In this document: in pieces, positions 1 to 64,000 of the stretch | Layout of the letters: every line of letters starts with the position of its first letter | How positions within the stretch are numbered: position 1 is the first letter of the stretch | From: Sphingorhabdus wooponensis | GTDB taxonomy: Bacteria > Pseudomonadota > Alphaproteobacteria > Sphingomonadales > Sphingomonadaceae | Reading direction: 5' to 3' | NCBI RefSeq assembly: GCF_003933235.1 | Contig: NZ_RWJI01000001.1 | Location: forward strand, 1,122,001-1,186,000 | Length of the DNA stretch: 64,000 nt | Program-made: the position numbers and the translations under genes | Notes under the pieces: model-generated | Seen by the model: only the letters and a program-made list of their open reading frames with translations | Database searches by the model: none | Told to the model about the DNA's origin: nothing

Positions 1-120
1 ACGCTGCAAGCCATCGACGCGGCGTGGATAGAACAGGACTTCCCAGATACCGCACGCCAGCGCGAGATAGCAGTGCAAATGGTCAACGCGGCTTTAGCCG
101 TGGATAATCAATCAAATTGA
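1..120 (+). CDS. C-terminal end of an unidentified protein (partial)
   Basis: Frame 1 is open from the left edge to a TGA at 118-120 and gives the last 39 residues of a protein, ending in AALAVDNQSN. I do not recognise the family from this tail. The gene runs towards parC and its last 13 bases overlap the parC 3' end, so the two are convergent. The reading frame has alphaproteobacterial-looking codon use, but it is short and could be fortuitous; the sequence left of the window would settle it. Confidence 0.45.
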   Translation, partial: TLQAIDAAWIEQDFPDTARQREIAVQMVNAALAVDNQSN

Positions 121-2432
121 TTGTTACGCGGAAAACCCTGCGGCGGTAATCGGCCAGCGGCGCCCCGCGCGACACGCCATAATGACATGTCATTCTCCGT
201 CCGCATCCGTCCGCTGTCGCCGCCCATGGTCCAACTCAGCCCCTCGCTCATGCGGAAACACACCGCATCTGCAAGCCCACCGTCCTTATAACGTTGCAAA
301 GTTACGCCCTGCCCTTTGGACATTTCGGGGATCTCGGTCATCGGGAAAACGACTAATTTTCGGTTATCGCCCACTACGGCAACATATTGATCGCGCAATA
401 CCGCTTCATCCGAAGTTTCCGGCGGCGCTAGGCGGACGACCTTTAAGCGCGTGCCAGGCTTCAATGTAACAACGCCGCGTCCTTTGCGTGTCTCGGCGAT
501 AACCTCACTAATGCGCGCAATGAAACCTTTTCCAGTAGTGGCAGCCAGCAACATCCGGCCATCGGCAACCGCTGGGAAAACGGCCACAATATCGTTACCC
601 GCTTCAATGTCGATCATCGTACTCACAGGTTCACCGAACCCGCGCGCACCGGGAAGTTTATCCGCACCCAAGGTGTAAAAACGGCCATTCGCTGTAGCGA
701 TAAGGATCTTGTCTGTCGTTTGGGCATGGAAGGCGAAAGCGGGGCCGTCCCCTTCTTTGAACTTGAAGTCCGCGCGCGCAGACAGATCGGCATGGCCCTT
801 CATCGCCTTGATCCAGCCGCGCTTTGACATGATGACGGTCACGGGCTCGCGCTCCACAAACGCCTCAAGCGAAATCTCGCGCGCTTGCCCTGCTTCTTCC
901 AAGCTTGTCCGGCGGCGACCAAGCGCCGTTTCTTCGGCGTAATTTTTACGCAGTGCCGACAGGTCTTTCTTCAACCGCTTCTTTTGGAGCGCTGGACTGT
1001 CGATCAACTTTACAAGATCTTCCCGCTCAGCCTCTAACGCCTCAAGCTCGCGTCGCAGCTCCATTTCCTCAAGCCTGCGCAACGACCGCAAACGCATGTT
1101 CAAAATGGCCTCTGCCTGACGGTCATTCAAATCGAATTCCGCCATCATGACGGGCTTGGGCTCGTCCTCCGTGCGGATAATCTCGATAATGCGGTCAAGA
1201 TTAAGGAAGGCAATGATATAGCCCTGAAGCAACTCCAGCCGCGCGTCGATCTTCTCAAGCCGATGCTGGGATTTACGCACGAGCACTTCAATCTGGTGTC
1301 GCAACCAATGCAGCAGGACTTCGCCCAAGCCCATAACCTTGGGCGTGCGGTCGGAATCCAACACGTTCATATTCAAAGAGAAGCGCGTTTCCAAATCGGT
1401 AAGGCGGAACAAGGCGTTCTTCAGATCTTCGGGGTCAACATTGCGGCTTTTCGGTACAAGCACAATGCGGACATGCTCGTCGCTTTCATCGCGAATGTCA
1501 TCGAGAATGGGCAACTTCTTATCGGCAATAAGCTGTGCGATTTGTTCAATCAGCTTGCCCTTTTGCACTTGATAGGGAATTTCAGACACGACCAACTGCC
1601 ATGTCCCACCGGGTAGTTTTTCAACGCCTGTCGGTTCCCAGGCGCTGTCATCCTGCCAACCGTTTGAGAAACGTGCGCGTACGCGCATCGCGCCTCGACC
1701 GGAGGCATAGGCCGCGCTGATCACTGATGGGCTATCGACTAACACACCACCTGTTGCAAAATCGGGGCCACGCACGATTTCCATCAATTGGTCATGGCTG
1801 GTCTGCGGATTGTCAATCAACAGCATCGCCGCATCGATAATCTCGGCGGCATTATGCGATGGTATGCTTGTCGCCATGCCCACGGCAATCCCGCTGGCTC
1901 CATTGGCGAGCAAATTCGGGAACAGGCCAGGCATGACCTCTGGCTCTTCATCCTCGCCATTATAGGTTGGCCGAAAATCAGTCGCGTTTTCGTCGAGCCC
2001 GTTCATTAACTCAATGGCTGTGCGCGTCAGCCGCGCTTCGGTATAGCGGTAAGCAGCAGCATTATCGCCGTCGATATTGCCGAAATTCCCTTGTCCATCG
2101 ACCAACGGATAGCGCAGTGAGAACGTCTGCGCGAGGCGGACCATGGCGTCATACACTGACTGGTCGCCATGCGGATGATATTTACCGATTACATCACCGA
2201 CAACGCGCGCACATTTCTTATATCCGCTAGCCGGATCAAGCTTCAACAGGCGCATCGCCCATAATAAACGGCGATGCACTGGCTTAAGCCCGTCACGCAA
2301 ATCCGGCAAAGAACGCGCCGTGATCGTCGACATGGCGTAGATCAGATACCGTTCCGACAAAGCCGCATCAAACGGCGCATCGACTATCGCATCAAATGGA
2401 TCTTCTGCTGGAGCATCAACAATATCAGACAT
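108..2432 (-). CDS. parC: DNA topoisomerase IV subunit A (ParC)
   Basis: This is the DNA-cleaving subunit of topoisomerase IV, which decatenates daughter chromosomes together with ParE. The 774 residues match the usual ParC length. The N-terminal GyrA/ParC domain carries GDVIGKYHPHGD near residues 79-90 and the motif AAAYRYTEARL, with the catalytic tyrosine at about residue 130. A long coiled-coil region (about 370-500) and C-terminal beta-pinwheel repeats follow. By eye, the position matching E. coli ParC Ser80 is Gln91 and Glu84 is Asp95, a natural departure from the enterobacterial quinolone target sequence. GyrA is less likely because the tail is short and lacks a clear GyrA box. The gene is alone on its strand, with a 231-bp gap to the divergent TonB receptor. 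Confidence 0.95.
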   Translation of the reverse strand: MSDIVDAPAEDPFDAIVDAPFDAALSERYLIYAMSTITARSLPDLRDGLKPVHRRLLWAMRLLKLDPASGYKKCARVVGDVIGKYHPHGDQSVYDAMVRLAQTFSLRYPLVDGQGNFGNIDGDNAAAYRYTEARLTRTAIELMNGLDENATDFRPTYNGEDEEPEVMPGLFPNLLANGASGIAVGMATSIPSHNAAEIIDAAMLLIDNPQTSHDQLMEIVRGPDFATGGVLVDSPSVISAAYASGRGAMRVRARFSNGWQDDSAWEPTGVEKLPGGTWQLVVSEIPYQVQKGKLIEQIAQLIADKKLPILDDIRDESDEHVRIVLVPKSRNVDPEDLKNALFRLTDLETRFSLNMNVLDSDRTPKVMGLGEVLLHWLRHQIEVLVRKSQHRLEKIDARLELLQGYIIAFLNLDRIIEIIRTEDEPKPVMMAEFDLNDRQAEAILNMRLRSLRRLEEMELRRELEALEAEREDLVKLIDSPALQKKRLKKDLSALRKNYAEETALGRRRTSLEEAGQAREISLEAFVEREPVTVIMSKRGWIKAMKGHADLSARADFKFKEGDGPAFAFHAQTTDKILIATANGRFYTLGADKLPGARGFGEPVSTMIDIEAGNDIVAVFPAVADGRMLLAATTGKGFIARISEVIAETRKGRGVVTLKPGTRLKVVRLAPPETSDEAVLRDQYVAVVGDNRKLVVFPMTEIPEMSKGQGVTLQRYKDGGLADAVCFRMSEGLSWTMGGDSGRMRTENDMSLWRVARGAAGRLPPQGFPRNNQFD

Positions 2433-2508
2433 GAAATAGCCGATAGCGGTCCAACCCGCCCTCGCAAAGCAACGATTTCAGCAATCCACAGCTAAATGCA
2501 AATTTTCG

Positions 2509-2548
2509 ATTATAAGTGCGTTGCCACAATTATAAGTGCGTTGCCACA
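2509..2548. repeat. Perfect 20-bp tandem duplication in the parC/TonB-receptor intergenic region
   Basis: The unit ATTATAAGTGCGTTGCCACA occurs twice head to tail (2509-2528 and 2529-2548) without a mismatch. It lies between the divergent starts of parC (2432) and the TonB-dependent receptor (2664), so it may duplicate a regulator site or simply be a slippage duplication. Confidence 0.9.
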
Positions 2549-2663
2549 AAGCCACACATCCATAGTAAAATATTTCATTTTTACGACTTTACTGGAACTT
2601 AAGGCGTCAAAGTGCAAGATTCATGACTGTAAAACTTATTTACGCGTAGAATGGGGATTTTAA

Positions 2664-5321
2664 ATGAAGACGCATAAGCTCATTTCAGCACTGGCAATGA
2701 CGGTTTCGACCACTGCCCTTTTTGTTGCCGCGGCAAACCCTGCCTTTGCTCAAGACAGCGCTCCACAAGATGCTGCTGCCGAAGAAGCAACTGGTTTAGA
2801 TGCCATTATCGTCACCGGCACACGCCGCACTGACCGAACCGTTGCCGACAGCACAGTGCCTGTTGATATTATTTCGGCTGACGCCTTGTTGAACAGCGGC
2901 CAAACCGAAACCAACAAATTGCTTAACCAACTTGTGCCATCGTTCAACTTCCCACAGCCTTCGCTGACGGATGGAACCGACTCACTGCGTCCTGCAACAT
3001 TGCGCGGTCTTGCACCTGATCAGGTTCTGGTACTGATTAACGGCAAGCGCCGTCACCAATCGGCTCTCGTCAACTTGAACGGTTCTGTGGGCCGTGGGTC
3101 AACAGCAGTCGACCTCAACACCATTCCGCCATTGGCGATTGAACGCCTTGAAGTGCTGCGCGATGGTGCTGCGTCGCAATATGGTTCTGATGCTATTGCG
3201 GGCGTTATCAACGTCCAATTGAAAAAAGGCATGGGCGGCCGCGCGCAGGCGACATTTGGCAAATATATCACCAAAATGGAAGATGTCGGCCAGGTCGACA
3301 CTGTCGCGCTCACGACGACTAATCTTACAATCAACCCAGCCACCAACGCCATTACGGGCGGTGATAATCCTGCCATAACCTACACGGGTGAAGATCGTAA
3401 ACGTCGGGATGGCGACACATATACCTTTGCGTCCAACTTTGGCTTGCCATTGGGCCAAAGCGGATATGTGAACCTGACAGCGGAATATAAGGACCGCTCG
3501 CCCACGAACCGTTCCGGTCCGGATATCCGCCGTAACTATTTCGCTGCGGGCGACCCACGCGAGGCAACATTCAACCGTTATGCCCATCGTTATGGTGATG
3601 GCGTATCCAAAGACCTGAACTTCTTCGTGAACGCGGGTTATGAATTCTCCGATACGGCCGAATTTTATACCTTCGGCAGTTATGGCGTACGCGACGGTAA
3701 TGGCGCCGGTTTCTATCGTCGCTCTGCCGACGCGCGTAACCGCGACTTTGCGGCATCGACCACGGCATTCGTACCTATCTATGCAGACGGCTTCTTGCCG
3801 TTGATTGCAAGTAAGATCGTCGACATTTCTGCTGCGGCGGGCCTTCGTGGCACGACTGGCGGATGGGACTATGACCTCTCGGCTGTCTACGGATCTAACC
3901 GCTTGGATTATACGATTGAGAACACCGTCAACACCTCGCTTGGCGGTATCGCAAGTGCCCGTCGTTTTGATTCAGGCGGACTGCGCTCGGGGCAGACCTC
4001 GATTAACCTCGATATGCGCCGCGACTTGGACATCGGTATCGGCAAGAGCGTTTCTTTCGCTTTTGGTGGCGAATATCGGAACGAAAACTACAAAATTGTT
4101 GCTGGCGAACTGCAGAGCTACGTCAACGGTCCGTTTTCAGCAGCACCATTCAATGCCGCTGGCGGTGCACAGGTGTTCCCAGGCTTCCGTCCGGCCAACG
4201 AAACCGATGTTTCACGTGACAGCTTTGCTGGCTACGCTGAAGTGGACGCGGACCTCACCGACCAGTTGACACTTCAATTGGCCGGTCGTTACGAGCATTT
4301 TAGTGATTTTGGTGACACCATCAATGGTAAAGCTGCCGCGCGTTATGAAGTAATCGACGGCGTTGCTTTGCGTGGTTCCGTTTCAACCGGATTCCGCGCC
4401 CCAAGTCTTGCCCAGCAGTCCTATGCCGCAACATCAACGAACAATGTAGGCGGCGTTTTGATTGAAATTGGAACATTCCCTGTCTCATCGCCTGTGGCTA
4501 TCGCTTTGGGTGCACAGCCACTTAAGCCTGAAAAATCGGTCAATCTGGGTGCGGGTGTTACATTCACACCAATTAGCGGGCTGAGCATTACGGCGGATTA
4601 CTATAACATTCAGATTAACGACCGCATCACGCTTACGGAAAACCTTCAGGGTACTGATGTTCTAGCGTTACTGACCTCAGCAGGCGTCACTGGCGTCAGT
4701 TCCGCACGTTTCTTCATCAATGGTATCGATACCAAGACCACCGGCCTTGATATCGTCGCCAGCTACCGCGTACCCGAATTCGGTCTCGGCCAGTTCCGGG
4801 TGAGCGTTGGCTATAACTTGAATGATACCAAAATCACCGATCGCCGGGTATTTTCTGGCTTCACCGCACAACGCCTTTTCGCACGTCAGGAAAGCTATCG
4901 CCTCACCGACGGCCAACCAAAGAACAAGTTGAACGTTGGTCTGGATTGGGATTATGACAACTTCGGTATGACGCTGCGCACCAACCGTTATGGTGAAGTG
5001 TTCTTGCCGAGCGGTTTCACTACTGTGACGGGAACAAACCCAACAAGCGATATCACAAAAGCGCCGGGTACTGTTCCAGGCGACATCTTCTTGTCGCCAA
5101 AATGGGTCACAGATCTCGAGTTCCGTTTTAAACCTGTTGAGTCAGTATCAGTCGCCTTTGGCGCAAACAACCTGCTCGACACATATCCAGACCGTCTGCC
5201 TTTTGGTACGGTGAATGGCGTGAACTATGGCTTTAACAACGCGTTCTTGCCTTACAGCTCGCAATCGCCATTCGGTTTCAGCGGACGGTTTGTTTACGGT
5301 CGTGTGTCGATCGATTTCTAA
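2664..5321 (+). CDS. TonB-dependent outer-membrane receptor
   Basis: This is an outer-membrane beta-barrel that would take up a large or scarce substrate using TonB-ExbBD energy. The 885 residues begin with a signal peptide ending in NPAFA-QDS (cleavage near residue 29). A TonB box-like segment follows (AIIVTGTR, about 49-56), then a plug domain with LRGLAPDQVLVLINGKRRH and LRDGAASQYGSDAIAGVINV, then a long barrel ending in aromatic phenylalanine (RVSIDF), the usual BamA signal. The start is supported by GGGGA 9-13 bp upstream. No TonB-linked transporter, sigma/anti-sigma pair or enzyme lies beside it, so the substrate cannot be guessed; sphingomonads encode many such receptors. A strong terminator follows at 5345. 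Confidence 0.93.
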   Translation: MKTHKLISALAMTVSTTALFVAAANPAFAQDSAPQDAAAEEATGLDAIIVTGTRRTDRTVADSTVPVDIISADALLNSGQTETNKLLNQLVPSFNFPQPSLTDGTDSLRPATLRGLAPDQVLVLINGKRRHQSALVNLNGSVGRGSTAVDLNTIPPLAIERLEVLRDGAASQYGSDAIAGVINVQLKKGMGGRAQATFGKYITKMEDVGQVDTVALTTTNLTINPATNAITGGDNPAITYTGEDRKRRDGDTYTFASNFGLPLGQSGYVNLTAEYKDRSPTNRSGPDIRRNYFAAGDPREATFNRYAHRYGDGVSKDLNFFVNAGYEFSDTAEFYTFGSYGVRDGNGAGFYRRSADARNRDFAASTTAFVPIYADGFLPLIASKIVDISAAAGLRGTTGGWDYDLSAVYGSNRLDYTIENTVNTSLGGIASARRFDSGGLRSGQTSINLDMRRDLDIGIGKSVSFAFGGEYRNENYKIVAGELQSYVNGPFSAAPFNAAGGAQVFPGFRPANETDVSRDSFAGYAEVDADLTDQLTLQLAGRYEHFSDFGDTINGKAAARYEVIDGVALRGSVSTGFRAPSLAQQSYAATSTNNVGGVLIEIGTFPVSSPVAIALGAQPLKPEKSVNLGAGVTFTPISGLSITADYYNIQINDRITLTENLQGTDVLALLTSAGVTGVSSARFFINGIDTKTTGLDIVASYRVPEFGLGQFRVSVGYNLNDTKITDRRVFSGFTAQRLFARQESYRLTDGQPKNKLNVGLDWDYDNFGMTLRTNRYGEVFLPSGFTTVTGTNPTSDITKAPGTVPGDIFLSPKWVTDLEFRFKPVESVSVAFGANNLLDTYPDRLPFGTVNGVNYGFNNAFLPYSSQSPFGFSGRFVYGRVSIDF

Positions 5322-5344
5322 ATCTTTCATAAAGTGAATAAGCA

Positions 5345-5377
5345 GGGCGCGGCGTAAAACCCGCGCCCTTCTTTTTT
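5345..5377 (+). terminator. Rho-independent terminator after the TonB receptor
   Basis: GGGCGCGG (5345-5352) pairs perfectly with CCGCGCCC (5361-5368) around an 8-nt loop and is followed by CTTCTTTTTT-like T-rich sequence. It separates the receptor from purB. Confidence 0.85.
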
Positions 5378-5452
5378 GTCAGGCGTTTTGACGCCAAACC
5401 TTACGCCTGCTAACGGAACCACGACTCCCGATATCAGCCGAAAGCGTTTCTT

Positions 5453-6763
5453 ATGATCCCACGTTATTCCCGCCCCGACATGGTCAAGATTTGGGAGCCG
5501 GAGAACCGTTTCCGCATTTGGTTCGAAATTGAAGCGCACGCCACGGACGCATTGGCCCAACGCGGCGTTGTGCCCGCATCCGCCGCCCAAGCCCTTTGGA
5601 AATGGTGGGAGACAAATCCAGCTATCGACGTTGCAGCTATTGACGCGATCGAAGCAGTGACAAAGCATGACGTTATCGCCTTCCTGACATGGGTTGCCGA
5701 ACAGGTAGGCGAAGAAGCCCGCTTCATGCATCAGGGGATGACGTCCTCCGATGTGCTCGACACCTGCCTAGCCGTCCAATTGACGCAAGCGACTGACTTG
5801 TTGCTTGCGGATATGGATGCACTACTGGCCGCCATCAAAACCCGCGCGATGGAGCATAAGTTCACGCCGACCATTGGCCGCAGCCATGGCATCCATGCTG
5901 AGCCCGTCACATTTGGTATGAAGCTGGCGCAAGCTTATGCCGAATTTGCCCGCGGTCGCGAACGTCTGGTTGCGGCCCGTGCCGAAATCGCCACCTGCGC
6001 GATTTCCGGCGCTGTGGGTACCTTTGCAAATATCGATCCTGAAGTTGAGGCGCATGTTGCCGCGAAGCTTGGTCTTGCAGTTGAGCCAGTCTCGACCCAA
6101 GTCATCCCGCGCGACCGTCACGCCATGTATTTTGCGACTCTGGGTGTCATCGCCTCCTCAATTGAGCGTCTGGCAACAGAAGTGCGTCATTTACAGCGTA
6201 CAGAAGTCCTAGAGGCGGAGGAATATTTCTCGCCAGGTCAAAAGGGCAGCTCGGCAATGCCGCACAAACGCAACCCGGTGTTGACCGAAAACCTGACGGG
6301 CCTTGCCCGCATGGTGCGTGGCTATGTCACACCCGCGCTCGAAAATGTCGCTTTATGGCATGAACGCGACATCAGCCATTCGAGCGTTGAACGTTATATC
6401 GGCCCCGATGCGACCATTACGCTCGATTTCGCGCTGGGCCGCCTGACGGGTGTTGTCGACAAGTTGCTGATCTACCCAGAGCGGATGCAAAAGAATCTCG
6501 ACCGTATGGGCGGGCTTGTCCATTCGCAGCGCGTGCTGTTGGCACTGACGCAGGCCGGCATTAGCCGTGAGGACAGCTACCGCATCGTGCAGCGCAATGC
6601 GATGAAGGTTTGGGAGTCGGATGGAGCAGAGTCCTTGATGGAACTGCTTAAAGTTGACCCAGAGGTAACCGCAAAAATGACAGCGTCAGAAATCGAAGAT
6701 CGGTTCAATCTTGATTATCATTTCAAGCACATCGATACAATTTTTGACCGCGTATTTGGTTAA
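5453..6763 (+). CDS. purB: Adenylosuccinate lyase
   Basis: This cytoplasmic lyase catalyses two steps of purine synthesis: it removes fumarate from SAICAR and from adenylosuccinate. The 436 residues are the normal length for the short bacterial PurB type. The fumarase/aspartase signature GSSAMPHKRNP is at about residues 262-272, and TSSDVLDT (about 97-104) and the GRSHGIHAEP histidine motif (about 141-150) are present. The gene has its own upstream region after the TonB-receptor terminator and is followed by a 100-bp gap before the next gene. Confidence 0.96.
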   Translation: MIPRYSRPDMVKIWEPENRFRIWFEIEAHATDALAQRGVVPASAAQALWKWWETNPAIDVAAIDAIEAVTKHDVIAFLTWVAEQVGEEARFMHQGMTSSDVLDTCLAVQLTQATDLLLADMDALLAAIKTRAMEHKFTPTIGRSHGIHAEPVTFGMKLAQAYAEFARGRERLVAARAEIATCAISGAVGTFANIDPEVEAHVAAKLGLAVEPVSTQVIPRDRHAMYFATLGVIASSIERLATEVRHLQRTEVLEAEEYFSPGQKGSSAMPHKRNPVLTENLTGLARMVRGYVTPALENVALWHERDISHSSVERYIGPDATITLDFALGRLTGVVDKLLIYPERMQKNLDRMGGLVHSQRVLLALTQAGISREDSYRIVQRNAMKVWESDGAESLMELLKVDPEVTAKMTASEIEDRFNLDYHFKHIDTIFDRVFG

Positions 6764-6865
6764 TCGCGCATTCCTTGTTTGAAGCACATGAGAGGAAAAG
6801 ACGCTACCCCCTACCCAAGAGGGTAAAGTTTCCATAAGATGTGCATCAGAAGGAGAAGCCGCACA

Positions 6866-7165
6866 ATGCGATTTCTAAAAATGCTGATTTGGGTCACGAT
6901 CATTATCGGTTTGATTGTGTTCGCGACTAACAACTGGGCCCCTGTGTCCGTCAGCCTTTGGGGTGGCCTTCGCTTGGACACCAAATTGTCTGCTTTGGTT
7001 ATTGTGGCATTCCTGCTTGGTTTTCTGCCTTTATACCTTTTGCACCGGACACAAATATGGCGCTTGAAGCGCCGCATATTGACGCTGGAGGGTAACCAGC
7101 GTGCGTCTGCTTTACCGGCGCCTGCCACGCCTCCCCCCGCTTACACTGCTGTGGATTCCATATGA
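6866..7165 (+). CDS. LapA/DUF1049-type small inner-membrane protein
   Basis: A 99-residue protein begins MRFLKMLIWVTIIIG and has two hydrophobic segments (about 3-22 and 42-63) separated by a short loop containing NWAPVSVSLWG, as in LapA-domain proteins. A basic stretch (RTQIWRLKRRI) and a proline/alanine-rich tail follow. I chose the ATG at 6866 over the upstream in-frame ATG at 6839 because AGGAG lies 10 bp before it and the protein then starts directly with the membrane segment. LapA-type proteins are linked to envelope and LPS-assembly functions in enterobacteria; here the role is unknown. The stop overlaps the pyrF start (ATGA), implying translational coupling. Confidence 0.8.
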   Translation: MRFLKMLIWVTIIIGLIVFATNNWAPVSVSLWGGLRLDTKLSALVIVAFLLGFLPLYLLHRTQIWRLKRRILTLEGNQRASALPAPATPPPAYTAVDSI

Positions 7166-7836
7166 CCAACCCGATCTTCGTCGCCATTGACACGCCCTAT
7201 CTGGAAGACGCGCTGGAACTGACCCGCCGCATCAAGGGCCAAGTTGGCGGGGTAAAGCTCGGTCTCGAATTTTTCTGCGCCAATGGGCATCATGGCGTGC
7301 ATGAGGTGCAGAAATTGGGCCTACCCATTTTTTTAGACCTAAAATTACACGATATTCCCAATACCGTTGCCAAGGCAATGCAGGCAATCAACTTGCTTGA
7401 ACCCGCTATTGTGACCATCCACGCCGCGGGTGGCCGCGCGATGATGGAGGATGCCAAAGCTGCTGCAGGCCTGCATACCAAAGTGGTGGCGGTCACTGTC
7501 CTTACCAGCTTAGACAATCATGATCTCAACCGTGTTGGCGTCCCCGACAGTCCAGAGCTTCAAGTTGCCCGTTTAGCCGCGCTCGCGCAGGAAGCTGGTC
7601 TTGATGGCATTGTCTGTTCGGGGCATGAAGTGAAGGCCGCGAAAACGGCATGGAAGGATGGTTTCTTTGTCGTCCCAGGCCTTCGCCCCGCTGGTGGAAC
7701 CGCTGCAGACCAGAAACGCACTGTAACGCCCAGACATGCCCGTGACGATGGCGCGAGCATTTTGGTCATTGGCAGACCCATTACGAAAGCAGAGAGCCCA
7801 GACGATGCTGCAAGGGCCATTATGGGCACGCTTTAA
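7162..7836 (+). CDS. pyrF: Orotidine 5'-phosphate decarboxylase
   Basis: This enzyme makes UMP from OMP, the last step of de novo pyrimidine synthesis. The 224-residue TIM barrel contains the hallmark DLKLHDIPNT near residues 59-68, with the catalytic Asp-Lys pair, and the phosphate-binding end VIGRPITKAESPDDAA near the C-terminus. It overlaps the preceding LapA-like gene by 4 bp and is followed by trpF after a short gap. The pyrF-trpF-trpB-trpA order recurs in alphaproteobacteria. Confidence 0.95.
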   Translation: MTNPIFVAIDTPYLEDALELTRRIKGQVGGVKLGLEFFCANGHHGVHEVQKLGLPIFLDLKLHDIPNTVAKAMQAINLLEPAIVTIHAAGGRAMMEDAKAAAGLHTKVVAVTVLTSLDNHDLNRVGVPDSPELQVARLAALAQEAGLDGIVCSGHEVKAAKTAWKDGFFVVPGLRPAGGTAADQKRTVTPRHARDDGASILVIGRPITKAESPDDAARAIMGTL

Positions 7837-7910
7837 GTCATCTGCATCCGCCATCATGCTAAACTGGTTTTGGCATGACGGGAGCGCAAGGGACGGCTAT
7901 TAGGCCCGAT

Positions 7911-8552
7911 ATGAACACACAGATAAAAATCTGCGGCCTGAGTACCGAAGCCAGCATTGATGCCGCCGTCAAAGCGGGTGCATCGCATATTGGCCTCGTC
8001 CATTTCGAAAAAAGCCCGCGCCATGTTGCACTGGAACAAGCTGCTTCCCTCCGGATGCGGGCGCCGGCCTCGCTAAAGGTGGTCCTTCTTCTGGTGAATG
8101 CCGAGCTAGACCTTACAACCAAAGCAATTGAAGTGATCAAGCCCGACATCGTTCAATTTCATGGTTCCGAGAGTGCACAATGGATCCATGCCCTTAAAAA
8201 CACCGTGGACATCGAAATCTGGAAGGCCTTGGGCGTTCGAGATGCTGCATCGCTCAAAACTGCTGATGAATATGACAATGCAGCCGATCTCATATTGTTT
8301 GACGCACCCGCGCAGGCTTTGCCCGGTGGCACGGGCATGCGTTTTGATTGGTCTTTGCTGACCGAGCATAAACACAAGCTTCCATGGGGCCTTGCAGGCG
8401 GACTAACCTCCGACAATGTGAAGGAGGCTTTGGCCCAGACGCGCACGCAGTTGGTCGACACATCGTCGGGCGTAGAATCGGCGCCGGGCATCAAGGATGT
8501 GGACAAGATTGCGGCCTTCTGCCAAGCGGTGCGGGACTATGACAATCACTGA
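7911..8552 (+). CDS. trpF: Phosphoribosylanthranilate isomerase
   Basis: This enzyme catalyses the third step from chorismate to tryptophan (isomerisation of PRA to CdRP). The 213 residues from ATG 7911 start [10 protein letters not shown], the canonical N-terminus in which Cys is the catalytic base; LFDA near the middle and [11 protein letters not shown] and DTSSGVE near the end form the phosphate and product sites. An in-frame ATG at 7875 would add 12 residues with no homology-like content or ribosome site, so the later start is preferred. The 3' end overlaps trpB by 14 bp. Confidence 0.93.
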
Positions 8553-9780
8553 ACGCACCCCGAACTCCTTTCGCAACCAACCCGACGAACGCGGTCATTT
8601 TGGCCAGTTTGGCGGACGCTATGTCGCCGAAACGCTCATGCCGCTTGTGCTTGATTTGGAACGCGAATATCGCGCAGCGCAACAGGATCCAGCCTTTGCC
8701 GCGCAGTTTGATGATCTGCTGGAACATTATGTCGGCCGGCCTTCGCCGCTATATTATGCCGAGCGCCTGACTGAAGAAGTCCGAAAGAACGCGCCAGCAG
8801 GCAAAGGTGCGCAAATTTGGTTCAAGCGTGATGAATTGAACCACACGGGCGCACACAAGATCAACAATTGCATCGGTCAAATTTTGCTCGCCATTCGTAT
8901 GGGCAAGACACGCATCATCGCGGAAACCGGTGCTGGCCAACATGGCGTTGCCACGGCAACCGTCTGCGCACGTTTTGGCCTGCCCTGCTTCATCTATATG
9001 GGCGCTAAGGACATTGAACGGCAACAGCCCAATGTGTTCCGTATGCGCCTTCTGGGCGCGGAGGTCATTCCCGTCACCAGCGGTGCAGGCACGTTGAAGG
9101 ATGCGATGAACGAAGGACTGCGCGACTGGGTCGCCAATGTCCATGACACTTTCTACATTATTGGGACTGCTGCAGGTCCACACCCTTATCCTGAATTGGT
9201 CCGCGATTTCCAAAGCGTTATCGGCAAAGAAGCGCGCGCACAAATGCTGTCGCGCATAAATCGACTGCCCGACTTGCTTGTTGCGGCGATTGGCGGTGGT
9301 TCAAACGCCATCGGCCTGTTCCATCCCTTTTTGGATGACAAAGACGTTGCGATGCTGGGTATTGAAGCAGCGGGTCATGGCCTTAACGCCGAACATGCTG
9401 CAAGTCTTGCCGGCGGCCGCCCCGGCGTGCTGCATGGTAACAAAACCTATTTGCTGCAGGACGATGACGGCCAAATTGCCGAAGCGCATTCGATTTCAGC
9501 TGGCCTCGATTATCCAGGCATTGGCCCGGAGCATAGCTGGCTCAAGGAAATTGGCCGCGTCCGGTACGACAGCGTAACCGACACAGAGGCGCTGGCCGCA
9601 TTCCAATTGCTCTGCCGCACCGAAGGGATCATTCCTGCGCTTGAGCCTGCCCACGCGATTGCCGCCGTAGAGCGCGAAGCGAAGAAAATGGACCGTGACC
9701 AGATCATATTGGCAAACCTGTGTGGACGCGGTGACAAGGACATCTTCACCGTCGCTGAGGCTTTGGGGACGACTATATGA
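8539..9780 (+). CDS. trpB: Tryptophan synthase beta chain
   Basis: This PLP enzyme joins indole (channelled from TrpA) to serine to make tryptophan. The 413 residues start [11 protein letters not shown]; the beginning [17 protein letters not shown] is diagnostic. The PLP lysine sits in [11 protein letters not shown] (about residue 107), and the glycine-rich phosphate loop GGGSNAIG is near residue 256. ATG 8539 was chosen because the family begins just before the GQFGGRY segment; an upstream in-frame ATG at 8497 would add residues that are only trpF coding sequence in another frame. It overlaps trpF by 14 bp and is separated from trpA by 97 bp that hold an interspersed palindrome. Confidence 0.97.
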
Positions 9781-9793
9781 AAACCCCAACATT

Positions 9794-9864
9794 CGTCATC
9801 CTGAACTTGTTTCAGGGTAACGCGATTCCGTTGATTGTTATCCCGAAACAAGTTCGGGATGACG
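9794..9864. repeat. Interspersed palindrome, family A, between trpB and trpA
   Basis: The 20-bp arms CGTCATCCTGAACTTGTTTC (9794-9813) and its near-perfect reverse complement (9845-9864, one mismatch) form a large inverted repeat, and each arm also starts its own small hairpin (CCTGAA/TTCAGG type). A degenerate relative lies at 29566-29661. The element is REP-like and interrupts an otherwise tightly packed operon. Confidence 0.85.
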
Positions 9865-9877
9865 GGAAGTTGTTTGA

Positions 9878-10663
9878 ATGACCCGCCTCTCCGCCGCCTT
9901 TTCCAAACCTCACCCTGCGCTTGTCGCCTTCATCACCGCTGGTGATGGCGACACCGCAGCCAATCTCGACGCGCTCGTTGCTGGCGGCGCGGATGTAATC
10001 GAACTCGGGATGCCGTTCACGGACCCAATGGCCGACGGCCCAGCCATTCAAGAGGCAAATATCCGTAGCTTAAACGCGGGGACCAAGACGGCGGATATCT
10101 TCGCCCTTGCCTCCACCTTTCGCAAACGCCACCCCGACACGCCCTTGGTCCTGATGGGCTATGCCAACCCCATGACGATCCGTGGTGGTGACTGGTTTGC
10201 GTCCGAATGCAACAAAGCGGGTGTCGACGGCGTCATATGCGTCGATATTCCGCCCGAAGAAGACCCGGAGCTTGGCCCTGCGTTGCGCAATGCTGGTATT
10301 GATCTTATCCGCTTGGCAACCCCAACAACCGACGCCGCGCGCTTGCCCACGGTCCTCAACGGCGCGTCGGGTTTCCTATATTATGTCAGCGTTGCGGGCA
10401 TCACCGGCCTACAAGTTGCCGCACAAACCAGCATTGATGAGGCTGTCGCGCGCTTGAAGGCGCATACCGACCTGCCTATTGCTGTGGGCTTTGGTGTGCG
10501 TACGCCAGAACAAGCCGCCAATATCGCGCGTGTCGCCGATGGTGTTGTCGTTGGCTCAGCCATTGTTGAAATAGTTGCCCAGCACGGCGCTAACGCCGCT
10601 GGTCCTGTACGCGATTATGTCGCATCCTTAAAGCAAGCCATTGTTGCCGCCAGAAAGGTCTGA
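9878..10663 (+). CDS. trpA: Tryptophan synthase alpha chain
   Basis: The alpha subunit cleaves indole-3-glycerol phosphate and passes indole to TrpB. The 261-residue TIM barrel contains [12 protein letters not shown] (about 15-26), [19 protein letters not shown] with the catalytic glutamate near residue 47, and the phosphate site [10 protein letters not shown] and VVGSAIVE. It sits 2 bp before accD, so the two are probably co-transcribed; the 97-bp gap to trpB is occupied by a palindromic repeat. Confidence 0.96.
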
Positions 10664-10665
10664 AC

Positions 10666-11520
10666 ATGAATTGGGTCACCCGCGTCCGTAACGCCATTCC
10701 CTTCATCGCCAAACGCGAGACTGCTGAAACGCTATGGCACAAGTGCAAGGGATGCGAGGCAATGATTTTCCTGCGCGAGTTTGAGGAAAATCAATCCGTC
10801 TGTCCCAAATGCGATCATCATGGCCGCATTGGCCCCTCTGCCCGCTTTGACGCTTTATTCGACAATGAAAGCTATGAGATTCTCAAACCGCCGGTCGTGG
10901 GCGAAGACCCGTTGAAGTTCAGAGACACCAAAAAATATGTCGACCGGATCAAGGCTGCGCGCGCAGCCACGGGCGAGACCGACGCCATGAAAACCGCGCG
11001 CGGCAAGATTAATGACCAAATGGTCGTGGTCAGCGTGCAGGATTTCGCCTTCATGGGTGGTTCCATGGGTATGGCGGTGGGTGAGGCGTTCATCGACGCG
11101 GTTAAAGCCGCGATCCGTGCGAAATGCCCTTATGTCATTTTTACTGCGGCAGGCGGAGCGCGCATGCAGGAGGGCATATTGAGCCTGATGCAGATGCCAC
11201 GTTCGACGGTAGCGATACAGATGCTGCACGATGCAGGATTGCCCTATATCGTTGTGCTGACGGACCCAACCACGGGTGGTGTCACTGCATCTTACGCCAT
11301 GCTTGGAGACGTGCAAATTGCCGAACCGGGTGCGCTCATCGGTTTTGCTGGACAGCGCGTGATTGAGCAGACGATCCGTGAAAAACTCCCCGAAGGTTTC
11401 CAGCGGGCCGAATATCTGCTGGAGCATGGCATGATCGACATGGTCACCCACCGCCATGACCTGCGTGGTGTTTTGTCGCAGCTCATTGGCTATCTCGCAC
11501 CGGAGAAGAAGGCGGCATAA
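10666..11520 (+). CDS. accD: Acetyl-CoA carboxylase carboxyltransferase subunit beta
   Basis: AccD forms, with AccA, the carboxyltransferase that transfers CO2 from biotin to acetyl-CoA, producing malonyl-CoA for fatty acid synthesis. The 284 residues have the N-terminal zinc ribbon (Cys27, Cys30, Cys46, Cys49) and the crotonase-like core with [15 protein letters not shown] and [15 protein letters not shown]. It follows trpA at 2 bp and precedes folC; the trpA-accD-folC order is common in proteobacteria. Confidence 0.96.
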
Positions 11521-11542
11521 ACCAATATCGCGAAATCATATA

Positions 11543-11572
11543 TTGTCATTACCGCGCATACGGGAATGACAA
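11543..11572. repeat. Interspersed palindrome, family C, between accD and folC
   Basis: TTGTCATT (11543-11550) and AATGACAA (11565-11572) are perfect inverted arms around an imperfect CCG..CGG core. The core resembles the hairpin at 53393-53412 (both end CGGGAATGACA). There is no T-run, so it is not a normal terminator. Confidence 0.65.
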
Positions 11573-11582
11573 AGGAAGATGA

Positions 11583-12923
11583 ATGCCCGACCACGCCACC
11601 TCCAATGACCCTGCTGTTCAGGCGCAGCTTGACCGGCTGACTATGCTGTCACCCGGCAAGGACGTGTTAGGCCTTGAACGCATTGCAACCTTGCTCGATC
11701 GTCTGGGTAACCCGCATCATCATCTTCCACCCGTCTTCCACGTTTCTGGGACCAATGGCAAAGGCTCAACTTGTGCCTTTCTGCGCGGTGCCATTGAGGC
11801 GGCAGGGCTAACGGCACATGTCTATTCCAGTCCGCATTTGGTACGCTTTAACGAGCGCATACGAGTCGCGGGGCGGCTGATTGACGATATTACTCTGTCG
11901 GCACTTCTGTCCGAAGTCCTCGACCATGCAGAGGGGTTGGAGGCGAGCTTTTTTGAAGTGACTACAGCCGTTGCCTTTTGCGCCTTTGCACGGACGAAGG
12001 CAGATGCGTGCATTGTCGAAGTCGGCCTTGGCGGTCGGTTAGACGCGACCAACGTTCTGACTAAGCCTGTAGCGTGCGGCATTGCTTCGCTGGGTTTAGA
12101 TCATGAGGCATTTTTGTTGGCGGCGGAAGATGGCGTGCCCGAAATGCCGCCGCTTGACCGGATCGCCTTTGAAAAGGCGGGCATTGCCAAATCCGGCGCG
12201 CCTTTAGTCACGCAAAAATATAGCGTCTCCATGGCAAGCACAGTTGCTGCACAAGCGTCCGTGCACAATGCGGTAGTACATCCGCGCGGCGAAGACTGGG
12301 ATGCGGCTGTATATGACGGGCGCTTGCATTACCGCGATGCCGCTGGAAAGCTGAACCTGCCCCTGCCCCGCATGCCGGGCGCGCATCAGGCGGATAATGC
12401 GGCCTTGGCGGTGGCAATGTTGCGGCATCAATCGGCGATCTCTGTGCCCGAAGCTGCCTTGTCCGCTGCGATGGAGTGGACGCGTTGGCCCGCACGGATG
12501 CAATTACTAGCGGCAGGGCCGCTGACTGACTTATTACCCGATGGTTCCTATATTTGGCTGGATGGCGGCCATAACCCTGATGCAGGGGGCGTAATTGCCA
12601 AGATACTGAAAAACGGCGGGCCCGTGCATGTCATCATCGGCATGTTGAAGAATAAGGACGCGCTTGGTTTCTTGACACCATTTGCATCGAAGATTGCAAC
12701 GCTGACCGCTGTGCCAATTCCGGGCCATGAACATCATCTGCCAACTGCGCTTTGCGACTTGGCGCTTTCCGAACTGCACATCGCTGATGCACGGCCAGCA
12801 GGCGACATTGTGACTGCGCTGACGCGTGTGGCGGGCCCGCAAGCCCCAGCCAATGTCCTCATCTGCGGATCGCTATATTTGGCAGGTGAAGTGTTACGTC
12901 TGAACGATCAGGTGCCGGACTGA
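11583..12923 (+). CDS. folC: Bifunctional folylpolyglutamate synthase / dihydrofolate synthase
   Basis: FolC adds glutamate to dihydropteroate and then to folates, a Mur-ligase-type ATP-dependent reaction. The 446 residues contain the P-loop VSGTNGKGST (about 54-63), the family motif YSSPHLVRFNERI (about 81-93), VEVGLGGRLDATN (about 140-152), and the Mur-ligase C-terminal segment WLDGGHNPDA. Its last 16 bp overlap the convergent AmpG-like gene. Confidence 0.93.
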   Translation: MPDHATSNDPAVQAQLDRLTMLSPGKDVLGLERIATLLDRLGNPHHHLPPVFHVSGTNGKGSTCAFLRGAIEAAGLTAHVYSSPHLVRFNERIRVAGRLIDDITLSALLSEVLDHAEGLEASFFEVTTAVAFCAFARTKADACIVEVGLGGRLDATNVLTKPVACGIASLGLDHEAFLLAAEDGVPEMPPLDRIAFEKAGIAKSGAPLVTQKYSVSMASTVAAQASVHNAVVHPRGEDWDAAVYDGRLHYRDAAGKLNLPLPRMPGAHQADNAALAVAMLRHQSAISVPEAALSAAMEWTRWPARMQLLAAGPLTDLLPDGSYIWLDGGHNPDAGGVIAKILKNGGPVHVIIGMLKNKDALGFLTPFASKIATLTAVPIPGHEHHLPTALCDLALSELHIADARPAGDIVTALTRVAGPQAPANVLICGSLYLAGEVLRLNDQVPD

Positions 12924-14476
12924 GGCAGGCGCTTCGATTGCCCTTTCCAAGCGAGCAACCCGCCTGTCACCAGCAATGCTGCAAAAGCCAATGTGACATC
13001 GTTTGCGAACTCTAACGGTTGCGAAAGAAGCAGCCCGATGAGGCCAGCGACAACCAGTAAGAAGCCAAGGATACGTATCGGCCCGACCGGACCCTTCAAC
13101 GCCTTTTCATCGACAGCCGCAACCTGATGGATGCTTTGCACGACATAGCCTTTGCTCCACAACACCCAAAGCAAGATCATGCCCGGAATTGCTGCGACGA
13201 CGGTAAAGCCCCAAAAGCCGACCCAACCTACATTTTCTGCAACAATGCCCGCTGGTCCCGCCATAAACGTCCGGCCAACGCCAGCAAAGGACGACAGCAA
13301 CGCAAATTGCGTCGCGGTGTAGGCTATGCTCGACAGACCTGACAAATAGGTCGCGAAAACGGTGAGGCCTATACCGCTCGTTAAATTCTCCGTGCAAATG
13401 GCCGCAACCATCATCCAGTAACTATTGCCCGTAGCCGCCAAGATCATGAACATAACGTTGGAAAACATCATCAGCAGGCCCGAAATCAGCAAAGCGCGGC
13501 CCATGCCCAGCCACAAGATGAACGGCGCGCCCAAGGCCGACCCCACAATCAACGCGCCGAAGCCCCATAATTTATTGGCCGATATATAATCGAGATCGGA
13601 AAAGCCCAGATCGACAATCATTGGGCTTAACATCGCCTGCCCCATGGCATCGCCCACCTTATACACAAGGACAAAGCCAAGAATGAGGAACGCCCCATGC
13701 CGCGTTAAGAATTCACGGAACGGGTTTATTACCGCCTCTGTCAGCCATTGTTTCGGCTTCATACCCTCCACATGGGCGAAACGATCCACAAACTTGCCCG
13801 GCCCGGCCCATAAGGCGCCAATGATAGCCGGAATGATGCAAAATGCGGTCAGGCCATAGGCCGTCGACCATCCGAGCCCCAAGCCCTCTTGCGAAGCAAA
13901 ATAGATGGTTCCAGCACCCGCAATCAAATTGCCCGTACGATACCCAAACTGGTTTGTTGCCGTGCCGTGCGCGAATTCTTCTTCTTCCAATATTTCTATA
14001 CGATAGGCGTCAATAACGATGTCCTGCGTTGCCGATAGGAACGCGGTGATCAATGCCCAAACCGCAAATAGCCCCATGTCACCGGGCTGCGGATTGCTCG
14101 CACCTAATTGCCAAATCGACACGAAAAGTAAGGCCTGCACGAAGAACAACCAACTGCGGCGTTGCCCGAATAATTTGGTCAAAAACGGCAGATGCAGCTT
14201 GTCGACCAACGGGGCCCAGAGGAATTTAAGCGTGTACGGAATGCCCAATGCTACAGCAAAACCGATAGTTGCCGTGTCGATGCCAACTTTTGCCAACCAA
14301 AATGTCATTGTCGCGACAAGCAAGGTCAGCGGAAAGCCGCTCGAAATGCCCAGCAGAAAGGTAATGACAGGGTTTTTGCGCAGATATGGCCGAAATGCCG
14401 GAACAGTCAGCGCGATCAATGGTAGAGCGAGCAAAATGCCCGCAAAAATGATAAAACGCAGCAAATCGACTGACAT
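12908..14476 (-). CDS. AmpG-like MFS permease (muropeptide transporter family)
   Basis: A 522-residue protein with 12 or more hydrophobic segments resembles the PAT/AmpG branch of the major facilitator superfamily: early LLGISSGFPLTLLVATMTFWL, IPYTLKFLWAPLVDKLHLPFL and ATQDIVIDAYRIEIL are characteristic. AmpG imports GlcNAc-anhydroMur-peptides for wall recycling and in some bacteria feeds beta-lactamase induction; no ampC/ampR/ampD gene is nearby, so a role in recycling is an inference. The gene is divergent from the rluB-like gene and its 3' end overlaps folC by 16 bp. Confidence 0.85.
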   Translation of the reverse strand: MSVDLLRFIIFAGILLALPLIALTVPAFRPYLRKNPVITFLLGISSGFPLTLLVATMTFWLAKVGIDTATIGFAVALGIPYTLKFLWAPLVDKLHLPFLTKLFGQRRSWLFFVQALLFVSIWQLGASNPQPGDMGLFAVWALITAFLSATQDIVIDAYRIEILEEEEFAHGTATNQFGYRTGNLIAGAGTIYFASQEGLGLGWSTAYGLTAFCIIPAIIGALWAGPGKFVDRFAHVEGMKPKQWLTEAVINPFREFLTRHGAFLILGFVLVYKVGDAMGQAMLSPMIVDLGFSDLDYISANKLWGFGALIVGSALGAPFILWLGMGRALLISGLLMMFSNVMFMILAATGNSYWMMVAAICTENLTSGIGLTVFATYLSGLSSIAYTATQFALLSSFAGVGRTFMAGPAGIVAENVGWVGFWGFTVVAAIPGMILLWVLWSKGYVVQSIHQVAAVDEKALKGPVGPIRILGFLLVVAGLIGLLLSQPLEFANDVTLAFAALLVTGGLLAWKGQSKRLPQSGT

Positions 14477-14568
14477 TTGGCCCCCTCCAAAATTATTGCG
14501 ACGATGACTAACGCCATTTTCCTGAATGGCCAGTGACTTTTACAGCAATATGCGCCAAAGGCGCGGAC

Positions 14569-15414
14569 ATGGTTAAACCTCCGTCAAAAGCTCCTGCCCG
14601 TCCGACCAAGCCACCGCGTCTGCGTTGGGACAGCAAACCGTCACGTAAACCCAACCCAAATGCCGGCCCGAGCAAGGGCGCTTTGGAACGCAAGGATGGT
14701 GAAGAGCGCATTGCAAAGCTGCTCGCGCGCGCTGGTGTTGCGTCGCGTCGTGAAATCGAACGCATGATTGCCGATGGCCGAGTCACGCTGAACAATGAAA
14801 AGGTGGAAACGCCTGCAACCCTATTAAAGTCACTCCGTGGCGTCGCTGTGGATGGCAAGGCCGTGGGTCAGCCCGCGCCGACCCAATTATACATGTTCCA
14901 CAAGCCCGAGGGCTGCTTGACCGCTGAACGCGACTTTAGCGGGCGCAAGACAATATACGACGTCCTGCCCAAGGATTTACCACGCCTGATGCCCATTGGG
15001 CGTCTCGATCTGAACACCGAAGGTTTGTTATTGCTGACCAATGATGGCGAATTCAAACGCCAGATGGAATTGCCATCGACCGGTGTTGAACGCACCTATC
15101 GTGCGCGTTGCTTTGGGGATGTCAGCCAGGAACAGCTGGAAGAGCTGATCCACGGTATTGAAATTGAAGGCGTTAAATATGGCAAAATCGACGCCAATCT
15201 GGAACGCCGCACAGGCCGCAATGGCTGGGTCGAAATGACGCTGACGGAAGGTAAAAACCGCGAAGTCCGCCGCGTGCTGGAACATTTGGGTCTTGAAGTC
15301 AGCCGACTCATCCGTACGCGCTACGGCCCGTTCGTTCTAGGCGAACTCGCGCCCGGTACTGTCGGCGAAGTGCGCCGTGTGGACCTCATCGAATTTCGAA
15401 AGACGTTGAAATAA
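14569..15414 (+). CDS. rluB: Ribosomal large-subunit pseudouridine synthase (RluB/RsuA family)
   Basis: This enzyme converts a specific uridine to pseudouridine in rRNA. After a basic, proline-rich tail there is an S4 RNA-binding domain (ERIAKLLARAGVASRREIERMI) and then the RsuA-type catalytic core with IGRLDLNTEGLLLLTNDG, whose Asp is the catalytic residue, and EGKNREVRRVLEHLGLEV. The basic N-terminal extension and 281-residue size favour RluB over RsuA. I prefer ATG 14569 over the GTG at 14533; neither has a strong ribosome site. Stop and next start share one base (TAATG) with rsmD. Confidence 0.87.
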   Translation: MVKPPSKAPARPTKPPRLRWDSKPSRKPNPNAGPSKGALERKDGEERIAKLLARAGVASRREIERMIADGRVTLNNEKVETPATLLKSLRGVAVDGKAVGQPAPTQLYMFHKPEGCLTAERDFSGRKTIYDVLPKDLPRLMPIGRLDLNTEGLLLLTNDGEFKRQMELPSTGVERTYRARCFGDVSQEQLEELIHGIEIEGVKYGKIDANLERRTGRNGWVEMTLTEGKNREVRRVLEHLGLEVSRLIRTRYGPFVLGELAPGTVGEVRRVDLIEFRKTLK

Positions 15415-15962
15415 TGCGTATCATTTCCGGCCAGTGGCGCTCGCGACCGCTTGTTGCGCCGAAGGGCGACACAACCCGCCCGACGGCAGACCGCACGCGT
15501 GAGACATTATTCTCCATGCTGACAAGTCGTCTGGGGTCATTTGAAGATTTGCGTGTGCTTGACCTATTTGCGGGATCTGGCGCGCTTGGGCTAGAGGCTT
15601 TGTCGCGCGGCGCGGCGCATTGCACCTTCGTCGAGCAGGATGCGCTTGCACTCGATGCACTTGCCAAGAACATCGATAAGCTAGGCGCAAGAGACCAAAG
15701 TGATGTACGGAAATCCTCAGTATTGTCTCTCGGCACTGCAATAAAGCCGGCAGATATCGTCTTAATGGACCCACCCTATTTGAGCGGCGCAGGTTCAGTT
15801 GCGCTGGATAAGCTGGGCCGCTTTGGTTGGTTCGCGCCTTCAGCTTGGATTAGCGTTGAAACGAGCATCAAGGAAGATGTCGAGGTAAAAGGCTTCACGA
15901 TCGACACCGTCCGCAATGTCGGCAAAGCAAAGCTCACTTTATTGCGGCCCGCGGCGCTGTAA
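15414..15962 (+). CDS. rsmD: 16S rRNA (guanine966-N2)-methyltransferase
   Basis: RsmD methylates G966 of 16S rRNA during 30S assembly. The 182 residues start MRIISGQWRSR, the typical RsmD N-terminus, followed by RPTADRTRETLFSML, the SAM-binding motif VLDLFAGSGALGLEALSRGA and the catalytic MDPPY motif (about 118-122). It is translationally coupled to the pseudouridine synthase (one-base overlap), pairing two rRNA modification enzymes. Confidence 0.93.
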   Translation: MRIISGQWRSRPLVAPKGDTTRPTADRTRETLFSMLTSRLGSFEDLRVLDLFAGSGALGLEALSRGAAHCTFVEQDALALDALAKNIDKLGARDQSDVRKSSVLSLGTAIKPADIVLMDPPYLSGAGSVALDKLGRFGWFAPSAWISVETSIKEDVEVKGFTIDTVRNVGKAKLTLLRPAAL

Positions 15963-16032
15963 CGGCGCGCGCACTTTCTGCCCTATTATAGTTCCAGCAT
16001 AGGACCTAACAGCGCTTGCGGTTCGGCGCGTT

Positions 16033-16047
16033 GTTCCCTAACTGTTC
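16033..16047 (+). promoter_or_regulatory. LexA (SOS) box-like site before uvrD
   Basis: GTTC-CCTAACT-GTTC matches the alphaproteobacterial LexA consensus GTTC-N7-GTTC at all eight fixed bases and extends to TTGTTC-N5-CTGTTC. It ends 4 bp before the chosen uvrD ATG (16052). uvrD is a known LexA target in other bacteria, which supports function, but eight fixed bases on two strands are expected about twice by chance in 64 kb. Confidence 0.55.
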
Positions 16048-16051
16048 GCAG

Positions 16052-18355
16052 ATGTCAGACATTCAGGTCCAGTCCGATCCGTCGCAAACGGAACCGCCTT
16101 GGTTGCGTGGGTTAAACCCGCCGCAACGTGAAGCCGTGCTTACGACCGAAGGACCTGTGCTCCTGCTGGCGGGCGCAGGCACGGGTAAAACGGCCGCGTT
16201 GACCGCCCGTATGGCGCAGATATTATATACGCGCCAAGCATGGCCGTCAGAAATTCTCGCGGTCACATTCACCAACAAGGCGGCACGCGAAATGCGTGAA
16301 CGTATTGGCACTATGGTAGGCTCCGCGGTAGAAGGAATGCCCTGGCTTGGCACCTTCCATAGCATTGGCGCAAAGCTACTACGCCGCCACGCCGAAATCA
16401 TCGGCCTACAGAGCAACTTCACGATTATCGATACGGATGATCAGCTTCGGCTGTTGAAGCAACTTATCCAGTCCGAAGATTTGGACGAGAAGCGTTTTCC
16501 TGCGCGCGGATTAGCGAGCTTACTCGACAAATGGAAGAATGCGGGCAAATCGCCTGCCGATTTGGACGCTGCTGACAATGAAGCTTTTGCCAACGGCAAA
16601 GGCCAGCATATGTATGCGCTGTATCAAGCACGGCTGCTGGCGCTGAACGCCTGCGACTTTGGTGATTTGTTGTTGCATGGCCTGAACCTGCTGAAGAACA
16701 ACCGCGATATCCTCGAAAAATATCAAGCGCAGTTCAAATATATCCTTGTCGACGAATATCAGGATACCAACGCCGTCCAATATCTGTGGCTGCGATTGCT
16801 GGCGCAAAAACGCAAGAATATCTGCTGCGTCGGTGATGATGACCAAAGCATCTATTCATGGCGCGGGGCCGAAGTTGCAAACATCCTGCGCTTTGAAAAG
16901 GATTTTCCGGGCGCCAAGACGATCAAGCTAGAACAAAATTACCGCAGCACGCCGCATATTCTTGCGGCGGCATCGGGCCTCATTGATGCCAACAGCGCAC
17001 GGCTTGGCAAAACATTATGGACCGAATTGGACGATGGTGAAAAGGTCCGGATCATTGGCGTGTGGGACGGCCCCGAAGAGGCCCGCCGCGTCGGAGAGGA
17101 AATCGAGGCAATCCAGTATAAAGGCGAAAGTCTGGACAATATTGCGATACTCGTGCGCGCCCAACACCAGACGCGTGAATTTGAAGACCGTTTCATACAA
17201 ATCGGTGTCAATTATCGAATAGTCGGTGGTTTTCGTTTTTACGAGCGTGCCGAAATTCGCGATGCTATTGCCTATTTACGTATCGTCAATCAGCCCGCCG
17301 ACGACCTTGCCTTTGAACGGATTGTCAACGTGCCCAAGCGCGGCATTGGCGATAAGGCAGTCGAAAAAATTCATATTGTGGCGCGCGCAGAACGCACCCC
17401 TTTATCCGTCGCCGCCGCGCGTCTGGTCGGAACCGACGAACTGACAGGCAAGGCTCGCAAGTCCCTTGCGGACCTGGTGGTCGACATTGCCCGCTGGCGG
17501 GACGAGGCCGCGACGATGTCGCCGGCCAATTTGACACGCCTGATATTGGACGAAAGCGGCTATACTGCCGTCTTACAGGCGGAGCGCAGTACGGAGGCAT
17601 CGGGCCGCCTCGAAAACCTCAGCGAACTTGCCCGCGCGATGGAAGAATATGAGAGCTTGGGCGAGTTTCTGGAGCATGTGAGTTTGGTCATGGACAATGA
17701 CCGCGGCGACACCGGCGCAAGCGTCACGATTATGACCATCCATGCCGCCAAGGGCCTTGAATATGACAATGTTTTCTTGGTCGGCTGGGAAGAAGGCATT
17801 TTTCCCTCGCAACGCGCGTTGGACGAAGGTGGGCTTGCTTCGTTGGAAGAAGAACGCCGCTTGGCTTATGTTGCGATTACGCGCGCCAAGCGCAAATGCA
17901 CCATTATCCATGCCGCCAATCGCCGCATTTATGGCCAATGGACCAGCAGCATCCCCAGCCGTTTCATTGAAGAACTGCCGCTCGACCATATTGAGGCCGA
18001 ACAGACGATGACAGGCGGCGCATCCTTATGGCGCGCCAACTGGAGCGAACAGACCGACCCGTTCGCGCATCTGGCTGCCGCCAATCAAGGCCGAAGCAAC
18101 GCGCGTGGCCCTGGCTGGCAACGCGCCGCCACCTCGGGCGGCTTCAACCCCCGACCGCAGCGCATAGCGGAAAACACGCGCAGCGCCGTCAGCTTGGGTA
18201 ACAAGGGCCGAAGTGACCTCAGCATTGGCCTGCGCGTTTTCCATGAAAAATTTGGTTATGGTACCATTGCATTGATTGAAGGCAACAAGCTTGAGATCGA
18301 TTTTGAGCAAGCCGGCCGGAAGCGCGTCATAGACAGCTTTGTAAGTCTAGGCTGA
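16052..18355 (+). CDS. uvrD: ATP-dependent DNA helicase UvrD/PcrA
   Basis: This SF1A 3'-5' helicase works in nucleotide-excision and mismatch repair. The 767 residues contain LNPPQREAVL (Q motif), Walker A LAGAGTGKTA (about 39-48), motif Ia AVTFTNKAAREMRER, Walker B ILVDEYQDTN (about 232-241), GDDDQSIYSWRGA, LEQNYRS, motif V VTIMTIHAAKGLEYDNVFLVG and motif VI EERRLAYVAITRAKR. The C-terminal RNA-polymerase-binding-like segment (GLRVFHEKFGYGTI) is present. The start is uncertain: ATG 16052 has no Shine-Dalgarno; a TTG at 16016 has AGGA upstream but would put the LexA-like box inside the gene. The gene stands alone between rsmD and the MFS gene. Confidence 0.95.
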   Translation: MSDIQVQSDPSQTEPPWLRGLNPPQREAVLTTEGPVLLLAGAGTGKTAALTARMAQILYTRQAWPSEILAVTFTNKAAREMRERIGTMVGSAVEGMPWLGTFHSIGAKLLRRHAEIIGLQSNFTIIDTDDQLRLLKQLIQSEDLDEKRFPARGLASLLDKWKNAGKSPADLDAADNEAFANGKGQHMYALYQARLLALNACDFGDLLLHGLNLLKNNRDILEKYQAQFKYILVDEYQDTNAVQYLWLRLLAQKRKNICCVGDDDQSIYSWRGAEVANILRFEKDFPGAKTIKLEQNYRSTPHILAAASGLIDANSARLGKTLWTELDDGEKVRIIGVWDGPEEARRVGEEIEAIQYKGESLDNIAILVRAQHQTREFEDRFIQIGVNYRIVGGFRFYERAEIRDAIAYLRIVNQPADDLAFERIVNVPKRGIGDKAVEKIHIVARAERTPLSVAAARLVGTDELTGKARKSLADLVVDIARWRDEAATMSPANLTRLILDESGYTAVLQAERSTEASGRLENLSELARAMEEYESLGEFLEHVSLVMDNDRGDTGASVTIMTIHAAKGLEYDNVFLVGWEEGIFPSQRALDEGGLASLEEERRLAYVAITRAKRKCTIIHAANRRIYGQWTSSIPSRFIEELPLDHIEAEQTMTGGASLWRANWSEQTDPFAHLAAANQGRSNARGPGWQRAATSGGFNPRPQRIAENTRSAVSLGNKGRSDLSIGLRVFHEKFGYGTIALIEGNKLEIDFEQAGRKRVIDSFVSLG

Positions 18356-18439
18356 ATTGCTGCGGCCATGACCTCATGATAGGGCTGGTAACATCGTGCA
18401 CATTGCGCTTCGAAACATAAGCCGATAGGCCCACAGAAT

Positions 18440-19768
18440 ATGTCCGAAACACCCGCTGAAATTCATCCGCTCAAAATCGCTGACTTCCGCTTTTACTGGA
18501 TGGCGCGCTTTATGGCGGTGCTTGCCACTATGGGGATGGTCGTTGTTATCGGTTATCAGGCCTATGACATCGCGCGCAGCGATTATGGCATGTCCATACG
18601 CGAGGCATCGTTGCAACTGGGCCTGTTGGGGTTGGTACAATTTGTTCCCCTCGCGCTGCTGACGCCCGTAGCCGGATGGGCCGCAGATCGCTGGGAACGG
18701 CGGACGGTCGCACGGCTCGCCAATAGCATCGACATGGTTGTGGCGCTTGCTTTGGGTTGGTTCACTTATGTGGACGGACTAACGCTCCCTCTCCTTTTCC
18801 TGTTTGCGGCCTTGCACGGTGTCGCACGCGTTTTTGTCGGGCCGTCCATGTCGGCGATTGCGCCCAACATTGTGCCACCCAGTTCCCTGCCCCGTGCGAT
18901 TGCCTTAAGCTCCATCGCTTGGCAGATTGGCTCGGTCATTGGCCCTGCGGCAGGTGGTCTGATGTTCGCCGCAAGCCCGTCGCTGCCATATTTCGCATCG
19001 GCTGGCCTCATGCTCATGGCGACGATCAGCCTCAGCTGCGTACGGCCCGTCTATCCGCCGCCGATGGAAAAGAAAATTCACCCTATCCGCCAGATGGTAG
19101 ATGGTATGCGTTACACTTGGTCTGAACGCTTCTTATTGGGTGCCATTACACTTGACCTGTTTGCAGTGTTGCTCGCGGGCGCAACGGCTATGCTTCCGGT
19201 CTATGCGCGCGACATCTTGATGGTTGGCCCAGACGGTCTTGGGCAATTGCGCGCGGCACCTGCTATCGGTGCTTCAGTCGTGGCACTCATGCTTACCTTC
19301 CGGCCACTGCGTCACAATGTCGGCGCAAAAATGCTGTGGGCTGTGGTCGTATTCGGGATTGCGACAATAGGTTTTGGTCTAAGCCATGAAATCGGCTCCC
19401 GTGTCTTCGGTGACGCGCGTATTGGTTTCCTGAACATGGGCGCTGGAATGGCGGTGGCTTTGGTCATGCTGGTCATACTTGGCGCCTCAGACATGTTGTC
19501 CGTTTATGTGCGCTCCTCACTTGTGCAGCTCAACACCCCCGATGAGATGCGCGGACGGGTAAGTTCGGTGTCCGGCCTTGCGATTTCCGCATCTAATGAA
19601 TTGGGCGAATTGCAGTCCGGCGTGGCCGCCGCGGTGCTTGGTCCCGTTGGCGCGGTTGTATTTGGCGGCGCGGGTGCCATATTCGTTGCAGCTATTTGGG
19701 CGGGATTGTTCCCCGAACTTAAAAACGCCCGCACATTCGAACCGCAATATAGAGGAAAAAGTCCATGA
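18440..19768 (+). CDS. MFS exporter (EntS-like)
   Basis: A 442-residue protein with about 12 hydrophobic segments and the MFS loop signature [15 protein letters not shown] between helices 2 and 3. The beginning [29 protein letters not shown] and the segment [28 protein letters not shown] resemble the drug:H+ antiporter-3 / enterobactin-exporter branch. The substrate cannot be inferred. Its stop overlaps the cysK start by 4 bp (ATGA), so the two are translationally coupled, which raises but does not prove a link with cysteine or sulfur metabolism. Confidence 0.82.
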
Positions 19769-20685
19769 AAGCGCAATCGATCCTCGAAACCATTGGTAAC
19801 AGCCCGCATATTCGCATGGGACGTATGTTCCCGAATGCAGAGGTCTGGATTAAGTCGGAACGGTCAAATCCCGGCGGATCGATTAAGGACCGCATTGGCT
19901 TGGCCATGATTGAGGCGGCCGAAAAGGATGGTAGTCTTAAACCCGGCGGCACAATCATTGAACCAACCTCCGGCAATACCGGCGTTGGCCTTGCAATGGT
20001 CGCGGCAGTGAAGGGCTATAAGCTCATCCTCGTCATGCCCGAATCCATGTCGCTGGAACGTCGCCGTTTGATGCTGGCTTATGGCGCTTCATTTGACCTT
20101 ACCCCGCGTGAAAAGGGCATGAGAGGTGCGATTGAACGCGCATTAGAATTGGTATCACAAACCGCAAATTCATGGATGCCACAGCAATTCGAAAATCCGG
20201 CCAACATCAACGTCCATGTGCGCACCACAGCGCTGGAGATATTGGAAGATTTTGCCGACACCCCTATTGATGTAATGATCACTGGCGTCGGCACTGGCGG
20301 GCATATCACTGGTTGTGCAGAAGTCCTGAAAAAGGCTTGGCCAAAGCTCAAAGTCTTCGCGGTCGAGCCGACGTTATCGCCCGTCATCAGCGGAGGCCAG
20401 CCAGGTCCACATGCGATCCAGGGGATTGGCGCTGGATTCATTCCAGACAATTTGCACACCGCTTTACTAGATGGTGTTATTCAGGTTGATCCTGAAGCAG
20501 CAAAAGAAACCGCGCGCCGCGCCGCGCGCGAAGAGGGCATGCTGGTCGGCATCTCATCAGGTGCAACGCTGGCTGCAATTGCGCAGAAACTACCTGAACT
20601 ACCGGCTGGAACCCGCGTCCTTGGTTTCAATTATGATACTGGTGAGCGCTATCTGTCGGTTCCGGATTTCTTACCGGTGGAATAA
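19765..20685 (+). CDS. cysK: Cysteine synthase A (O-acetylserine sulfhydrylase)
   Basis: This PLP enzyme makes cysteine from O-acetylserine and sulfide. The 306 residues contain the PLP lysine in [10 protein letters not shown] (Lys41), the substrate loop [12 protein letters not shown] (about 71-82) and the glycine-rich [10 protein letters not shown] (about 174-183). The length and N-terminus fit CysK; CysM or a cystathionine-beta-synthase-like variant is possible. It overlaps the MFS gene by 4 bp and ends at a strong bidirectional terminator. Confidence 0.92.
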
Positions 20686-20703
20686 ACCAAAGCTTGCATA
20701 AAC

Positions 20704-20742
20704 AAAAAATGCCGGGAGATAACTTCCCGGCATTTTGTTTTT
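20704..20742. terminator. Bidirectional terminator between convergent cysK and acyl-CoA dehydrogenase
   Basis: GCCGGGA (20711-20717) and TCCCGGC (20725-20731) form the GC stem, extended by AAAAT/ATTTT on both sides; T-rich sequence follows on the + strand and, because of the upstream A-run, also on the - strand. Confidence 0.88.
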
Positions 20743-20761
20743 CTGACGGAGCAATGGGTGT

Positions 20762-22561
20762 TTAAGCTGCTGCGAACATTTCCGGCGTAAGTGCCATAAT
20801 CGCCTCACTGCCTGCTTCAATCTTGCGACGAAGCGCGCCACAATCCGGCATGTGACGCTCCGCAAAATAACGCGCGGTAACTAGCTTGGTTTCGTAAAAT
20901 GCCGCGTTTCCTATGCCCGCATCCAAAGCCTTCTGTGCGCTTTGCGCCATACGCAGCCATTGCAGGCCAAGCGCAACAATGCCCATGATGTGCATATAAT
21001 GATGCGCGCCTGCGCCGATATTGTTTGGATTGGCCATGCCATTTTGCATGAACCACATGGTCGACGCCTTCAAATCACCATTGGCCTTCTCAAGGCGACC
21101 AGCCAAATCCGCCAACGGCCCATCCTTGGCAGCAGCGCATTCCTCATCGACAATCTTGAAAAGCGCCTGAATAGCGCGACCACCATTTTGGGCGAGCTTT
21201 CGGCCGACGAGATCCATGGCTTGCACACCGTTCGTGCCTTCATAGATCATCGCGATACGGGCATCGCGGACATATTGCTCCATGCCCCATTCGGCGATGT
21301 AGCCATGGCCGCCATAGACTTGCTGCGCGTTGGTTGCGACTTCATAGCCCTTGTCCGTGCCATAGCCTTTGATGACCGGCGTTAACAAAGACAGTAAATC
21401 ATCAGCGGTCTGGCGCTCTTCCTCGGTTTGCGCATGATGCAGCAAATCGGCCTGCAACGCGCCCCATAGACACAAGGCACGCATGCCCTCAGTAAATGCC
21501 TTTGCATCCATCAACATACGGCGCACATCAGGGTGCACAAACAAAGTGTCGGCCTTTTGCTCCAAATCCTGCGGTCCAGTCAGCGCGCGGCCCTGACGGC
21601 GGTCTTGCGCATAATGCACCGCATTTTGGTATGCGACTTCTGCAATGCCTAAGCCCTGCTGCCCCACGCCCAAGCGCGCGATGTTCATCATGATGAACAT
21701 GGCCGCGAGGCCTTTATTCTCTTCGCCAACTAAATAGCCGGTGGCGCCGTCATAGTTCATCACGCAGGTGGCGTTGCCGTGGATGCCCATTTTATGTTCA
21801 ATCGAACCACAGGACAAAGCATTACGTGCACCAAGCGACCCGTCGTCATTCACAAGGAATTTGGGCACGATGAACAACGATATGCCTTTTACACTGTCCG
21901 GTGCACCGGGTGTTTTTGCGAGTACCAAATGAATGATATTCTCAGTCAGGTCGTGCTCCCCCGACGAAATGAAAATTTTAGTCCCGGAAATCGCGTAGCT
22001 GCCATCTCCATTAGGTTCTGCCTTAGTGCGAATAAGGCCAAGGTCGGTTCCACAATGCGGCTCGGTCAGGTTCATTGTCCCGCCCCATTTGCCCGAGATC
22101 ATGTTCGGGGCATATTTGGCCTTCTGCTCCTCACTGCCCTTAACCAAAATCGCCGATACCGCGCCCTGCGTCAGGCCGGGATACATCGCAAACGCCATGT
22201 TGGAACTCGCCATCAGCTCCTCAAAGGCCATGGAGACGATGTGCGGCATGCCCTGCCCGCCAAACTCCACGGGACTCGACAATGTGCCCCAGCCACCTTC
22301 GCAATATAGCTTATAGGCTTCCTTGAAGCCCTCAGGCGTAGTCACGCTGCCATCCTCATGCCGGGTGCAGCCCTGCAGATCACCAACTTGGTTCAAGGGG
22401 AACAGGACATTTTCAACAAATTTTGCGCCTTCAGTCAGAATCGCATCAATCATATCTGGGCTGGCATTTTCAAAACCGGGCAAATTGGCGTAGCGCTCAA
22501 CACCCAAAACTTCGTTAAGGATGAACTGCGTGTCGCGAACGGGGGCGGTGTAGCTTGGCAT
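20762..22561 (-). CDS. Acyl-CoA dehydrogenase (long form with C-terminal extension domain)
   Basis: This FAD enzyme introduces the alpha-beta double bond into an acyl-CoA thioester. The 599 residues exceed the approximately 380 of short-chain dehydrogenases and fit the DmdC-like group with a C-terminal acyl-CoA-dehydrogenase_C domain. Visible motifs are [19 protein letters not shown] (FAD/substrate site, about 164-182), [15 protein letters not shown] (about 194-208) and the C-terminal [18 protein letters not shown] clear AAGGAC ribosome site precedes the ATG. The MerR regulator gene lies 32 bp upstream in the same orientation, suggesting a regulated fatty- or amino-acid-catabolic operon. The true substrate (fatty acyl, 3-methylthiopropionyl or branched acyl) is not determinable. 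Confidence 0.9.
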
Positions 22562-22593
22562 TTTCGGTCCTTTAGATAGCAGTGAATAGGGCG

Positions 22594-23046
22594 TTACGCC
22601 GCGGCAGATTTTTCTGCGGCTTCGACCTGTTCTACCGTTGAAACAAATTCGGTCAGCTCTTTAATCGCGCTCTCAATATCATCGCGTTGAGACTTCAACA
22701 GATTGATACGGTCGCGACATTTTTCAATGGTCACGCGGCGTTGAATATTGCGGCCGTCATTCAGGTCATACAGATCTATCATCTCGCGAATTTCAGCAAG
22801 GCTAAAACCAACCCGCTTTGCCCGCAATATCCACGCCAAACGCGCCCTGTCCCGTTTTGAATAAATGCGTGCTAAGCCCATACGTTCCGGAGAAATCAGG
22901 CCCTGATCTTCGTAAAAACGCAAGGCCCGCGCCGTTACCTCAAATTCGACCGACAGGTCGGATATCGTAAACGAATCCCGATTATATGCGTCAGGCGTGT
23001 CGATAGTCGCATCGGCTCGCCTTTCTTCGCGCGTGACAGATTCCAT
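22594..23046 (-). CDS. MerR-family transcriptional regulator
   Basis: A 150-residue regulator with a winged helix-turn-helix at about 28-95: [61 protein letters not shown] dimerising coiled coil follows (about 107-145, [29 protein letters not shown]). There is no cysteine cluster for metal sensing; the single Cys lies in the coiled coil. Related MerR proteins in proteobacteria (LiuR-like) control acyl-CoA and branched-chain catabolism, which fits the adjoining acyl-CoA dehydrogenase. A perfect palindrome sits 35 bp upstream of the start and is a likely autoregulatory operator. Confidence 0.9.
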
Positions 23047-23080
23047 AGCGCCTTCCCTCTTGGTTGCCCTAACGTCACTA

Positions 23081-23098
23081 GTTTACGTTAGCGTAAAC
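23081..23098. promoter_or_regulatory. Palindromic operator upstream of the MerR gene
   Basis: GTTTACG-TTAG-CGTAAAC is a perfect 7-bp inverted repeat with a 4-bp centre, placed in the promoter region of the MerR-acyl-CoA dehydrogenase pair. Arms and spacing resemble the TTTACGT..ACGTAAA type of LiuR-like MerR sites. Confidence 0.6.
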
Positions 23099-23139
23099 GT
23101 CAATCGGGGAAGTGAGGGATGCGGCTGGAATATAGCGTG

Positions 23140-23928
23140 TTAAACTGATGGCTCAGGCAGCGATGCGTCTTCTGGCTTTGGTGCCAGTACCGGCGGCGAT
23201 AGCGCAGGATCATTTGTTGCATCCTTTGCCCCCGTCACAGCTTCTGTGGCTGGCTGCGGCGATGGCCGCTTAACGGGCGTTGACGTATCTTGAAGAACGA
23301 CGACCTCCTGCCCCTTTTGCGTGACGTCGAATAATGCCTTGGCAAAGGCAAGGGGCAAGCGAATACAACCATGCGACGCGGGATATCCGGGCAAGTAACC
23401 GCCATGGATGGCAATCCCATCCCATGTCAGGCGCTGCATAAATGGCATTGGCGCATTGCTGTAGAGATTGGATTTATGATCGACATTTTTCTGAAGAATA
23501 TTGAAAATGCCCGTCGGCGTTTCTTTGCCTTTTTTCCCAGATGAAATGGTGCTGAAGCCAATTAGCTTATCGTTCTGAAACACATAAATCCGCTGAATAT
23601 CGAGCACGATAACGATTTTCATCGGTCCTTCGTATACATCCTGCTTGGCCCACCGAAACTGTCCGGGTTTCAGTGCGTCAACTGGCCCTTTTACGCGAGG
23701 CTTTGGCGCGGGGCTTGCAATCGGGGTTTTCGAAGCAGATGGATTTGTCGCAGGCGGCGGGACAACGGGTGCCGTAACTTGAGACGCAACGTCAGATAAC
23801 TGGCCTTGCTCTAAAGGTGCAGGCGCTGCCTGCTCCAATCCTTGCGTTCCAGCTTGGGCCGGCATGGCAGTCATCAACAAAAGCGCTATTATGCCCTGCA
23901 ATGTGCGGATACCCGCGCCGAAACCCAT
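23140..23928 (-). CDS. Secreted L,D-transpeptidase (YkuD domain)
   Basis: This protein would form L,D-crosslinks in peptidoglycan or attach proteins to it in the periplasm. The 262 residues start with a signal peptide ending PAQAGTQG (about residue 27), then a proline/alanine-rich linker (30-85) and the YkuD domain with VLDIQRIYVFQNDKLIGFSTISSGKKGKETPTG and the active-site signature IHGGYLPGYPASHGCIRLP (about 176-194, catalytic Cys in SHGC). A low-complexity tail rich in Pro/Ala follows. It is divergent from a second L,D-transpeptidase-fold gene at 24146. Confidence 0.9.
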   Translation of the reverse strand: MGFGAGIRTLQGIIALLLMTAMPAQAGTQGLEQAAPAPLEQGQLSDVASQVTAPVVPPPATNPSASKTPIASPAPKPRVKGPVDALKPGQFRWAKQDVYEGPMKIVIVLDIQRIYVFQNDKLIGFSTISSGKKGKETPTGIFNILQKNVDHKSNLYSNAPMPFMQRLTWDGIAIHGGYLPGYPASHGCIRLPLAFAKALFDVTQKGQEVVVLQDTSTPVKRPSPQPATEAVTGAKDATNDPALSPPVLAPKPEDASLPEPSV

Positions 23929-24145
23929 AATATTGCCCTAACTAACCTATATTGTGCCGCACAAGACAGCATATGAATGGGCATATCATCATCTATATGA
24001 AAATTCGACGTCAATTTTCCCGCAGCCATATATAATCAGCCTGCGCCCCCTAAGTTCCGACATGATGCGCCTAACCGTCCTGCTTTTGCGCTCAAATGCC
24101 TTAGAGACCCTATTTATCGCCAGCTTTGAGCCCTATCTTGCCCTT

Positions 24146-24772
24146 ATGAACATAGGACGCAGGCAATTCATTCACTCAGCGGTTTTAGGCGCAAGCTTAC
24201 TTACGGTTCCATCAAAGGCGGCCGACATTGTCTTTCGGCCGGGCACGGGCGCCGAACCGGGCAGCCCATCGCCTTTATTGCTTGATCGCGCAAAGGCAGC
24301 ATTGGCGGCGCATAATGCACGTATCCGCAACCATGATCTTCTTGCCATCGCAGACTTTTCAAAGCCATCGCGCGATCCGCGCTTTTACGTTGTCGATCTG
24401 CGCAGTGGGAAATCCGACACATTCTTGGTCGCCCATGGCAAAGGTTCGGATCCAAGCCATAGCGGCTGGGTCCAACATTTCTCTAACGTGCATGGGTCTG
24501 AGGCGACGTCCGCGGGCAGTTACCTCGTCGGTGAGACCTATTTTGGTCAATATGGCGAATCCCGCCGGTTAATCGGGCTTGATCCGCAAAATGACCAAGC
24601 TGAGGCCCGCGCGATTGTCATTCACCCTGCTTGGTATGTGAACCGATCGCTCATTCAAGACCAAGGCAAGATTGGCCGCAGCCAAGGCTGCTTTGCTTTT
24701 GCAAAGGATGATATCAACGTGATCCTGGAGCGCGTGGCCCCAGGATGCCTGCTATACGCGGATAAGGTGTAA
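24146..24772 (+). CDS. Murein L,D-transpeptidase catalytic domain family protein (YkuD_2 type)
   Basis: A 208-residue protein starts MNIGRRQFIHSAVLGASLL, a twin-arginine-like signal ending around SKA. The rest matches the YkuD_2-type family: RFYVVDLRSGKSDTFLVAHGKGSD, FSNVHGSEATSAGSYLVGE, VIHPAWYVN and the cysteine motif IGRSQGCFAFA (about 177-187). The open frame continues upstream to 23954, but ATG 24146 gives a clean signal peptide. It may be a transpeptidase or a related wall-binding protein; the canonical SHGC is replaced by SQGC. Its 3' end is 2 bp from the convergent SodC gene. Confidence 0.82.
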   Translation: MNIGRRQFIHSAVLGASLLTVPSKAADIVFRPGTGAEPGSPSPLLLDRAKAALAAHNARIRNHDLLAIADFSKPSRDPRFYVVDLRSGKSDTFLVAHGKGSDPSHSGWVQHFSNVHGSEATSAGSYLVGETYFGQYGESRRLIGLDPQNDQAEARAIVIHPAWYVNRSLIQDQGKIGRSQGCFAFAKDDINVILERVAPGCLLYADKV

Positions 24773-24774
24773 GC

Positions 24775-25314
24775 TCAGCTGCTGTTGCCGGATTTGAACA
24801 CGCCACAGATAATGCGCTTGCCGCTGTTCCCGCTTGGGTCGGTTTTATAGTCATCGGCTTTCTCGTGAATGACAAGCGCCCCGCCATCGGCATCCAGCAA
24901 ACCGTTCGGCCCGGTCAGCACGACATCCTTCAATTTATACTCCAGCGTGATTTTCATATCAGCGCCTGCGTTCACATTGGGCAAATCGCCGTCATGCGCG
25001 CCCATGGGGTTGTCGTGACCATGCTGCTTCATATCGGGGTTCCAGTGCGGCCCTGCGCTGGTGAAGTCGGGTGCTTCACATTTACCAACGGCATGGAGAT
25101 GCATGCCAAATGTTCCGGCCGTAGGCGCTTGAGCAGATAGGCTTAAAAACACGCCATCGCGCCGCTGGGATATGGTTGCAACGCCTGCCCAACTGCCATC
25201 GGCACGAGCCAGATCCGCCGTGATGACTTCAGAGGTCTCCGCCGCCTTCGTAGACTGCAGGGTCGAACAGCTGGCGAGTATTGGAAGGATGAAAATCGGC
25301 AGATATTTACGCAT
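24775..25314 (-). CDS. sodC: Cu/Zn superoxide dismutase, probable lipoprotein
   Basis: SodC converts periplasmic superoxide to peroxide. The 179 residues start MRKYLPIFILPILASCSTL; LASC is a lipobox, so the mature protein probably begins at Cys16 with a lipid anchor. The Cu/Zn core shows FGMHLHAVGKCE (two Cu His), HWNPDMKQHGHDNPMGAHDGDLPN (bridging and Zn His, Zn Asp), VIHEKADDYKTDPSGNSG (last Cu His and active-site loop) and a terminal RIICGVF cysteine for the intramolecular disulfide. ATG 25314 has GGAG 6 bp upstream; a longer frame to 25425 overlaps serB and is rejected. Confidence 0.92.
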   Translation of the reverse strand: MRKYLPIFILPILASCSTLQSTKAAETSEVITADLARADGSWAGVATISQRRDGVFLSLSAQAPTAGTFGMHLHAVGKCEAPDFTSAGPHWNPDMKQHGHDNPMGAHDGDLPNVNAGADMKITLEYKLKDVVLTGPNGLLDADGGALVIHEKADDYKTDPSGNSGKRIICGVFKSGNSS

Positions 25315-25335
25315 ATTCTTCTCCTGAATCTGGGT

Positions 25336-25350
25336 TGTTGCGTGCAACAT
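25336..25350. promoter_or_regulatory. Palindrome upstream of sodC
   Basis: TGTTGCGTGCAACAT lies 22 bp upstream of the sodC start. The arms GTTGC/GCAAC are inverted, and the sequence is nearly identical to TGTTGCAGTGCAACAT ahead of ilvB (27251-27266), differing by one inserted base. Confidence 0.45.
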
Positions 25351-25387
25351 AACATCAACCGTACGGCACTCAATTTGTTTCCTGCAT

Positions 25388-26278
25388 TCACTCCGCCCAT
25401 TCGCTGGGCTTAACACCTTGCGCAAATAGCAAGGCTGTCAGATCATTGTGCCGCACGGAAAAATTCGCGGCTTGCGCCAATTGCGGACGCGGATGATAGC
25501 CCACACCAAGGCCCCCGCCCGACACCGCTGCGGCAATCATGGGCAAGTCATTCGCGCCATCACCAACAGCTAGCGTAGTAGCCAAATCAATCCCACGCAT
25601 TTCAGCGGCTGATTGCAGGACTGCCTGCTTAGTAGACGCATCCACGATATCGGCAGCCAGCGCGCCGGTCAGCCGCCCATCTTTAATCTCCAGAACATTG
25701 GCATGCACCTCATGAAAGCCCAGCCTATCCGCCACAGGGCCCGTAAAACTGGTAAACCCACCCGACACGAGCACCGCATGTGCGCCCCATCCAGTCATCG
25801 TACGCACAAGGATATCTGCCCCCGGCATTGGCTGCACGCGTTCACGCAGGCACTGCGCAACGACATCCTCGTCCAACCCCGCCAGCAGAGCGACCCGCGC
25901 CTTTAACGCCTCGGCAAAATCGAGCTCACCGGCCATTGCCCGCTCGGTAATCGCGGCAATCTCTGGCTTAATGCCAGCATAGTCCGCCAATTCGTCAATG
26001 CATTCGACCGTAATCATGGTGCTGTCCATGTCGGACACCAACAACATTTTTCGGCGGTTACCCTCATGCTGGATGGCAATATCAAAACGATCCTCAATAA
26101 CCGCGAGGGCCGAGCGCGCATCGGATAGGTCGCCTTCAAACAATATATCGGCAGCTTTGCCTTCTGCGAGCCAGTCAAAAGCCTTTGGCATACAGCCAGC
26201 TTCGGCCAATCTATCCTTGGCCTCGGAAAAATTGCCGCTTTCCAGACTATCTGCTGCTATCAGAGTGCAAATGGGCAT
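25388..26278 (-). CDS. serB: Phosphoserine phosphatase
   Basis: SerB is the last enzyme of serine synthesis. The 296 residues have an N-terminal ACT-like region (1-75) and a HAD hydrolase domain with the nucleophile motif VSDMDSTMITVE (about 81-92), CIDELADYAG, the motif-II serine VLVSGGFTSF (about 168-177), and the motif-IV AVGDGANDLPMIAAA (about 241-255). It is divergent from miaA with 16 bp between chosen starts, and lies just upstream of sodC on the same strand. Confidence 0.93.
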   Translation of the reverse strand: MPICTLIAADSLESGNFSEAKDRLAEAGCMPKAFDWLAEGKAADILFEGDLSDARSALAVIEDRFDIAIQHEGNRRKMLLVSDMDSTMITVECIDELADYAGIKPEIAAITERAMAGELDFAEALKARVALLAGLDEDVVAQCLRERVQPMPGADILVRTMTGWGAHAVLVSGGFTSFTGPVADRLGFHEVHANVLEIKDGRLTGALAADIVDASTKQAVLQSAAEMRGIDLATTLAVGDGANDLPMIAAAVSGGGLGVGYHPRPQLAQAANFSVRHNDLTALLFAQGVKPSEWAE

Positions 26279-26294
26279 ATCGAATCCTCAAAAT

Positions 26295-27197
26295 ATGGTC
26301 GCGCTTATTGCGGGTCCGACAGCAAGCGGCAAGACGGCATTAGCGCTGCATCTGGCCCGATCCGGCAATTTCGAGATAATCAACGCCGATAGTGCGCAAG
26401 TTTATTCTGACCTGCCGATATTGAGCGCCCAGCCCACAGCCGATGAACAAAGCAGCGTTCCGCATCATCTTTTTAGCTATATCGACGGCGTCACCCCCTG
26501 CTCCGCCGCACGCTGGGCCAAAGATGCCAAGGACGTTATTGCGCGCGCCCATTCAGCAGGCGCTACGCCGATATTGGTGGGCGGCAGCGGCCTTTACCTC
26601 CGCACCTTGCTGGAGGGCATTGCCCCCATTCCAGAAGTGGATCCAGAATTGCGGGCAGCAATCCGCGCTATGCCGGTGGCAGATGCTTATGCCGCGCTGC
26701 AAACATATGATGCGCCCGTTGCCGCAACCTTAGCCCCCACGGATGTCAGCCGCATCAGTCGCGCACTTGAAGTCGTGCAAAGCACCGGACGCAGCATTTT
26801 GGCATGGCGCGCAACCAAGACTGGCGGAATATCTGCGGACATAGCATTGCGACCATTGTTGCTCTTGCCCCCACGCGATTGGCTATACGACCGCTGCGAC
26901 ACACGCTTCGAACAAATGATGGCGCATGGCGCAATTGATGAAGTGGAAGCATTGCTTGCCCGCAATCTGCCGCAGGATGCGCCCGTTATGCGCGCCATCG
27001 GCGTACCGGAGATTGCGGCTTATTTAAAAGGCATGATGACACGGGACGAAGCGATTGCGCGCGGCCAAATTGCCACCCGACAATATGCAAAGCGGCAGTT
27101 TACCTGGTTTCGCAATCAAGCGCCTGCGGATTGGCATCGCACAAATGAAGTAATAAATGATTCAAATATAGGTAATTTTGAAATAATATTTCAATGA
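26295..27197 (+). CDS. miaA: tRNA dimethylallyltransferase
   Basis: MiaA adds a dimethylallyl group to A37 of tRNAs that read UNN codons. The 300 residues begin MVALIAGPTASGKTALAL with the P-loop at 6-14, then INADSAQVYSDLPILSAQP (substrate-binding Asp and Thr region), VGGSGLYLRTLLEG, and the tRNA-binding tail RQYAKRQFTWFRNQ. An in-frame ATG at 26271 overlaps serB and would add 8 residues; it is possible because neither start has a convincing ribosome site. The gene ends in an unusually A+T-rich stretch just before the ilvB control region. Confidence 0.92.
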   Translation: MVALIAGPTASGKTALALHLARSGNFEIINADSAQVYSDLPILSAQPTADEQSSVPHHLFSYIDGVTPCSAARWAKDAKDVIARAHSAGATPILVGGSGLYLRTLLEGIAPIPEVDPELRAAIRAMPVADAYAALQTYDAPVAATLAPTDVSRISRALEVVQSTGRSILAWRATKTGGISADIALRPLLLLPPRDWLYDRCDTRFEQMMAHGAIDEVEALLARNLPQDAPVMRAIGVPEIAAYLKGMMTRDEAIARGQIATRQYAKRQFTWFRNQAPADWHRTNEVINDSNIGNFEIIFQ

Positions 27198-27203
27198 ATG
27201 TAT

Positions 27204-27270
27204 TTGACAAGTCATTTTCTAATCATTAGCTAGCCCGCTCTTGCTTACCCTGTTGCAGTGCAACATAGGG
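27204..27270 (+). promoter_or_regulatory. Control region of ilvBNC with inverted repeat
   Basis: TTGACA (27204-27209) is a good -35 box but no strong -10 follows at 17 bp (TAGCTA). Downstream, CCCT-GTTGCA-G-TGCAAC-AT-AGGG (27248-27270) forms a nested inverted repeat 28 bp before the ilvB start. A short frame at 27198 would encode an 11-residue peptide containing Leu-Ile-Ile, but it has no ribosome site, and I cannot call it a leader peptide. Confidence 0.4.
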
Positions 27271-27298
27271 AAGCCGCTAAACATATAAGGACTGTCTA

Positions 27299-29041
27299 GT
27301 GCCCGAAAAATCCGGCGCAGAAATTTTGATTGATATCCTGGTTGAACAGGGCGTGGACACCGTATTCGGTTATCCCGGTGGTGCTGTATTGCCCATTTAC
27401 GACGCCTTATTTCAGCAGAAGAAAATTAAACATGTCCTCGTCCGGCATGAGGCTGGCGCCGCGCATGCGGCTGAGGGTTATGCCCGCGCAACGGGTAAAC
27501 CAGGTGTTGTGCTGGTCACGTCTGGCCCCGGTGCGACCAATGCCGTTACCGGTATTGCCGACGCATTTATGGATTCTATTCCTTTGATTGTGTTGACCGG
27601 TCAGGTCGCAACAAATTTGATCGGTTCCGATGCCTTTCAAGAGGCCGACACTGTCGGCATTACACGCCATTGTTCCAAGCATAATTATTTGGTGAAGGAC
27701 CCAGCTGAGCTCGCCACCATTGTGCGGGAGGCTTTTTCCATTGCCACGAAAGGACGCCCCGGTCCGGTTGTCATCGACATTCCCAAAAATGTGCAGGTTG
27801 CAACGGCAAGTACCGATGTAAAGCGCCCTGCACGTACGCGCTTCACATATGCGGGTGAGGCCGACTATGCCGAAATCAACCGCGCGGTGGAATTGATTGC
27901 CAACGCTAAGGCACCGATTTTGTACACGGGCGGCGGCATCATCAATTCAGGCCCCGCCGCCAGTGAAGCGCTGCGTGAGTTGGCTGAGCTGACTGGCGCG
28001 CCGGTGACATCGACGTTGATGGGCCTTGGCGCTTACCCCGCCTCCGGCGACGCTTGGTTAGGTATGCTCGGCATGCACGGCACCTATGAAGCCAATATGG
28101 CCATGAACCAATGCGATGTCATGGTCTGCTTGGGCGCGCGCTTTGACGACCGTGTAACAGGCCGATTGGACGCATTTTCACCCGACAGCGTCAAAATTCA
28201 CGTCGATATAGACCGCAGTTCGATGAACAAGACCGTGCGCGTTGACTTACCCATCGTTGCGGATGTTGGCACGGCCATGCGTCAGATGATTGATGTATGG
28301 AAAGGCCGGAAATACAAAAAACAGTCGCTAGAGGATTGGTGGGCACGCATCGCCGGATGGCGCGCCGTTGACTGTCTCAGCTACCCCGGCAGCACGCAGG
28401 AAATCATGCCGCAATATGCGATTGAGCGCCTGTTCGAAGCGACCAAGGACAAATCGCCAATTATCTCGACTGAGGTTGGCCAGCATCAAATGTGGGCGGC
28501 GCAACATTTTCATTTTGATGCGCCAAACAAATGGCTGACCAGCGGCGGACTAGGGACGATGGGCTATGGCCTACCTGCGGCAATCGGCGCGCAATTGGGT
28601 AATCCAAACGCGCTTGTCATCGACATCGCCGGTGAAGCATCGATCCAGATGAACATTCAAGAGATGGCAACGGCCACGCAATATCGTTTGCCGGTAAAGG
28701 TATTCATCCTCAACAATGAATGGATGGGGATGGTGCGCCAATGGCAAGAGCTGACATATGAAAGCCGCTATTCCGAAAGCTATTCGGACAGCCTGCCCGA
28801 CTTTGTTGCGCTGGCCGAAGCATATGGCTGGAAAGGCATTCGTTGCGATGACCCCGCCAAGCTTGATGATGCCATCGCCGAAATGTTGGCGTATGACGGA
28901 CCAGTCATGTTCGATTGCCGTGTGCACAAAACATCGAACTGCTTCCCGATGATACCATCAGGCGCAGCCCATACGGACATGATCCTCAATGCAGACCAAG
29001 TATCGGGCACCATGGATGACGAAGCAAAGGCGCTCGTATAA
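27299..29041 (+). CDS. ilvB: Acetolactate synthase large subunit
   Basis: The catalytic subunit condenses pyruvate with pyruvate or 2-oxobutyrate, opening valine, leucine and isoleucine synthesis. The 580 residues use a GTG start with AAGGA 8 bp upstream. Domains: TPP-binding pyrimidine domain with VFGYPGGAVLPIYDAL and the catalytic Glu in VRHEAGAAHAAEGYARATG; central FAD domain; C-terminal TPP domain with GGLGTMGYGLPAAIGAQ and the Mg site IAGEASIQMNIQE, where the usual GDGSF-type motif is GEASI. The stop shares one base with ilvN (TAATG). Confidence 0.95.
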   Translation: MPEKSGAEILIDILVEQGVDTVFGYPGGAVLPIYDALFQQKKIKHVLVRHEAGAAHAAEGYARATGKPGVVLVTSGPGATNAVTGIADAFMDSIPLIVLTGQVATNLIGSDAFQEADTVGITRHCSKHNYLVKDPAELATIVREAFSIATKGRPGPVVIDIPKNVQVATASTDVKRPARTRFTYAGEADYAEINRAVELIANAKAPILYTGGGIINSGPAASEALRELAELTGAPVTSTLMGLGAYPASGDAWLGMLGMHGTYEANMAMNQCDVMVCLGARFDDRVTGRLDAFSPDSVKIHVDIDRSSMNKTVRVDLPIVADVGTAMRQMIDVWKGRKYKKQSLEDWWARIAGWRAVDCLSYPGSTQEIMPQYAIERLFEATKDKSPIISTEVGQHQMWAAQHFHFDAPNKWLTSGGLGTMGYGLPAAIGAQLGNPNALVIDIAGEASIQMNIQEMATATQYRLPVKVFILNNEWMGMVRQWQELTYESRYSESYSDSLPDFVALAEAYGWKGIRCDDPAKLDDAIAEMLAYDGPVMFDCRVHKTSNCFPMIPSGAAHTDMILNADQVSGTMDDEAKALV

Positions 29042-29556
29042 TGCAAATCAAGCAAGAACTTACCGAACGGCACGTGCTGACCCTGACCGTCGATAATGAA
29101 GCGGGCACGCTGGCCCGCATCGCTGGCATGTTCACGTCGCGGGGCTATAATATCGATAGCCTTACTGTGGCCGATATCAGCGAAGACCATACGACCAGCC
29201 GGATAACTATCGTCACCAAAGGCCCGCCGCCGGTGATCGACCAGATTATCGCGCAATGCGAGCGGCTGATTCCCGTCCACAAAGTCACGGACCTCACCGA
29301 GGCTGGGCCGCATGTGGAGCGGGAACTTGCCTTGGTCAAAGTCAACGGCACGGGCGACCAACGTGTTGAGGCGATGCGCCTTGCCGACATTTATCGCGCA
29401 CGCGTTATCGACGCCACCGTCAACAGCTTCATTTTTGAAATCACAGGTGGTCCTGACAAGATCGATACTTTTGTAACGCTTATGCGTGAGGTCGGTCTGG
29501 TCGAAGTTGGCCGGACTGGGATTGTCGGCCTGATGCGGGGTGCTGGGGTTAGTTAA
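29041..29556 (+). CDS. ilvN: Acetolactate synthase small (regulatory) subunit
   Basis: This subunit activates IlvB and makes it sensitive to valine. The 171 residues have an N-terminal ACT domain (RHVLTLTVDNEAGTLARIAGMFTSRGYNIDSL, about 10-41) and a C-terminal ALS_ss domain with VIDATVNSFIFEITGGPDKID. The name ilvH is used interchangeably. It is translationally coupled to ilvB by a one-base overlap; a 126-bp gap with a decayed palindrome separates it from ilvC. Confidence 0.94.
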   Translation: MQIKQELTERHVLTLTVDNEAGTLARIAGMFTSRGYNIDSLTVADISEDHTTSRITIVTKGPPPVIDQIIAQCERLIPVHKVTDLTEAGPHVERELALVKVNGTGDQRVEAMRLADIYRARVIDATVNSFIFEITGGPDKIDTFVTLMREVGLVEVGRTGIVGLMRGAGVS

Positions 29557-29565
29557 TTACGATAT

Positions 29566-30702
<1,137 letters not shown>

Positions 30703-30729
30703 TCGCTTTTTCCTAGCTTGACTCATTCA

Positions 30730-30762
30730 GGGGAGGCATCGACACTGATGCTTCCCCTTTTT
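30730..30762 (+). terminator. Rho-independent terminator of the ilvBNC operon
   Basis: GGGGAGGCATC (30730-30740) pairs along 11 bp (one G-T) with GATGCTTCCCC (30747-30757) around a 6-nt loop, followed by TTTTT. It lies 28 bp after the ilvC stop. Confidence 0.9.
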
Positions 30763-30780
30763 GCTATCTGGAGCAAAGTT

Positions 30781-31410
30781 ATGCGTAAGCTTTTATGTGC
30801 CCTCCCCCTCTTGTTCGCTGTGCCATTGGTCGCGCAAAGCGCACCGCAAATGCCCGGAACAATGGACGTAGCGCGTGTCACCGCAGGGACGTACAGCACC
30901 GACCCCGGCCATACGCTCATCGGCTGGAGCGTCAGCCATTTTGGCTTCAACGATTATTTCGGTATTTTCGGCGATGCGACGGGAACGCTGATACTTGATC
31001 CAGCTAATCCCAACGCTGCCAAGGTTGATATCACTATTCCTGTCAGCAAAGTCACAACGGCCAGTGCTGGCCTGACCAGCCATCTGCTGCGCGCTGGCAA
31101 GGACGGCGGCAAGGCCGACTTTTTTGGCCCTGCCCCGTCGGATGCCAAATTCGTTTCAACCAGCGTTGTTGCATCAGCCACCACAGCGAAAATCACCGGC
31201 AACCTGACACTGAACGGTGTGACAAAGCCTGTGGTGCTCGACACCAAATTTTCAGGAGCTGGCAATAATCCGTTCAACAAGAAAGCGACAGTTGGCTTTC
31301 ACGCCACCGCGGTCATCAAGCGGAGCGAATTTGGCATTAGCTATGCCGTTCCGATGATCTCGGATGATGTCACCTTGGACATCAGCGTTGCCTTTGAAAA
31401 GTCAAGCTAG
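30781..31410 (+). CDS. YceI-family periplasmic lipid-binding protein
   Basis: A 209-residue protein with a signal peptide (MRKLLCALPLLFAVPLVAQSA, cleavage near 20). The mature part has the YceI lipocalin-like pattern: GTYSTDPGHTLIGWSVSHFGFNDYFGIFGDATG, then VDITIPVSKVTT, ITGNLTLNGVTKPVVLDTKF and GFHATAVIKRSEFGISYAVPMISDDVTLDISVAFE. YceI proteins bind polyisoprenoid-type lipids; the biological role is unsettled. ATG 30781 is preceded by GGAG 7 bp away and gives the signal peptide; an upstream in-frame start at 30718 lies across the ilvC terminator. Confidence 0.9.
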   Translation: MRKLLCALPLLFAVPLVAQSAPQMPGTMDVARVTAGTYSTDPGHTLIGWSVSHFGFNDYFGIFGDATGTLILDPANPNAAKVDITIPVSKVTTASAGLTSHLLRAGKDGGKADFFGPAPSDAKFVSTSVVASATTAKITGNLTLNGVTKPVVLDTKFSGAGNNPFNKKATVGFHATAVIKRSEFGISYAVPMISDDVTLDISVAFEKSS

Positions 31411-31433
31411 AGCTTTAGGGCATCAAGAACATA

Positions 31434-31454
31434 CCCCCCGACTTGATCGGGGGG
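31434..31454. repeat. Interspersed palindrome, family B, between yceI-like and nitronate monooxygenase genes
   Basis: CCCCCCGA-CTTGA-TCGGGGGG is a perfect 8-bp stem flanked by ACAT/ATGT. A near-identical stem occurs at 53329-53347. With no T-run it is a repeat first, though it may also stop transcription between these convergent genes. Confidence 0.75.
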
Positions 31455-31486
31455 CATGTACCGAGCGCTTAATAATCGAAGCGCAA

Positions 31487-32458
31487 TTACCCCAAATAGC
31501 GCGCATCAAGGCTGGCTTTCGCTGCGCGATATTCCGCCTCAAGCTGGTCCACAAATTGTGCCACGGTTTGGACTTCTTTGATTGCGCCAATGCCTTGGCC
31601 TGAGCCCCAAATGTCTTTCCACGCTTTGGCTTCGCTATTGCCGCCAGAGCCGAAGTTCATAGTCGAAATATCGCCCTTGGGCAGATTGTTCGGGTCCATC
31701 CCTGCCCGCTCAATCGACTGGCGCAGATAGTTTCCGCTGACGCCCGTGAATAGGTCGGAATAGACAATGTCGGCGGCCTTCGCCTCAACGATATTCTCTT
31801 TGTAGCCGTCAACCGCGTTCGCTTCCTTCGTCGCGATGAACGCACTACCGATATAGCCGAAGTCTGCGCCCATCGCCTGTGCCGCGAGAACCGACGCACC
31901 ATGCGCGATTGAACCGGACAGAGCGACTGGCCCGTCAAACCATTCACGGATTTCACGCATCAACGCGAAAGGTGACGTGACGCCCGCATGGCCGCCAGCA
32001 CCCGCAGCAACGGGAATGAGGCCATCGGCGCCCTTTTCAATCGCCTTATGCGCGAAACGGTCGTTAATGACGTCATGGAAGGCAATCCCGCCCCAGCTAT
32101 GCACAGCTTGGTTGAGTTCTTCCTGCGCACCGAGCGAGGTAATGGTAATCGGCACCTGCCATTTGGCGCATACCGCAAGATCCTCCTGCAGTCGGTTATT
32201 CGACTTATGGACAATCTGGTTCACCGCATAAGGCGCGGCGGGGCGATCAGGATTATCGCGATTATGGGCAGCGAGCTCTTCGGTAATCTGATGCAACCAT
32301 TCGTCCAACTGGCTTGCTGGACGCGCATTGAGTGCCGGAAACGACCCAACTACACCGGCCTTACACTGCGCGATGACCAGTTCCGGTCCCGACACGATGA
32401 ACAGCGGTGAGCCGATCACTGGAAGCCGAAGATTATCGAAAATTGCCGGAAGTGCCAT
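31487..32458 (-). CDS. Nitronate monooxygenase / 2-nitropropane dioxygenase family flavoprotein
   Basis: A 323-residue FMN TIM-barrel of the NMO family, which oxidises alkyl nitronates; some relatives are FabK-type enoyl-ACP reductases. Visible motifs: LRLPVIGSPLFIVSGPELVIAQCKAGVVGSFPALNAR at the start, VPITITSLGAQEELNQ, the FMN-phosphate loop PVAAGAGGHAGVTSP (about 175-189) and ALSGSIAHGASVLAAQAMGADFGYIGSAF. No nitro-compound or fatty-acid gene is beside it, so the physiological substrate is unknown. It converges with the YceI gene and lies downstream of leuA. Confidence 0.85.
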   Translation of the reverse strand: MALPAIFDNLRLPVIGSPLFIVSGPELVIAQCKAGVVGSFPALNARPASQLDEWLHQITEELAAHNRDNPDRPAAPYAVNQIVHKSNNRLQEDLAVCAKWQVPITITSLGAQEELNQAVHSWGGIAFHDVINDRFAHKAIEKGADGLIPVAAGAGGHAGVTSPFALMREIREWFDGPVALSGSIAHGASVLAAQAMGADFGYIGSAFIATKEANAVDGYKENIVEAKAADIVYSDLFTGVSGNYLRQSIERAGMDPNNLPKGDISTMNFGSGGNSEAKAWKDIWGSGQGIGAIKEVQTVAQFVDQLEAEYRAAKASLDARYLG

Positions 32459-32612
32459 GCGTCGAATCCCTTGTTAATATATTGGTTAAATACGGGTTAG
32501 CCACAGCGCGTCGCAGCTGTCAAACCCACCTTTTTTAATGGGCTATTCCGTAGGGTAAGGCCACCAGACGGGCGCCACGGCCCAATCGACCCGGGCGCCT
32601 ATCAAGGATAGC

Positions 32613-34283
32613 CTAAGCCCCGTTGGCGGCGCTCAGGATTGCTCTGACCGACGCTGTGGCCACATCCTGACTGATGCCGACGCCAAATAATATTGGTCCG
32701 TCACCAACACGACATTCGACATAAGCCGCGGCGCGGGCATCGGTGCCATGGCCAATGGCGTGCTCGCTATAGTCGATAATGTCCAGCGGACCGCCCAATG
32801 CGTCCTGCAAAGCGTTGGCAAGGCTGGAAATCAGGCCATTGCCCCGTCCGCTAACGCTTTGTTCGACGCCATCTATGCGGATATTACCTGCAAAGATGCG
32901 CTCGTCCTTTTGCCGCTGGCTTTGGGTTTCATGGAAATCGATGAGCCGGAACCGGCCATCGCCCTTGAGATGGTACCGCTTTTCAAACGCTTCCCAAATG
33001 TCATTGCTGGTTAGTTCGCGCCCGGTACTGTCGGACAATTCCTGCACTGTAGTCGAGAAATTCGCCTGCATCCGTTTGGGCAGCTTCAAACCTTGGTCCT
33101 GCTCGATCACCCAAGCCACACCTCCCTTGCCGCTTTGCGAATTCACGCGGATTACGGCTTCATAATTGCGGCCTAAATCAGCAGGATCAATGGGCAGATA
33201 GGGCACACGCCAAATTTCGTCATTCTGCCGTTCCTGCGCTGCGAACCCTTTTTTAATCGCGTCCTGATGCGACCCTGAAAAGGCGGTGAATACCAATTCG
33301 CCTGCATAAGGATGGCGCGGGTGAACCGGCAACTGGTTGCAATATTCGACGGTCTGAATAACCTCGTCAATGTCGCTGAAATCGAGGCCGGGATTTAGGC
33401 CTTGCGTATACATATTCAACGCCAGCGTCACCAAATCGACATTGCCGGTGCGCTCGCCATTACCGAACAAGCAACCCTCTATACGGTCACCACCCGCCAG
33501 CAAGCCAAGTTCGGCCGCAGCGATGCCACTGCCCCGGTCATTGTGGGGATGCAGGCTGATGATCACATGGTCACGCGCGCTGATATTGCGGCACATCCAT
33601 TCGATTTGGTCGGCATAGACATTGGGCATGGCTGCCTCAATTGTCGCTGGCAGATTGAGGATCAGCGGCTTTTCTGCTGTGGGCTGCAACACATCCATCA
33701 CCGCCTCGCACACTTCAAGGCTGAATTCGAGTTCAGCCGTCGAGAAAGTTTCGGGGCTATATTCAAAATGCCAATCGGTTTGCGGATATTTGGCCGCTTG
33801 CTCTTTCAGGATATTCGCGCCTTCTATGGCAATCGCCTTCACACCCGCTTTGTCGAGGTTGAAGACTATGTCGCGCCACGCTGGGCTAACGGCATTGTAG
33901 ACATGCACAATTGCGCGCGGCGCGCCGGCCATGCTCTCGAACGTTTTTTCAATCAGGTCGCGCCGGGACTGTGTCAGGCTTTGGATTGTAACGTCATCCG
34001 GAATGCGGCCACTGTCAACAAGTCCGCGAATAAAATCGAAATCGGTGGCGCCCGAACTTGGGAAGCCAACTTCAATCTCTTTTACGCCGACCTTCAACAA
34101 CAGGTCAAAAAAGCGGTTCTTCTTCTCCGCCCCCATGGGATCAATAAGCGCTTGGTTTCCATCACGCAGGTCGGTGGAGAGCCAGCGGGGCGCGCGGTCG
34201 ATGGTCCGCGTCGGCCAAATGCGGTTGGGCAAATCTACTTGGGGAAAGGGTCGGTATTTACGCGATGGATCGGAAAGCATCAT
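32613..34283 (-). CDS. leuA: 2-isopropylmalate synthase
   Basis: LeuA condenses 2-oxoisovalerate with acetyl-CoA, the first committed step of leucine synthesis. The 556 residues fit the longer LeuA2 type. The HMGL-like barrel has [16 protein letters not shown] (about 36-51, catalytic Arg and metal Asp), [43 protein letters not shown] with two metal histidines and the signature GNGERTGN, and a C-terminal allosteric LeuA dimer domain for leucine feedback. Translation could start at 34283 or at the next codon (ATGATG). A leader peptide and inverted repeat upstream indicate leucine-dependent attenuation. Confidence 0.95.
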
Positions 34284-34339
34284 GATATGGCAACTTCGCT
34301 GAGACGCCCGGCTTTGGGGCTAAAATTGGCGGTGATGTG

Positions 34340-34391
34340 GCCCTTAGGCGGGTTGCCGAACATCGTCAGCAAAACAGGCACGCCTAAGGGC
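34340..34391 (-). promoter_or_regulatory. leuA attenuator inverted repeat
   Basis: GCCCTTAGGCG and its exact reverse complement CGCCTAAGGGC (34340-34350 and 34381-34391) flank a 30-nt loop in the leuA leader. The first arm in the transcript contains the stop codon of the leader peptide, so a ribosome stalled on the preceding Leu codons or one that reached the stop would affect pairing differently. A shorter GGCAAC/GTTGCC pairing could involve sequence just before the leuA start. No U-run follows, so the control may be translational or Rho-linked and not simple termination. Confidence 0.7.
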
Positions 34392-34437
34392 GTGTAAGTC
34401 GTAGTAGGAGAAGCGAAAGGGCGTTGCGCATTTTCAT
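34384..34437 (-). CDS. leuL: leuA leader peptide (leucine-rich, 17 residues)
   Basis: A short frame upstream of leuA encodes MKMRNALSLLLLRLTRP and stops with TAG. Seven of 17 residues are leucine, with codons CTT, CTT, CTC, CTA, CTA, CTT in a tight run, the hallmark of an amino-acid attenuator leader. The stop lies inside a perfect 11-bp inverted repeat and leuA begins 100 bp further on. A possible promoter (TGGACG-N17-CTATCG) would start transcription only a few bases before the ATG, so the leader may be translated from a nearly leaderless transcript; no Shine-Dalgarno is visible. Confidence 0.85.
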   Translation of the reverse strand: MKMRNALSLLLLRLTRP

Positions 34438-34441
34438 AACT

Positions 34442-34459
34442 ATATGGCGATAGCCATAT
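34442..34459. promoter_or_regulatory. Palindrome immediately upstream of the leuA leader peptide
   Basis: ATATGGC-GATA-GCCATAT is a perfect 7-bp inverted repeat overlapping the putative -10 of the leuA leader transcript, 4 bp before the leader-peptide ATG. It could be a repressor site. Confidence 0.5.
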
Positions 34460-34480
34460 CGAGCAACATTCGTCCAGTCT

Positions 34481-34521
34481 TAAAATGCGTTGGGGTTATT
34501 TTATTGCGAAAATCCAACGCA
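34481..34521 (-). terminator. Rho-independent terminator of kup
   Basis: Read on the - strand, TGCGTTGG (34521-34514) pairs with CCAACGCA (34493-34486) around a 20-nt loop, then TTTTA follows. It lies 2 bp after the kup stop and insulates leuA. Confidence 0.7.
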
Positions 34522-34523
34522 CG

Positions 34524-36461
34524 TTAAATTTCAACTTGGCTACCCAATTCAACTACGCGATTGGTTGGCAATTTGAAAAACTCCATCGCATTGGCCGCAT
34601 TGCGCAACATCCATGCAAATATCTTTTCCCGCCAGATCGCCATGCCGGGCATTTTAGATGCGATCAATGTCTGGCGCGACAGGAAAAAGCTGGTGTGCAT
34701 CATGTCAAATTTGGGACCACATAAATCGACCAAGTCGAGCGTTGCTGGCACATTGGTCTCTTCCAAAAAGCCAAAGCGCATTTTTACACGGTAAAAACCT
34801 TCCCCCAAATCCTTACAGATTATGCGGTCAGTGCTGACGACATAGGGCACATCCTCAATCTGCACCGTCAGGATGATGACGCGTTCATGCAAGATGCGGT
34901 TGTGCTTAATATTGTGCAGCAAAGCGGATGGCACGCCACTGGCCGCCGATGCCATGAAAATCGCGGTTCCTTGCACGCGGGTGGCGCTGTTGGCGGCAGA
35001 CTTTATGAAAATCTCCATAGGCATTGTGCTTTCGGCCATCCGTTCGCGCATCAAAGCGCGGCCACGCGACCATGTCGTCAACAAGGTGAAGATGATTAAT
35101 CCAATGACCAAAGGCACCCAACCGCCCGATGGCACCTTCAACAAATTGGCGCCTAAATACGCAAAATCAACGATGAAGAACAATGCAAGGATCGGCAGCG
35201 CTTTCCACTTTGGCCATTTCCACAGCGACAGCAGGACAACCGCAATCAGGCAAGTATCAATGAACATAGCGCCCGTCACCGCAATGCCATAAGCAGCAGC
35301 AAGGTTGGACGATGACTGGAAGAATAAAACCAGCAGCAAGACCATCACCGCAAGGCCCCAGTTAATCGCTGGGATATAAATCTGCCCAGCTGCCTTTTCG
35401 CTGGTATGCAATATACTCAGGCGCGGCATGAAGCCCAACTGTATAGCTTGCTGCGTCAAGGAAAACGCGCCGGAAATGACGGCTTGGCTGGCAATGATGG
35501 CGGCCATGATGGTCAGGAAAATAACGGGGGTGCTGATAAGCTCCGGCACCATCAAAAAGAACGGATCGCGAATGGCAATCTGAGCCTCTTGCGGGGTCAT
35601 GGACATTATCATGGCCCCCTGCCCCATATAATTGAGCATCAACGCGGGCAGCACGAAGAACAGCCAGCTAAACTTAATCGGCCGTCGTCCGAAATGCCCC
35701 ATATCGGCATACAGCGCTTCTGCACCTGTTACAGCCAGCACAACCGTGCCCATCGCCACAAAGGCCCGAAAACCGTCAATGTAGAAGAAATAAAACGCGT
35801 TCATGGGGTTCAAAACATCGAATATGATCAACGGCATCTTCGTCAGATGCATCAGCCCCAAGCCCGCCAATGTCGAAAAATATAGCAGCATGATCGGCCC
35901 AAACCAGGCCCCCACTTTAGCCGTCCCACGTGACTGGAATGCAAACAACGCGCCGATAATCACTACAGCAATCGGCAATATCCACGCGCTGAAGCCTTCG
36001 TGCACATATTTCAGACCTTCGGCTGCCGATAAGATCGACATAGCCGGCGTGATCATAGAATCCCCATAAAATAGGGCGGTTGCAAACACCCCAAGCATGA
36101 CAAAGGGCGCGGTCCATTTTGCGCCAGCCGTTTGCCGGTTAATGAGCGCCAAAAGGGCTAGGCTTCCGCCCTCGCCCTTATTGTCAGCCTTCATGATGGT
36201 GAAGACATATTTGAACGTCACCACAATCATCATCGACCAGAATACAAGGCTCAACACGCCTTTGATGTGCATCGGGTCGGGGGTAATCGGGTGATGACCG
36301 GCGAAGGTTTCACGGAACGCATAAATCGGGCTTGTGCCGATGTCGCCGAAGACAACGCCAATGGTGCCGACGCATAAAGCCAGCAGCGACCCTTTCGGGG
36401 CATGACTGTGATGGTGATCCTGGTCGCTATGACCGAAATCATCTGCTTGCGGTCCAACCAT
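34524..36461 (-). CDS. kup: Low-affinity potassium transport protein Kup
   Basis: Kup is a K+/H+ symporter of the inner membrane. The 645 residues carry a short His-rich cytoplasmic start ([14 protein letters not shown]), then about 12 membrane segments with the signature [26 protein letters not shown] (about 28-53), [32 protein letters not shown] and a C-terminal cytoplasmic domain ending in [23 protein letters not shown] chose ATG 36461 because GGGGAA precedes it; the frame stays open to 36563 but that part looks non-coding. The A+T-rich 36462-36608 region probably holds its promoter. Confidence 0.93.
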
Positions 36462-36585
36462 ATTGTTTCCCCGGCTTTTGCCCCAAATGCCACCTTCCTC
36501 GTGACTGGGGCGGGGGCAATAGCATGGAGCACGGCCCTTCACAACACAGCAATGTTGCTTCAAAAAACTATAAAAATATCAAATA

Positions 36586-36605
36586 ATCAATTGCTTAAAA
36601 TTGAT
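36586..36605 (-). terminator. Possible A+T-rich terminator of the ccm operon
   Basis: On the - strand ATCAATT pairs with AATTGAT around a 6-nt loop 3 bp after the ccmI-like stop, and two T-rich runs (TATTTTTATAG, TTTTTTG) follow. The stem has little GC, so the call is weak. Confidence 0.35.
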
Positions 36606-36608
36606 AAT

Positions 36609-37247
36609 TCATTTTGATTGTTGCGCTTGTGCTTGCAGGGCCTTTGCCGCCTGCAGCTGCGACTCAATCCGCGGTTTCCATTTGGCATTCGGCGTTGCCA
36701 ATGAAATGGTTTTTTCCCAGAGCACAATCGCCCCATCAAGGTCCCCAGCGAACAAACGTGCAAGCCCCGCAAAATAATAAGGCGCCGGATATTTAGGCCG
36801 AATGGCCCGCGCTTTATCAAACGCCAATTGTGCCGGCGGTGACATTTGCCCCTCACTGGCCAACATCAATTGCAGGCCAAGTGCGGACCATAAATCGGCA
36901 TTCTGCGGGTCAGCGCGCAACCCGGACTGAATATAAGAAGCCGACAAGGGATAATCCCCTTGCTTAGCAAAGGAATCCGCTGTCACGAGCCAGCGTTTCG
37001 CGCTGCCAAAGCTTTGATCCATGTCGGCCCGGATTTCCACCAACTGCGTCGCGCCTGCTGCACTCGCCTCTAGAGGCTGCGCTGGCGCGGGCGGTAACGA
37101 TGGCCGTCCCTGCAGCGCATATCCTGTCATGCCCAAAAGTACGGTTGCTGCCGCAACCTGCCACAATCCCTTTGACGATCGCACACACAAAACCAAGACC
37201 AATAAGGTAAGGATCGATAGCAACCCAAGTGCAATCCAACCGTTCAT
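36609..37247 (-). CDS. ccmI: CcmI-like TPR protein of cytochrome c maturation
   Basis: A 212-residue protein with two hydrophobic N-terminal segments (about 3-19 and 28-44) and a C-terminal tetratricopeptide region (about 80-200: WLVTADSFAKQGDYPLSASYIQSGL, ADLWSALGLQL, APYYFAGLARLFAGDLDGAIVLWEKTI). CcmI proteins hold apocytochrome c for haem attachment by CcmF-CcmH. It is shorter than enterobacterial-style CcmI but in the right place. The ATG at 37247 overlaps the ccmH stop by 4 bp; a longer frame to 37280 is rejected. Confidence 0.82.
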   Translation of the reverse strand: MNGWIALGLLSILTLLVLVLCVRSSKGLWQVAAATVLLGMTGYALQGRPSLPPAPAQPLEASAAGATQLVEIRADMDQSFGSAKRWLVTADSFAKQGDYPLSASYIQSGLRADPQNADLWSALGLQLMLASEGQMSPPAQLAFDKARAIRPKYPAPYYFAGLARLFAGDLDGAIVLWEKTISLATPNAKWKPRIESQLQAAKALQAQAQQSK

Positions 37248-37645
37248 GTACGCCTCCGAAACAGTCCGCGGGCAAGCCAAATTGCGGCAAAGAATATCAA
37301 AAAGGGCGCGATCCAGAGCAAGAGTCCGGATCCCTTGATATCCGGTTCAAAACTGACCCACTCGCCATAACGGTCGATCATCCAGCTTCGAATGTCTTGT
37401 GGTTTTTGGCCAGCCGCGATTTGTTGACGCACTTCAGCGCGCATTGTCTCCGCCATTGCGGCATCGCTATCTGCGATGGATTGCCCCTGACATTGAATAC
37501 AGCGCAGACTATGCATCAGACGCATGGCCTCTGCCTCTTGTGCAGGATCAGCAAGTTGCCGATTGGCCAGCGCAGGTGTTGGGCCACTGCCTTGCGCGAA
37601 AGCAGGCGCAGCGAGCATCAACAAAATGGGAACCCATGCTCTCAT
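37244..37645 (-). CDS. ccmH: Cytochrome c-type biogenesis protein CcmH (CcmL/CycL)
   Basis: CcmH is a periplasmic thiol oxidoreductase that reduces apocytochrome CXXCH cysteines before haem ligation. The 133 residues have a signal peptide ending AFAQGS, the family motif LRCIQCQGQSIADSDA with Cys49 and Cys52, RSWMIDRYGEWVSFEP, and one C-terminal membrane helix (about 106-127). It overlaps both neighbours by 4 bp in a translationally coupled chain. Confidence 0.94.
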   Translation of the reverse strand: MRAWVPILLMLAAPAFAQGSGPTPALANRQLADPAQEAEAMRLMHSLRCIQCQGQSIADSDAAMAETMRAEVRQQIAAGQKPQDIRSWMIDRYGEWVSFEPDIKGSGLLLWIAPFLIFFAAIWLARGLFRRRT

Positions 37646-38172
37646 TTCGCGGCATTCACTTTTTCAATCAGCATCGGCACATGCTCCGCACGGATATCAC
37701 CAATATGCTGAAACAATATCGTGCCATCGCCGCCGATGACATAGGTTTCAGGAACGCCGGATGAGCCAAGCTTCAACTGCACCGCCATTTCGGTGTCTGA
37801 ACCTATGCGCCGGAACGGATTACCAAATTCAGCAAGAAAGGCCGCCACATCCTCCGGCTTATCGCGCACAGCTATAGCGTCAATCTCGACACCCGCCGCC
37901 TTCAATGTCTCCAGATGCGGAGCCTCTGCTTTGCAAGGCAAGCACCAGCTTGCAAAAATGTTGAGCAAGCGCGGTTTACCGTCGGCCATATCGGCGCTGG
38001 ATAAAGCCGGAACGCCTGCCGTTGCAGCGGGCAAAGAAAATGCAGGTAGCTTTTTGCCAATCATCGCAGAATGGACTTGGTCGTCCTTAGGCACGGCAAG
38101 GCCATAAATCGCCAGTCCGCCTATGAAGGCGACAACCGCAAGAGGTATCCATAAAAACCAAGGCTTGTTCAT
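37642..38172 (-). CDS. ccmG: Thiol:disulfide interchange protein CcmG/DsbE
   Basis: A membrane-anchored periplasmic thioredoxin that supplies reductant to the apocytochrome. The 176 residues have one N-terminal membrane helix (about 4-24), then a thioredoxin fold with NIFASWCLPCKAE (Cys77, Cys80) and GVPETYVIGGDGTI containing the cis-proline. The start at 38172 overlaps the ccmF stop as ATGA; an upstream in-frame ATG at 38184 is less likely. Confidence 0.93.
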   Translation of the reverse strand: MNKPWFLWIPLAVVAFIGGLAIYGLAVPKDDQVHSAMIGKKLPAFSLPAATAGVPALSSADMADGKPRLLNIFASWCLPCKAEAPHLETLKAAGVEIDAIAVRDKPEDVAAFLAEFGNPFRRIGSDTEMAVQLKLGSSGVPETYVIGGDGTILFQHIGDIRAEHVPMLIEKVNAAK

Positions 38173-40100
38173 GCCGGTTCCCACTTATTGATTGCTGGCT
38201 TCCTAGCGCGCCGGAACATCCTCCCAAATAATGATATCGCCCCGCCAAGAGCAATCAGCCCGCCCCCAAACCAGATGAAGGTCACGAACGGCTTCCACCA
38301 CAAGCGCACTTGCCAACGGCCATCGCCTTCTTGGTCAGGCTGCGCGATGACGGCGTATAATTGGCCATTCCAGCGGGTTAGCAATGCAGCCTCGCTCGTT
38401 TGCATTTCTGGCTTGAAAAAGTGCCGTGATTGGGGACGCATCACAAAAGAATTGCCATTTTTATTCGCAAGCATTTCGCCCTCAACAGCCACCCAATTGT
38501 CGCCGACGACAGGTTTTACGTCTGATAGTCTAACCTTCCAGCCTGAGATCTCGGCGCTTTCACCAGGCGCAAGCGCCGTAAGGGTTTCTTTTGAAAATCC
38601 CGATTCCGCGGCCATGCCAAAGACGCTGACGGCTATCCCAAAATGGGCAATGACCATGCCGAAAATAGGCAAAGGCGTGCGTAACAATTTGCGTCCCCGA
38701 AGCGGCAGCCAAGCAGCGACCGCGAGCGCCAAAGACAAAGCGATACCCAGCAATGGAAACAGACCCGTGCCGGGGGCCAGCCTCCATGCAACCAATCCGC
38801 CGCATAACAGAATAGCCGCCCCTCCGATCAACCAATATTTGATACGCATCAATGCGTCCCGTCGCCACCGCAACATGGGACCAATCAACAACGCAAGCAT
38901 CAACAGCAGCATGACAGGCACTGTCGCCTTGTTAAAATATGGCGGGCCAACGGAAATTTTATCTCCCATCGCCTCCGCCGCGAGCGGGTAGAGCGTACCA
39001 ATCAAAACAATCGCCAAGATGACACTGAGGAAGATGTTATTGGCGACGATACCGCCTTCGCGGCTGACCAATTGAAATGGCTCGCCTTGCTTCACCGTTC
39101 CGATGCGCAGGGCAAAAATGACGAAAGCAATGCTGGTATACATCAGCATGAGCGCCAGAATGAACGCGCCGCGCTCCGGATCAACGGCAAAGGCATGAAC
39201 ACTGGTCAATATCCCCGACCGCACAAGAAACGTGCCAGCCATGGACATTGCGAAAGCGACAAGTGCAAGCATGATTGTCCATGCACGCAGTGCATTGCGG
39301 GTCGCAAGAACGCTAACCGAATGCAGTAAAGCCGTCGCCGCCAACCATGGCATCAACGACGCATTTTCAACGGGATCCCAGAACCACCAGCCTCCCCAAC
39401 CAAGTTCATAATAAGCCCAATAGCTGCCCGCTGCGATGCCTATGGTAAGGAAAATCCAAGCTGCCAAAACCCATGGCCGCATGGCCCGCGCAAAGGCGGG
39501 TCCTACCTGGTTGGTTAGCAACGCGCCGACCGCGAAAGAAAATGCGATAGAAAGGCCGACATAGCCCATGTAAAGCGTCGGCGGATGAAAGGCGAGCCCG
39601 ACATCCTGCAACAGCGGGTTAAGCCCTGCGCCTTCTAATGGAGCTGGCACAAGACGTTCAAATGGATTCGAGGCAAACAGCAGAAACGCAAAAAAGCCGA
39701 GCGCAATGAAACCTTGCACCGCAAGCGTTGCGTATAAAGTCTTCGCTTCAATCCGTTTTTCCAACAAAGCGATTGCCGCGCCAGATACCGACATAACCGC
39801 CACCCACAGCAGCATTGATCCTTCATGATTGCCCCATGTGCCAGCCAATTTGAAGATCATCGGCTTGTCGATATGGCTATTGCTTGCCACCAACAGAACC
39901 GACAAATCCGTCACATAAAATAACCACATGAGTGCGAAGAAAGCGAAGGCACACAGGGCACCCTGCATATAGGCCGCGGGCTTAACAAGCGGCGCCAACT
40001 GCCCTGCCCCGCCGCGCAACAATGTCAGGCCACCTACAAGCTGCAGCAACGCCATAGCCGCTGCAAGCCAAAGGGCGGCCAATCCTGCTTCTGCAATCAT
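38169..40100 (-). CDS. ccmF: Haem lyase CcmF
   Basis: CcmF attaches haem to apocytochrome c in the periplasm together with CcmH/CcmI. The 643 residues include many membrane helices and the tryptophan-rich WWD haem-handling motif (WAYYELGWGGWWFWDPVENASLMPW, about 230-254; quoted in two parts here only as one motif), plus conserved periplasmic His. A large periplasmic loop near the C-terminus and a last helix follow. It sits between ccmE (10 bp upstream) and ccmG (4-bp overlap). Confidence 0.95.
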   Translation of the reverse strand: MIAEAGLAALWLAAAMALLQLVGGLTLLRGGAGQLAPLVKPAAYMQGALCAFAFFALMWLFYVTDLSVLLVASNSHIDKPMIFKLAGTWGNHEGSMLLWVAVMSVSGAAIALLEKRIEAKTLYATLAVQGFIALGFFAFLLFASNPFERLVPAPLEGAGLNPLLQDVGLAFHPPTLYMGYVGLSIAFSFAVGALLTNQVGPAFARAMRPWVLAAWIFLTIGIAAGSYWAYYELGWGGWWFWDPVENASLMPWLAATALLHSVSVLATRNALRAWTIMLALVAFAMSMAGTFLVRSGILTSVHAFAVDPERGAFILALMLMYTSIAFVIFALRIGTVKQGEPFQLVSREGGIVANNIFLSVILAIVLIGTLYPLAAEAMGDKISVGPPYFNKATVPVMLLLMLALLIGPMLRWRRDALMRIKYWLIGGAAILLCGGLVAWRLAPGTGLFPLLGIALSLALAVAAWLPLRGRKLLRTPLPIFGMVIAHFGIAVSVFGMAAESGFSKETLTALAPGESAEISGWKVRLSDVKPVVGDNWVAVEGEMLANKNGNSFVMRPQSRHFFKPEMQTSEAALLTRWNGQLYAVIAQPDQEGDGRWQVRLWWKPFVTFIWFGGGLIALGGAISLFGRMFRRARKPAINKWEPA

Positions 40101-40110
40101 GTCAAAGCCT

Positions 40111-40560
40111 TCACTGAGAAACCGTGTTTTGCGTATTTTCCGCCGCAGTCATGTCGATATCGGCGAGCTCTTTGGGTACGTAATTTTCATCATGTTTCGC
40201 CAGCAAGCTCTCGGCAACGAACACACGATCAGGCCGGAGACGGCCATCGGCGACGACGCCAGAACCTTCAACAAACAAATCAGGTGTAATACCGCGATAC
40301 GCAACCTTTTGACTGCGCTCTTGGTCCTGCACAATGAACGTGATGGACACGCCATCAGCGGCGCGCACGATTGACCCCTTCTGCACCATCCCGCCAAGCC
40401 TTATTGCTTTACCAGGCGGGACATTGGCCGCAGCCAAGGTTGTGGGCGTGTAGAAATAGGATGCCTCTTCGCGCAAGGCGGAAGCCGCGATCAGACCGGC
40501 GCTAACCAATGCCACCACGGCAATCAAAGCCAATAACAAACGCTGATGTTTCGGTTTCAT
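40111..40560 (-). CDS. ccmE: Cytochrome c maturation haem chaperone CcmE
   Basis: CcmE carries haem covalently from CcmC to CcmF. The 149 residues have one N-terminal membrane helix (about 7-27), the OB-fold beta-barrel, and the haem-binding motif LLAKHDENYVP with His123 and Tyr127, the standard HxxxY spacing. Its start overlaps the ccmD stop by 4 bp. Confidence 0.95.
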   Translation of the reverse strand: MKPKHQRLLLALIAVVALVSAGLIAASALREEASYFYTPTTLAAANVPPGKAIRLGGMVQKGSIVRAADGVSITFIVQDQERSQKVAYRGITPDLFVEGSGVVADGRLRPDRVFVAESLLAKHDENYVPKELADIDMTAAENTQNTVSQ

Positions 40561-40688
40561 GACTGTTCCCGCAATGCATCTGCCGACGCTTCCGCACGGC
40601 GCATGGAAAGATAGCTAGATACGATCAACCAGGTCATAAAAACGCCCGTAACCGCAAATGACGCGATGATGAAAGGCGCGTGGGGCAT
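40557..40688 (-). CDS. ccmD: Haem exporter accessory protein CcmD (43 residues)
   Basis: This frame is too short for most ORF callers. It starts with ATG overlapping the ccmC stop (TGATG) and stops overlapping the ccmE start (ATGA). The product begins MPHAPFIIASFAV, has one membrane helix (about 6-27) and a basic, charged tail (SMRRAEASADALREQS). Size, topology and position between ccmC and ccmE identify CcmD, which releases holo-CcmE from the CcmABC complex. Confidence 0.9.
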   Translation of the reverse strand: MPHAPFIIASFAVTGVFMTWLIVSSYLSMRRAEASADALREQS

Positions 40689-41404
40689 CAGCCTTGCGCC
40701 ATCCGGCGCATACGCGCTTCAATCCGCATCTCCGCAAGTGCTGTGCGCATCCGCATCAGAACAAGCGCGCCGAACAACAGGCTGAAACCTACGACGGCGA
40801 TAAACAAGGGTACCAAATAAGCAGTATCAATGGACGAACCGCCCAGCGTAATACTCGCTTTTTGATGCTGACTTTCCCACCAGACAACCGAACGGTTGAT
40901 GATCGGGATATTGACCGCGCCAATGACGCCAAAAACAGCCGCCACACGGCTCGTATCACCTTTCTCGCTGGAAGCGTTAGATAAAGCGATGTAACCCAGA
41001 TATAGAAAGAAGAGCACGAGCATAGACGTCAATCGACCATCCCAGACCCACCAAGTGCCCCATGTTGGCCGTCCCCATATGGACCCGGTAATCAGGCAAA
41101 TCGCCGCGAAGGTCGCGCCGGGAACCGCGATAGCACGGGCGGCAACGCCGGCTAAGGGGTGACGCCATACCAATTGCACGATGCTGGCAATCGCAATGCC
41201 CGTCCAGCCCCCCATTCCCAGCCAGGCGGAGGGAACATGCACGAAAAGAATTTTGACGGTATCCCCCATCAATCGTTCGGTCGGGGTAAAAAACAAACCC
41301 CAAATGCAAGCGATGAGTGTGAGCAAAAGACCCAGCCAGAATAATGCAGGCGTAAGCGGCTTTGCTATACGCAAGAATCGGGCAGGATTGGCAAAGCGAT
41401 GCAT
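40688..41404 (-). CDS. ccmC: Haem transporter/attachment protein CcmC
   Basis: CcmC binds haem with its WWD domain and loads it on CcmE. The 238 residues have six hydrophobic segments and the motif WGRPTWGTWWVWDGRLTS (about 129-146), flanked by periplasmic His in the HVPSAW and later segments. It is the first gene of the ccmCDEFGHI operon. The ABC subunits ccmA and ccmB are not in the window. Confidence 0.94.
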   Translation of the reverse strand: MHRFANPARFLRIAKPLTPALFWLGLLLTLIACIWGLFFTPTERLMGDTVKILFVHVPSAWLGMGGWTGIAIASIVQLVWRHPLAGVAARAIAVPGATFAAICLITGSIWGRPTWGTWWVWDGRLTSMLVLFFLYLGYIALSNASSEKGDTSRVAAVFGVIGAVNIPIINRSVVWWESQHQKASITLGGSSIDTAYLVPLFIAVVGFSLLFGALVLMRMRTALAEMRIEARMRRMAQG

Positions 41405-41456
41405 GATTAGGCAGCGCCTTTAGCACCGCAAAAGCGTTACGCCAATGGATTTGCGA

Positions 41457-42488
41457 TCATCTGCCAATAAGCTTTTGTGCCATATTGTCGGCAACTTCGG
41501 CTGGCGTCAGGCCGGTCGAATCACTTTCGGACCAGATGGCCGAAAGGCGTGCAGGAATAGCATTAATCCTTCGGTTGATTTCTGCGTCATCCGCATTTTC
41601 AATGTGGCGCATAACATTAATGATGCCACCTGCGTTGATCACATAATCTGGCGCATAAAGGATGCCACGATCTGCAAGCATCCGTCCCTCTAGGCCTGTT
41701 GCCAATTGATTATTGGCACCGCCCGCGACGGCGCGCACTTTCAACGCGGCCACGCTCTCTACTGTAAGGATGGCCCCTAAAGCGCATGGGCTGAAGATAT
41801 CTGCTGCAACATGCATGATGTCGTCAGCAGCAACGCTCGTGCCACCAAGTTCCGCGGCCAAGTCAGCGGCACGTTGCGCGTCAACATCCGCCAATGTCAG
41901 CCTTGCGCCTTGTTCGGCCAAATAACGCGCCAGTCCGCCGCCCACACTGCCAACGCCCTGAATAGCGACATGGACACCCGACATATTATCTGCGCCAAGC
42001 GCATGCTTTGCTGCTGCCTCAACGCCCAGATATACTCCGCGTGCTGTATATGGTCCAGGATCACCGCCCTGCCCGGGTAGGCCAGCCACATGTGGTGTGA
42101 CCTTTGACAAGGAAACCATGTCTGCTTCAGACATGCCGACATCCTGCGCTGTTATGTACTTCCCGCCGAGCGAATCCACTGCCCGCGCAAAGGCATAGAG
42201 CATGTCCTGCGCTTTCGTGCGCGCTGGGTTCGCAAGAATAACCGCTTTGCCGCCGCCAGCAGAAAGCCCTGCCATCGCGTTTTTGTAGCTCATCCCGCGG
42301 GACAGGCGCAGCGCGTCAACGATCGCGGCTTGGGAATCGCCATAATGCCAAAAACGTGTTCCGCCGGCTGCTGGTCCCAAATGGGTGGAGTGCACAGCGA
42401 TAACCGCTTTTAGACCCGTCTTGCGGTCATCAAAGACGTGCACCGCCTCATGAGAGTCAAAATCAGGCAAGTCCCAAATAGCGGGCAT
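41457..42488 (-). CDS. Leucine dehydrogenase (Glu/Leu/Phe/Val dehydrogenase family)
   Basis: An NAD-dependent amino acid dehydrogenase that interconverts a branched amino acid and its 2-oxo acid. The 343 residues match leucine/valine dehydrogenases and not the approximately 450-residue glutamate type. Features: HLGPAAGGTRFW and LSRGMSYKNAMAGLSAGGGKAVIL with the catalytic lysine (about 64-84), TAQDVGMSEADM, and the nucleotide-binding VAIQGVGSVGGGLARYLAEQGARLTLADVD (about 169-198). The exact substrate, leucine or valine, is uncertain. A perfect palindrome sits about 56 bp upstream. Confidence 0.88.
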   Translation of the reverse strand: MPAIWDLPDFDSHEAVHVFDDRKTGLKAVIAVHSTHLGPAAGGTRFWHYGDSQAAIVDALRLSRGMSYKNAMAGLSAGGGKAVILANPARTKAQDMLYAFARAVDSLGGKYITAQDVGMSEADMVSLSKVTPHVAGLPGQGGDPGPYTARGVYLGVEAAAKHALGADNMSGVHVAIQGVGSVGGGLARYLAEQGARLTLADVDAQRAADLAAELGGTSVAADDIMHVAADIFSPCALGAILTVESVAALKVRAVAGGANNQLATGLEGRMLADRGILYAPDYVINAGGIINVMRHIENADDAEINRRINAIPARLSAIWSESDSTGLTPAEVADNMAQKLIGR

Positions 42489-42543
42489 GAATATTTCCTT
42501 GTGCGAAGATGCCCTTGGGCAATCGGAATCATATTGCGTTAAG

Positions 42544-42560
42544 GCGTAATAATATTACGC
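42544..42560. promoter_or_regulatory. Palindrome upstream of leucine dehydrogenase
   Basis: GCGTAAT-AAT-ATTACGC is a perfect 7-bp inverted repeat with a 3-bp centre, between leucine dehydrogenase (start 42488) and the tRNA-His gene. Size and AT-rich centre suit an Lrp/AsnC-type or similar dimeric regulator. Confidence 0.5.
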
Positions 42561-42596
42561 TACACAAATGTCACACAGATTATAGCGTGGAAGAAA

Positions 42597-42674
42597 TGGG
42601 GCGACCGAGGGGTCTTGAACCCCCGACCTCTGGTACCACAAACCAGCGCTCTAACCAACTGAGCTACGGTCGCC
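42597..42674 (-). tRNA. tRNA-His (GUG)
   Basis: The - strand folds as a cloverleaf: G(-1) at 42674, acceptor GCGACCG pairing with CGGTCGC, D arm GCTC..GAGC, anticodon arm CTGGT-TTGTGGT-ACCAG with anticodon GTG, T arm with TTCAAGA loop, and an encoded CCA at 42599-42597. The extra 5' G opposite C73 is the identity element of bacterial tRNA-His. It is a single tRNA gene. Confidence 0.96.
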
Positions 42675-42708
42675 ATAGCGCCACTGAGGCAGGCGCGATC
42701 CCATTTTC

Positions 42709-42724
42709 GGTCTAAAATTAGACC
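42709..42724. promoter_or_regulatory. Perfect palindrome upstream of tRNA-His
   Basis: GGTCTAA-AA-TTAGACC lies 35 bp before the tRNA 5' end, between rpmE and the tRNA. It could be a weak hairpin or a protein site; no further support. Confidence 0.35.
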
Positions 42725-42736
42725 TTAAATATGTCC

Positions 42737-42760
42737 TGTGCCGAGCCTGAGCCCGGCACA
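42737..42760 (-). terminator. Stem-loop after rpmE
   Basis: TGTGCCG and CGGCACA arms around a 10-nt loop lie 10 bp after the rpmE stop. There is no U-run, so this may be an RNA 3'-end stem and not a true terminator. Confidence 0.45.
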
Positions 42761-42769
42761 ATGAAATTC

Positions 42770-42997
42770 TTACTTTTTGAGGCTTAGGCCACCAAAACGC
42801 TTGTTAAACTGGGCTACGCGGCCGCCAGTGTCAAGCATACGGCCTGAACCGCCGGTCCATGCTGGGTGCGATGTCGGATCGATATCCAGAGCGAGCGTGT
42901 CGCCTTCTTTGCCCCAAGTGGAGCGTGTTTCGAAGACGGTGCCATCGGTCATCTGCACCTTGATCATGTGATAATCGGGGTGAATGTCGGCTTTCAT
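42770..42997 (-). CDS. rpmE: 50S ribosomal protein L31
   Basis: L31 bridges the ribosomal subunits. The 75 residues (start [19 protein letters not shown]) have the family pattern [28 protein letters not shown] near the C-terminus. No cysteine is present, so this is the zinc-free form. The 5' leader contains an ACCGGT..ACCGGT hairpin (43019-43035). It lies between fabZ and tRNA-His. Confidence 0.95.
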
Positions 42998-43018
42998 ATA
43001 TAAATCCTTTGTTCAGTC

Positions 43019-43035
43019 ACCGGTTTCCGACCGGT
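43019..43035. promoter_or_regulatory. Hairpin in the rpmE 5' leader
   Basis: ACCGGT-TTCCG-ACCGGT (self-complementary arms, 5-nt loop) lies 22 bp upstream of the rpmE start. Ribosomal protein genes often have leader structures; any autoregulatory function here is speculative. Confidence 0.35.
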
Positions 43036-43072
43036 AACCCTAAATTCGGAAGCGCCGCGCATAGCGGGGGGC

Positions 43073-43102
43073 GCATGATATAGCAACATCGAAATATCAT
43101 GC
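43073..43102. repeat. Nine-bp inverted repeat between fabZ and rpmE
   Basis: GCATGATAT (43073-43081) and ATATCATGC (43094-43102) flank a 12-nt loop in the 197-bp gap between fabZ and rpmE. It could be an operator or an mRNA stem. Confidence 0.45.
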
Positions 43103-43194
43103 TGCTTGGCATTACGCGCTTCGCGCTTGGTTACTTCATAGGCTGCCTAGCCCTGCAGTCTCCCGCATCAAGTCTAGGACGTCGCGACTATGGA

Positions 43195-43656
43195 TTAAGC
43201 AGGTGGTTCAGCAATCATCGCCATAAATTCGGCCTCGGCAGCGATTTGATCACCAACCATGGCGCGTCCGGCAAATTTGCATACCCGCGCACGTTTCTGC
43301 ACAAATTCAACGTGCAAATGCATCAGGCATCCTGGCTCGACCGGCGCACGGAACTTGGCATTGTCAATCGACATGAAATACACAAGCTTGCCCGACCCAA
43401 TCAAACCAAGGCTTTCCATTGCCAAAACACCAGCCGCTTGCGCCAGTGCTTCAACAATCAGAACACCTGGCATGATAGGCCGTCCAGGGAAGTGTCCCTG
43501 AAAAAACCCTTCATTCATGGTTACGGCCTTGACCGCGCAAATACGCTCATCAACGACAAGCTCTTCTACGCGGTCGACCAAGAGCATGGGGTAGCGGTGC
43601 GGGAGCACCGCCATAACCCGACGCACATCATAATTGCTGAAATCGCCCCCGGACAT
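43195..43656 (-). CDS. fabZ: 3-hydroxyacyl-[acyl-carrier-protein] dehydratase FabZ
   Basis: FabZ dehydrates beta-hydroxyacyl-ACP in fatty acid elongation. The 153 residues show the hot-dog fold with [20 protein letters not shown] (catalytic His near residue 20) and [26 protein letters not shown] with the catalytic Glu. It is 5 bp from ompH. In many Gram-negatives lpxD precedes fabZ and lpxA/lpxB follow; none is here. Confidence 0.95.
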
Positions 43657-43661
43657 AAAGT

Positions 43662-44357
43662 CTAGCGGCTTTCAGGCTGCGCAGTTGGAGCCGTAGCCGG
43701 ACGTGCCTGCGCCGCAGCAGCCGCTTGGGCTTGTTGCGTTGCAGCGTTGATCAACTGCTGAATCTGCTGATACAAAGCACCAATCTGACGCGACGGGCGC
43801 CAACCAGCGGGCGGTGTTATTGTTACGGATGGGACCGCCTTATCAAGTTCAGCGGTGATCGCGGCAGTCACATCGACAGCATCTGGTGCCCATACAAACG
43901 CATCGGGTGCCAAGATAACATTGATCTTCTTGGCGGTAATGACGGCTTGCTGTGCAGCATCATATTTCAATGCAATCTGTTCGACCGCATAAAGCTGCGC
44001 CAGCACGATAGGATCCTGGAGCGTGTTTATTTCTTTCTGCTTCGCGTCGAGTTGCGTCAGCAAGGGGCTGTTCGCCTTAATGGCAACATCAATCTCGGCC
44101 TGCGTCAGCTCCTTGTCCTTGTTGATATCCAACTGCGCATTCAGATTGTTGATCTCTACGCGCTTGGCTTGCAATTGCTGCGCCACGCTCGCGTATTGTG
44201 TGCCGATTTGTTGATAGGCAGCGCCAAGCGCCTTTGAACGGGTGATTGCAACAGCCGTGTCAGACGTAGCGATACCAGCAACTTGGGCAGATGCTGGTAC
44301 TGAAATGGCAGCTACAGATAAAAAAGCTGCGGCGAGAATGTTTTTACGAATTTTCAT
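43662..44357 (-). CDS. OmpH/Skp-family periplasmic chaperone
   Basis: Skp holds unfolded outer-membrane proteins on the way to BamA. The 231 residues have a signal peptide ([23 protein letters not shown]), a region of long helices (about 40-140: [46 protein letters not shown]) and an alanine/glutamine-rich tail. It directly follows bamA with a one-base overlap, the usual order. Sequence identity in the family is low; position and topology support the call. Confidence 0.85.
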
Positions 44358-47026
44358 TAGAATTGCGTTCCTACGTTGAATGTAAATAATTTGGTGTCGT
44401 CACCCTCCTGCTTAAGCAGAGCGCGAGCAATATCGATCCGGAACGGACCGAAGGGTGAATTCCAGTTGACGCCGAAGCCAACCGACAAGCGGGGCTTCCA
44501 ACTGTCGCCGAAAAAGCGTTCTTCGAAACGCAATGCGGCAACCCGCGCCGATCCGTCGGCATTGGTAGCCGTAGTGGATGTTTGAAGCGCACCAGCAGAA
44601 TCAACGAAATAATATAAAGGCGCCCCTTGCGCACCGTTCGACAGAACTTCGCGCTGTGGCACTGTCTGTAAAATAGGTCGCGTAACATCAAACACTGAAC
44701 CTACGTCGACGAACATCGACGGACGCAAACCCAACTCCCTTGCCCCGCTTCCCAGCGGAATTTGGAGCTCGGCACGACCAAGATAATAAAAACGTCCGCC
44801 AAGAGCATCGTCCTGAATCTGGTTGCGATCCGTCAGCGGCACATTCACGGCTACCCCGTTTACGACCTGACTTTGGAAGAACACACGCTGTACGCGGGGA
44901 CCGATCCCGCGAATGTCAAACCCGCGCATTTGCGGCTCACCCAGATAGAAACGGTCGGTCAGCCGAACATCGTCAATACCCTCTGAGGTTAAACCACGGT
45001 CTTCTAGCGGGTGAATATAGCCACCTTCCAAAGACAATCCGAAAACGAAATTACCGAATGGCTTCCAAAATTTGTCAGCGTTAATCCGCGTCTTTACATA
45101 CTTAACGTCACCGCCGAGACCCGCAAAGTCTTGACTTATACCGAAGCTCTGGCCGCGCGTCGGGCGGATGCGATTATCGCGATCGTCATACAGCAATGTA
45201 TAGCCAATGGAGGACGTTACACGCTTACCCAACGCATCGCACAGAAAACGTCCGGCAATGATTGGGTCACAAGATGGCAGAAGAGGGCCAGCACCGTCTG
45301 GATCGGAAAAGAAGGTATTCGCATCAAGCGAAATATCATCTTGGCTCAAGCCATAGCGCGCCTGAAAATAAATATATTCATTAACGGGCACACCCACACG
45401 CACCTGCATACCTGTTGTGGCTTGCTCATAGGTCGTGTTGCGTTGGTTGTTAAAGAAGTTGAAGCTGTTTAAATCGCGGCGGAAAATATCGCCTGATATA
45501 GCGATAGATCGGTCAAACAGATATGGCTCGGTAAAACCAATTTCGGCAGATTTGGAATAAGATGAATAAGAAATATTCGTCCGCAATTCCTGACCAAGGC
45601 CACGGAAATTTCGCTGCTTGATTGAACCTTGGAAAATGAAGTTTTCGATCGATGAAAATCCAGCCGACAAGGACAATTCGCCCGTCGCTTTTTCTTCCAC
45701 ATTGGTGCTCAGGATGATGCGGTCGGGGCCACTGCCCTGCTCCTGCTCGACTTCTAGATCTTCTTGGAAATATCCCAGCGACTTAATACGCTCCGCCGTC
45801 CGTTTTACCTGAATGCTGTTAAACGCATCGCCTTCGTTCAGACGGAATTCACGGCGCACAACCTTGTCTTGAGTCAGCGTGTTACCGTTAATGTCGACAC
45901 GTTCCACAAACACACGCGGGGATTCCGCAACGTTGAACGTGATGCCCATAGTCAACGTGTCTTTATCCCGCTGAAAATCAGGGTTTACGTCGGCAAAGGC
46001 ATAACCGAAGAGACCAGCCGTTTCTGAAAGGCTTTCGACGGTATCCTCGACCATCTTGGCGTCATACCAGTCGCCTTTTTTCATGCGCAAAGTCGTCGTC
46101 AGGCGCTCTGAATCAAAATCGCGAATTTGGCTCTCAACTTTCACGTCACCAAATTTATATCGGTCACCTTCTTCCACCACATAAGTGATGATGAAGTCCT
46201 GTTTATCAGGCGTCAGTTCGGCGACTGCGGAAACAACGCGAAAATCAGCATAGCCTTGTGTCAGGTAAAATTGACGCAACTTTTGCTGGTCAAACGCCAA
46301 GCGGTCGGGATCATAGCTGGTGCCGGAACTGAACAACCGGTAAAATCGGGCTTGTTTCGTAACCATCTCGCCGCGCAACTCACCATCGGAAAACTTTTCA
46401 TTACCAATGATGTTGATCTGCTGAACCTTGGACTTTGGCCCTTCTGTAATCTCGAAAACAATGTCCACGCGGTTCTGGTCAAGTTGAACCAGCTTGGGTT
46501 CAACTACCGCCGCAAAGCGCCCTTGGCGCTTGTATAGTTCCACAATGCGCGCAACGTCCGCACGCACCTTGGACCGCGAATAAATCTGCCGCGGTGCAAG
46601 CTTGATTTCGGGTTCAATTTTGTCATTCTTTATGCGCTTATTGCCTTCAAGAATGATGCGGTTCACCACTGGATTTTCGCGCACCTCAATAACGACGGCG
46701 CCAGCGTTATTGCGGACAGCGACATCCGCAAACAACTCGGTCGCATACAAGTCCTTCAACGCTTGGTCACCAGCAACCTGCGTCCATGGCTGCCCGGCGC
46801 GTAAGCGGATATATGATCGCACAGTATCGGCTTCGAGTCGTTGCGTTCCGACGACGGTAATCGATTGAATGGTTTCAACGGACGCAGCTGCCTCCGGCTG
46901 CGCCGAAGGCGTCGCCGGCGCGGTCTGCGCAAAAGCGGGCGTCATAGTGCCCGTCGCGGCAAGCGCCGTCGAGCCCATCAAATATAGGCCAAAGCTTTTG
47001 AAGTTACCGCAAGGTCTACTTTTCAT
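44357..47026 (-). CDS. bamA: Outer-membrane assembly factor BamA
   Basis: BamA inserts beta-barrel proteins into the outer membrane. The 889 residues from 47026 have a signal peptide ending TPAFAQTAP, five POTRA domains (about 45-430, for example VRSYIRLRAGQPW, VIEVRENPVVNRIILEGNKRIKNDKI, FEITEGPKSKVQQINIIGN) and a 16-strand barrel ending in FNVGTQF with the terminal Phe signature. The frame is open to 47170, but ATG 47026/47032 gives a normal signal peptide, so the longer version is rejected. It follows rseP in the conserved envelope cluster. Confidence 0.95.
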   Translation of the reverse strand: MKSRPCGNFKSFGLYLMGSTALAATGTMTPAFAQTAPATPSAQPEAAASVETIQSITVVGTQRLEADTVRSYIRLRAGQPWTQVAGDQALKDLYATELFADVAVRNNAGAVVIEVRENPVVNRIILEGNKRIKNDKIEPEIKLAPRQIYSRSKVRADVARIVELYKRQGRFAAVVEPKLVQLDQNRVDIVFEITEGPKSKVQQINIIGNEKFSDGELRGEMVTKQARFYRLFSSGTSYDPDRLAFDQQKLRQFYLTQGYADFRVVSAVAELTPDKQDFIITYVVEEGDRYKFGDVKVESQIRDFDSERLTTTLRMKKGDWYDAKMVEDTVESLSETAGLFGYAFADVNPDFQRDKDTLTMGITFNVAESPRVFVERVDINGNTLTQDKVVRREFRLNEGDAFNSIQVKRTAERIKSLGYFQEDLEVEQEQGSGPDRIILSTNVEEKATGELSLSAGFSSIENFIFQGSIKQRNFRGLGQELRTNISYSSYSKSAEIGFTEPYLFDRSIAISGDIFRRDLNSFNFFNNQRNTTYEQATTGMQVRVGVPVNEYIYFQARYGLSQDDISLDANTFFSDPDGAGPLLPSCDPIIAGRFLCDALGKRVTSSIGYTLLYDDRDNRIRPTRGQSFGISQDFAGLGGDVKYVKTRINADKFWKPFGNFVFGLSLEGGYIHPLEDRGLTSEGIDDVRLTDRFYLGEPQMRGFDIRGIGPRVQRVFFQSQVVNGVAVNVPLTDRNQIQDDALGGRFYYLGRAELQIPLGSGARELGLRPSMFVDVGSVFDVTRPILQTVPQREVLSNGAQGAPLYYFVDSAGALQTSTTATNADGSARVAALRFEERFFGDSWKPRLSVGFGVNWNSPFGPFRIDIARALLKQEGDDTKLFTFNVGTQF

Positions 47027-47132
47027 TGTCATCCGATCTGATGTCCGCCGCCAGTGCAGCGTTGGCTTTTGCCTATAATATAGTTTTGCGTCCCTGCCCC
47101 ATGCAGCGCGCGCAATCAAGTATGCAATGCCC

Positions 47133-48254
47133 TCAACCGCTTTCGAAAAGACCGAAAGACGCAAGGTCATTGAATGTGACCATGATCATGAATGCTGCCA
47201 GCATCGCAAATCCTGCACGAAAAGCCCACTCCTGCACTACGGGCGTGGCTGGTCGCCGACGCACAGCTTCTATAGCATAGAGCAACAAATGTCCTCCATC
47301 GAGCATCGGAATTGGCAGCAGATTGATGAACCCTAAGTTAATCGAGATTAATGCTGCAAGGCTAATAAAAGTTAGAATGCCAAGGCTCATGGCCTCGCCA
47401 GATACTTTTGCGATTTTCAAAGGGCCGCCCAGTTCGGAAATGGGCCGACGACCCGAAATAATCTGGCCCAAACCAATGATTTGTTGACGCAAAATATTGC
47501 CCGTCTGCACAACCGCAGCCCATGGCGCTTCAAGTAGGCCTACTTCACGAATTTCCAATTTGCTGGCGCCAATGCCAAGCCGGCCAATACGATATTCATT
47601 ACCGAACCGGTCCACTTCAATAACAGCAGCGACTGTAGCTTCCTTGGTCATGCGCGCGCCGTTACGTTCGATTTCCAGGACGATTTTTTCGTTCGGTATC
47701 ATTATGACCTCATTGGCCATCATATCAAAAGTTTCGACCGTGCGGTCATTCAATGTCAGGATACGGTCACCAACCTGCAACCCGGCTACCGCGGCGGGGC
47801 TATTGGGCTGCACAACATCCACCACTGGCTGTGTCACTGATTTCCCAAATGCCAACAAGAAACCCATCGCTATAAGGATAGCGAGGATGAAATTCACCGC
47901 AGGTCCGGCAAACACAATCAACGCGCGTTGCCACAAGGTTTTCGATTGGAATGTTTGGTTGCGTTCCTCTTCTGGTAACTGCTTCCAGCTTTCGTCGGCT
48001 TGGCTTGCAGGGTTCATGTCGCCTGCAAATTGGACATATCCCCCCAAGGGTAACAAGCCGATGCGCCACAAAGTGCCGCGTTTATCAACCCTGCCCCAAA
48101 TTTGCGGGCCAAAACCGATAGAGAATTTTTCGGCCTTCACGCCGAACCAACGGCCCACGGCATAATGACCGAGCTCATGTACCACGACAAGCGACCCAAT
48201 CAGCGCCAAAAACGCGACTAACGTCAAAAGAATATGGGGTGATTCAGTGGCCAC
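47133..48254 (-). CDS. rseP: Site-2 intramembrane zinc protease RseP
   Basis: RseP cleaves anti-sigma factors (and signal-peptide remnants) within the membrane. The 373 residues have the zinc motif HELGH (His26, Glu27, His30) in the first membrane helix, a PDZ domain around 115-200 (NSPAAVAGLQVGDRILTLNDRTVE), and the second zinc-site segment NLLPIPMLDGGHLL near the C-terminus. Only one PDZ domain is clear. The start overlaps the dxr 3' end by 11 bp. Confidence 0.94.
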   Translation of the reverse strand: MATESPHILLTLVAFLALIGSLVVVHELGHYAVGRWFGVKAEKFSIGFGPQIWGRVDKRGTLWRIGLLPLGGYVQFAGDMNPASQADESWKQLPEEERNQTFQSKTLWQRALIVFAGPAVNFILAILIAMGFLLAFGKSVTQPVVDVVQPNSPAAVAGLQVGDRILTLNDRTVETFDMMANEVIMIPNEKIVLEIERNGARMTKEATVAAVIEVDRFGNEYRIGRLGIGASKLEIREVGLLEAPWAAVVQTGNILRQQIIGLGQIISGRRPISELGGPLKIAKVSGEAMSLGILTFISLAALISINLGFINLLPIPMLDGGHLLLYAIEAVRRRPATPVVQEWAFRAGFAMLAAFMIMVTFNDLASFGLFESG

Positions 48255-49410
48255 GCGTCAATTTCTCCAATACGGCACGGGCATATTGCCGTGCGTCTGC
48301 ATCGATGCTGAACAGATCTTCCAAATTTGCAGGCGCCTCTGGCATATAAGCCGTCAATGTCGCTTCGACCAACGCCGCAATTTCCAAAAATGTAATTTGG
48401 CCTGCCAAAAACGCCGCTACAGCGACTTCGTTGGCAGCGTTTAAAATGGCTGGCTTCGCTCCGCCTTCGGCTATCGCCGCGCGGGCAAGTCGAAGCGCCG
48501 GAAAGCGTTCAACATCGGGTTGCTCAAAGGTCAACTGGCCAATGGTCGCTAAATCCAGCGGTTTGCAGCTTGTCGTGATACGCTCGGGCCATGCCAGCGC
48601 GCTGGCTATGGGAATACGCATATCTGGCGATCCAAGTTGAGCTAAAGTCGAACAGTCGACATATTCGACCATCGAATGGATAACGGATTGCGGGTGCACA
48701 AGGATATCGATTTTATCCAAACCCACAGGAAACAAATGATAGGCCTCAATCAGTTCAAGGCCCTTATTCATCATGGTTGCGGAATCGATGCTGATCTTTG
48801 CACCCATATCCCAATTGGGATGCGCCACAGCCTGCGCTGGTGTTACGCCGCGCATCTCCTCAAGCGAGAATGACCGGAACGGCCCGCCGCTCGCGGTCAG
48901 GGTAATCTTGCGTACTTGGTCAATTTTTCCGCCCGATAGGCACTGGAATATCGCATTATGTTCGCTGTCCACGGGCAAAAGCGTTGCCCCCGAACGGCGC
49001 ACTGCGGCCATCATCAAGGCGCCAGCAGAGACCAATGCTTCTTTATTGGCCAAGGCTACAGTCTTCCCAGCCTCGATTGCAGCCATCGTAGAGGGCAATC
49101 CAGCACAGCCGACGATGGATGCCATTGTCCAATCGGCATTACGTCGGGCGGCCTCCACAAGCGCGCCTGCTCCAGCTGCGGCTTCTATCCCCGTTCCTGC
49201 CAATGCGTCCTTGAGTTCGGTATAAGCCGCCTCATCCGCAACAACCGCCAATTCAGCATCAAATTCCCGCGCCAACTGCGCTACAGCAGCCGCATTGCCA
49301 TTGGCGGTTAAGGCAACCACGCGATATTGGCTGCGGTGCTGGCGAATGAGGTCCAGTGTTGACAATCCGACCGAACCGGTTGCGCCGAAGATAGAAACGC
49401 TGCGGGTCAC
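48244..49410 (-). CDS. dxr: 1-deoxy-D-xylulose 5-phosphate reductoisomerase
   Basis: Dxr makes 2-C-methyl-D-erythritol 4-phosphate, the committed step of the MEP isoprenoid route. The 388 residues start with the NADPH-binding VSIFGATGSVGLSTLDLIRQH and contain ALANKEALVSAGALMM, LLPVDSEHNAIFQCL (metal-binding Asp-Ser-Glu), TASGGPF and NKGLELIEAYHLF. It lies between cdsA (4-bp gap) and rseP, pairing with uppS in lipid-carrier synthesis. Confidence 0.96.
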   Translation of the reverse strand: MTRSVSIFGATGSVGLSTLDLIRQHRSQYRVVALTANGNAAAVAQLAREFDAELAVVADEAAYTELKDALAGTGIEAAAGAGALVEAARRNADWTMASIVGCAGLPSTMAAIEAGKTVALANKEALVSAGALMMAAVRRSGATLLPVDSEHNAIFQCLSGGKIDQVRKITLTASGGPFRSFSLEEMRGVTPAQAVAHPNWDMGAKISIDSATMMNKGLELIEAYHLFPVGLDKIDILVHPQSVIHSMVEYVDCSTLAQLGSPDMRIPIASALAWPERITTSCKPLDLATIGQLTFEQPDVERFPALRLARAAIAEGGAKPAILNAANEVAVAAFLAGQITFLEIAALVEATLTAYMPEAPANLEDLFSIDADARQYARAVLEKLTRGH

Positions 49411-49414
49411 AGGA

Positions 49415-50152
49415 TCAGTTCCCTACCACATTTTGCAACAATGTGATGACACCAGCAGCAAAAGCAACCGCGATAAGGCCGTCCGTCCGGTCAAATAACC
49501 CGCCATGACCCGGTATCAATCGCCCAGAATCCTTCACCCCGGCACGCCGCTTCATCCAACTTTCAAAGAAATCCCCCATTTGCGCGACTATCGCAAGCGC
49601 GGCTCCTGTCAGCATGAGGCGGATCCAGCCATAAGCCAGATAGACATCCCCATCGCCTGCTTCACCGCCCCTGGAGGCGTAGATGGCAGCCTGAATAACG
49701 ATCATTATAAGGCCCGCACCAATCATGCCGCCAAAAAGACCGGACCATGTTTTAGAAGGACTGATCCGTGGTGCGATCTTAGGACCGCCAATGCTGCGCC
49801 CTGCGAAATAGGCGCCGACATCGGTGCCAATTACCCCTGCGATCAACATGATCGCGGGTGTCATGCCAAAGAAAGGTGCGCTGAACAGCATCAACGTAAA
49901 GCAGGCCAGGCCGACATAGGTCAGGCCGCCCAATGCCCAGAATATCCGCGCCGAAACGCTGTCCACGAAACCAATCGCCAATTTGGTAAATTCATACAAA
50001 ACGCCAAGGCCTATCGCGATAACAAGGCCCATAAAGGCATAGCCGCCCAGCCATATCGCACATATCGCAACCGACATCATAACGACGCTCGATAATGTTC
50101 GTACGCCTAAATCCGACCGTGGTTTCAGCGGCGGTGCAGCCTTATCGTTCAT
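49415..50152 (-). CDS. cdsA: Phosphatidate cytidylyltransferase
   Basis: CdsA forms CDP-diacylglycerol, the precursor of all membrane phospholipids. The 245 residues contain about six hydrophobic segments and the CDP-DAG synthase signature near the C-terminus, SGRLIPGHGGLFDRTDGL (about 206-223), with conserved Lys-Thr in ISPSKTWSGLFGG. It is shorter than the E. coli protein, as often in alphaproteobacteria. It overlaps uppS by 4 bp. Confidence 0.93.
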   Translation of the reverse strand: MNDKAAPPLKPRSDLGVRTLSSVVMMSVAICAIWLGGYAFMGLVIAIGLGVLYEFTKLAIGFVDSVSARIFWALGGLTYVGLACFTLMLFSAPFFGMTPAIMLIAGVIGTDVGAYFAGRSIGGPKIAPRISPSKTWSGLFGGMIGAGLIMIVIQAAIYASRGGEAGDGDVYLAYGWIRLMLTGAALAIVAQMGDFFESWMKRRAGVKDSGRLIPGHGGLFDRTDGLIAVAFAAGVITLLQNVVGN

Positions 50153-50865
50153 CGGCCACCATAGCGCCGTTCACGCCGCGCAAATTCGTTGAGAGCGGCC
50201 GCGAGCTCCTCTTTATTGAAATCCGGCCACAAGGTCTCGGTAAACCAAAATTCGGCATATGCCGCCTGCCACAGCATGAAATTGGACAGCCGTTGTTCGC
50301 CTGACGTCCGGATGAGTAAATCCAGCGGTGGCAGCCCAGCCGTGTCTAGATTGGCTTCGATGCTAGAGGCACTAATCTCACCTTGCGCAGCGGCGGCGCG
50401 GGCCGCGCGAACCAACTCGTCTTGTGATCCATAGTTCAGCGCAACCGCCAATGTCGTGCGGCTATTTTGCGATGTCCGAGCGATAGACTCGTCAAGCATT
50501 GCGACAATATCTGGCGCTAATGCTTTATAATTCCCAATAATTTTAAGACGCACATCATTAGAGGCGAATTCATCAAGGTCAGATTTGATAAATTCGCGCA
50601 TCAGGCCCATCAGGTCGCTGATCTCATCCTCAGGCCGTTTCCAATTTTCGCTGGAAAAGGCGTATAGGCTTAACGTTTCCAACCCCAGCTCACCCGCCGC
50701 GCGGACAATATTGCGGACAGTCTCTACGCCCCGTTTGTGCCCCATCGCCCGCGGCAACATGCGCTTTTTCGCCCAGCGGCCATTACCATCCATGATGATC
50801 GCGACATGGCGCGGCATTTTGCCTGTTCCGGCGGCAATGCGTTCTTGAGCGTCAGCGTCAGCCAT
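50149..50865 (-). CDS. uppS: Isoprenyl transferase (undecaprenyl diphosphate synthase)
   Basis: UppS extends farnesyl diphosphate to the C55 carrier used in peptidoglycan synthesis. The 238 residues contain HVAIIMDGNGRWAKKR (about 20-35; catalytic Asp26), YAFSSENWKRP, and RTSGEQRLSNFMLWQAAYAEFWFTETLWPDF with the Mg-binding Glu. It lies between frr (40-bp gap) and cdsA (4-bp overlap). Confidence 0.96.
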   Translation of the reverse strand: MADADAQERIAAGTGKMPRHVAIIMDGNGRWAKKRMLPRAMGHKRGVETVRNIVRAAGELGLETLSLYAFSSENWKRPEDEISDLMGLMREFIKSDLDEFASNDVRLKIIGNYKALAPDIVAMLDESIARTSQNSRTTLAVALNYGSQDELVRAARAAAAQGEISASSIEANLDTAGLPPLDLLIRTSGEQRLSNFMLWQAAYAEFWFTETLWPDFNKEELAAALNEFARRERRYGGR

Positions 50866-50905
50866 CAGTTACCGAAACCCGATGCAGTTACAGGGCTAGC
50901 CAAAA

Positions 50906-51463
50906 TCACTGGCTAAGGATTTCCTTTTCCTTATGCGCTGCGGCGTCATCGACCGCCTTGATCATTTCATCGGTCATTTTCTGGACTTCAGTTTCCAACC
51001 TTTTGCGGTCGTCTTCGCTGATTTCCTTCTTATTTTCATCAGTCTTCAATCCGTCATTGGCATCACGGCGCACGTTGCGGATCGCAATCTTTGCCTTTTC
51101 CGCATATTGGCCTGCGAGCTTCGCAAGTTCCTTGCGGCGTTCTTCGGTCAGGTCAGGGATTGGCAGACGCAGTGTTTGACCATCTGTTATCGGGTTTAAG
51201 CCCAAACCAGCCGAACGAATCGCCTTCTCCACCGGAGTCACATTTGACCGGTCCCATACCTGCACCGATAACAGACGCGGTTCTGGCGCGCTGACGGTCG
51301 CAACTTGGCTTAAGGGCATGTGTGATCCATATACTTCCACCACCACGGGGTCGAGCAAGGTCACGTTGGCGCGGCCCGTCCGCAAACCCGAAAGGTCGCT
51401 TTTGAATGATTCAACAGCGCCCTTCATCCGGCGCTCTACATCGGTTTTGTCATATTGCGGCAT
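50906..51463 (-). CDS. frr: Ribosome recycling factor
   Basis: RRF releases ribosomes from mRNA after termination. The 185 residues form the typical three-helix bundle with [24 protein letters not shown] (about 24-47), [22 protein letters not shown], and a C-terminal helix [29 protein letters not shown]. It is 3 bp after pyrH. Confidence 0.97.
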
Positions 51464-51466
51464 GGA

Positions 51467-52192
51467 TCAGTTTCCTTCGCTTGTTACCACAGTTGAAGTG
51501 CCGCTTCCGTCGAGCACTTTCAATATATTGCCCTGCTCGCGGATCGAGAAGACCACGATTGGGATGTTGTTGTCACGGCATAAAGACACCGCACTGGCAT
51601 CCATAACCTTCAGATTGTCCGCCAAGACACGATCATAACTCAATGTTTCATAACGCTTTGCTGTCGGAACCTTTTTAGGGTCCGCGTCATAAACACCGTC
51701 GACCGACGTCCCTTTAAATAAGGCATCGCATTGCATTTCGGCCGCGCGTAATGCAGCGCCGCTATCGGTTGTGAAAAATGGTGCACCGACGCCAGCGGCG
51801 AAAATGACGATGCGTCCCTTTTCCAAATGCCGTTCCGCACGGCGGCGAATGACTGGCTCGCAGACCTTGTCCATCTCAATGGCGGATTGGACACGGGTCG
51901 GCACACCAAGCTGCTCCAGCGCGTTCTGCATGGCCAGCGCGTTCATCACGGTGGCAAGCATGCCCATATAGTCCGCCTGCGCCCGGTCCATGCCCTTGGC
52001 CGCGCCGGACATCCCACGGAAGATATTACCTCCGCCGATAACCAAGCAGAGCTGCAAACCTGTATTCTGCGCCGCCTTTACCTCTTCGGCCACGCGAGCG
52101 ACTGTTTCGGGGTCAATGCCATAGGCTTGATCACCCATAAGCACTTCGCCTGATAATTTCAGCAGAATGCGGCGATAGCCGTGTGCGCCCAT
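51467..52192 (-). CDS. pyrH: UMP kinase
   Basis: PyrH phosphorylates UMP to UDP. The 241 residues from ATG 52192 start [27 protein letters not shown], the amino-acid-kinase fold beginning, and contain [44 protein letters not shown] and the phosphate-loop end [13 protein letters not shown]. An upstream extension to 52255 is rejected as out of family. It follows tsf after 145 bp. Confidence 0.96.
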
Positions 52193-52337
52193 AATGTCCC
52201 TCACCCCGATACGATAATGGCGCCCAGCTATAGAAGCCACGCGCCACATCGCCAAGTGCTTATGCCGTAATTTAATAGCGACATGTAAACTCCGCTCGCA
52301 CCCCGCTTAGGCGAGATGCGAACGATGCTTTTGTTTT

Positions 52338-53264
52338 TTATGCGCCAACCGCAGCAGCTACTTCAGCCGCAAAGTCGGACACTTCCTTTTCAATGCCTTC
52401 ACCAAGCTGGAAGCGGACATAGTCCTTCAGCACGATGGGCTTGCCAGCTTCTTTACTAGCGGCTGCCACAACGTCGGAAATCGGTGTCTTGCCGTCCATT
52501 ACAAATGGCTGGCTCAACAAAGCATTTTCCTTAGCAAATTTCTTTACAGCGCCTTCGACCATCTTTTCGACGATATCGGCAGGCTTGCCGCTTTCCGAGG
52601 CCTTTTCACGGGCAATGCCGCGTTCGCGCTCAAGTGTTTCGGCATCCAAGCCAGTTTCATCCAGCGCCAGCGGGAATGCAGCGGCAATGTGCATAGCCAA
52701 TTGCTTACCAAGACCATCCAGCGTCGCGGCATCCGCTTCGCTTTCAAGCGCCACCAAAACGCCAATGCCGCCCATGCCGGGTGCCGCAACGTTGTGCACA
52801 TAAGAAACCACACGGCCATTGGTGACCGAAAGCGACTTAACGCGGCGAATAACCTGGTTTTCACCGATGGTCGCGATATTGTTGGTCAGACGATCCTGAA
52901 CTGTTTCACCGCCACCATAAGGCGCGGCCAAAACGGCTTCAGCGTCATTCGCAGCCAGGCCAAGGGCGACTTGGCTAACAGCAGCGACGAATTCCTGGAA
53001 CTGTTCGTTCTTCGCGACGAAATCGGTTTGGCTGTTAACTTCGATAGCCGTGCCCTTCGTGCCTTCTACAGCAACACCGACCAGACCTTCAGCAGCCGTG
53101 CGGCTCGATTTCTTGGCAGCAGTTGCAAGGCCCTTGGCGCGCAGCAGGTCAACAGCGGCTTCGATATTGCCATTGGTTTCTTCAAGCGCCTTTTTGGCGT
53201 CCATCATGCCAGCGCCGGAAAGCTCACGCAGTTCCTTGACGGCTGAAGCAGTAATTGCAGACAT
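52338..53264 (-). CDS. tsf: Elongation factor Ts
   Basis: EF-Ts exchanges GDP for GTP on EF-Tu. The 308 residues start [30 protein letters not shown] (UBA-like N-terminal domain), followed by [28 protein letters not shown] and the dimerisation domains. ATG 53264 has AGGAC 6-10 bp upstream; an in-frame ATG at 53300 is rejected. It follows rpsB, separated by 160 bp holding two palindromic repeats. Confidence 0.97.
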
Positions 53265-53328
53265 ACATTTGTCCTTTCGAATATGGTTTGCGAGAGGCAA
53301 AGATCCCTCATCGCTTTAAACAATGTCA

Positions 53329-53347
53329 CCCCCGACTTTATCGGGGG
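53329..53347. repeat. Interspersed palindrome, family B, between rpsB and tsf
   Basis: CCCCCGA-CTTTA-TCGGGGG, a perfect 7-bp stem, closely matches the 31434-31454 element. It lies in the rpsB-tsf gap, where it may tune expression of tsf relative to rpsB. Confidence 0.75.
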
Positions 53348-53392
53348 CCCATGGTGCGACCAGTCAGCATACACCGACATGCCAGACCATCG

Positions 53393-53412
53393 ATTCCCGC
53401 TTGCGCGGGAAT
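53393..53412. repeat. Interspersed palindrome, family C, between rpsB and tsf
   Basis: ATTCCCGC-TTGC-GCGGGAAT, a perfect 8-bp stem, 13 bp after the rpsB stop. The GCGGGAATGACA end resembles the 11543-11572 element. No U-run follows on the coding strand. Confidence 0.75.
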
Positions 53413-53424
53413 GACAGAAAAATA

Positions 53425-54258
53425 TTACGCTTCTGCGGCAGGCGCTTCGGCTGGCGCAGCTTCTTCAACAGCAGGAGCGGCCTCTTCGGCCACTGGCGCG
53501 GCTTCTTCGACCAATGCGGGTTCAGCCGCTGGCTCAACTTCCGCACCAAGGTCAACGCCCTTAGCAACCTTAGCGTTCACATTGCCCTTGGTTGCCGCAG
53601 TGGCAACGGCGTCGCAATACAAACGAATGGCGCGCGCAGCGTCATCATTTGCAGGAACGGGGAATGCAATGCCGTCAGGCGACACGTTGGAATCGAGAAT
53701 CGCGATCACGGGGATACCCAAAACATTGGCTTCCTTGATGGCGAGCTCTTCTTTGTTGGCGTCAACGACGAACATGACATCAGGAATGCCGCCCATGTCG
53801 CGGATACCGCCAAGGCTCAATTCGAGCTTATCGCGTTCGCGCGTCATTTGAAGGATTTCCTTCTTCGTGAAACCGTGCGTGTCGCCCGAAAGCTGCTCTT
53901 CAAGAGTTTTGAGCTTCTTGATCGAGTTTGAAATGGTCTTCCAGTTGGTGAGCATACCGCCCAACCAGCGATGGTTGACGAAATGCTGACCCGATGCGCG
54001 GGCTGCATCAGCGATTGGGCCCTGGGCCTGACGCTTCGTGCCAACGAACAATACCTTGCCGCCAGACGAAACGCTCTGAGCGACGAAATCAAGCGCACGT
54101 GCAAACAATGGCACGGACTGCGACAGATCGAGAATATGGATGCCGTTGCGCGCGCCGAAGATATACGGCTTCATACGGGGGTTCCAACGGTGTGTTTGGT
54201 GGCCAAAATGGGCCCCAGCTTCAAGCAATTGCTGCATGGTAACGACAGGTGCCGCCAT
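53425..54258 (-). CDS. rpsB: 30S ribosomal protein S2
   Basis: S2 is a structural protein of the small subunit. The 277 residues start [45 protein letters not shown], and contain [34 protein letters not shown]. The last approximately 45 residues are an acidic alanine/proline/glutamate repeat ([25 protein letters not shown]) not found in most S2 proteins. A promoter-like element lies at 54366-54392 and a TTGCC/GGCAA hairpin at 54306-54320 in the leader. Confidence 0.97.
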
Positions 54259-54365
54259 GGTACTTCTCCTTCCGGTTGAGCCTCTGGGAAACTAGAACTT
54301 CACTATTGCCTTAAAGGCAAAGATCGGCACCGGTTTGTGCGTTTCCCATGTGGAATGAGGGCGCC

Positions 54366-54392
54366 GTTATAGTTGTGGGCAGGATTCGTCAA
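54366..54392 (-). promoter_or_regulatory. Possible sigma-70 promoter of rpsB-tsf
   Basis: On the - strand TTGACG (54392-54387) and TATAAC (54371-54366) are separated by 15 bp, slightly short, about 110 bp upstream of rpsB. The boxes are good matches, the spacing is not. Confidence 0.45.
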
Positions 54393-54491
54393 GCACCAAT
54401 GCTGATTTCAAGATACCATATCCACCCTAGCGGTATTAACAAGCAGTTCAGATTTATCTGCATAAAGCGATGGAATGGATGGAAAAACATC

Positions 54492-54908
54492 ATGAAAGTG
54501 CGATTGACCGTCTTTGCTGGATTTTTGCTGGGGTTAACGCCGTAGCCAGCCTTTGCATATGCACCGTCATTGGGCGAAGCGCAGCAGTCCGTCCCGCCGG
54601 AACGCATGTCGTTTCTCGTAACCTTTGGCACAGAGCAATGCCCGAAGGCGGAAGGTGACGAAATCATCGTCTGCGCAACGCAGCCCGAAGGTGATCGCTA
54701 TCGTATTCCCAAACCCCTGCGCGTAGACGACGTTTCGGACATCGCTGGCGGAAGCTGGACCTCAGCGGTGGAAAGTCTCGACAGCTATGCACGCGCTATC
54801 TTGCCCAATAGCTGTTCCGTGAACGGCAGCAATGGTTTCACCGGATGCCTGCAACAGGCGCTGCAGGCATGGCATGCGGAGCGCCGTGGCGCGCCCAATA
54901 AACGCTGA
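54492..54908 (+). pseudogene. Secreted hypothetical protein interrupted by in-frame amber codon
   Basis: ATG 54492 opens a signal peptide (MKVRLTVFAGFLLGLTP) but codon 18 is TAG (54543-54545). Translation past it continues in the same frame with PAFA-YAPSLGEAQQ, completing a normal AxA cleavage site, then about 110 residues: MSFLVTFGTEQCPKAEGDE, IIVCATQPEGDRYRIPKPLR, ARAILPNSCSVNGS, GFTGCLQQALQAWHAE. The four cysteines could form two disulfides, as in a periplasmic protein. The interruption is one base change from a sense codon, so it is either a nonsense mutation, a sequencing error or readthrough. Internal starts (TTG 54570, ATG 54606) would make a protein without a signal peptide. Family unknown. 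Confidence 0.75.
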
Positions 54909-55000
54909 GCTGTGGTCATTAGAATCTTTGGCCGTTGTAGAAGCTGTCCAATATCCCCCTCCCCATTTTACCTTAGGATGTTCCGGCTAAATCATGATGC

Positions 55001-55026
55001 TTGACAATAAGGAACAAATAGTGAAC
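55001..55026 (+). promoter_or_regulatory. LexA (SOS) box-like site with -35 element upstream of the 79-residue gene
   Basis: TTGACA (55001-55006) is followed by GAAC-AAATAGT-GAAC (55012-55026), an eight-of-eight match to the alphaproteobacterial LexA consensus, extended to TTGTTC-N5-TTGTTC on the other strand. The box lies 74 bp before the start of the small membrane protein. No convincing -10 box is visible at 17 bp. Confidence 0.6.
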
Positions 55027-55100
55027 AAGGCCTCAAATCCGGTGTAAAGCCGAATCAACGCTCCAGCCATTTTGGTCGGAGATCACAAAGGATTAGTGCC

Positions 55101-55340
55101 ATGACGATCATCGCTTCCCTTCTCTTTCTTACGGCACTGGTTGCGTCCATCGGTGTGATCATTCTGTCAATTCGCAGCGCCATGCCGCGCATTCAAGAAG
55201 TTATCGATATGGAATTTGCGCCAGCGATGCAGCGGGAACGACGTATCATTCTCGGCGATATGCGGCGCTTGGCGCCTGCGACAATCATCGCCTTTCCAAA
55301 CGCGCCCCGCGTTCAAAACGACAAACGTTTAGCAGCCTAA
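55101..55340 (+). CDS. 79-residue single-pass membrane protein, possibly SOS-regulated
   Basis: The start is supported by AAAGGA 8 bp upstream. The product has one membrane helix near the N-terminus (about 3-24: IIASLLFLTALVASIGVIILSI) and then a charged region with IQEVIDMEFAPAMQRERRIILGDMRRLAP and a polar tail ending DKRLAA. I do not recognise a family. A LexA-like box upstream suggests induction by DNA damage, and small single-pass membrane proteins with that control (SidA and DidA in Caulobacter) block cell division; a similar role here is only inference. It lies between the interrupted secreted-protein gene and hup. Confidence 0.8.
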   Translation: MTIIASLLFLTALVASIGVIILSIRSAMPRIQEVIDMEFAPAMQRERRIILGDMRRLAPATIIAFPNAPRVQNDKRLAA

Positions 55341-55493
55341 CGAAGGCTGTCGGGGAACTCCCCTTTCAATCTGCTTCACAATCAAAATGAACATAGTTTT
55401 TGTGGGGTCCAGCGCTGCGTCGCTTCACCAATAATCAATGTACGCGGAAGATACGCCTCATAGCGGCTTAATTTATTGCCCTCTTTGCGCAAT

Positions 55494-55527
55494 AAAAAAG
55501 GGCGGGTGCTTTCGCCCCGCCCTTTTT
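55494..55527. terminator. Terminator of hup (bidirectional form)
   Basis: GGGCGGG (55500-55506) pairs with CCCGCCC (55516-55522), with AAAAAA on the left and TTTTT on the right, so it can end transcription in both directions. It lies 22 bp after the hup stop. Confidence 0.88.
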
Positions 55528-55548
55528 ACCAATTTCTTGGTATGTGTC

Positions 55549-55821
55549 TTAGTTGACAGCGTCTTTAAGCGCCTTGCCAGCCTTGAACTTTGGCTGAGTC
55601 GATGCCTTGATGGTCATTGGCTCACCGGTGCGTGGGTTACGGCCGGTCGATGCCTTACGCTTTGCAACGCCAAAAGTGCCGAAACCAACGAGACGCACTT
55701 CGCCGCCGCTCTTCAGAGCGCCAGTGATTGCTTCAAATGTTGCTTCAACAGCTTTAGCAGCATCAGCCTTGGTCAAACCGCTAGCGTCGGCAACTGCACT
55801 GACGAGATCTTGCTTGTTCAT
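55549..55821 (-). CDS. hup: HU family DNA-binding protein
   Basis: HU is a dimeric nucleoid protein that bends DNA. The 90 residues start MNKQDLVSAVADASGLTKADAAKAVEATFEAI and contain the HU signature GFGTFGVAKRKASTGRNPRTGEPM (about 46-69) with the intercalating-arm proline. It lies downstream of lon, the frequent lon-hup order. A palindrome overlapping its likely -35 box is at 55910-55922. Confidence 0.96.
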   Translation of the reverse strand: MNKQDLVSAVADASGLTKADAAKAVEATFEAITGALKSGGEVRLVGFGTFGVAKRKASTGRNPRTGEPMTIKASTQPKFKAGKALKDAVN

Positions 55822-55909
55822 GTGGGAACCCCCTCTAAAATTATGAGAAACTCATTTATTGCTAAATTGAGTCGCGGCTTAGGCCGGTCTTTCGATAATG
55901 AGGAGATTG

Positions 55910-55922
55910 TTGACACTGTCAA
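55910..55922. promoter_or_regulatory. Palindrome overlapping the hup -35 element
   Basis: TTGACA-C-TGTCAA is a perfect 6-bp inverted repeat. On the - strand its TTGACA is a plausible -35 box followed at 17 bp by ATTATC, 80-100 bp upstream of hup, so a protein bound there would control hup. Confidence 0.45.
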
Positions 55923-56008
55923 AGGAAATATCGGCCCAAAACCGTCATTTTCTGTGAAAAACAGCGCTCTCCCCCCATTAGATGCAGCAAAAAGTAGGAT
56001 GTACAGGC

Positions 56009-58408
56009 TTAATGGGTCACTGAAGCGCCGTTTTCTCCGCCGATTCCCGCTGGCAAAGCTGCCGCCAAATCATCTGCCTCAGTCCACTCAACAGCAACCA
56101 ATGGTGCCACAAGTGCACGTGCTAAAACTTGGTCAACATGGCTGACGGGAATGATTTCCAGACCATTTTTGATGTTGGCCGGTATCTCTGCGAGATCCTT
56201 CTCATTCTCTTGTGGGATAAGGACTGTTTTAATCCCGCCGCGTAAAGCTGCCAACAACTTTTCCTTCAAACCACCAATAGGAAGCACCCGACCACGCAAA
56301 GTTACTTCGCCGGTCATCGCAACATCACGGTGCACCGCAATACCCGTCAAGGTCGACACGATGCAGGTGACCATGCCGATACCGGCAGAGGGGCCATCCT
56401 TTGGTACGGCGCCTTCGGGAAGGTGAATATGCACATCCTTGCGGGCAAACAGACTTGGCTTAATGCCATAGCTCGGCGCACGCGCCTTCACATAGCTCAA
56501 GGCGGCCTGGATGGACTCGCTCATCACTTCGCCAAGCTTACCTGTGGTTTTGATTTGCCCCTTTCCGGGCACCGTAACCGCTTCGATGGTGAGCAATTCG
56601 CCACCGACTTCGGTCCAGGCTAGGCCAGTCACCGCGCCAATCTGGTTTTCTTCCTCGCCCATGTCATGGCGATATTTGCGGACACCCGAAAAATCCGCGA
56701 GATTTTCTGGCGTAATGGCAATGCTTGTGTCTTTGCCTTCCAAGATGCGACGCAGCGCCTTGCGCGCAAGCTTTGCAATTTCGCGTTCCAAAGTCCGGAC
56801 ACCCGCTTCACGCGTGTAATAACGGATGACGTCACGCATGGCGTCGTCGCTGATGGAAAACTCATCATGCTTCAGGCCATGCGCATCGATTTGCTTTTCA
56901 ATCAAATGCCGCTTGGCGATCTCAAGCTTCTCGTCCTCGGTATAGCCTTCAAGACGGATAATCTCCATCCGGTCTAATAGGGCTTGCGGCAAGTTTAAGC
57001 TGTTTGCCGTCGTCACAAACATGACGTCCGACAAATCAAGGTCGATTTCCAAATAATGGTCGTTGAACTTATTGTTCTGCTCCGGATCAAGCACTTCCAG
57101 CAAAGCCGACGCAGGGTCGCCGCGAAAATCCTGTCCGAGCTTGTCGATTTCGTCGAGCAGGAACAACGGGTTCATCGTCCCCGCCTTTTTCAGGTTTGCC
57201 GCAACCTTACCCGGCATCGAACCGATATAGGTCCGACGGTGACCGCGAATTTCCGCTTCGTCACGCACACCGCCCAAGGATTGGCGGATGAATTCACGGC
57301 CCGTGGCCTTGGCAATCGATTTACCAAGCGATGTCTTGCCCACGCCGGGCGGACCGACGAGGCACAATATCGGCCCCTTCAACTTGTTCGTACGCGCTTG
57401 CACCGCCAGATATTCGATGATCCTATCTTTCACCTTTTCTAAAGCGAAATGGTCGGCATCCAGCACATCTTGCGCTTTAGCGATATCTCGCTTCAGCTTT
57501 GACCTTTTGCCCCAAGGTATCCCCAGCAAAGTATCGAGATAGTTGCGGATCACGGTCGCTTCGGCTGACATGGGCGCCATACCGCGCAGCTTTTTCAATT
57601 CCGCATTGGCCTTCGCCTTTGCTTCCTTGGACAGCTTCATCGTATCGATCTTGGATTGAAGCTCAGCAATCTCGTCGCCGCCTTCACCATCATCATTACC
57701 AAGCTCGCGCTGAATCGCCTTCATCTGTTCATTCAGATAATATTCGCGCTGGGTCTTCTCCATCTGCCGTTTTACGCGGCCACGGATTTTCTTCTCCACT
57801 TGCAAAACGCCAAGCTCACCTTCCATGAAGGCAAAAGCCATCTCAAGGCGCCGCAACGGGTTGACTTCCACCAATAAGGACTGCTTATCCGCAACTTTCA
57901 ATTGGATGTTCGCCGCAACAGCGTCGGCTAGCGCAGATGGTGTGTCGATATCGCTTAATTGCACCGCCGTTTCGGCAGGCATTTTCTTATTCAGCTTCGA
58001 ATAATTCTCAAATTGCTCCGTGACCGAGCGCATTAGCGCTATGGCCTCAGGCCCTTCAGCATTGTTTTCGGTAATCAAGCTAATATTAGCTTCGACATAA
58101 TCATTACCGCGCTCAACAAGATCGCGCAATTCTGCCCGTTGCTTACCCTCGACGAGCACGCGGACGGTGCCATCGGGCAGCTTCAACAACTGCATGATTG
58201 TCGCAGTCACGCCGATATTATACAGATCATCCTTGTCCGGATCATCCTCGGCAGGGTCAAGCTGGGCTACCAGAAAAATTTCTTTATTTGCGGCCATCGC
58301 CTTTTCAAGCGCAACCACCGATTTGTCGCGCCCGACAAATAACGGCACAATCATGCCGGGAAAAACAACAATGTCGCGCAACGGCAATAATGGAAGGTTC
58401 AGATCCAT
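56009..58408 (-). CDS. lon: ATP-dependent protease Lon
   Basis: Lon degrades misfolded and regulatory proteins (in alphaproteobacteria including DnaA and SciP/CcrM-type cell-cycle factors). The 799 residues start MDLNLPLLPLRDIVVFPGMIVPLFVGRDKS (N-terminal domain), then a coiled coil, the AAA+ module with GPPGVGKTSLG and FLLDEIDKLG, and the peptidase domain with PKDGPSAGIGM (catalytic Ser, about residue 675) and the catalytic Lys in the GGLKEKLLAALRGG segment. The frame continues to 58447 but the family starts at 58408. A sigma-32-like promoter is a candidate upstream. Confidence 0.97.
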   Translation of the reverse strand: MDLNLPLLPLRDIVVFPGMIVPLFVGRDKSVVALEKAMAANKEIFLVAQLDPAEDDPDKDDLYNIGVTATIMQLLKLPDGTVRVLVEGKQRAELRDLVERGNDYVEANISLITENNAEGPEAIALMRSVTEQFENYSKLNKKMPAETAVQLSDIDTPSALADAVAANIQLKVADKQSLLVEVNPLRRLEMAFAFMEGELGVLQVEKKIRGRVKRQMEKTQREYYLNEQMKAIQRELGNDDGEGGDEIAELQSKIDTMKLSKEAKAKANAELKKLRGMAPMSAEATVIRNYLDTLLGIPWGKRSKLKRDIAKAQDVLDADHFALEKVKDRIIEYLAVQARTNKLKGPILCLVGPPGVGKTSLGKSIAKATGREFIRQSLGGVRDEAEIRGHRRTYIGSMPGKVAANLKKAGTMNPLFLLDEIDKLGQDFRGDPASALLEVLDPEQNNKFNDHYLEIDLDLSDVMFVTTANSLNLPQALLDRMEIIRLEGYTEDEKLEIAKRHLIEKQIDAHGLKHDEFSISDDAMRDVIRYYTREAGVRTLEREIAKLARKALRRILEGKDTSIAITPENLADFSGVRKYRHDMGEEENQIGAVTGLAWTEVGGELLTIEAVTVPGKGQIKTTGKLGEVMSESIQAALSYVKARAPSYGIKPSLFARKDVHIHLPEGAVPKDGPSAGIGMVTCIVSTLTGIAVHRDVAMTGEVTLRGRVLPIGGLKEKLLAALRGGIKTVLIPQENEKDLAEIPANIKNGLEIIPVSHVDQVLARALVAPLVAVEWTEADDLAAALPAGIGGENGASVTH

Positions 58409-58459
58409 AGATACTCCAATTGGCGGACGCCCGAAATGGCGCCCCACCGGTTCCCCCTC

Positions 58460-58487
58460 AATATGAGTGCTTTGTGCACGCTTTCAA
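58460..58487 (-). promoter_or_regulatory. Candidate heat-shock-type promoter of lon
   Basis: On the - strand TTGAAA (58487-58482) and CATATT (58465-58460; within CTCATATTG) are 16 bp apart, about 50-80 bp upstream of lon. lon is a classic sigma-32 gene and the boxes are compatible, but the match is visual only. Confidence 0.35.
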
Positions 58488-58562
58488 TGCATGTGCATCA
58501 CTTGCACGCATTTAACTGGGGAAAAACCAATTTGGTCTACGGCAGCAAAGCCAGTTCTTTTA

Positions 58563-58898
58563 TCAAAATGGCAATTTAAATCCTGGCGGCAAAGGCAGTC
58601 CACTCGACATTTTGCTCATTTCGGCGTTGCTAGCGGCATCCGCCTTTTCGCGGGCATCATTGAAAGCAGCCGTAATAAGGTCTTCCAACATCCCCTTTTC
58701 AGCGGGCACGATAAGGCTGTCATCCAGTGCAACGTTCAAAATGCGACCTTTTGCGGTAGCACGGACTTTAACGAGACCGCCTCCGGACACACCCTCCACC
58801 TGAATAACGTCCAGAGTCGCCTGCGCTTGTTCCATCTGCTGCTGGATGTTCTGGGCAGCTTCCTGCGCCGCCTTGATCATCTCTTCCATGCTTTTCAT
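58563..58898 (-). CDS. ybaB: Nucleoid-associated protein YbaB/EbfC
   Basis: A 111-residue dimeric DNA-binding protein. It begins MKSMEEMIKAAQEAAQNIQQQMEQAQATLDVIQVEGVSGGGLVKV, the standard EbfC pattern with a coiled helix and then ATAKGRILNVALDDSLI. It overlaps the dnaX stop by 4 bp; in many bacteria dnaX-ybaB-recR form an operon. recR is not next to it here (lon follows). Confidence 0.93.
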   Translation of the reverse strand: MKSMEEMIKAAQEAAQNIQQQMEQAQATLDVIQVEGVSGGGLVKVRATAKGRILNVALDDSLIVPAEKGMLEDLITAAFNDAREKADAASNAEMSKMSSGLPLPPGFKLPF

Positions 58899-60652
58899 GC
58901 GCTCTTACTCCATTTCATGTCATTCTCGTCGCTGTCGAGCAGCTCCGCCTCTGGAAAGGCTGCGAAAGCCGCTTTGACCAAAGGTGACTCCAATATAATG
59001 CGTTTATCTGCTTCTGCGGCGGCTTGCTCTTGCTCGAGCAAGCTTGGCTGCGCCTCACCGGCGCGTTCCTCAACGTCCCAGCGCGTGCCCGTAACCTTGG
59101 CCAACGCATCGCGCAGCTCTGCGACGAAGCTCGGCGCAACAGGCCCGGCCAATTGATATGCCAGATAAGGTGGCACGTAGTCCACAATACGCATCACATC
59201 GCGCAATGTCATTTCAAGGCTAACAAAACCATCCCGCGATAGTCGTTCCAACAATGCATGGAAATTTGCAGGCATCAATGACTGCACATTGGCCGTTGGT
59301 GAATCTTCCTGCGCGGTGGGTGCCGACGCGGCCGGTGGAGCCGTGAACGCGCCGTCGCCAATCATCTTGGCCAGTTCGCCTGGATCAGGCAAAGTTGCGG
59401 CATGAACCACCCGCAGAAGGGCCATGTCCGCTGCATCAAGCGGTACTGAAGCGCGAGCGACCTCTTCTTGCCCCTTCAACAACAACTGCCACAAGCGGTG
59501 CAAAACAGGGAAGGATAAGCGGTCGGCATGATCTTCAACCACAGCCGCAGCCTCGGCGTCCAAGGCACCGTCACGCGGTGCGCCAACTTTGGCGAGCGTA
59601 AGCCGATGGACCTCAGACAAAAGCCCAGCAAACATCGCCAGCGGTTCAACGCCCAAATTATACTGGTTCTTCGCCTCCGCCAGCATCGCCTGCGCGTCAC
59701 CAATAAGGATTAGCCCAAATAAGCGGCGAATTGCGCCACGGTCGGAAAGCCCCAGCATGTCGCGGACTTGCGCGGCGGTAACCTTTCCATCACCCTCCAT
59801 ATCGGCATGGGCAATGGCTTGATCGAGGATTGAGAGCCCATCCCGAACAGAGCCCTCCGCCGCTTGTGCGATCAGAGTCAGCGCTTCCACCTCGGCGGCC
59901 ACAGCTTCCTTGGCAGATATGTCTGCAAAATGCGCCGAGAGTTTCTCAGTCGAAATCCGCTTCAAATCAAAACGCTGGCACCGCGACAATACAGTGATGG
60001 GAACCTTGTTCACTTCCGTCGTGGCAAACAGGAACTTCACATGGCCCGGCGGTTCTTCAAGCGTTTTCAGCAACGCATTGAATGCGTTTTTCGACAGCAT
60101 GTGCACTTCGTCGATAATGTAAATTTTGTAGCGTGCGGATACCGCGGAATAACGCACCGCCTCAATAATTTCACGCACATCGTCCACACCGGTGTGGCTT
60201 GCGGCATCCATTTCGATAACGTCGATATGACGCCCTTCGGCAATAGCCACGCAAGGTTCACAGGCACCGCAGGGATCAATAGTTGGTCCGCCCTGCCCGT
60301 CGGTTCCAATACAGTTCAGCGCCTTGGCTATCAGACGCGCAGTAGAGGTTTTTCCCACCCCGCGTACGCCGGTCATCAAAAATGCATGCGCCAAACGATC
60401 CCGCTTAATGGCGTTGCCAAGCGTCTGCACCATCGCATCCTGCCCGATGAGCTCCGCAAAAGTCTGTGGCCGATATTTGCGTGCCAAAACGCGGTAAGCT
60501 GCGCCGCCGGTCGGGACGGGCGCAGTCGGCGCTGTCGGCTTTGTAGTCGATGGTGTCTGGGCAACAGGCGGCAAATCAAGCCCCAGCCCCAATGCATCAT
60601 CAGGCATATCCGGGTCGCGTTGCGCGAAATCTGGGCTATCGGAGTCGGGCAT
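58895..60652 (-). CDS. dnaX: DNA polymerase III subunits gamma and tau
   Basis: DnaX is the clamp-loader ATPase of the replisome. The 585 residues from ATG 60652 have an acidic/proline-rich leader, then YRVLARKYRPQTFAELIGQ, the P-loop FLMTGVRGVGKTSTARLIAKALNC (about 91-114), the four-cysteine zinc module (CIGTDGQGGPTIDPCGACEPC), KIYIIDEVHMLSKNAFNALLKTLEEPP and FLFATTEVNKVPITVLSRCQRF. The open frame extends to 60871, but that part is the SRP RNA gene. ATG 60661, 60658 and 60652 are all possible starts without a clear ribosome site. Confidence 0.92.
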   Translation of the reverse strand: MPDSDSPDFAQRDPDMPDDALGLGLDLPPVAQTPSTTKPTAPTAPVPTGGAAYRVLARKYRPQTFAELIGQDAMVQTLGNAIKRDRLAHAFLMTGVRGVGKTSTARLIAKALNCIGTDGQGGPTIDPCGACEPCVAIAEGRHIDVIEMDAASHTGVDDVREIIEAVRYSAVSARYKIYIIDEVHMLSKNAFNALLKTLEEPPGHVKFLFATTEVNKVPITVLSRCQRFDLKRISTEKLSAHFADISAKEAVAAEVEALTLIAQAAEGSVRDGLSILDQAIAHADMEGDGKVTAAQVRDMLGLSDRGAIRRLFGLILIGDAQAMLAEAKNQYNLGVEPLAMFAGLLSEVHRLTLAKVGAPRDGALDAEAAAVVEDHADRLSFPVLHRLWQLLLKGQEEVARASVPLDAADMALLRVVHAATLPDPGELAKMIGDGAFTAPPAASAPTAQEDSPTANVQSLMPANFHALLERLSRDGFVSLEMTLRDVMRIVDYVPPYLAYQLAGPVAPSFVAELRDALAKVTGTRWDVEERAGEAQPSLLEQEQAAAEADKRIILESPLVKAAFAAFPEAELLDSDENDMKWSKSA

Positions 60653-60717
60653 TATCATCATAATAGAAGTATCACCGACCTTTGTCGAAGTCTTCTCCAC
60701 CAAAACACGGGGAAAAG

Positions 60718-60806
60718 TAGGAGCCGAATGACCCGCAGCGAATTCGTTGTGGCTGCTTCCGTCAGGATCTGACCAGGTTGGCGAGTGCCACGTCCATCCG
60801 ACTCCC
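60718..60806 (-). ncRNA. ffs: SRP RNA (4.5S-type)
   Basis: The - strand carries the SRP domain IV pattern CCTGGTCAGATCC-TGAC-GGAAGCAGCC with both conserved internal-loop segments (TCAG and AGCAG). The ends pair over about 13 positions: GGAGTCGGATGGAC (5', from 60805) with GTCATTCGGCTCC (3', to 60720) allowing G-T pairs and one bulge. The apex tetraloop reads UGAC, where E. coli has GGAA. TACTTTT follows the 3' arm. It lies 50-60 bp before dnaX, a common ffs-dnaX linkage. The RNA binds Ffh and targets membrane proteins to SecYEG. Confidence 0.88.
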
Positions 60807-60812
60807 ACGCCG

Positions 60813-60841
60813 CATATGGCCGCGACCTCGTCTAATTGCAA
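60813..60841 (-). promoter_or_regulatory. Promoter of the SRP RNA gene
   Basis: TTGCAA (60836-60841) and CATATG (60813-60818) are separated by exactly 17 bp, and the expected start falls at the first G of the GGGAG arm of the SRP RNA (about 60806). The fit to the mature 5' end supports the call. Confidence 0.55.
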
Positions 60842-60874
60842 GACCGCTTTGGGATTTGGCAAATGTCTCAATTA

Positions 60875-60889
60875 GGCGCTTTAAGCGCC
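60875..60889 (-). terminator. Weak terminator-like palindrome after the glutamine-synthetase homologue
   Basis: GGCGCTT-T-AAGCGCC is a perfect palindrome 9 bp after the gene's stop. It is followed on the - strand only by TAATTGAG, so termination is uncertain. Confidence 0.35.
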
Positions 60890-60897
60890 ATGCCGGC

Positions 60898-62301
60898 TTA
60901 TGCGTTACGCAAATACCAATCATAATCAATGCTGGGCACTTGTCCGAAATAACGGTCTTGTTCGACACGCTTCACAATCGTGAACATGTCGACAAAGCGG
61001 TCGCCAAGATAGCCCCGCAACAATTTGGAACCATGAAAACGATCAACAGCGGCAAACCAATTGCTGGGTGGTTTGTCATCGCCTGATCCGTCACGGTCAT
61101 AGCCATTGCCCACAACCGCTGGGCCGGGGTCAATCTGGTTCGTGATGCCGTGATGAATTCCCGACAACACGCCAGCGACCGCAAGATAGGGGTTGGCATC
61201 CGCACCGCAGGCGCGATGCTCGACATGGCGGCTTGAAGGTGGGCCGGCCGGAATACGGAAGGACACAGTGCGGTTATTGACACCCCAAGTCGGTGCAACC
61301 GGCGCATAGCTGTTTGCTTTGAACCGGCGATAGCTATTCGCATGTGGGGCGAACAGCGCGAAGCAGTCCCCAATGCTCGCAATCATACCGCCAATGGCAT
61401 GGCGCAGCATTGGCGTGCCTTCAGGATCATCGGCAGCGAAGAGATTATTCCCGTCTTTGTCGTTCATCGACACGTGAATATGCATGCCCGAGCCAGCTTG
61501 TTCGGCAAATGGCTTTGCCATGAACGTCGCCTCAAGTCCGTGCGCCTGCGCCACAGCTTTCACGACACGCTTATACATAATCGCATCATCACAGGCGCGC
61601 AGCACGTCGGGCTTATACCGCAAGGTCAACTCGCATTGTCCCGGCGCAAATTCAGATATGGCCGATTCCAACGGAAGCCCCTGAATGTCGCAGGTTTCGT
61701 ACAATTCGTCGAAGAAAGGACGGAAATCGTCGAGCTCGCGCAGGCCATAAACTTCCACCATCTGCGGGGTTTCACCGCTATAGTCTGGCCGCGCTGGCCG
61801 GATGGATCCATCGCGTGCGCGCTTTGGATCCAACAAATAGAATTCCAGTTCCACCGCCAAAGCAGGCGTCAGACCCATTTCGGCAAAGCGGTCTACAACA
61901 AGGCCAAGTACATGGCGCGGGTCAAGGTCGTGCGGCTGGCCATCCAGTTCATAGAAATCAACCATGAATTGCGCGGCATTATCGCCAGCCCAAGGTGTGC
62001 GAACCAATGTGCCCGGAATTGGCTTCATCGAACGGTCCGCATCGCCATCTTCCCATACAAGACCTGTTTCGACCGTGTCCTGCCCAGTGATATCGACAAC
62101 CGCGATGGAGCCGGGAAAAAAGCGACCGATTTCGTAAACGGATAATACCTCATGCTGGCGCAGTCGCTTACCGCGCGGCACGCCGCCAAAGTCGGTGTAG
62201 ATCATCTCGATCGAGTCAATGTCGGGATGCGCGGCAAAAAACGCCTCTGCCTCACTACGCGGTGCTATGGTCGCTGATGATATGGCTCGTTTAATTGTCA
62301 T
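60898..62301 (-). CDS. Glutamine synthetase family protein (gamma-glutamylpolyamine synthetase-like, PuuA)
   Basis: A 467-residue GS-fold ligase that would couple glutamate to an amine with ATP. It has the beta-grasp start IDSIEMIYTDFGGVPRGKRL, GLTPALAVELEFYLLDP (metal-binding Glu), GSGMHIHVSMNDKDGNNLF (metal His), NSYRRFKANSYAPVAPTWGVNNRTVSFRIP (ATP/substrate) and ERRACGADANPYLAVAGVL-like C-terminus (visible as VEHRACGADANPYLAV). The class III aminotransferase and FAD oxidoreductase next to it make the putrescine (Puu) pathway the best fit. A housekeeping glutamine synthetase is unlikely because no glnB or adenylylation context is present. Confidence 0.88.
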   Translation of the reverse strand: MTIKRAISSATIAPRSEAEAFFAAHPDIDSIEMIYTDFGGVPRGKRLRQHEVLSVYEIGRFFPGSIAVVDITGQDTVETGLVWEDGDADRSMKPIPGTLVRTPWAGDNAAQFMVDFYELDGQPHDLDPRHVLGLVVDRFAEMGLTPALAVELEFYLLDPKRARDGSIRPARPDYSGETPQMVEVYGLRELDDFRPFFDELYETCDIQGLPLESAISEFAPGQCELTLRYKPDVLRACDDAIMYKRVVKAVAQAHGLEATFMAKPFAEQAGSGMHIHVSMNDKDGNNLFAADDPEGTPMLRHAIGGMIASIGDCFALFAPHANSYRRFKANSYAPVAPTWGVNNRTVSFRIPAGPPSSRHVEHRACGADANPYLAVAGVLSGIHHGITNQIDPGPAVVGNGYDRDGSGDDKPPSNWFAAVDRFHGSKLLRGYLGDRFVDMFTIVKRVEQDRYFGQVPSIDYDWYLRNA

Positions 62302-62305
62302 GATG

Positions 62306-63673
62306 TCACTTCCGTCCGCCCGAATTCTTACATGCTAATAGCTCAGCCAGCGCATTGTTCAACTCCGCAGCAAGGCGGTCAACCTGTGCGGTTTGCGTCA
62401 GGGGGCTGACCAGCATCATATTATGAAATGGCGCAAGCAAGATTCCGCGATTGGCAAGATAGAGGTGGATGGTGCTTTCCAGCGCATGGTCCATCGCCGC
62501 CCGCGCTTCAGTGCCATTGCGCGGCGGGTTGGCAGAACAGACCAATTCAACGCGCGCACCGATATGGCTGACATGCCAATTGACCCCATGCGCCGCAATC
62601 ACAGCCTTTAGTTGTGACACCAGCCGGTCAGTGATCGACTGCATATGATTATATGCGTCGCGCGTAATCACCTGCCCCAGCATCGCGTGCATCGCGGTAA
62701 TCGCTAACGCATTGGCCGATAAGGTCGTGCCTATGCCGCTATGCCCCGCTGGACGCGATGCATTTAGCGCCGCCATCCGCTCCGCAATATCTGCCGTGAA
62801 GCCGTAAACCGCGCACGGCACGCCGCCGCCGATGGATTTACCCACGACTAATATGTCCGGCTTTGGCCCATGCGTGTTGCTATGTCCGCCATAGCCGGAA
62901 GAAATCGTGTGCGTCTCGTCCAAGACCAAAATCGTTCCGCTTTCATCGCATAGTTGTCGCAATTTTGTCAGGAAACCTGGTGCATCGCGCACCATACCAA
63001 TATTGGTCATCATCGGTTCGGCCAATACGCACGCGACATCGCCGCCGTGCAAAGCCGCGGCAAGCGCGTCCACATCGTTAAACTCGATAACCACGGTCGT
63101 TGGCAGCAAGTCCTGCACTTGCCCGATCAGGCTTGGCCGATTGACGGCGCGCCCCTCACGCAGATCGACAAAGACATCATCGACCGCACCATGATAGCAG
63201 CCGTTGAAGATCAGAATCTTGTCGCGTCCCGTCATGCCGCGGCACCAGCGAATAACGGCGCGGTTTGCTTCGCTGGCCGTTGTCGTCACTTGCCATTGTG
63301 GTAGGCCAAACATCTCAGCGAGCATTGCCCCAAGCTCTGCACCCTTTGCGGTGGGTAGCATATAGCTTAAGCCCTGCCCCGCTTGTGCGGCAATGGCCTT
63401 AGCCAATGGTTCCGGCGAATGACCAAACATGCTCGCCGTATCGCCTAGACAGAAGTCATCAAAAACCTGCCCATCAATACTGGTGAGCGTCGCGCCAGAA
63501 GCTTGCTGCGCAACAATCGGGAATGGACTGGACCAATCCAACATCCAATGGAAAGGTACGCCCTGGAACCAGCCCTGCGCCGTTTCGGCATGCGCCTTCG
63601 ATTTTGGGTTCGCGGCGATGAATCGCGCAATTTCACGGTCGCGAATTGCGCTTATGGCTTGGCGATCAATCAT
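62306..63673 (-). CDS. Class III aminotransferase (PLP), aspartate-aminotransferase superfamily
   Basis: A 455-residue omega-amino-acid-type transaminase. The substrate entry segment is FDDFCLGDTASMFGHSPEPL, with TTTASEANRAVIRWCRGMTGRDKILIFNGCYHG (PLP phosphate and Tyr-His stacking), the PLP Asp in TILVLDETHTI and the PLP lysine in VVGKSIGGGVPCAVYGF. In Puu-type operons such an enzyme handles 4-aminobutanal/GABA or the gamma-glutamyl product; it might also resemble a glutamate-1-semialdehyde aminomutase. The start 63673 overlaps the upstream oxidoreductase stop as ATGA; the frame open to 63733 is rejected. It is 4 bp from the ligase gene. Confidence 0.87.
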   Translation of the reverse strand: MIDRQAISAIRDREIARFIAANPKSKAHAETAQGWFQGVPFHWMLDWSSPFPIVAQQASGATLTSIDGQVFDDFCLGDTASMFGHSPEPLAKAIAAQAGQGLSYMLPTAKGAELGAMLAEMFGLPQWQVTTTASEANRAVIRWCRGMTGRDKILIFNGCYHGAVDDVFVDLREGRAVNRPSLIGQVQDLLPTTVVIEFNDVDALAAALHGGDVACVLAEPMMTNIGMVRDAPGFLTKLRQLCDESGTILVLDETHTISSGYGGHSNTHGPKPDILVVGKSIGGGVPCAVYGFTADIAERMAALNASRPAGHSGIGTTLSANALAITAMHAMLGQVITRDAYNHMQSITDRLVSQLKAVIAAHGVNWHVSHIGARVELVCSANPPRNGTEARAAMDHALESTIHLYLANRGILLAPFHNMMLVSPLTQTAQVDRLAAELNNALAELLACKNSGGRK

Positions 63674-64000
63674 AACCGGTCCCGCATCGCGTAATAGAGC
63701 AATCCAATCGTCGCCAATGGCCGCGCGAGCCATTTTCCGCCGGGAAAGCGGCTATGTGGAAAATCAGCAAAGACGTCAAAACGCGACATGGTGCCCATCA
63801 CCGCCTCCGCCATCAATTCACCTGCCAGCGTTGTCACCAGTGCGCCATGGCCGGAAAAACCATGGGCATAAAAGATGCTTCCAGTGCGCCCCATATGCGG
63901 CAACCGGTTCATAGTAACGCCAACGGCACCGCCCCACGCATGATCGATGGGCACATCCGCAAGTGACGGAAACACCTGCACCATATGTTTACGGACAAAT
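63670..64000 (-). CDS. FAD-dependent oxidoreductase, C-terminal part (partial, runs off the edge)
   Basis: The visible 110 residues (from the right edge) end in a DAO-type FAD oxidoreductase tail: WGGAVGVTMNRLPHMGRTGSIFYAHGFSGHGALVTTLAGELMAEAVMG, in which GFSGHG is the FAD/substrate segment of gamma-glutamylputrescine oxidase (PuuB)-like enzymes, and then PHSRFPGGKWLARPL. The start is outside the window. Translation is coupled to the aminotransferase by ATGA. Together the three genes fit a polyamine gamma-glutamylation pathway. Confidence 0.82.
   Translation of the reverse strand, partial: FVRKHMVQVFPSLADVPIDHAWGGAVGVTMNRLPHMGRTGSIFYAHGFSGHGALVTTLAGELMAEAVMGTMSRFDVFADFPHSRFPGGKWLARPLATIGLLYYAMRDRL

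Follow-up and report, generated by a model that had tools for sequence, protein, structure and literature searches.

A predicted LexA-controlled membrane protein gene beside rpsB in Sphingomonadaceae: a candidate SOS division inhibitor with a putative degradation signal

Here we describe a small gene of the Sphingomonadaceae that, across the genomes examined, keeps its vicinity to rpsB, an upstream LexA (SOS) box and its C-terminus while most of its sequence drifts. It was noticed in a 64-kb stretch of the Sphingorhabdus wooponensis genome, the whole of which we call the window, where it encodes a predicted 79-residue membrane protein (Table 1). Judged from its upstream region across genomes, control of this gene by LexA is highly probable. 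By analogy with SidA and SosA, we consider it somewhat probable that the product is a DNA-damage division inhibitor of their type. The initial annotation of the window had proposed such an inhibitor downstream of a LexA-like box; the C-terminal Ala-Ala and the linkage to rpsB are findings beyond it.

Table 1. Coordinates of the 79-residue protein gene, its upstream elements and its neighbours in the window
Feature	Position	Strand	Remark
rpsB, divergent neighbour	53425..54258	-	locus anchor across the family; PF00318 match; synteny
TTGACA, -35-like element	55001..55006	+	5 nt ahead of the LexA box; also present in relatives
LexA (SOS) box GAACAAATAGTGAAC	55012..55026	+	extended form GAACA-N6-GAACAA reaches 55028
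AAAGGA ribosome-binding site	55087..55092	+	ATG 8 nt downstream
Gene of the predicted 79-residue single-helix membrane protein, with SOS box	55101..55340	+	ATG at 55101
Codons 2-39, one continuous predicted helix	55104..55217	+	membrane segment and juxtamembrane stretch; AlphaFold2
Codons 76-79, C-terminal RLAA	55326..55337	+	final -AA kept across the family; candidate degron
Terminator-like hairpin	55500..55517	+	between the 79-residue protein gene and the convergent HU-type gene
HU-type gene	55549-55821	-	convergent to the 79-residue protein gene; HU family match

The elements that the initial annotation had read from the letters are present in the window. The box matches the LexA consensus at all eight fixed bases and reads TTGTTC-N5-TTGTTC on the opposite strand, as the direct repeats described there; a TTGACA adjoins it, and the small gene that follows has the good ribosome site ascribed to it. 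The AAGGA columns of this site are invariant in a leader alignment of 18 sequences, and comparison with nine relatives (pN/pS 0.13-0.28) shows the open reading frame (ORF) to be under purifying selection. On the negative side, a promoter scan for a sigma-70 -10 partner of the TTGACA returned 0 sites.

Several side observations concern the surroundings of the gene. Between it and rpsB lies a small secreted-protein-like gene (54492-54908) with an in-frame stop at 54543, inside its signal peptide; this gene appears broken in four further loci as well (L036, L038, L040 and L052). Aligned with genus relatives, the leader (55027-55100) shows a small hairpin ahead of the ribosome site with five pairs, three of them with compensatory changes. 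The window's own leader, however, folds no better than shuffled sequences (z -0.47), and we regard the hairpin as a minor matter. A GAATC site in the leader is retained by one subclade of the genus.

The eight fixed bases taken alone are no proof of LexA binding, since shuffled versions of the window contain the pattern GAACN7GAAC 1.55 times on average, 10 of 100 of them reaching the 4 occurrences of the real sequence, and since the whole genome holds 48 such sites against 104 for the reversed control pattern. The estimate of about two chance matches per window given at the outset was therefore a fair one. The published LexA consensus exists in a shorter form, GTTCN7GTTC (PMC12700426), and in a longer form from Caulobacter, (T/A)TGTTC(N6)TGTTC (PMC13384398); GAACAAATAGTGAAC agrees with both. 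The extended form GAACA-N6-GAACA is found at just 12 of the 48 genomic sites, the box of the 79-residue protein gene among them. Five of the other 11 precede recA, uvrA, a Y-family polymerase gene, a ribonucleotide reductase gene and an S24-type regulator gene, and a sixth lies before uvrD; the remaining five comprise four copies of a single repeat and one site within an ORF. Eight-base boxes also lie near the starts of lexA, radA, an MmcB-like gene and an RmuC-like gene whose match is below the NCBIfam cut-off. From the boxes before recA, uvrA, uvrD, lexA, radA and the others we conclude that an SOS regulon can be recognised in this genome and that the 79-residue protein gene belongs to it.

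Within the window, a box of the extended consensus, GAACAGTTAGGGAACAA, lies on the minus strand at 16033-16047, just before the ATG of a UvrD-type helicase gene at 16052. On the second contig of the same genome, four repeat copies (L090-L093) contain GAACACGATCCGAACAT, a match to the extended consensus, and at L006 a gene for an S24-peptidase-type regulator has a LexA box of its own, GAACAAATATAGAAC, and is perhaps a second LexA-like layer. In Sphingopyxis granuli, the SOS-induced genes include lexA, recA, radA, dinG, imuAB-dnaE2 and SRAP genes (PMC6472365). The published table of that study, which may be a selection, has no gene of the present kind among those induced.

Conservation of the box in orthologues was among the checks named in the initial annotation, and the box is conserved, both in the genus (30 of 31 genomes with the gene) and across the family (83 of 110 rpsB-anchored regions, described below). 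A search with the single sequence found the gene in 31 of 45 genus genomes; the 14 others gave no match, and some of them were recovered later by profile. In 29 of 30 of these genomes the start codon has GAACN7GAAC no more than 130 nt upstream, the exception being G239 (L068), and the 31st, G227, has two. Most genus members have the box 88-95 nt upstream of the start codon, closely preceded by TTGACA. The two boxes in G227 (L163) are 34 nt apart, and in G068 (L072) the gene is present as two tandem copies, the exact box standing before the second copy only.

Beyond the genus the protein sequence diverges, and rpsB provides an anchor for locating the gene by position. It was found in all 149 Sphingomonadaceae genomes searched, and 12 loci of the diverged gene in other genera lie divergently beside it, as in the window. 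We read the upstream regions of 110 of the 149 genomes, none of them from the window's genus; this set is non-random, 30 being the rpsB loci with the best scores and the other 80 having been selected for breadth across genera. Of the 110 regions, 84 have a box within 700 nt of rpsB, and downstream of it, in all but one of these (83), lies a small ORF that encodes a hydrophobic helix. Such an ORF ending in Ala-Ala or Val-Ala is present in 77 of these 83 regions, the remaining six being without one. When the same reading was made from false positions, a small hydrophobic ORF appeared in 7 of 330 trials, and on the opposite strand in 24 of 330; neither control yielded one ending in AA or VA (0/330 and 0/330).

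The arrangement of the box is equally constrained. Ninety-nine boxes lie at 100-400 nt from rpsB, as against six elsewhere in the 1.5-2 kb read. The half-sites are spaced by seven nucleotides in 82 of the 110 regions, no other spacing between 3 and 15 occurring in more than 10, and the box is oriented toward the ORF rather than in reverse by 100 to 2. Of 100 family boxes, 92 and 91 have an A directly after the respective half-sites, and 72 have TTGAC within the 14 nt upstream. Given this conservation of spacing, orientation and position, the LexA control predicted for the gene is strongly supported by comparison of genomes.

Several regions lacking the standard arrangement still hold the gene. 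Four genomes (G001, G023, G070 and G095) have a one-mismatch box together with an ORF ending in AA, and in three more (G087, G089 and G124) the boxed gene lies 2-5 kb from rpsB; here the box accompanies the gene, and the 700 nt next to rpsB are free of boxes. Together with the 83 these make at least 90 of the 110 family genomes examined; box, ORF and profile revealed no such gene in the other 20. Outside the family, no box occurs within 700 nt of rpsB at the 30 best-scoring loci of a class-wide sample (241 genomes, 239 of them with an rpsB match); a single one lies at 1134 nt. Of 29 rpsB regions in the sister family, three contain a box of some sort, and a small hydrophobic ORF is absent from all; one of the 29 regions spans just 109 nt.

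Profile searches, which used the protein only, approach the family without any information from DNA. The first profile, A1, gave one convincing match beyond the genus (G087); another of its matches, in G399 (L076), was rejected, lying inside a long ORF without a box. Profile A2, to which diverged members had been added, was run over 347 family genomes with at most 15 candidates per genome scored, so that its yield is a lower bound. Half of the 74 matches listed at E 0.05 (37) cover the N-terminal end with the membrane helix; the other 37 begin beyond it, within longer ORFs. A LexA box stands within 250 nt upstream of 33 of the 37 N-terminal matches and of none of the 37 internal ones. When the window's genus and one other training genome are set aside, 25 of 27 N-terminal matches have the box, with G305 in the opposite orientation. 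Of the four N-terminal matches without an exact box, G239 and G001 show a form with one mismatch, one is the first copy in G068, and G332 is probably a false hit. Three diverged members (L113, L119 and L153) have two tandem boxes 25 nt apart.

Comparison of subgroup profiles gave probabilities of 95% for A2 against A6, 88% for A5 against A6 and 11.7% for A2 against A5. The first of these is not fully independent, because 2 of the 14 members of A6 were first found with A2, and the last means that sequence alone would not unite all subgroups. A class-wide profile, A3, led to 23 loci that were checked, and a box stands upstream in just two of them, G091 and G103, both from the window's family, and in 0 of the 21 others.

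The predicted protein has the single N-terminal membrane helix that the initial annotation had anticipated. AlphaFold2, applied to A2, models one helix over residues 2-39, where ten-residue blocks reach a pLDDT of 84-98; the blocks past residue 40 lie at 49-56, and the mean is 73. The charged tail, also anticipated, is basic, with a net charge that averages +7 over the 83 anchored members and is positive in 81 of them; on the N-terminal side of the helix the mean is about 0. By the positive-inside rule these charges predict an N-out, C-in topology, and the basic tail is probably cytoplasmic and disordered. The product is a predicted small single-helix membrane protein under predicted LexA control, and so of the same general kind as SidA, SosA and YneA.

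The most constant feature of the tail is its end. Among 43 diverse members, 41 end in AA and the other two in VA; this set is non-blind for the C-terminus, which its profile includes, and the rpsB-anchored set is blind to it. The commonest ending among the anchored members is AAA (52 of 83), a count for which ORFs ending in AA or VA were preferred when several fitted; the 77 of 83 given above and its controls were obtained without such a preference. For comparison, 2 of the 50 six-frame ORFs of at least 200 residues in the window, not all of which are genes, end in AA. C-terminal LAA, the end of the ssrA tag, and endings like it are recognised by the protease ClpXP. Mention has been made of ClpXP substrates linked to the SOS response and of a tripeptide, LAL, that resembles ssrA (PMC12974527). 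As the last two residues vary least in the tail, a degradation signal would explain them best, and the conserved -AA suggests a built-in degron of the ClpXP type by which the protein would be rapidly removed.

By the tests made, these proteins appear to be a separate family, SidA being compared by description alone. Searches of Pfam, NCBIfam and PHROGs with 31 members returned just matches of single members at E 0.0046 or weaker, which we take as chance for that reason. A match to COA2 (E 0.039) was rejected as the identity of the window protein, being under the family cut-off. The window protein by itself matched nothing in NCBIfam, nothing among PDB sequences at E 0.1, and nothing in the plasmids and phages searched. 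No LysM domain occurred in the Pfam scans of the 31 members. SulA (PF03846) was found in none of 31 genomes and was present in the E. coli control, nor did the Pfam scans of the window protein and the members contain a SulA match. Among the literature matches listed for LexA, SOS and sphingomonads, mostly open papers represented by titles and the starts of abstracts, no such gene is described.

Small single-helix SOS division inhibitors are described from Caulobacter, Bacillus and Staphylococcus (PMC4211646, PMC13396833, PMC6851548). With SidA and DidA of Caulobacter in view, the initial annotation had suggested an unrelated inhibitor that resembles neither of them clearly in sequence. What stands of that suggestion is the single predicted helix, the SOS box, the lack of SulA in the 31 genomes and the lack of a library family; division inhibition itself is an analogy. 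DNA damage leads to RecA-driven cleavage of LexA. LexA seated on the box over the promoter would keep the gene off, and its cleavage after damage would release the gene. We picture the product as a small protein of the inner membrane, its N-terminal helix free of charges and its basic tail cytoplasmic and probably disordered. The helix and the adjoining stretch may bind a membrane-embedded division protein, most likely one of the FtsW/FtsI/FtsN septal synthase complex, and the bound product would hold septum synthesis back during DNA repair, in analogy with SidA, YneA and SosA. Owing to its C-terminal Ala-Ala the protein would be degraded quickly by ClpXP or another AAA+ protease of that type, and with a short half-life division could resume soon after LexA recovers. 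Against this reading count the tail-inside topology predicted here, the lack of a match to known inhibitor families, the 20 family genomes in which the gene was not found, the six anchored regions lacking an AA or VA ending, the low probability for A2 against A5 and the Sphingopyxis granuli table. As a tentative proposal that falls a little short of probable, we see here a checkpoint of the Sphingomonadaceae's own, built on hypervariable, tail-inside inhibitors encoded beside rpsB that carry a mimic of the ssrA degron, a timer read by ClpXP, whereas SosA and YneA are targets of membrane and cell-wall proteases.

The same data can be read as an SOS-induced membrane regulator of a target outside division, such as an adaptor of a membrane protease or a regulator of envelope synthesis or transport. 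Only the helix and the C-terminal end are conserved across the family, and these name no target; a short half-life suits any transient stress regulator; and the Caulobacter SOS response has been linked to the envelope regulator HigX (PMC13384398). We nevertheless hold this reading to be rather unlikely, for the LexA-controlled small single-helix proteins SidA, YneA and SosA inhibit division.

The product could also be an SOS toxin like TisB, which would depolarise the membrane and favour dormancy, and its small size, its hydrophobicity and the SOS box would fit. Toxins of the TisB type have charged residues within the membrane helix. The best 19-residue helix is uncharged in 78 of the 83 anchored members and charged in five (these segments were picked for hydrophobicity, which favours such an outcome), the stretch after the helix averages 58 residues, and the window protein is without plasmid or phage matches, all of which makes a toxin quite improbable.

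That the box regulates rpsB-tsf, the ORF being a bystander, would account for the gene adjoining rpsB in most genomes examined, but the box orientation and the placement of TTGAC are set toward the ORF, the box stays at the ORF where the latter is far from rpsB, and the ORF itself is under purifying selection; this explanation is very improbable. About 1.6 such boxes are expected per window, and the likelihood of a chance box at an ordinary orphan ORF is negligible in view of the genus and family conservation, the fixed spacing and orientation and the absence of AA- or VA-ending ORFs from both sets of controls.

Read as a candidate division inhibitor, the gene offers a defined locus in at least 90 of the 110 family genomes examined, with a regulator, a target class and a turnover signal that can be tested. 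No account of division arrest upon DNA damage in sphingomonads is among the literature matches listed. When a checkpoint protein drifts too fast for sequence search, the LexA box, the adjacent gene and the terminal residues can still reveal it, and if the C-terminal reading is right, the present protein would be a natural SOS effector carrying its own clock.

Among the closest known systems is SidA (CCNA_02004; PMC11034885) of Caulobacter crescentus, a 29-residue, SOS-induced protein that interacts with FtsW (PMC4211646). Deleting sidA rescues filamentation in Caulobacter (PMC12700426). Both genes have alphaproteobacterial LexA control and both products are small inner-membrane proteins, here by prediction; the lengths differ, at 29 against 79 residues, and the likeness is one of description, not of sequence. 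In Caulobacter, sidA itself may lie near rpsB. DidA, also of Caulobacter, has 71 residues and is SOS-independent, being activated by DriD (PMC4211646); it resembles the present protein in size and in its single helix, but not in regulation, given the LexA box here. SulA, which is SOS-controlled, blocks FtsZ polymerisation and is removed by a cytosolic protease (PMC13396833), would have in common with the present protein the predicted SOS control and the cytosolic removal proposed here, but the 79-residue product is a predicted membrane protein.

SosA of Staphylococcus aureus has 77 residues and relatives across the staphylococci that are recognised by position, and it becomes hyperactive when its last 10 residues are removed (PMC6851548). 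Its near-equal size, its N-terminal helix, the recognition of relatives by chromosomal position and, if the degron reading holds, a C-terminus that restrains activity are its likenesses to the 79-residue protein. The SosA tail, however, is extracellular and proposed as a substrate of CtpA, whereas the tail here is predicted to be cytoplasmic and ends in -AA; and sosA adjoins lexA, whereas the present gene adjoins rpsB. YneA of Bacillus subtilis and ChiZ of Mycobacterium tuberculosis are damage-induced membrane division inhibitors, the role proposed here, but they carry LysM domains (PMC6851548), of which none was found in the 31 members scanned here. YneA acts on FtsW and is rapidly degraded, and low-confidence models place ChiZ, SosA and SidA on FtsW too (PMC13396833). 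The topology of SosA and YneA is opposite to the tail-inside topology predicted for the 79-residue protein. The gene would thus encode an SOS-controlled small membrane protein that, if our reading holds, acts in the manner of SidA and SosA with a different predicted topology and a different terminus.
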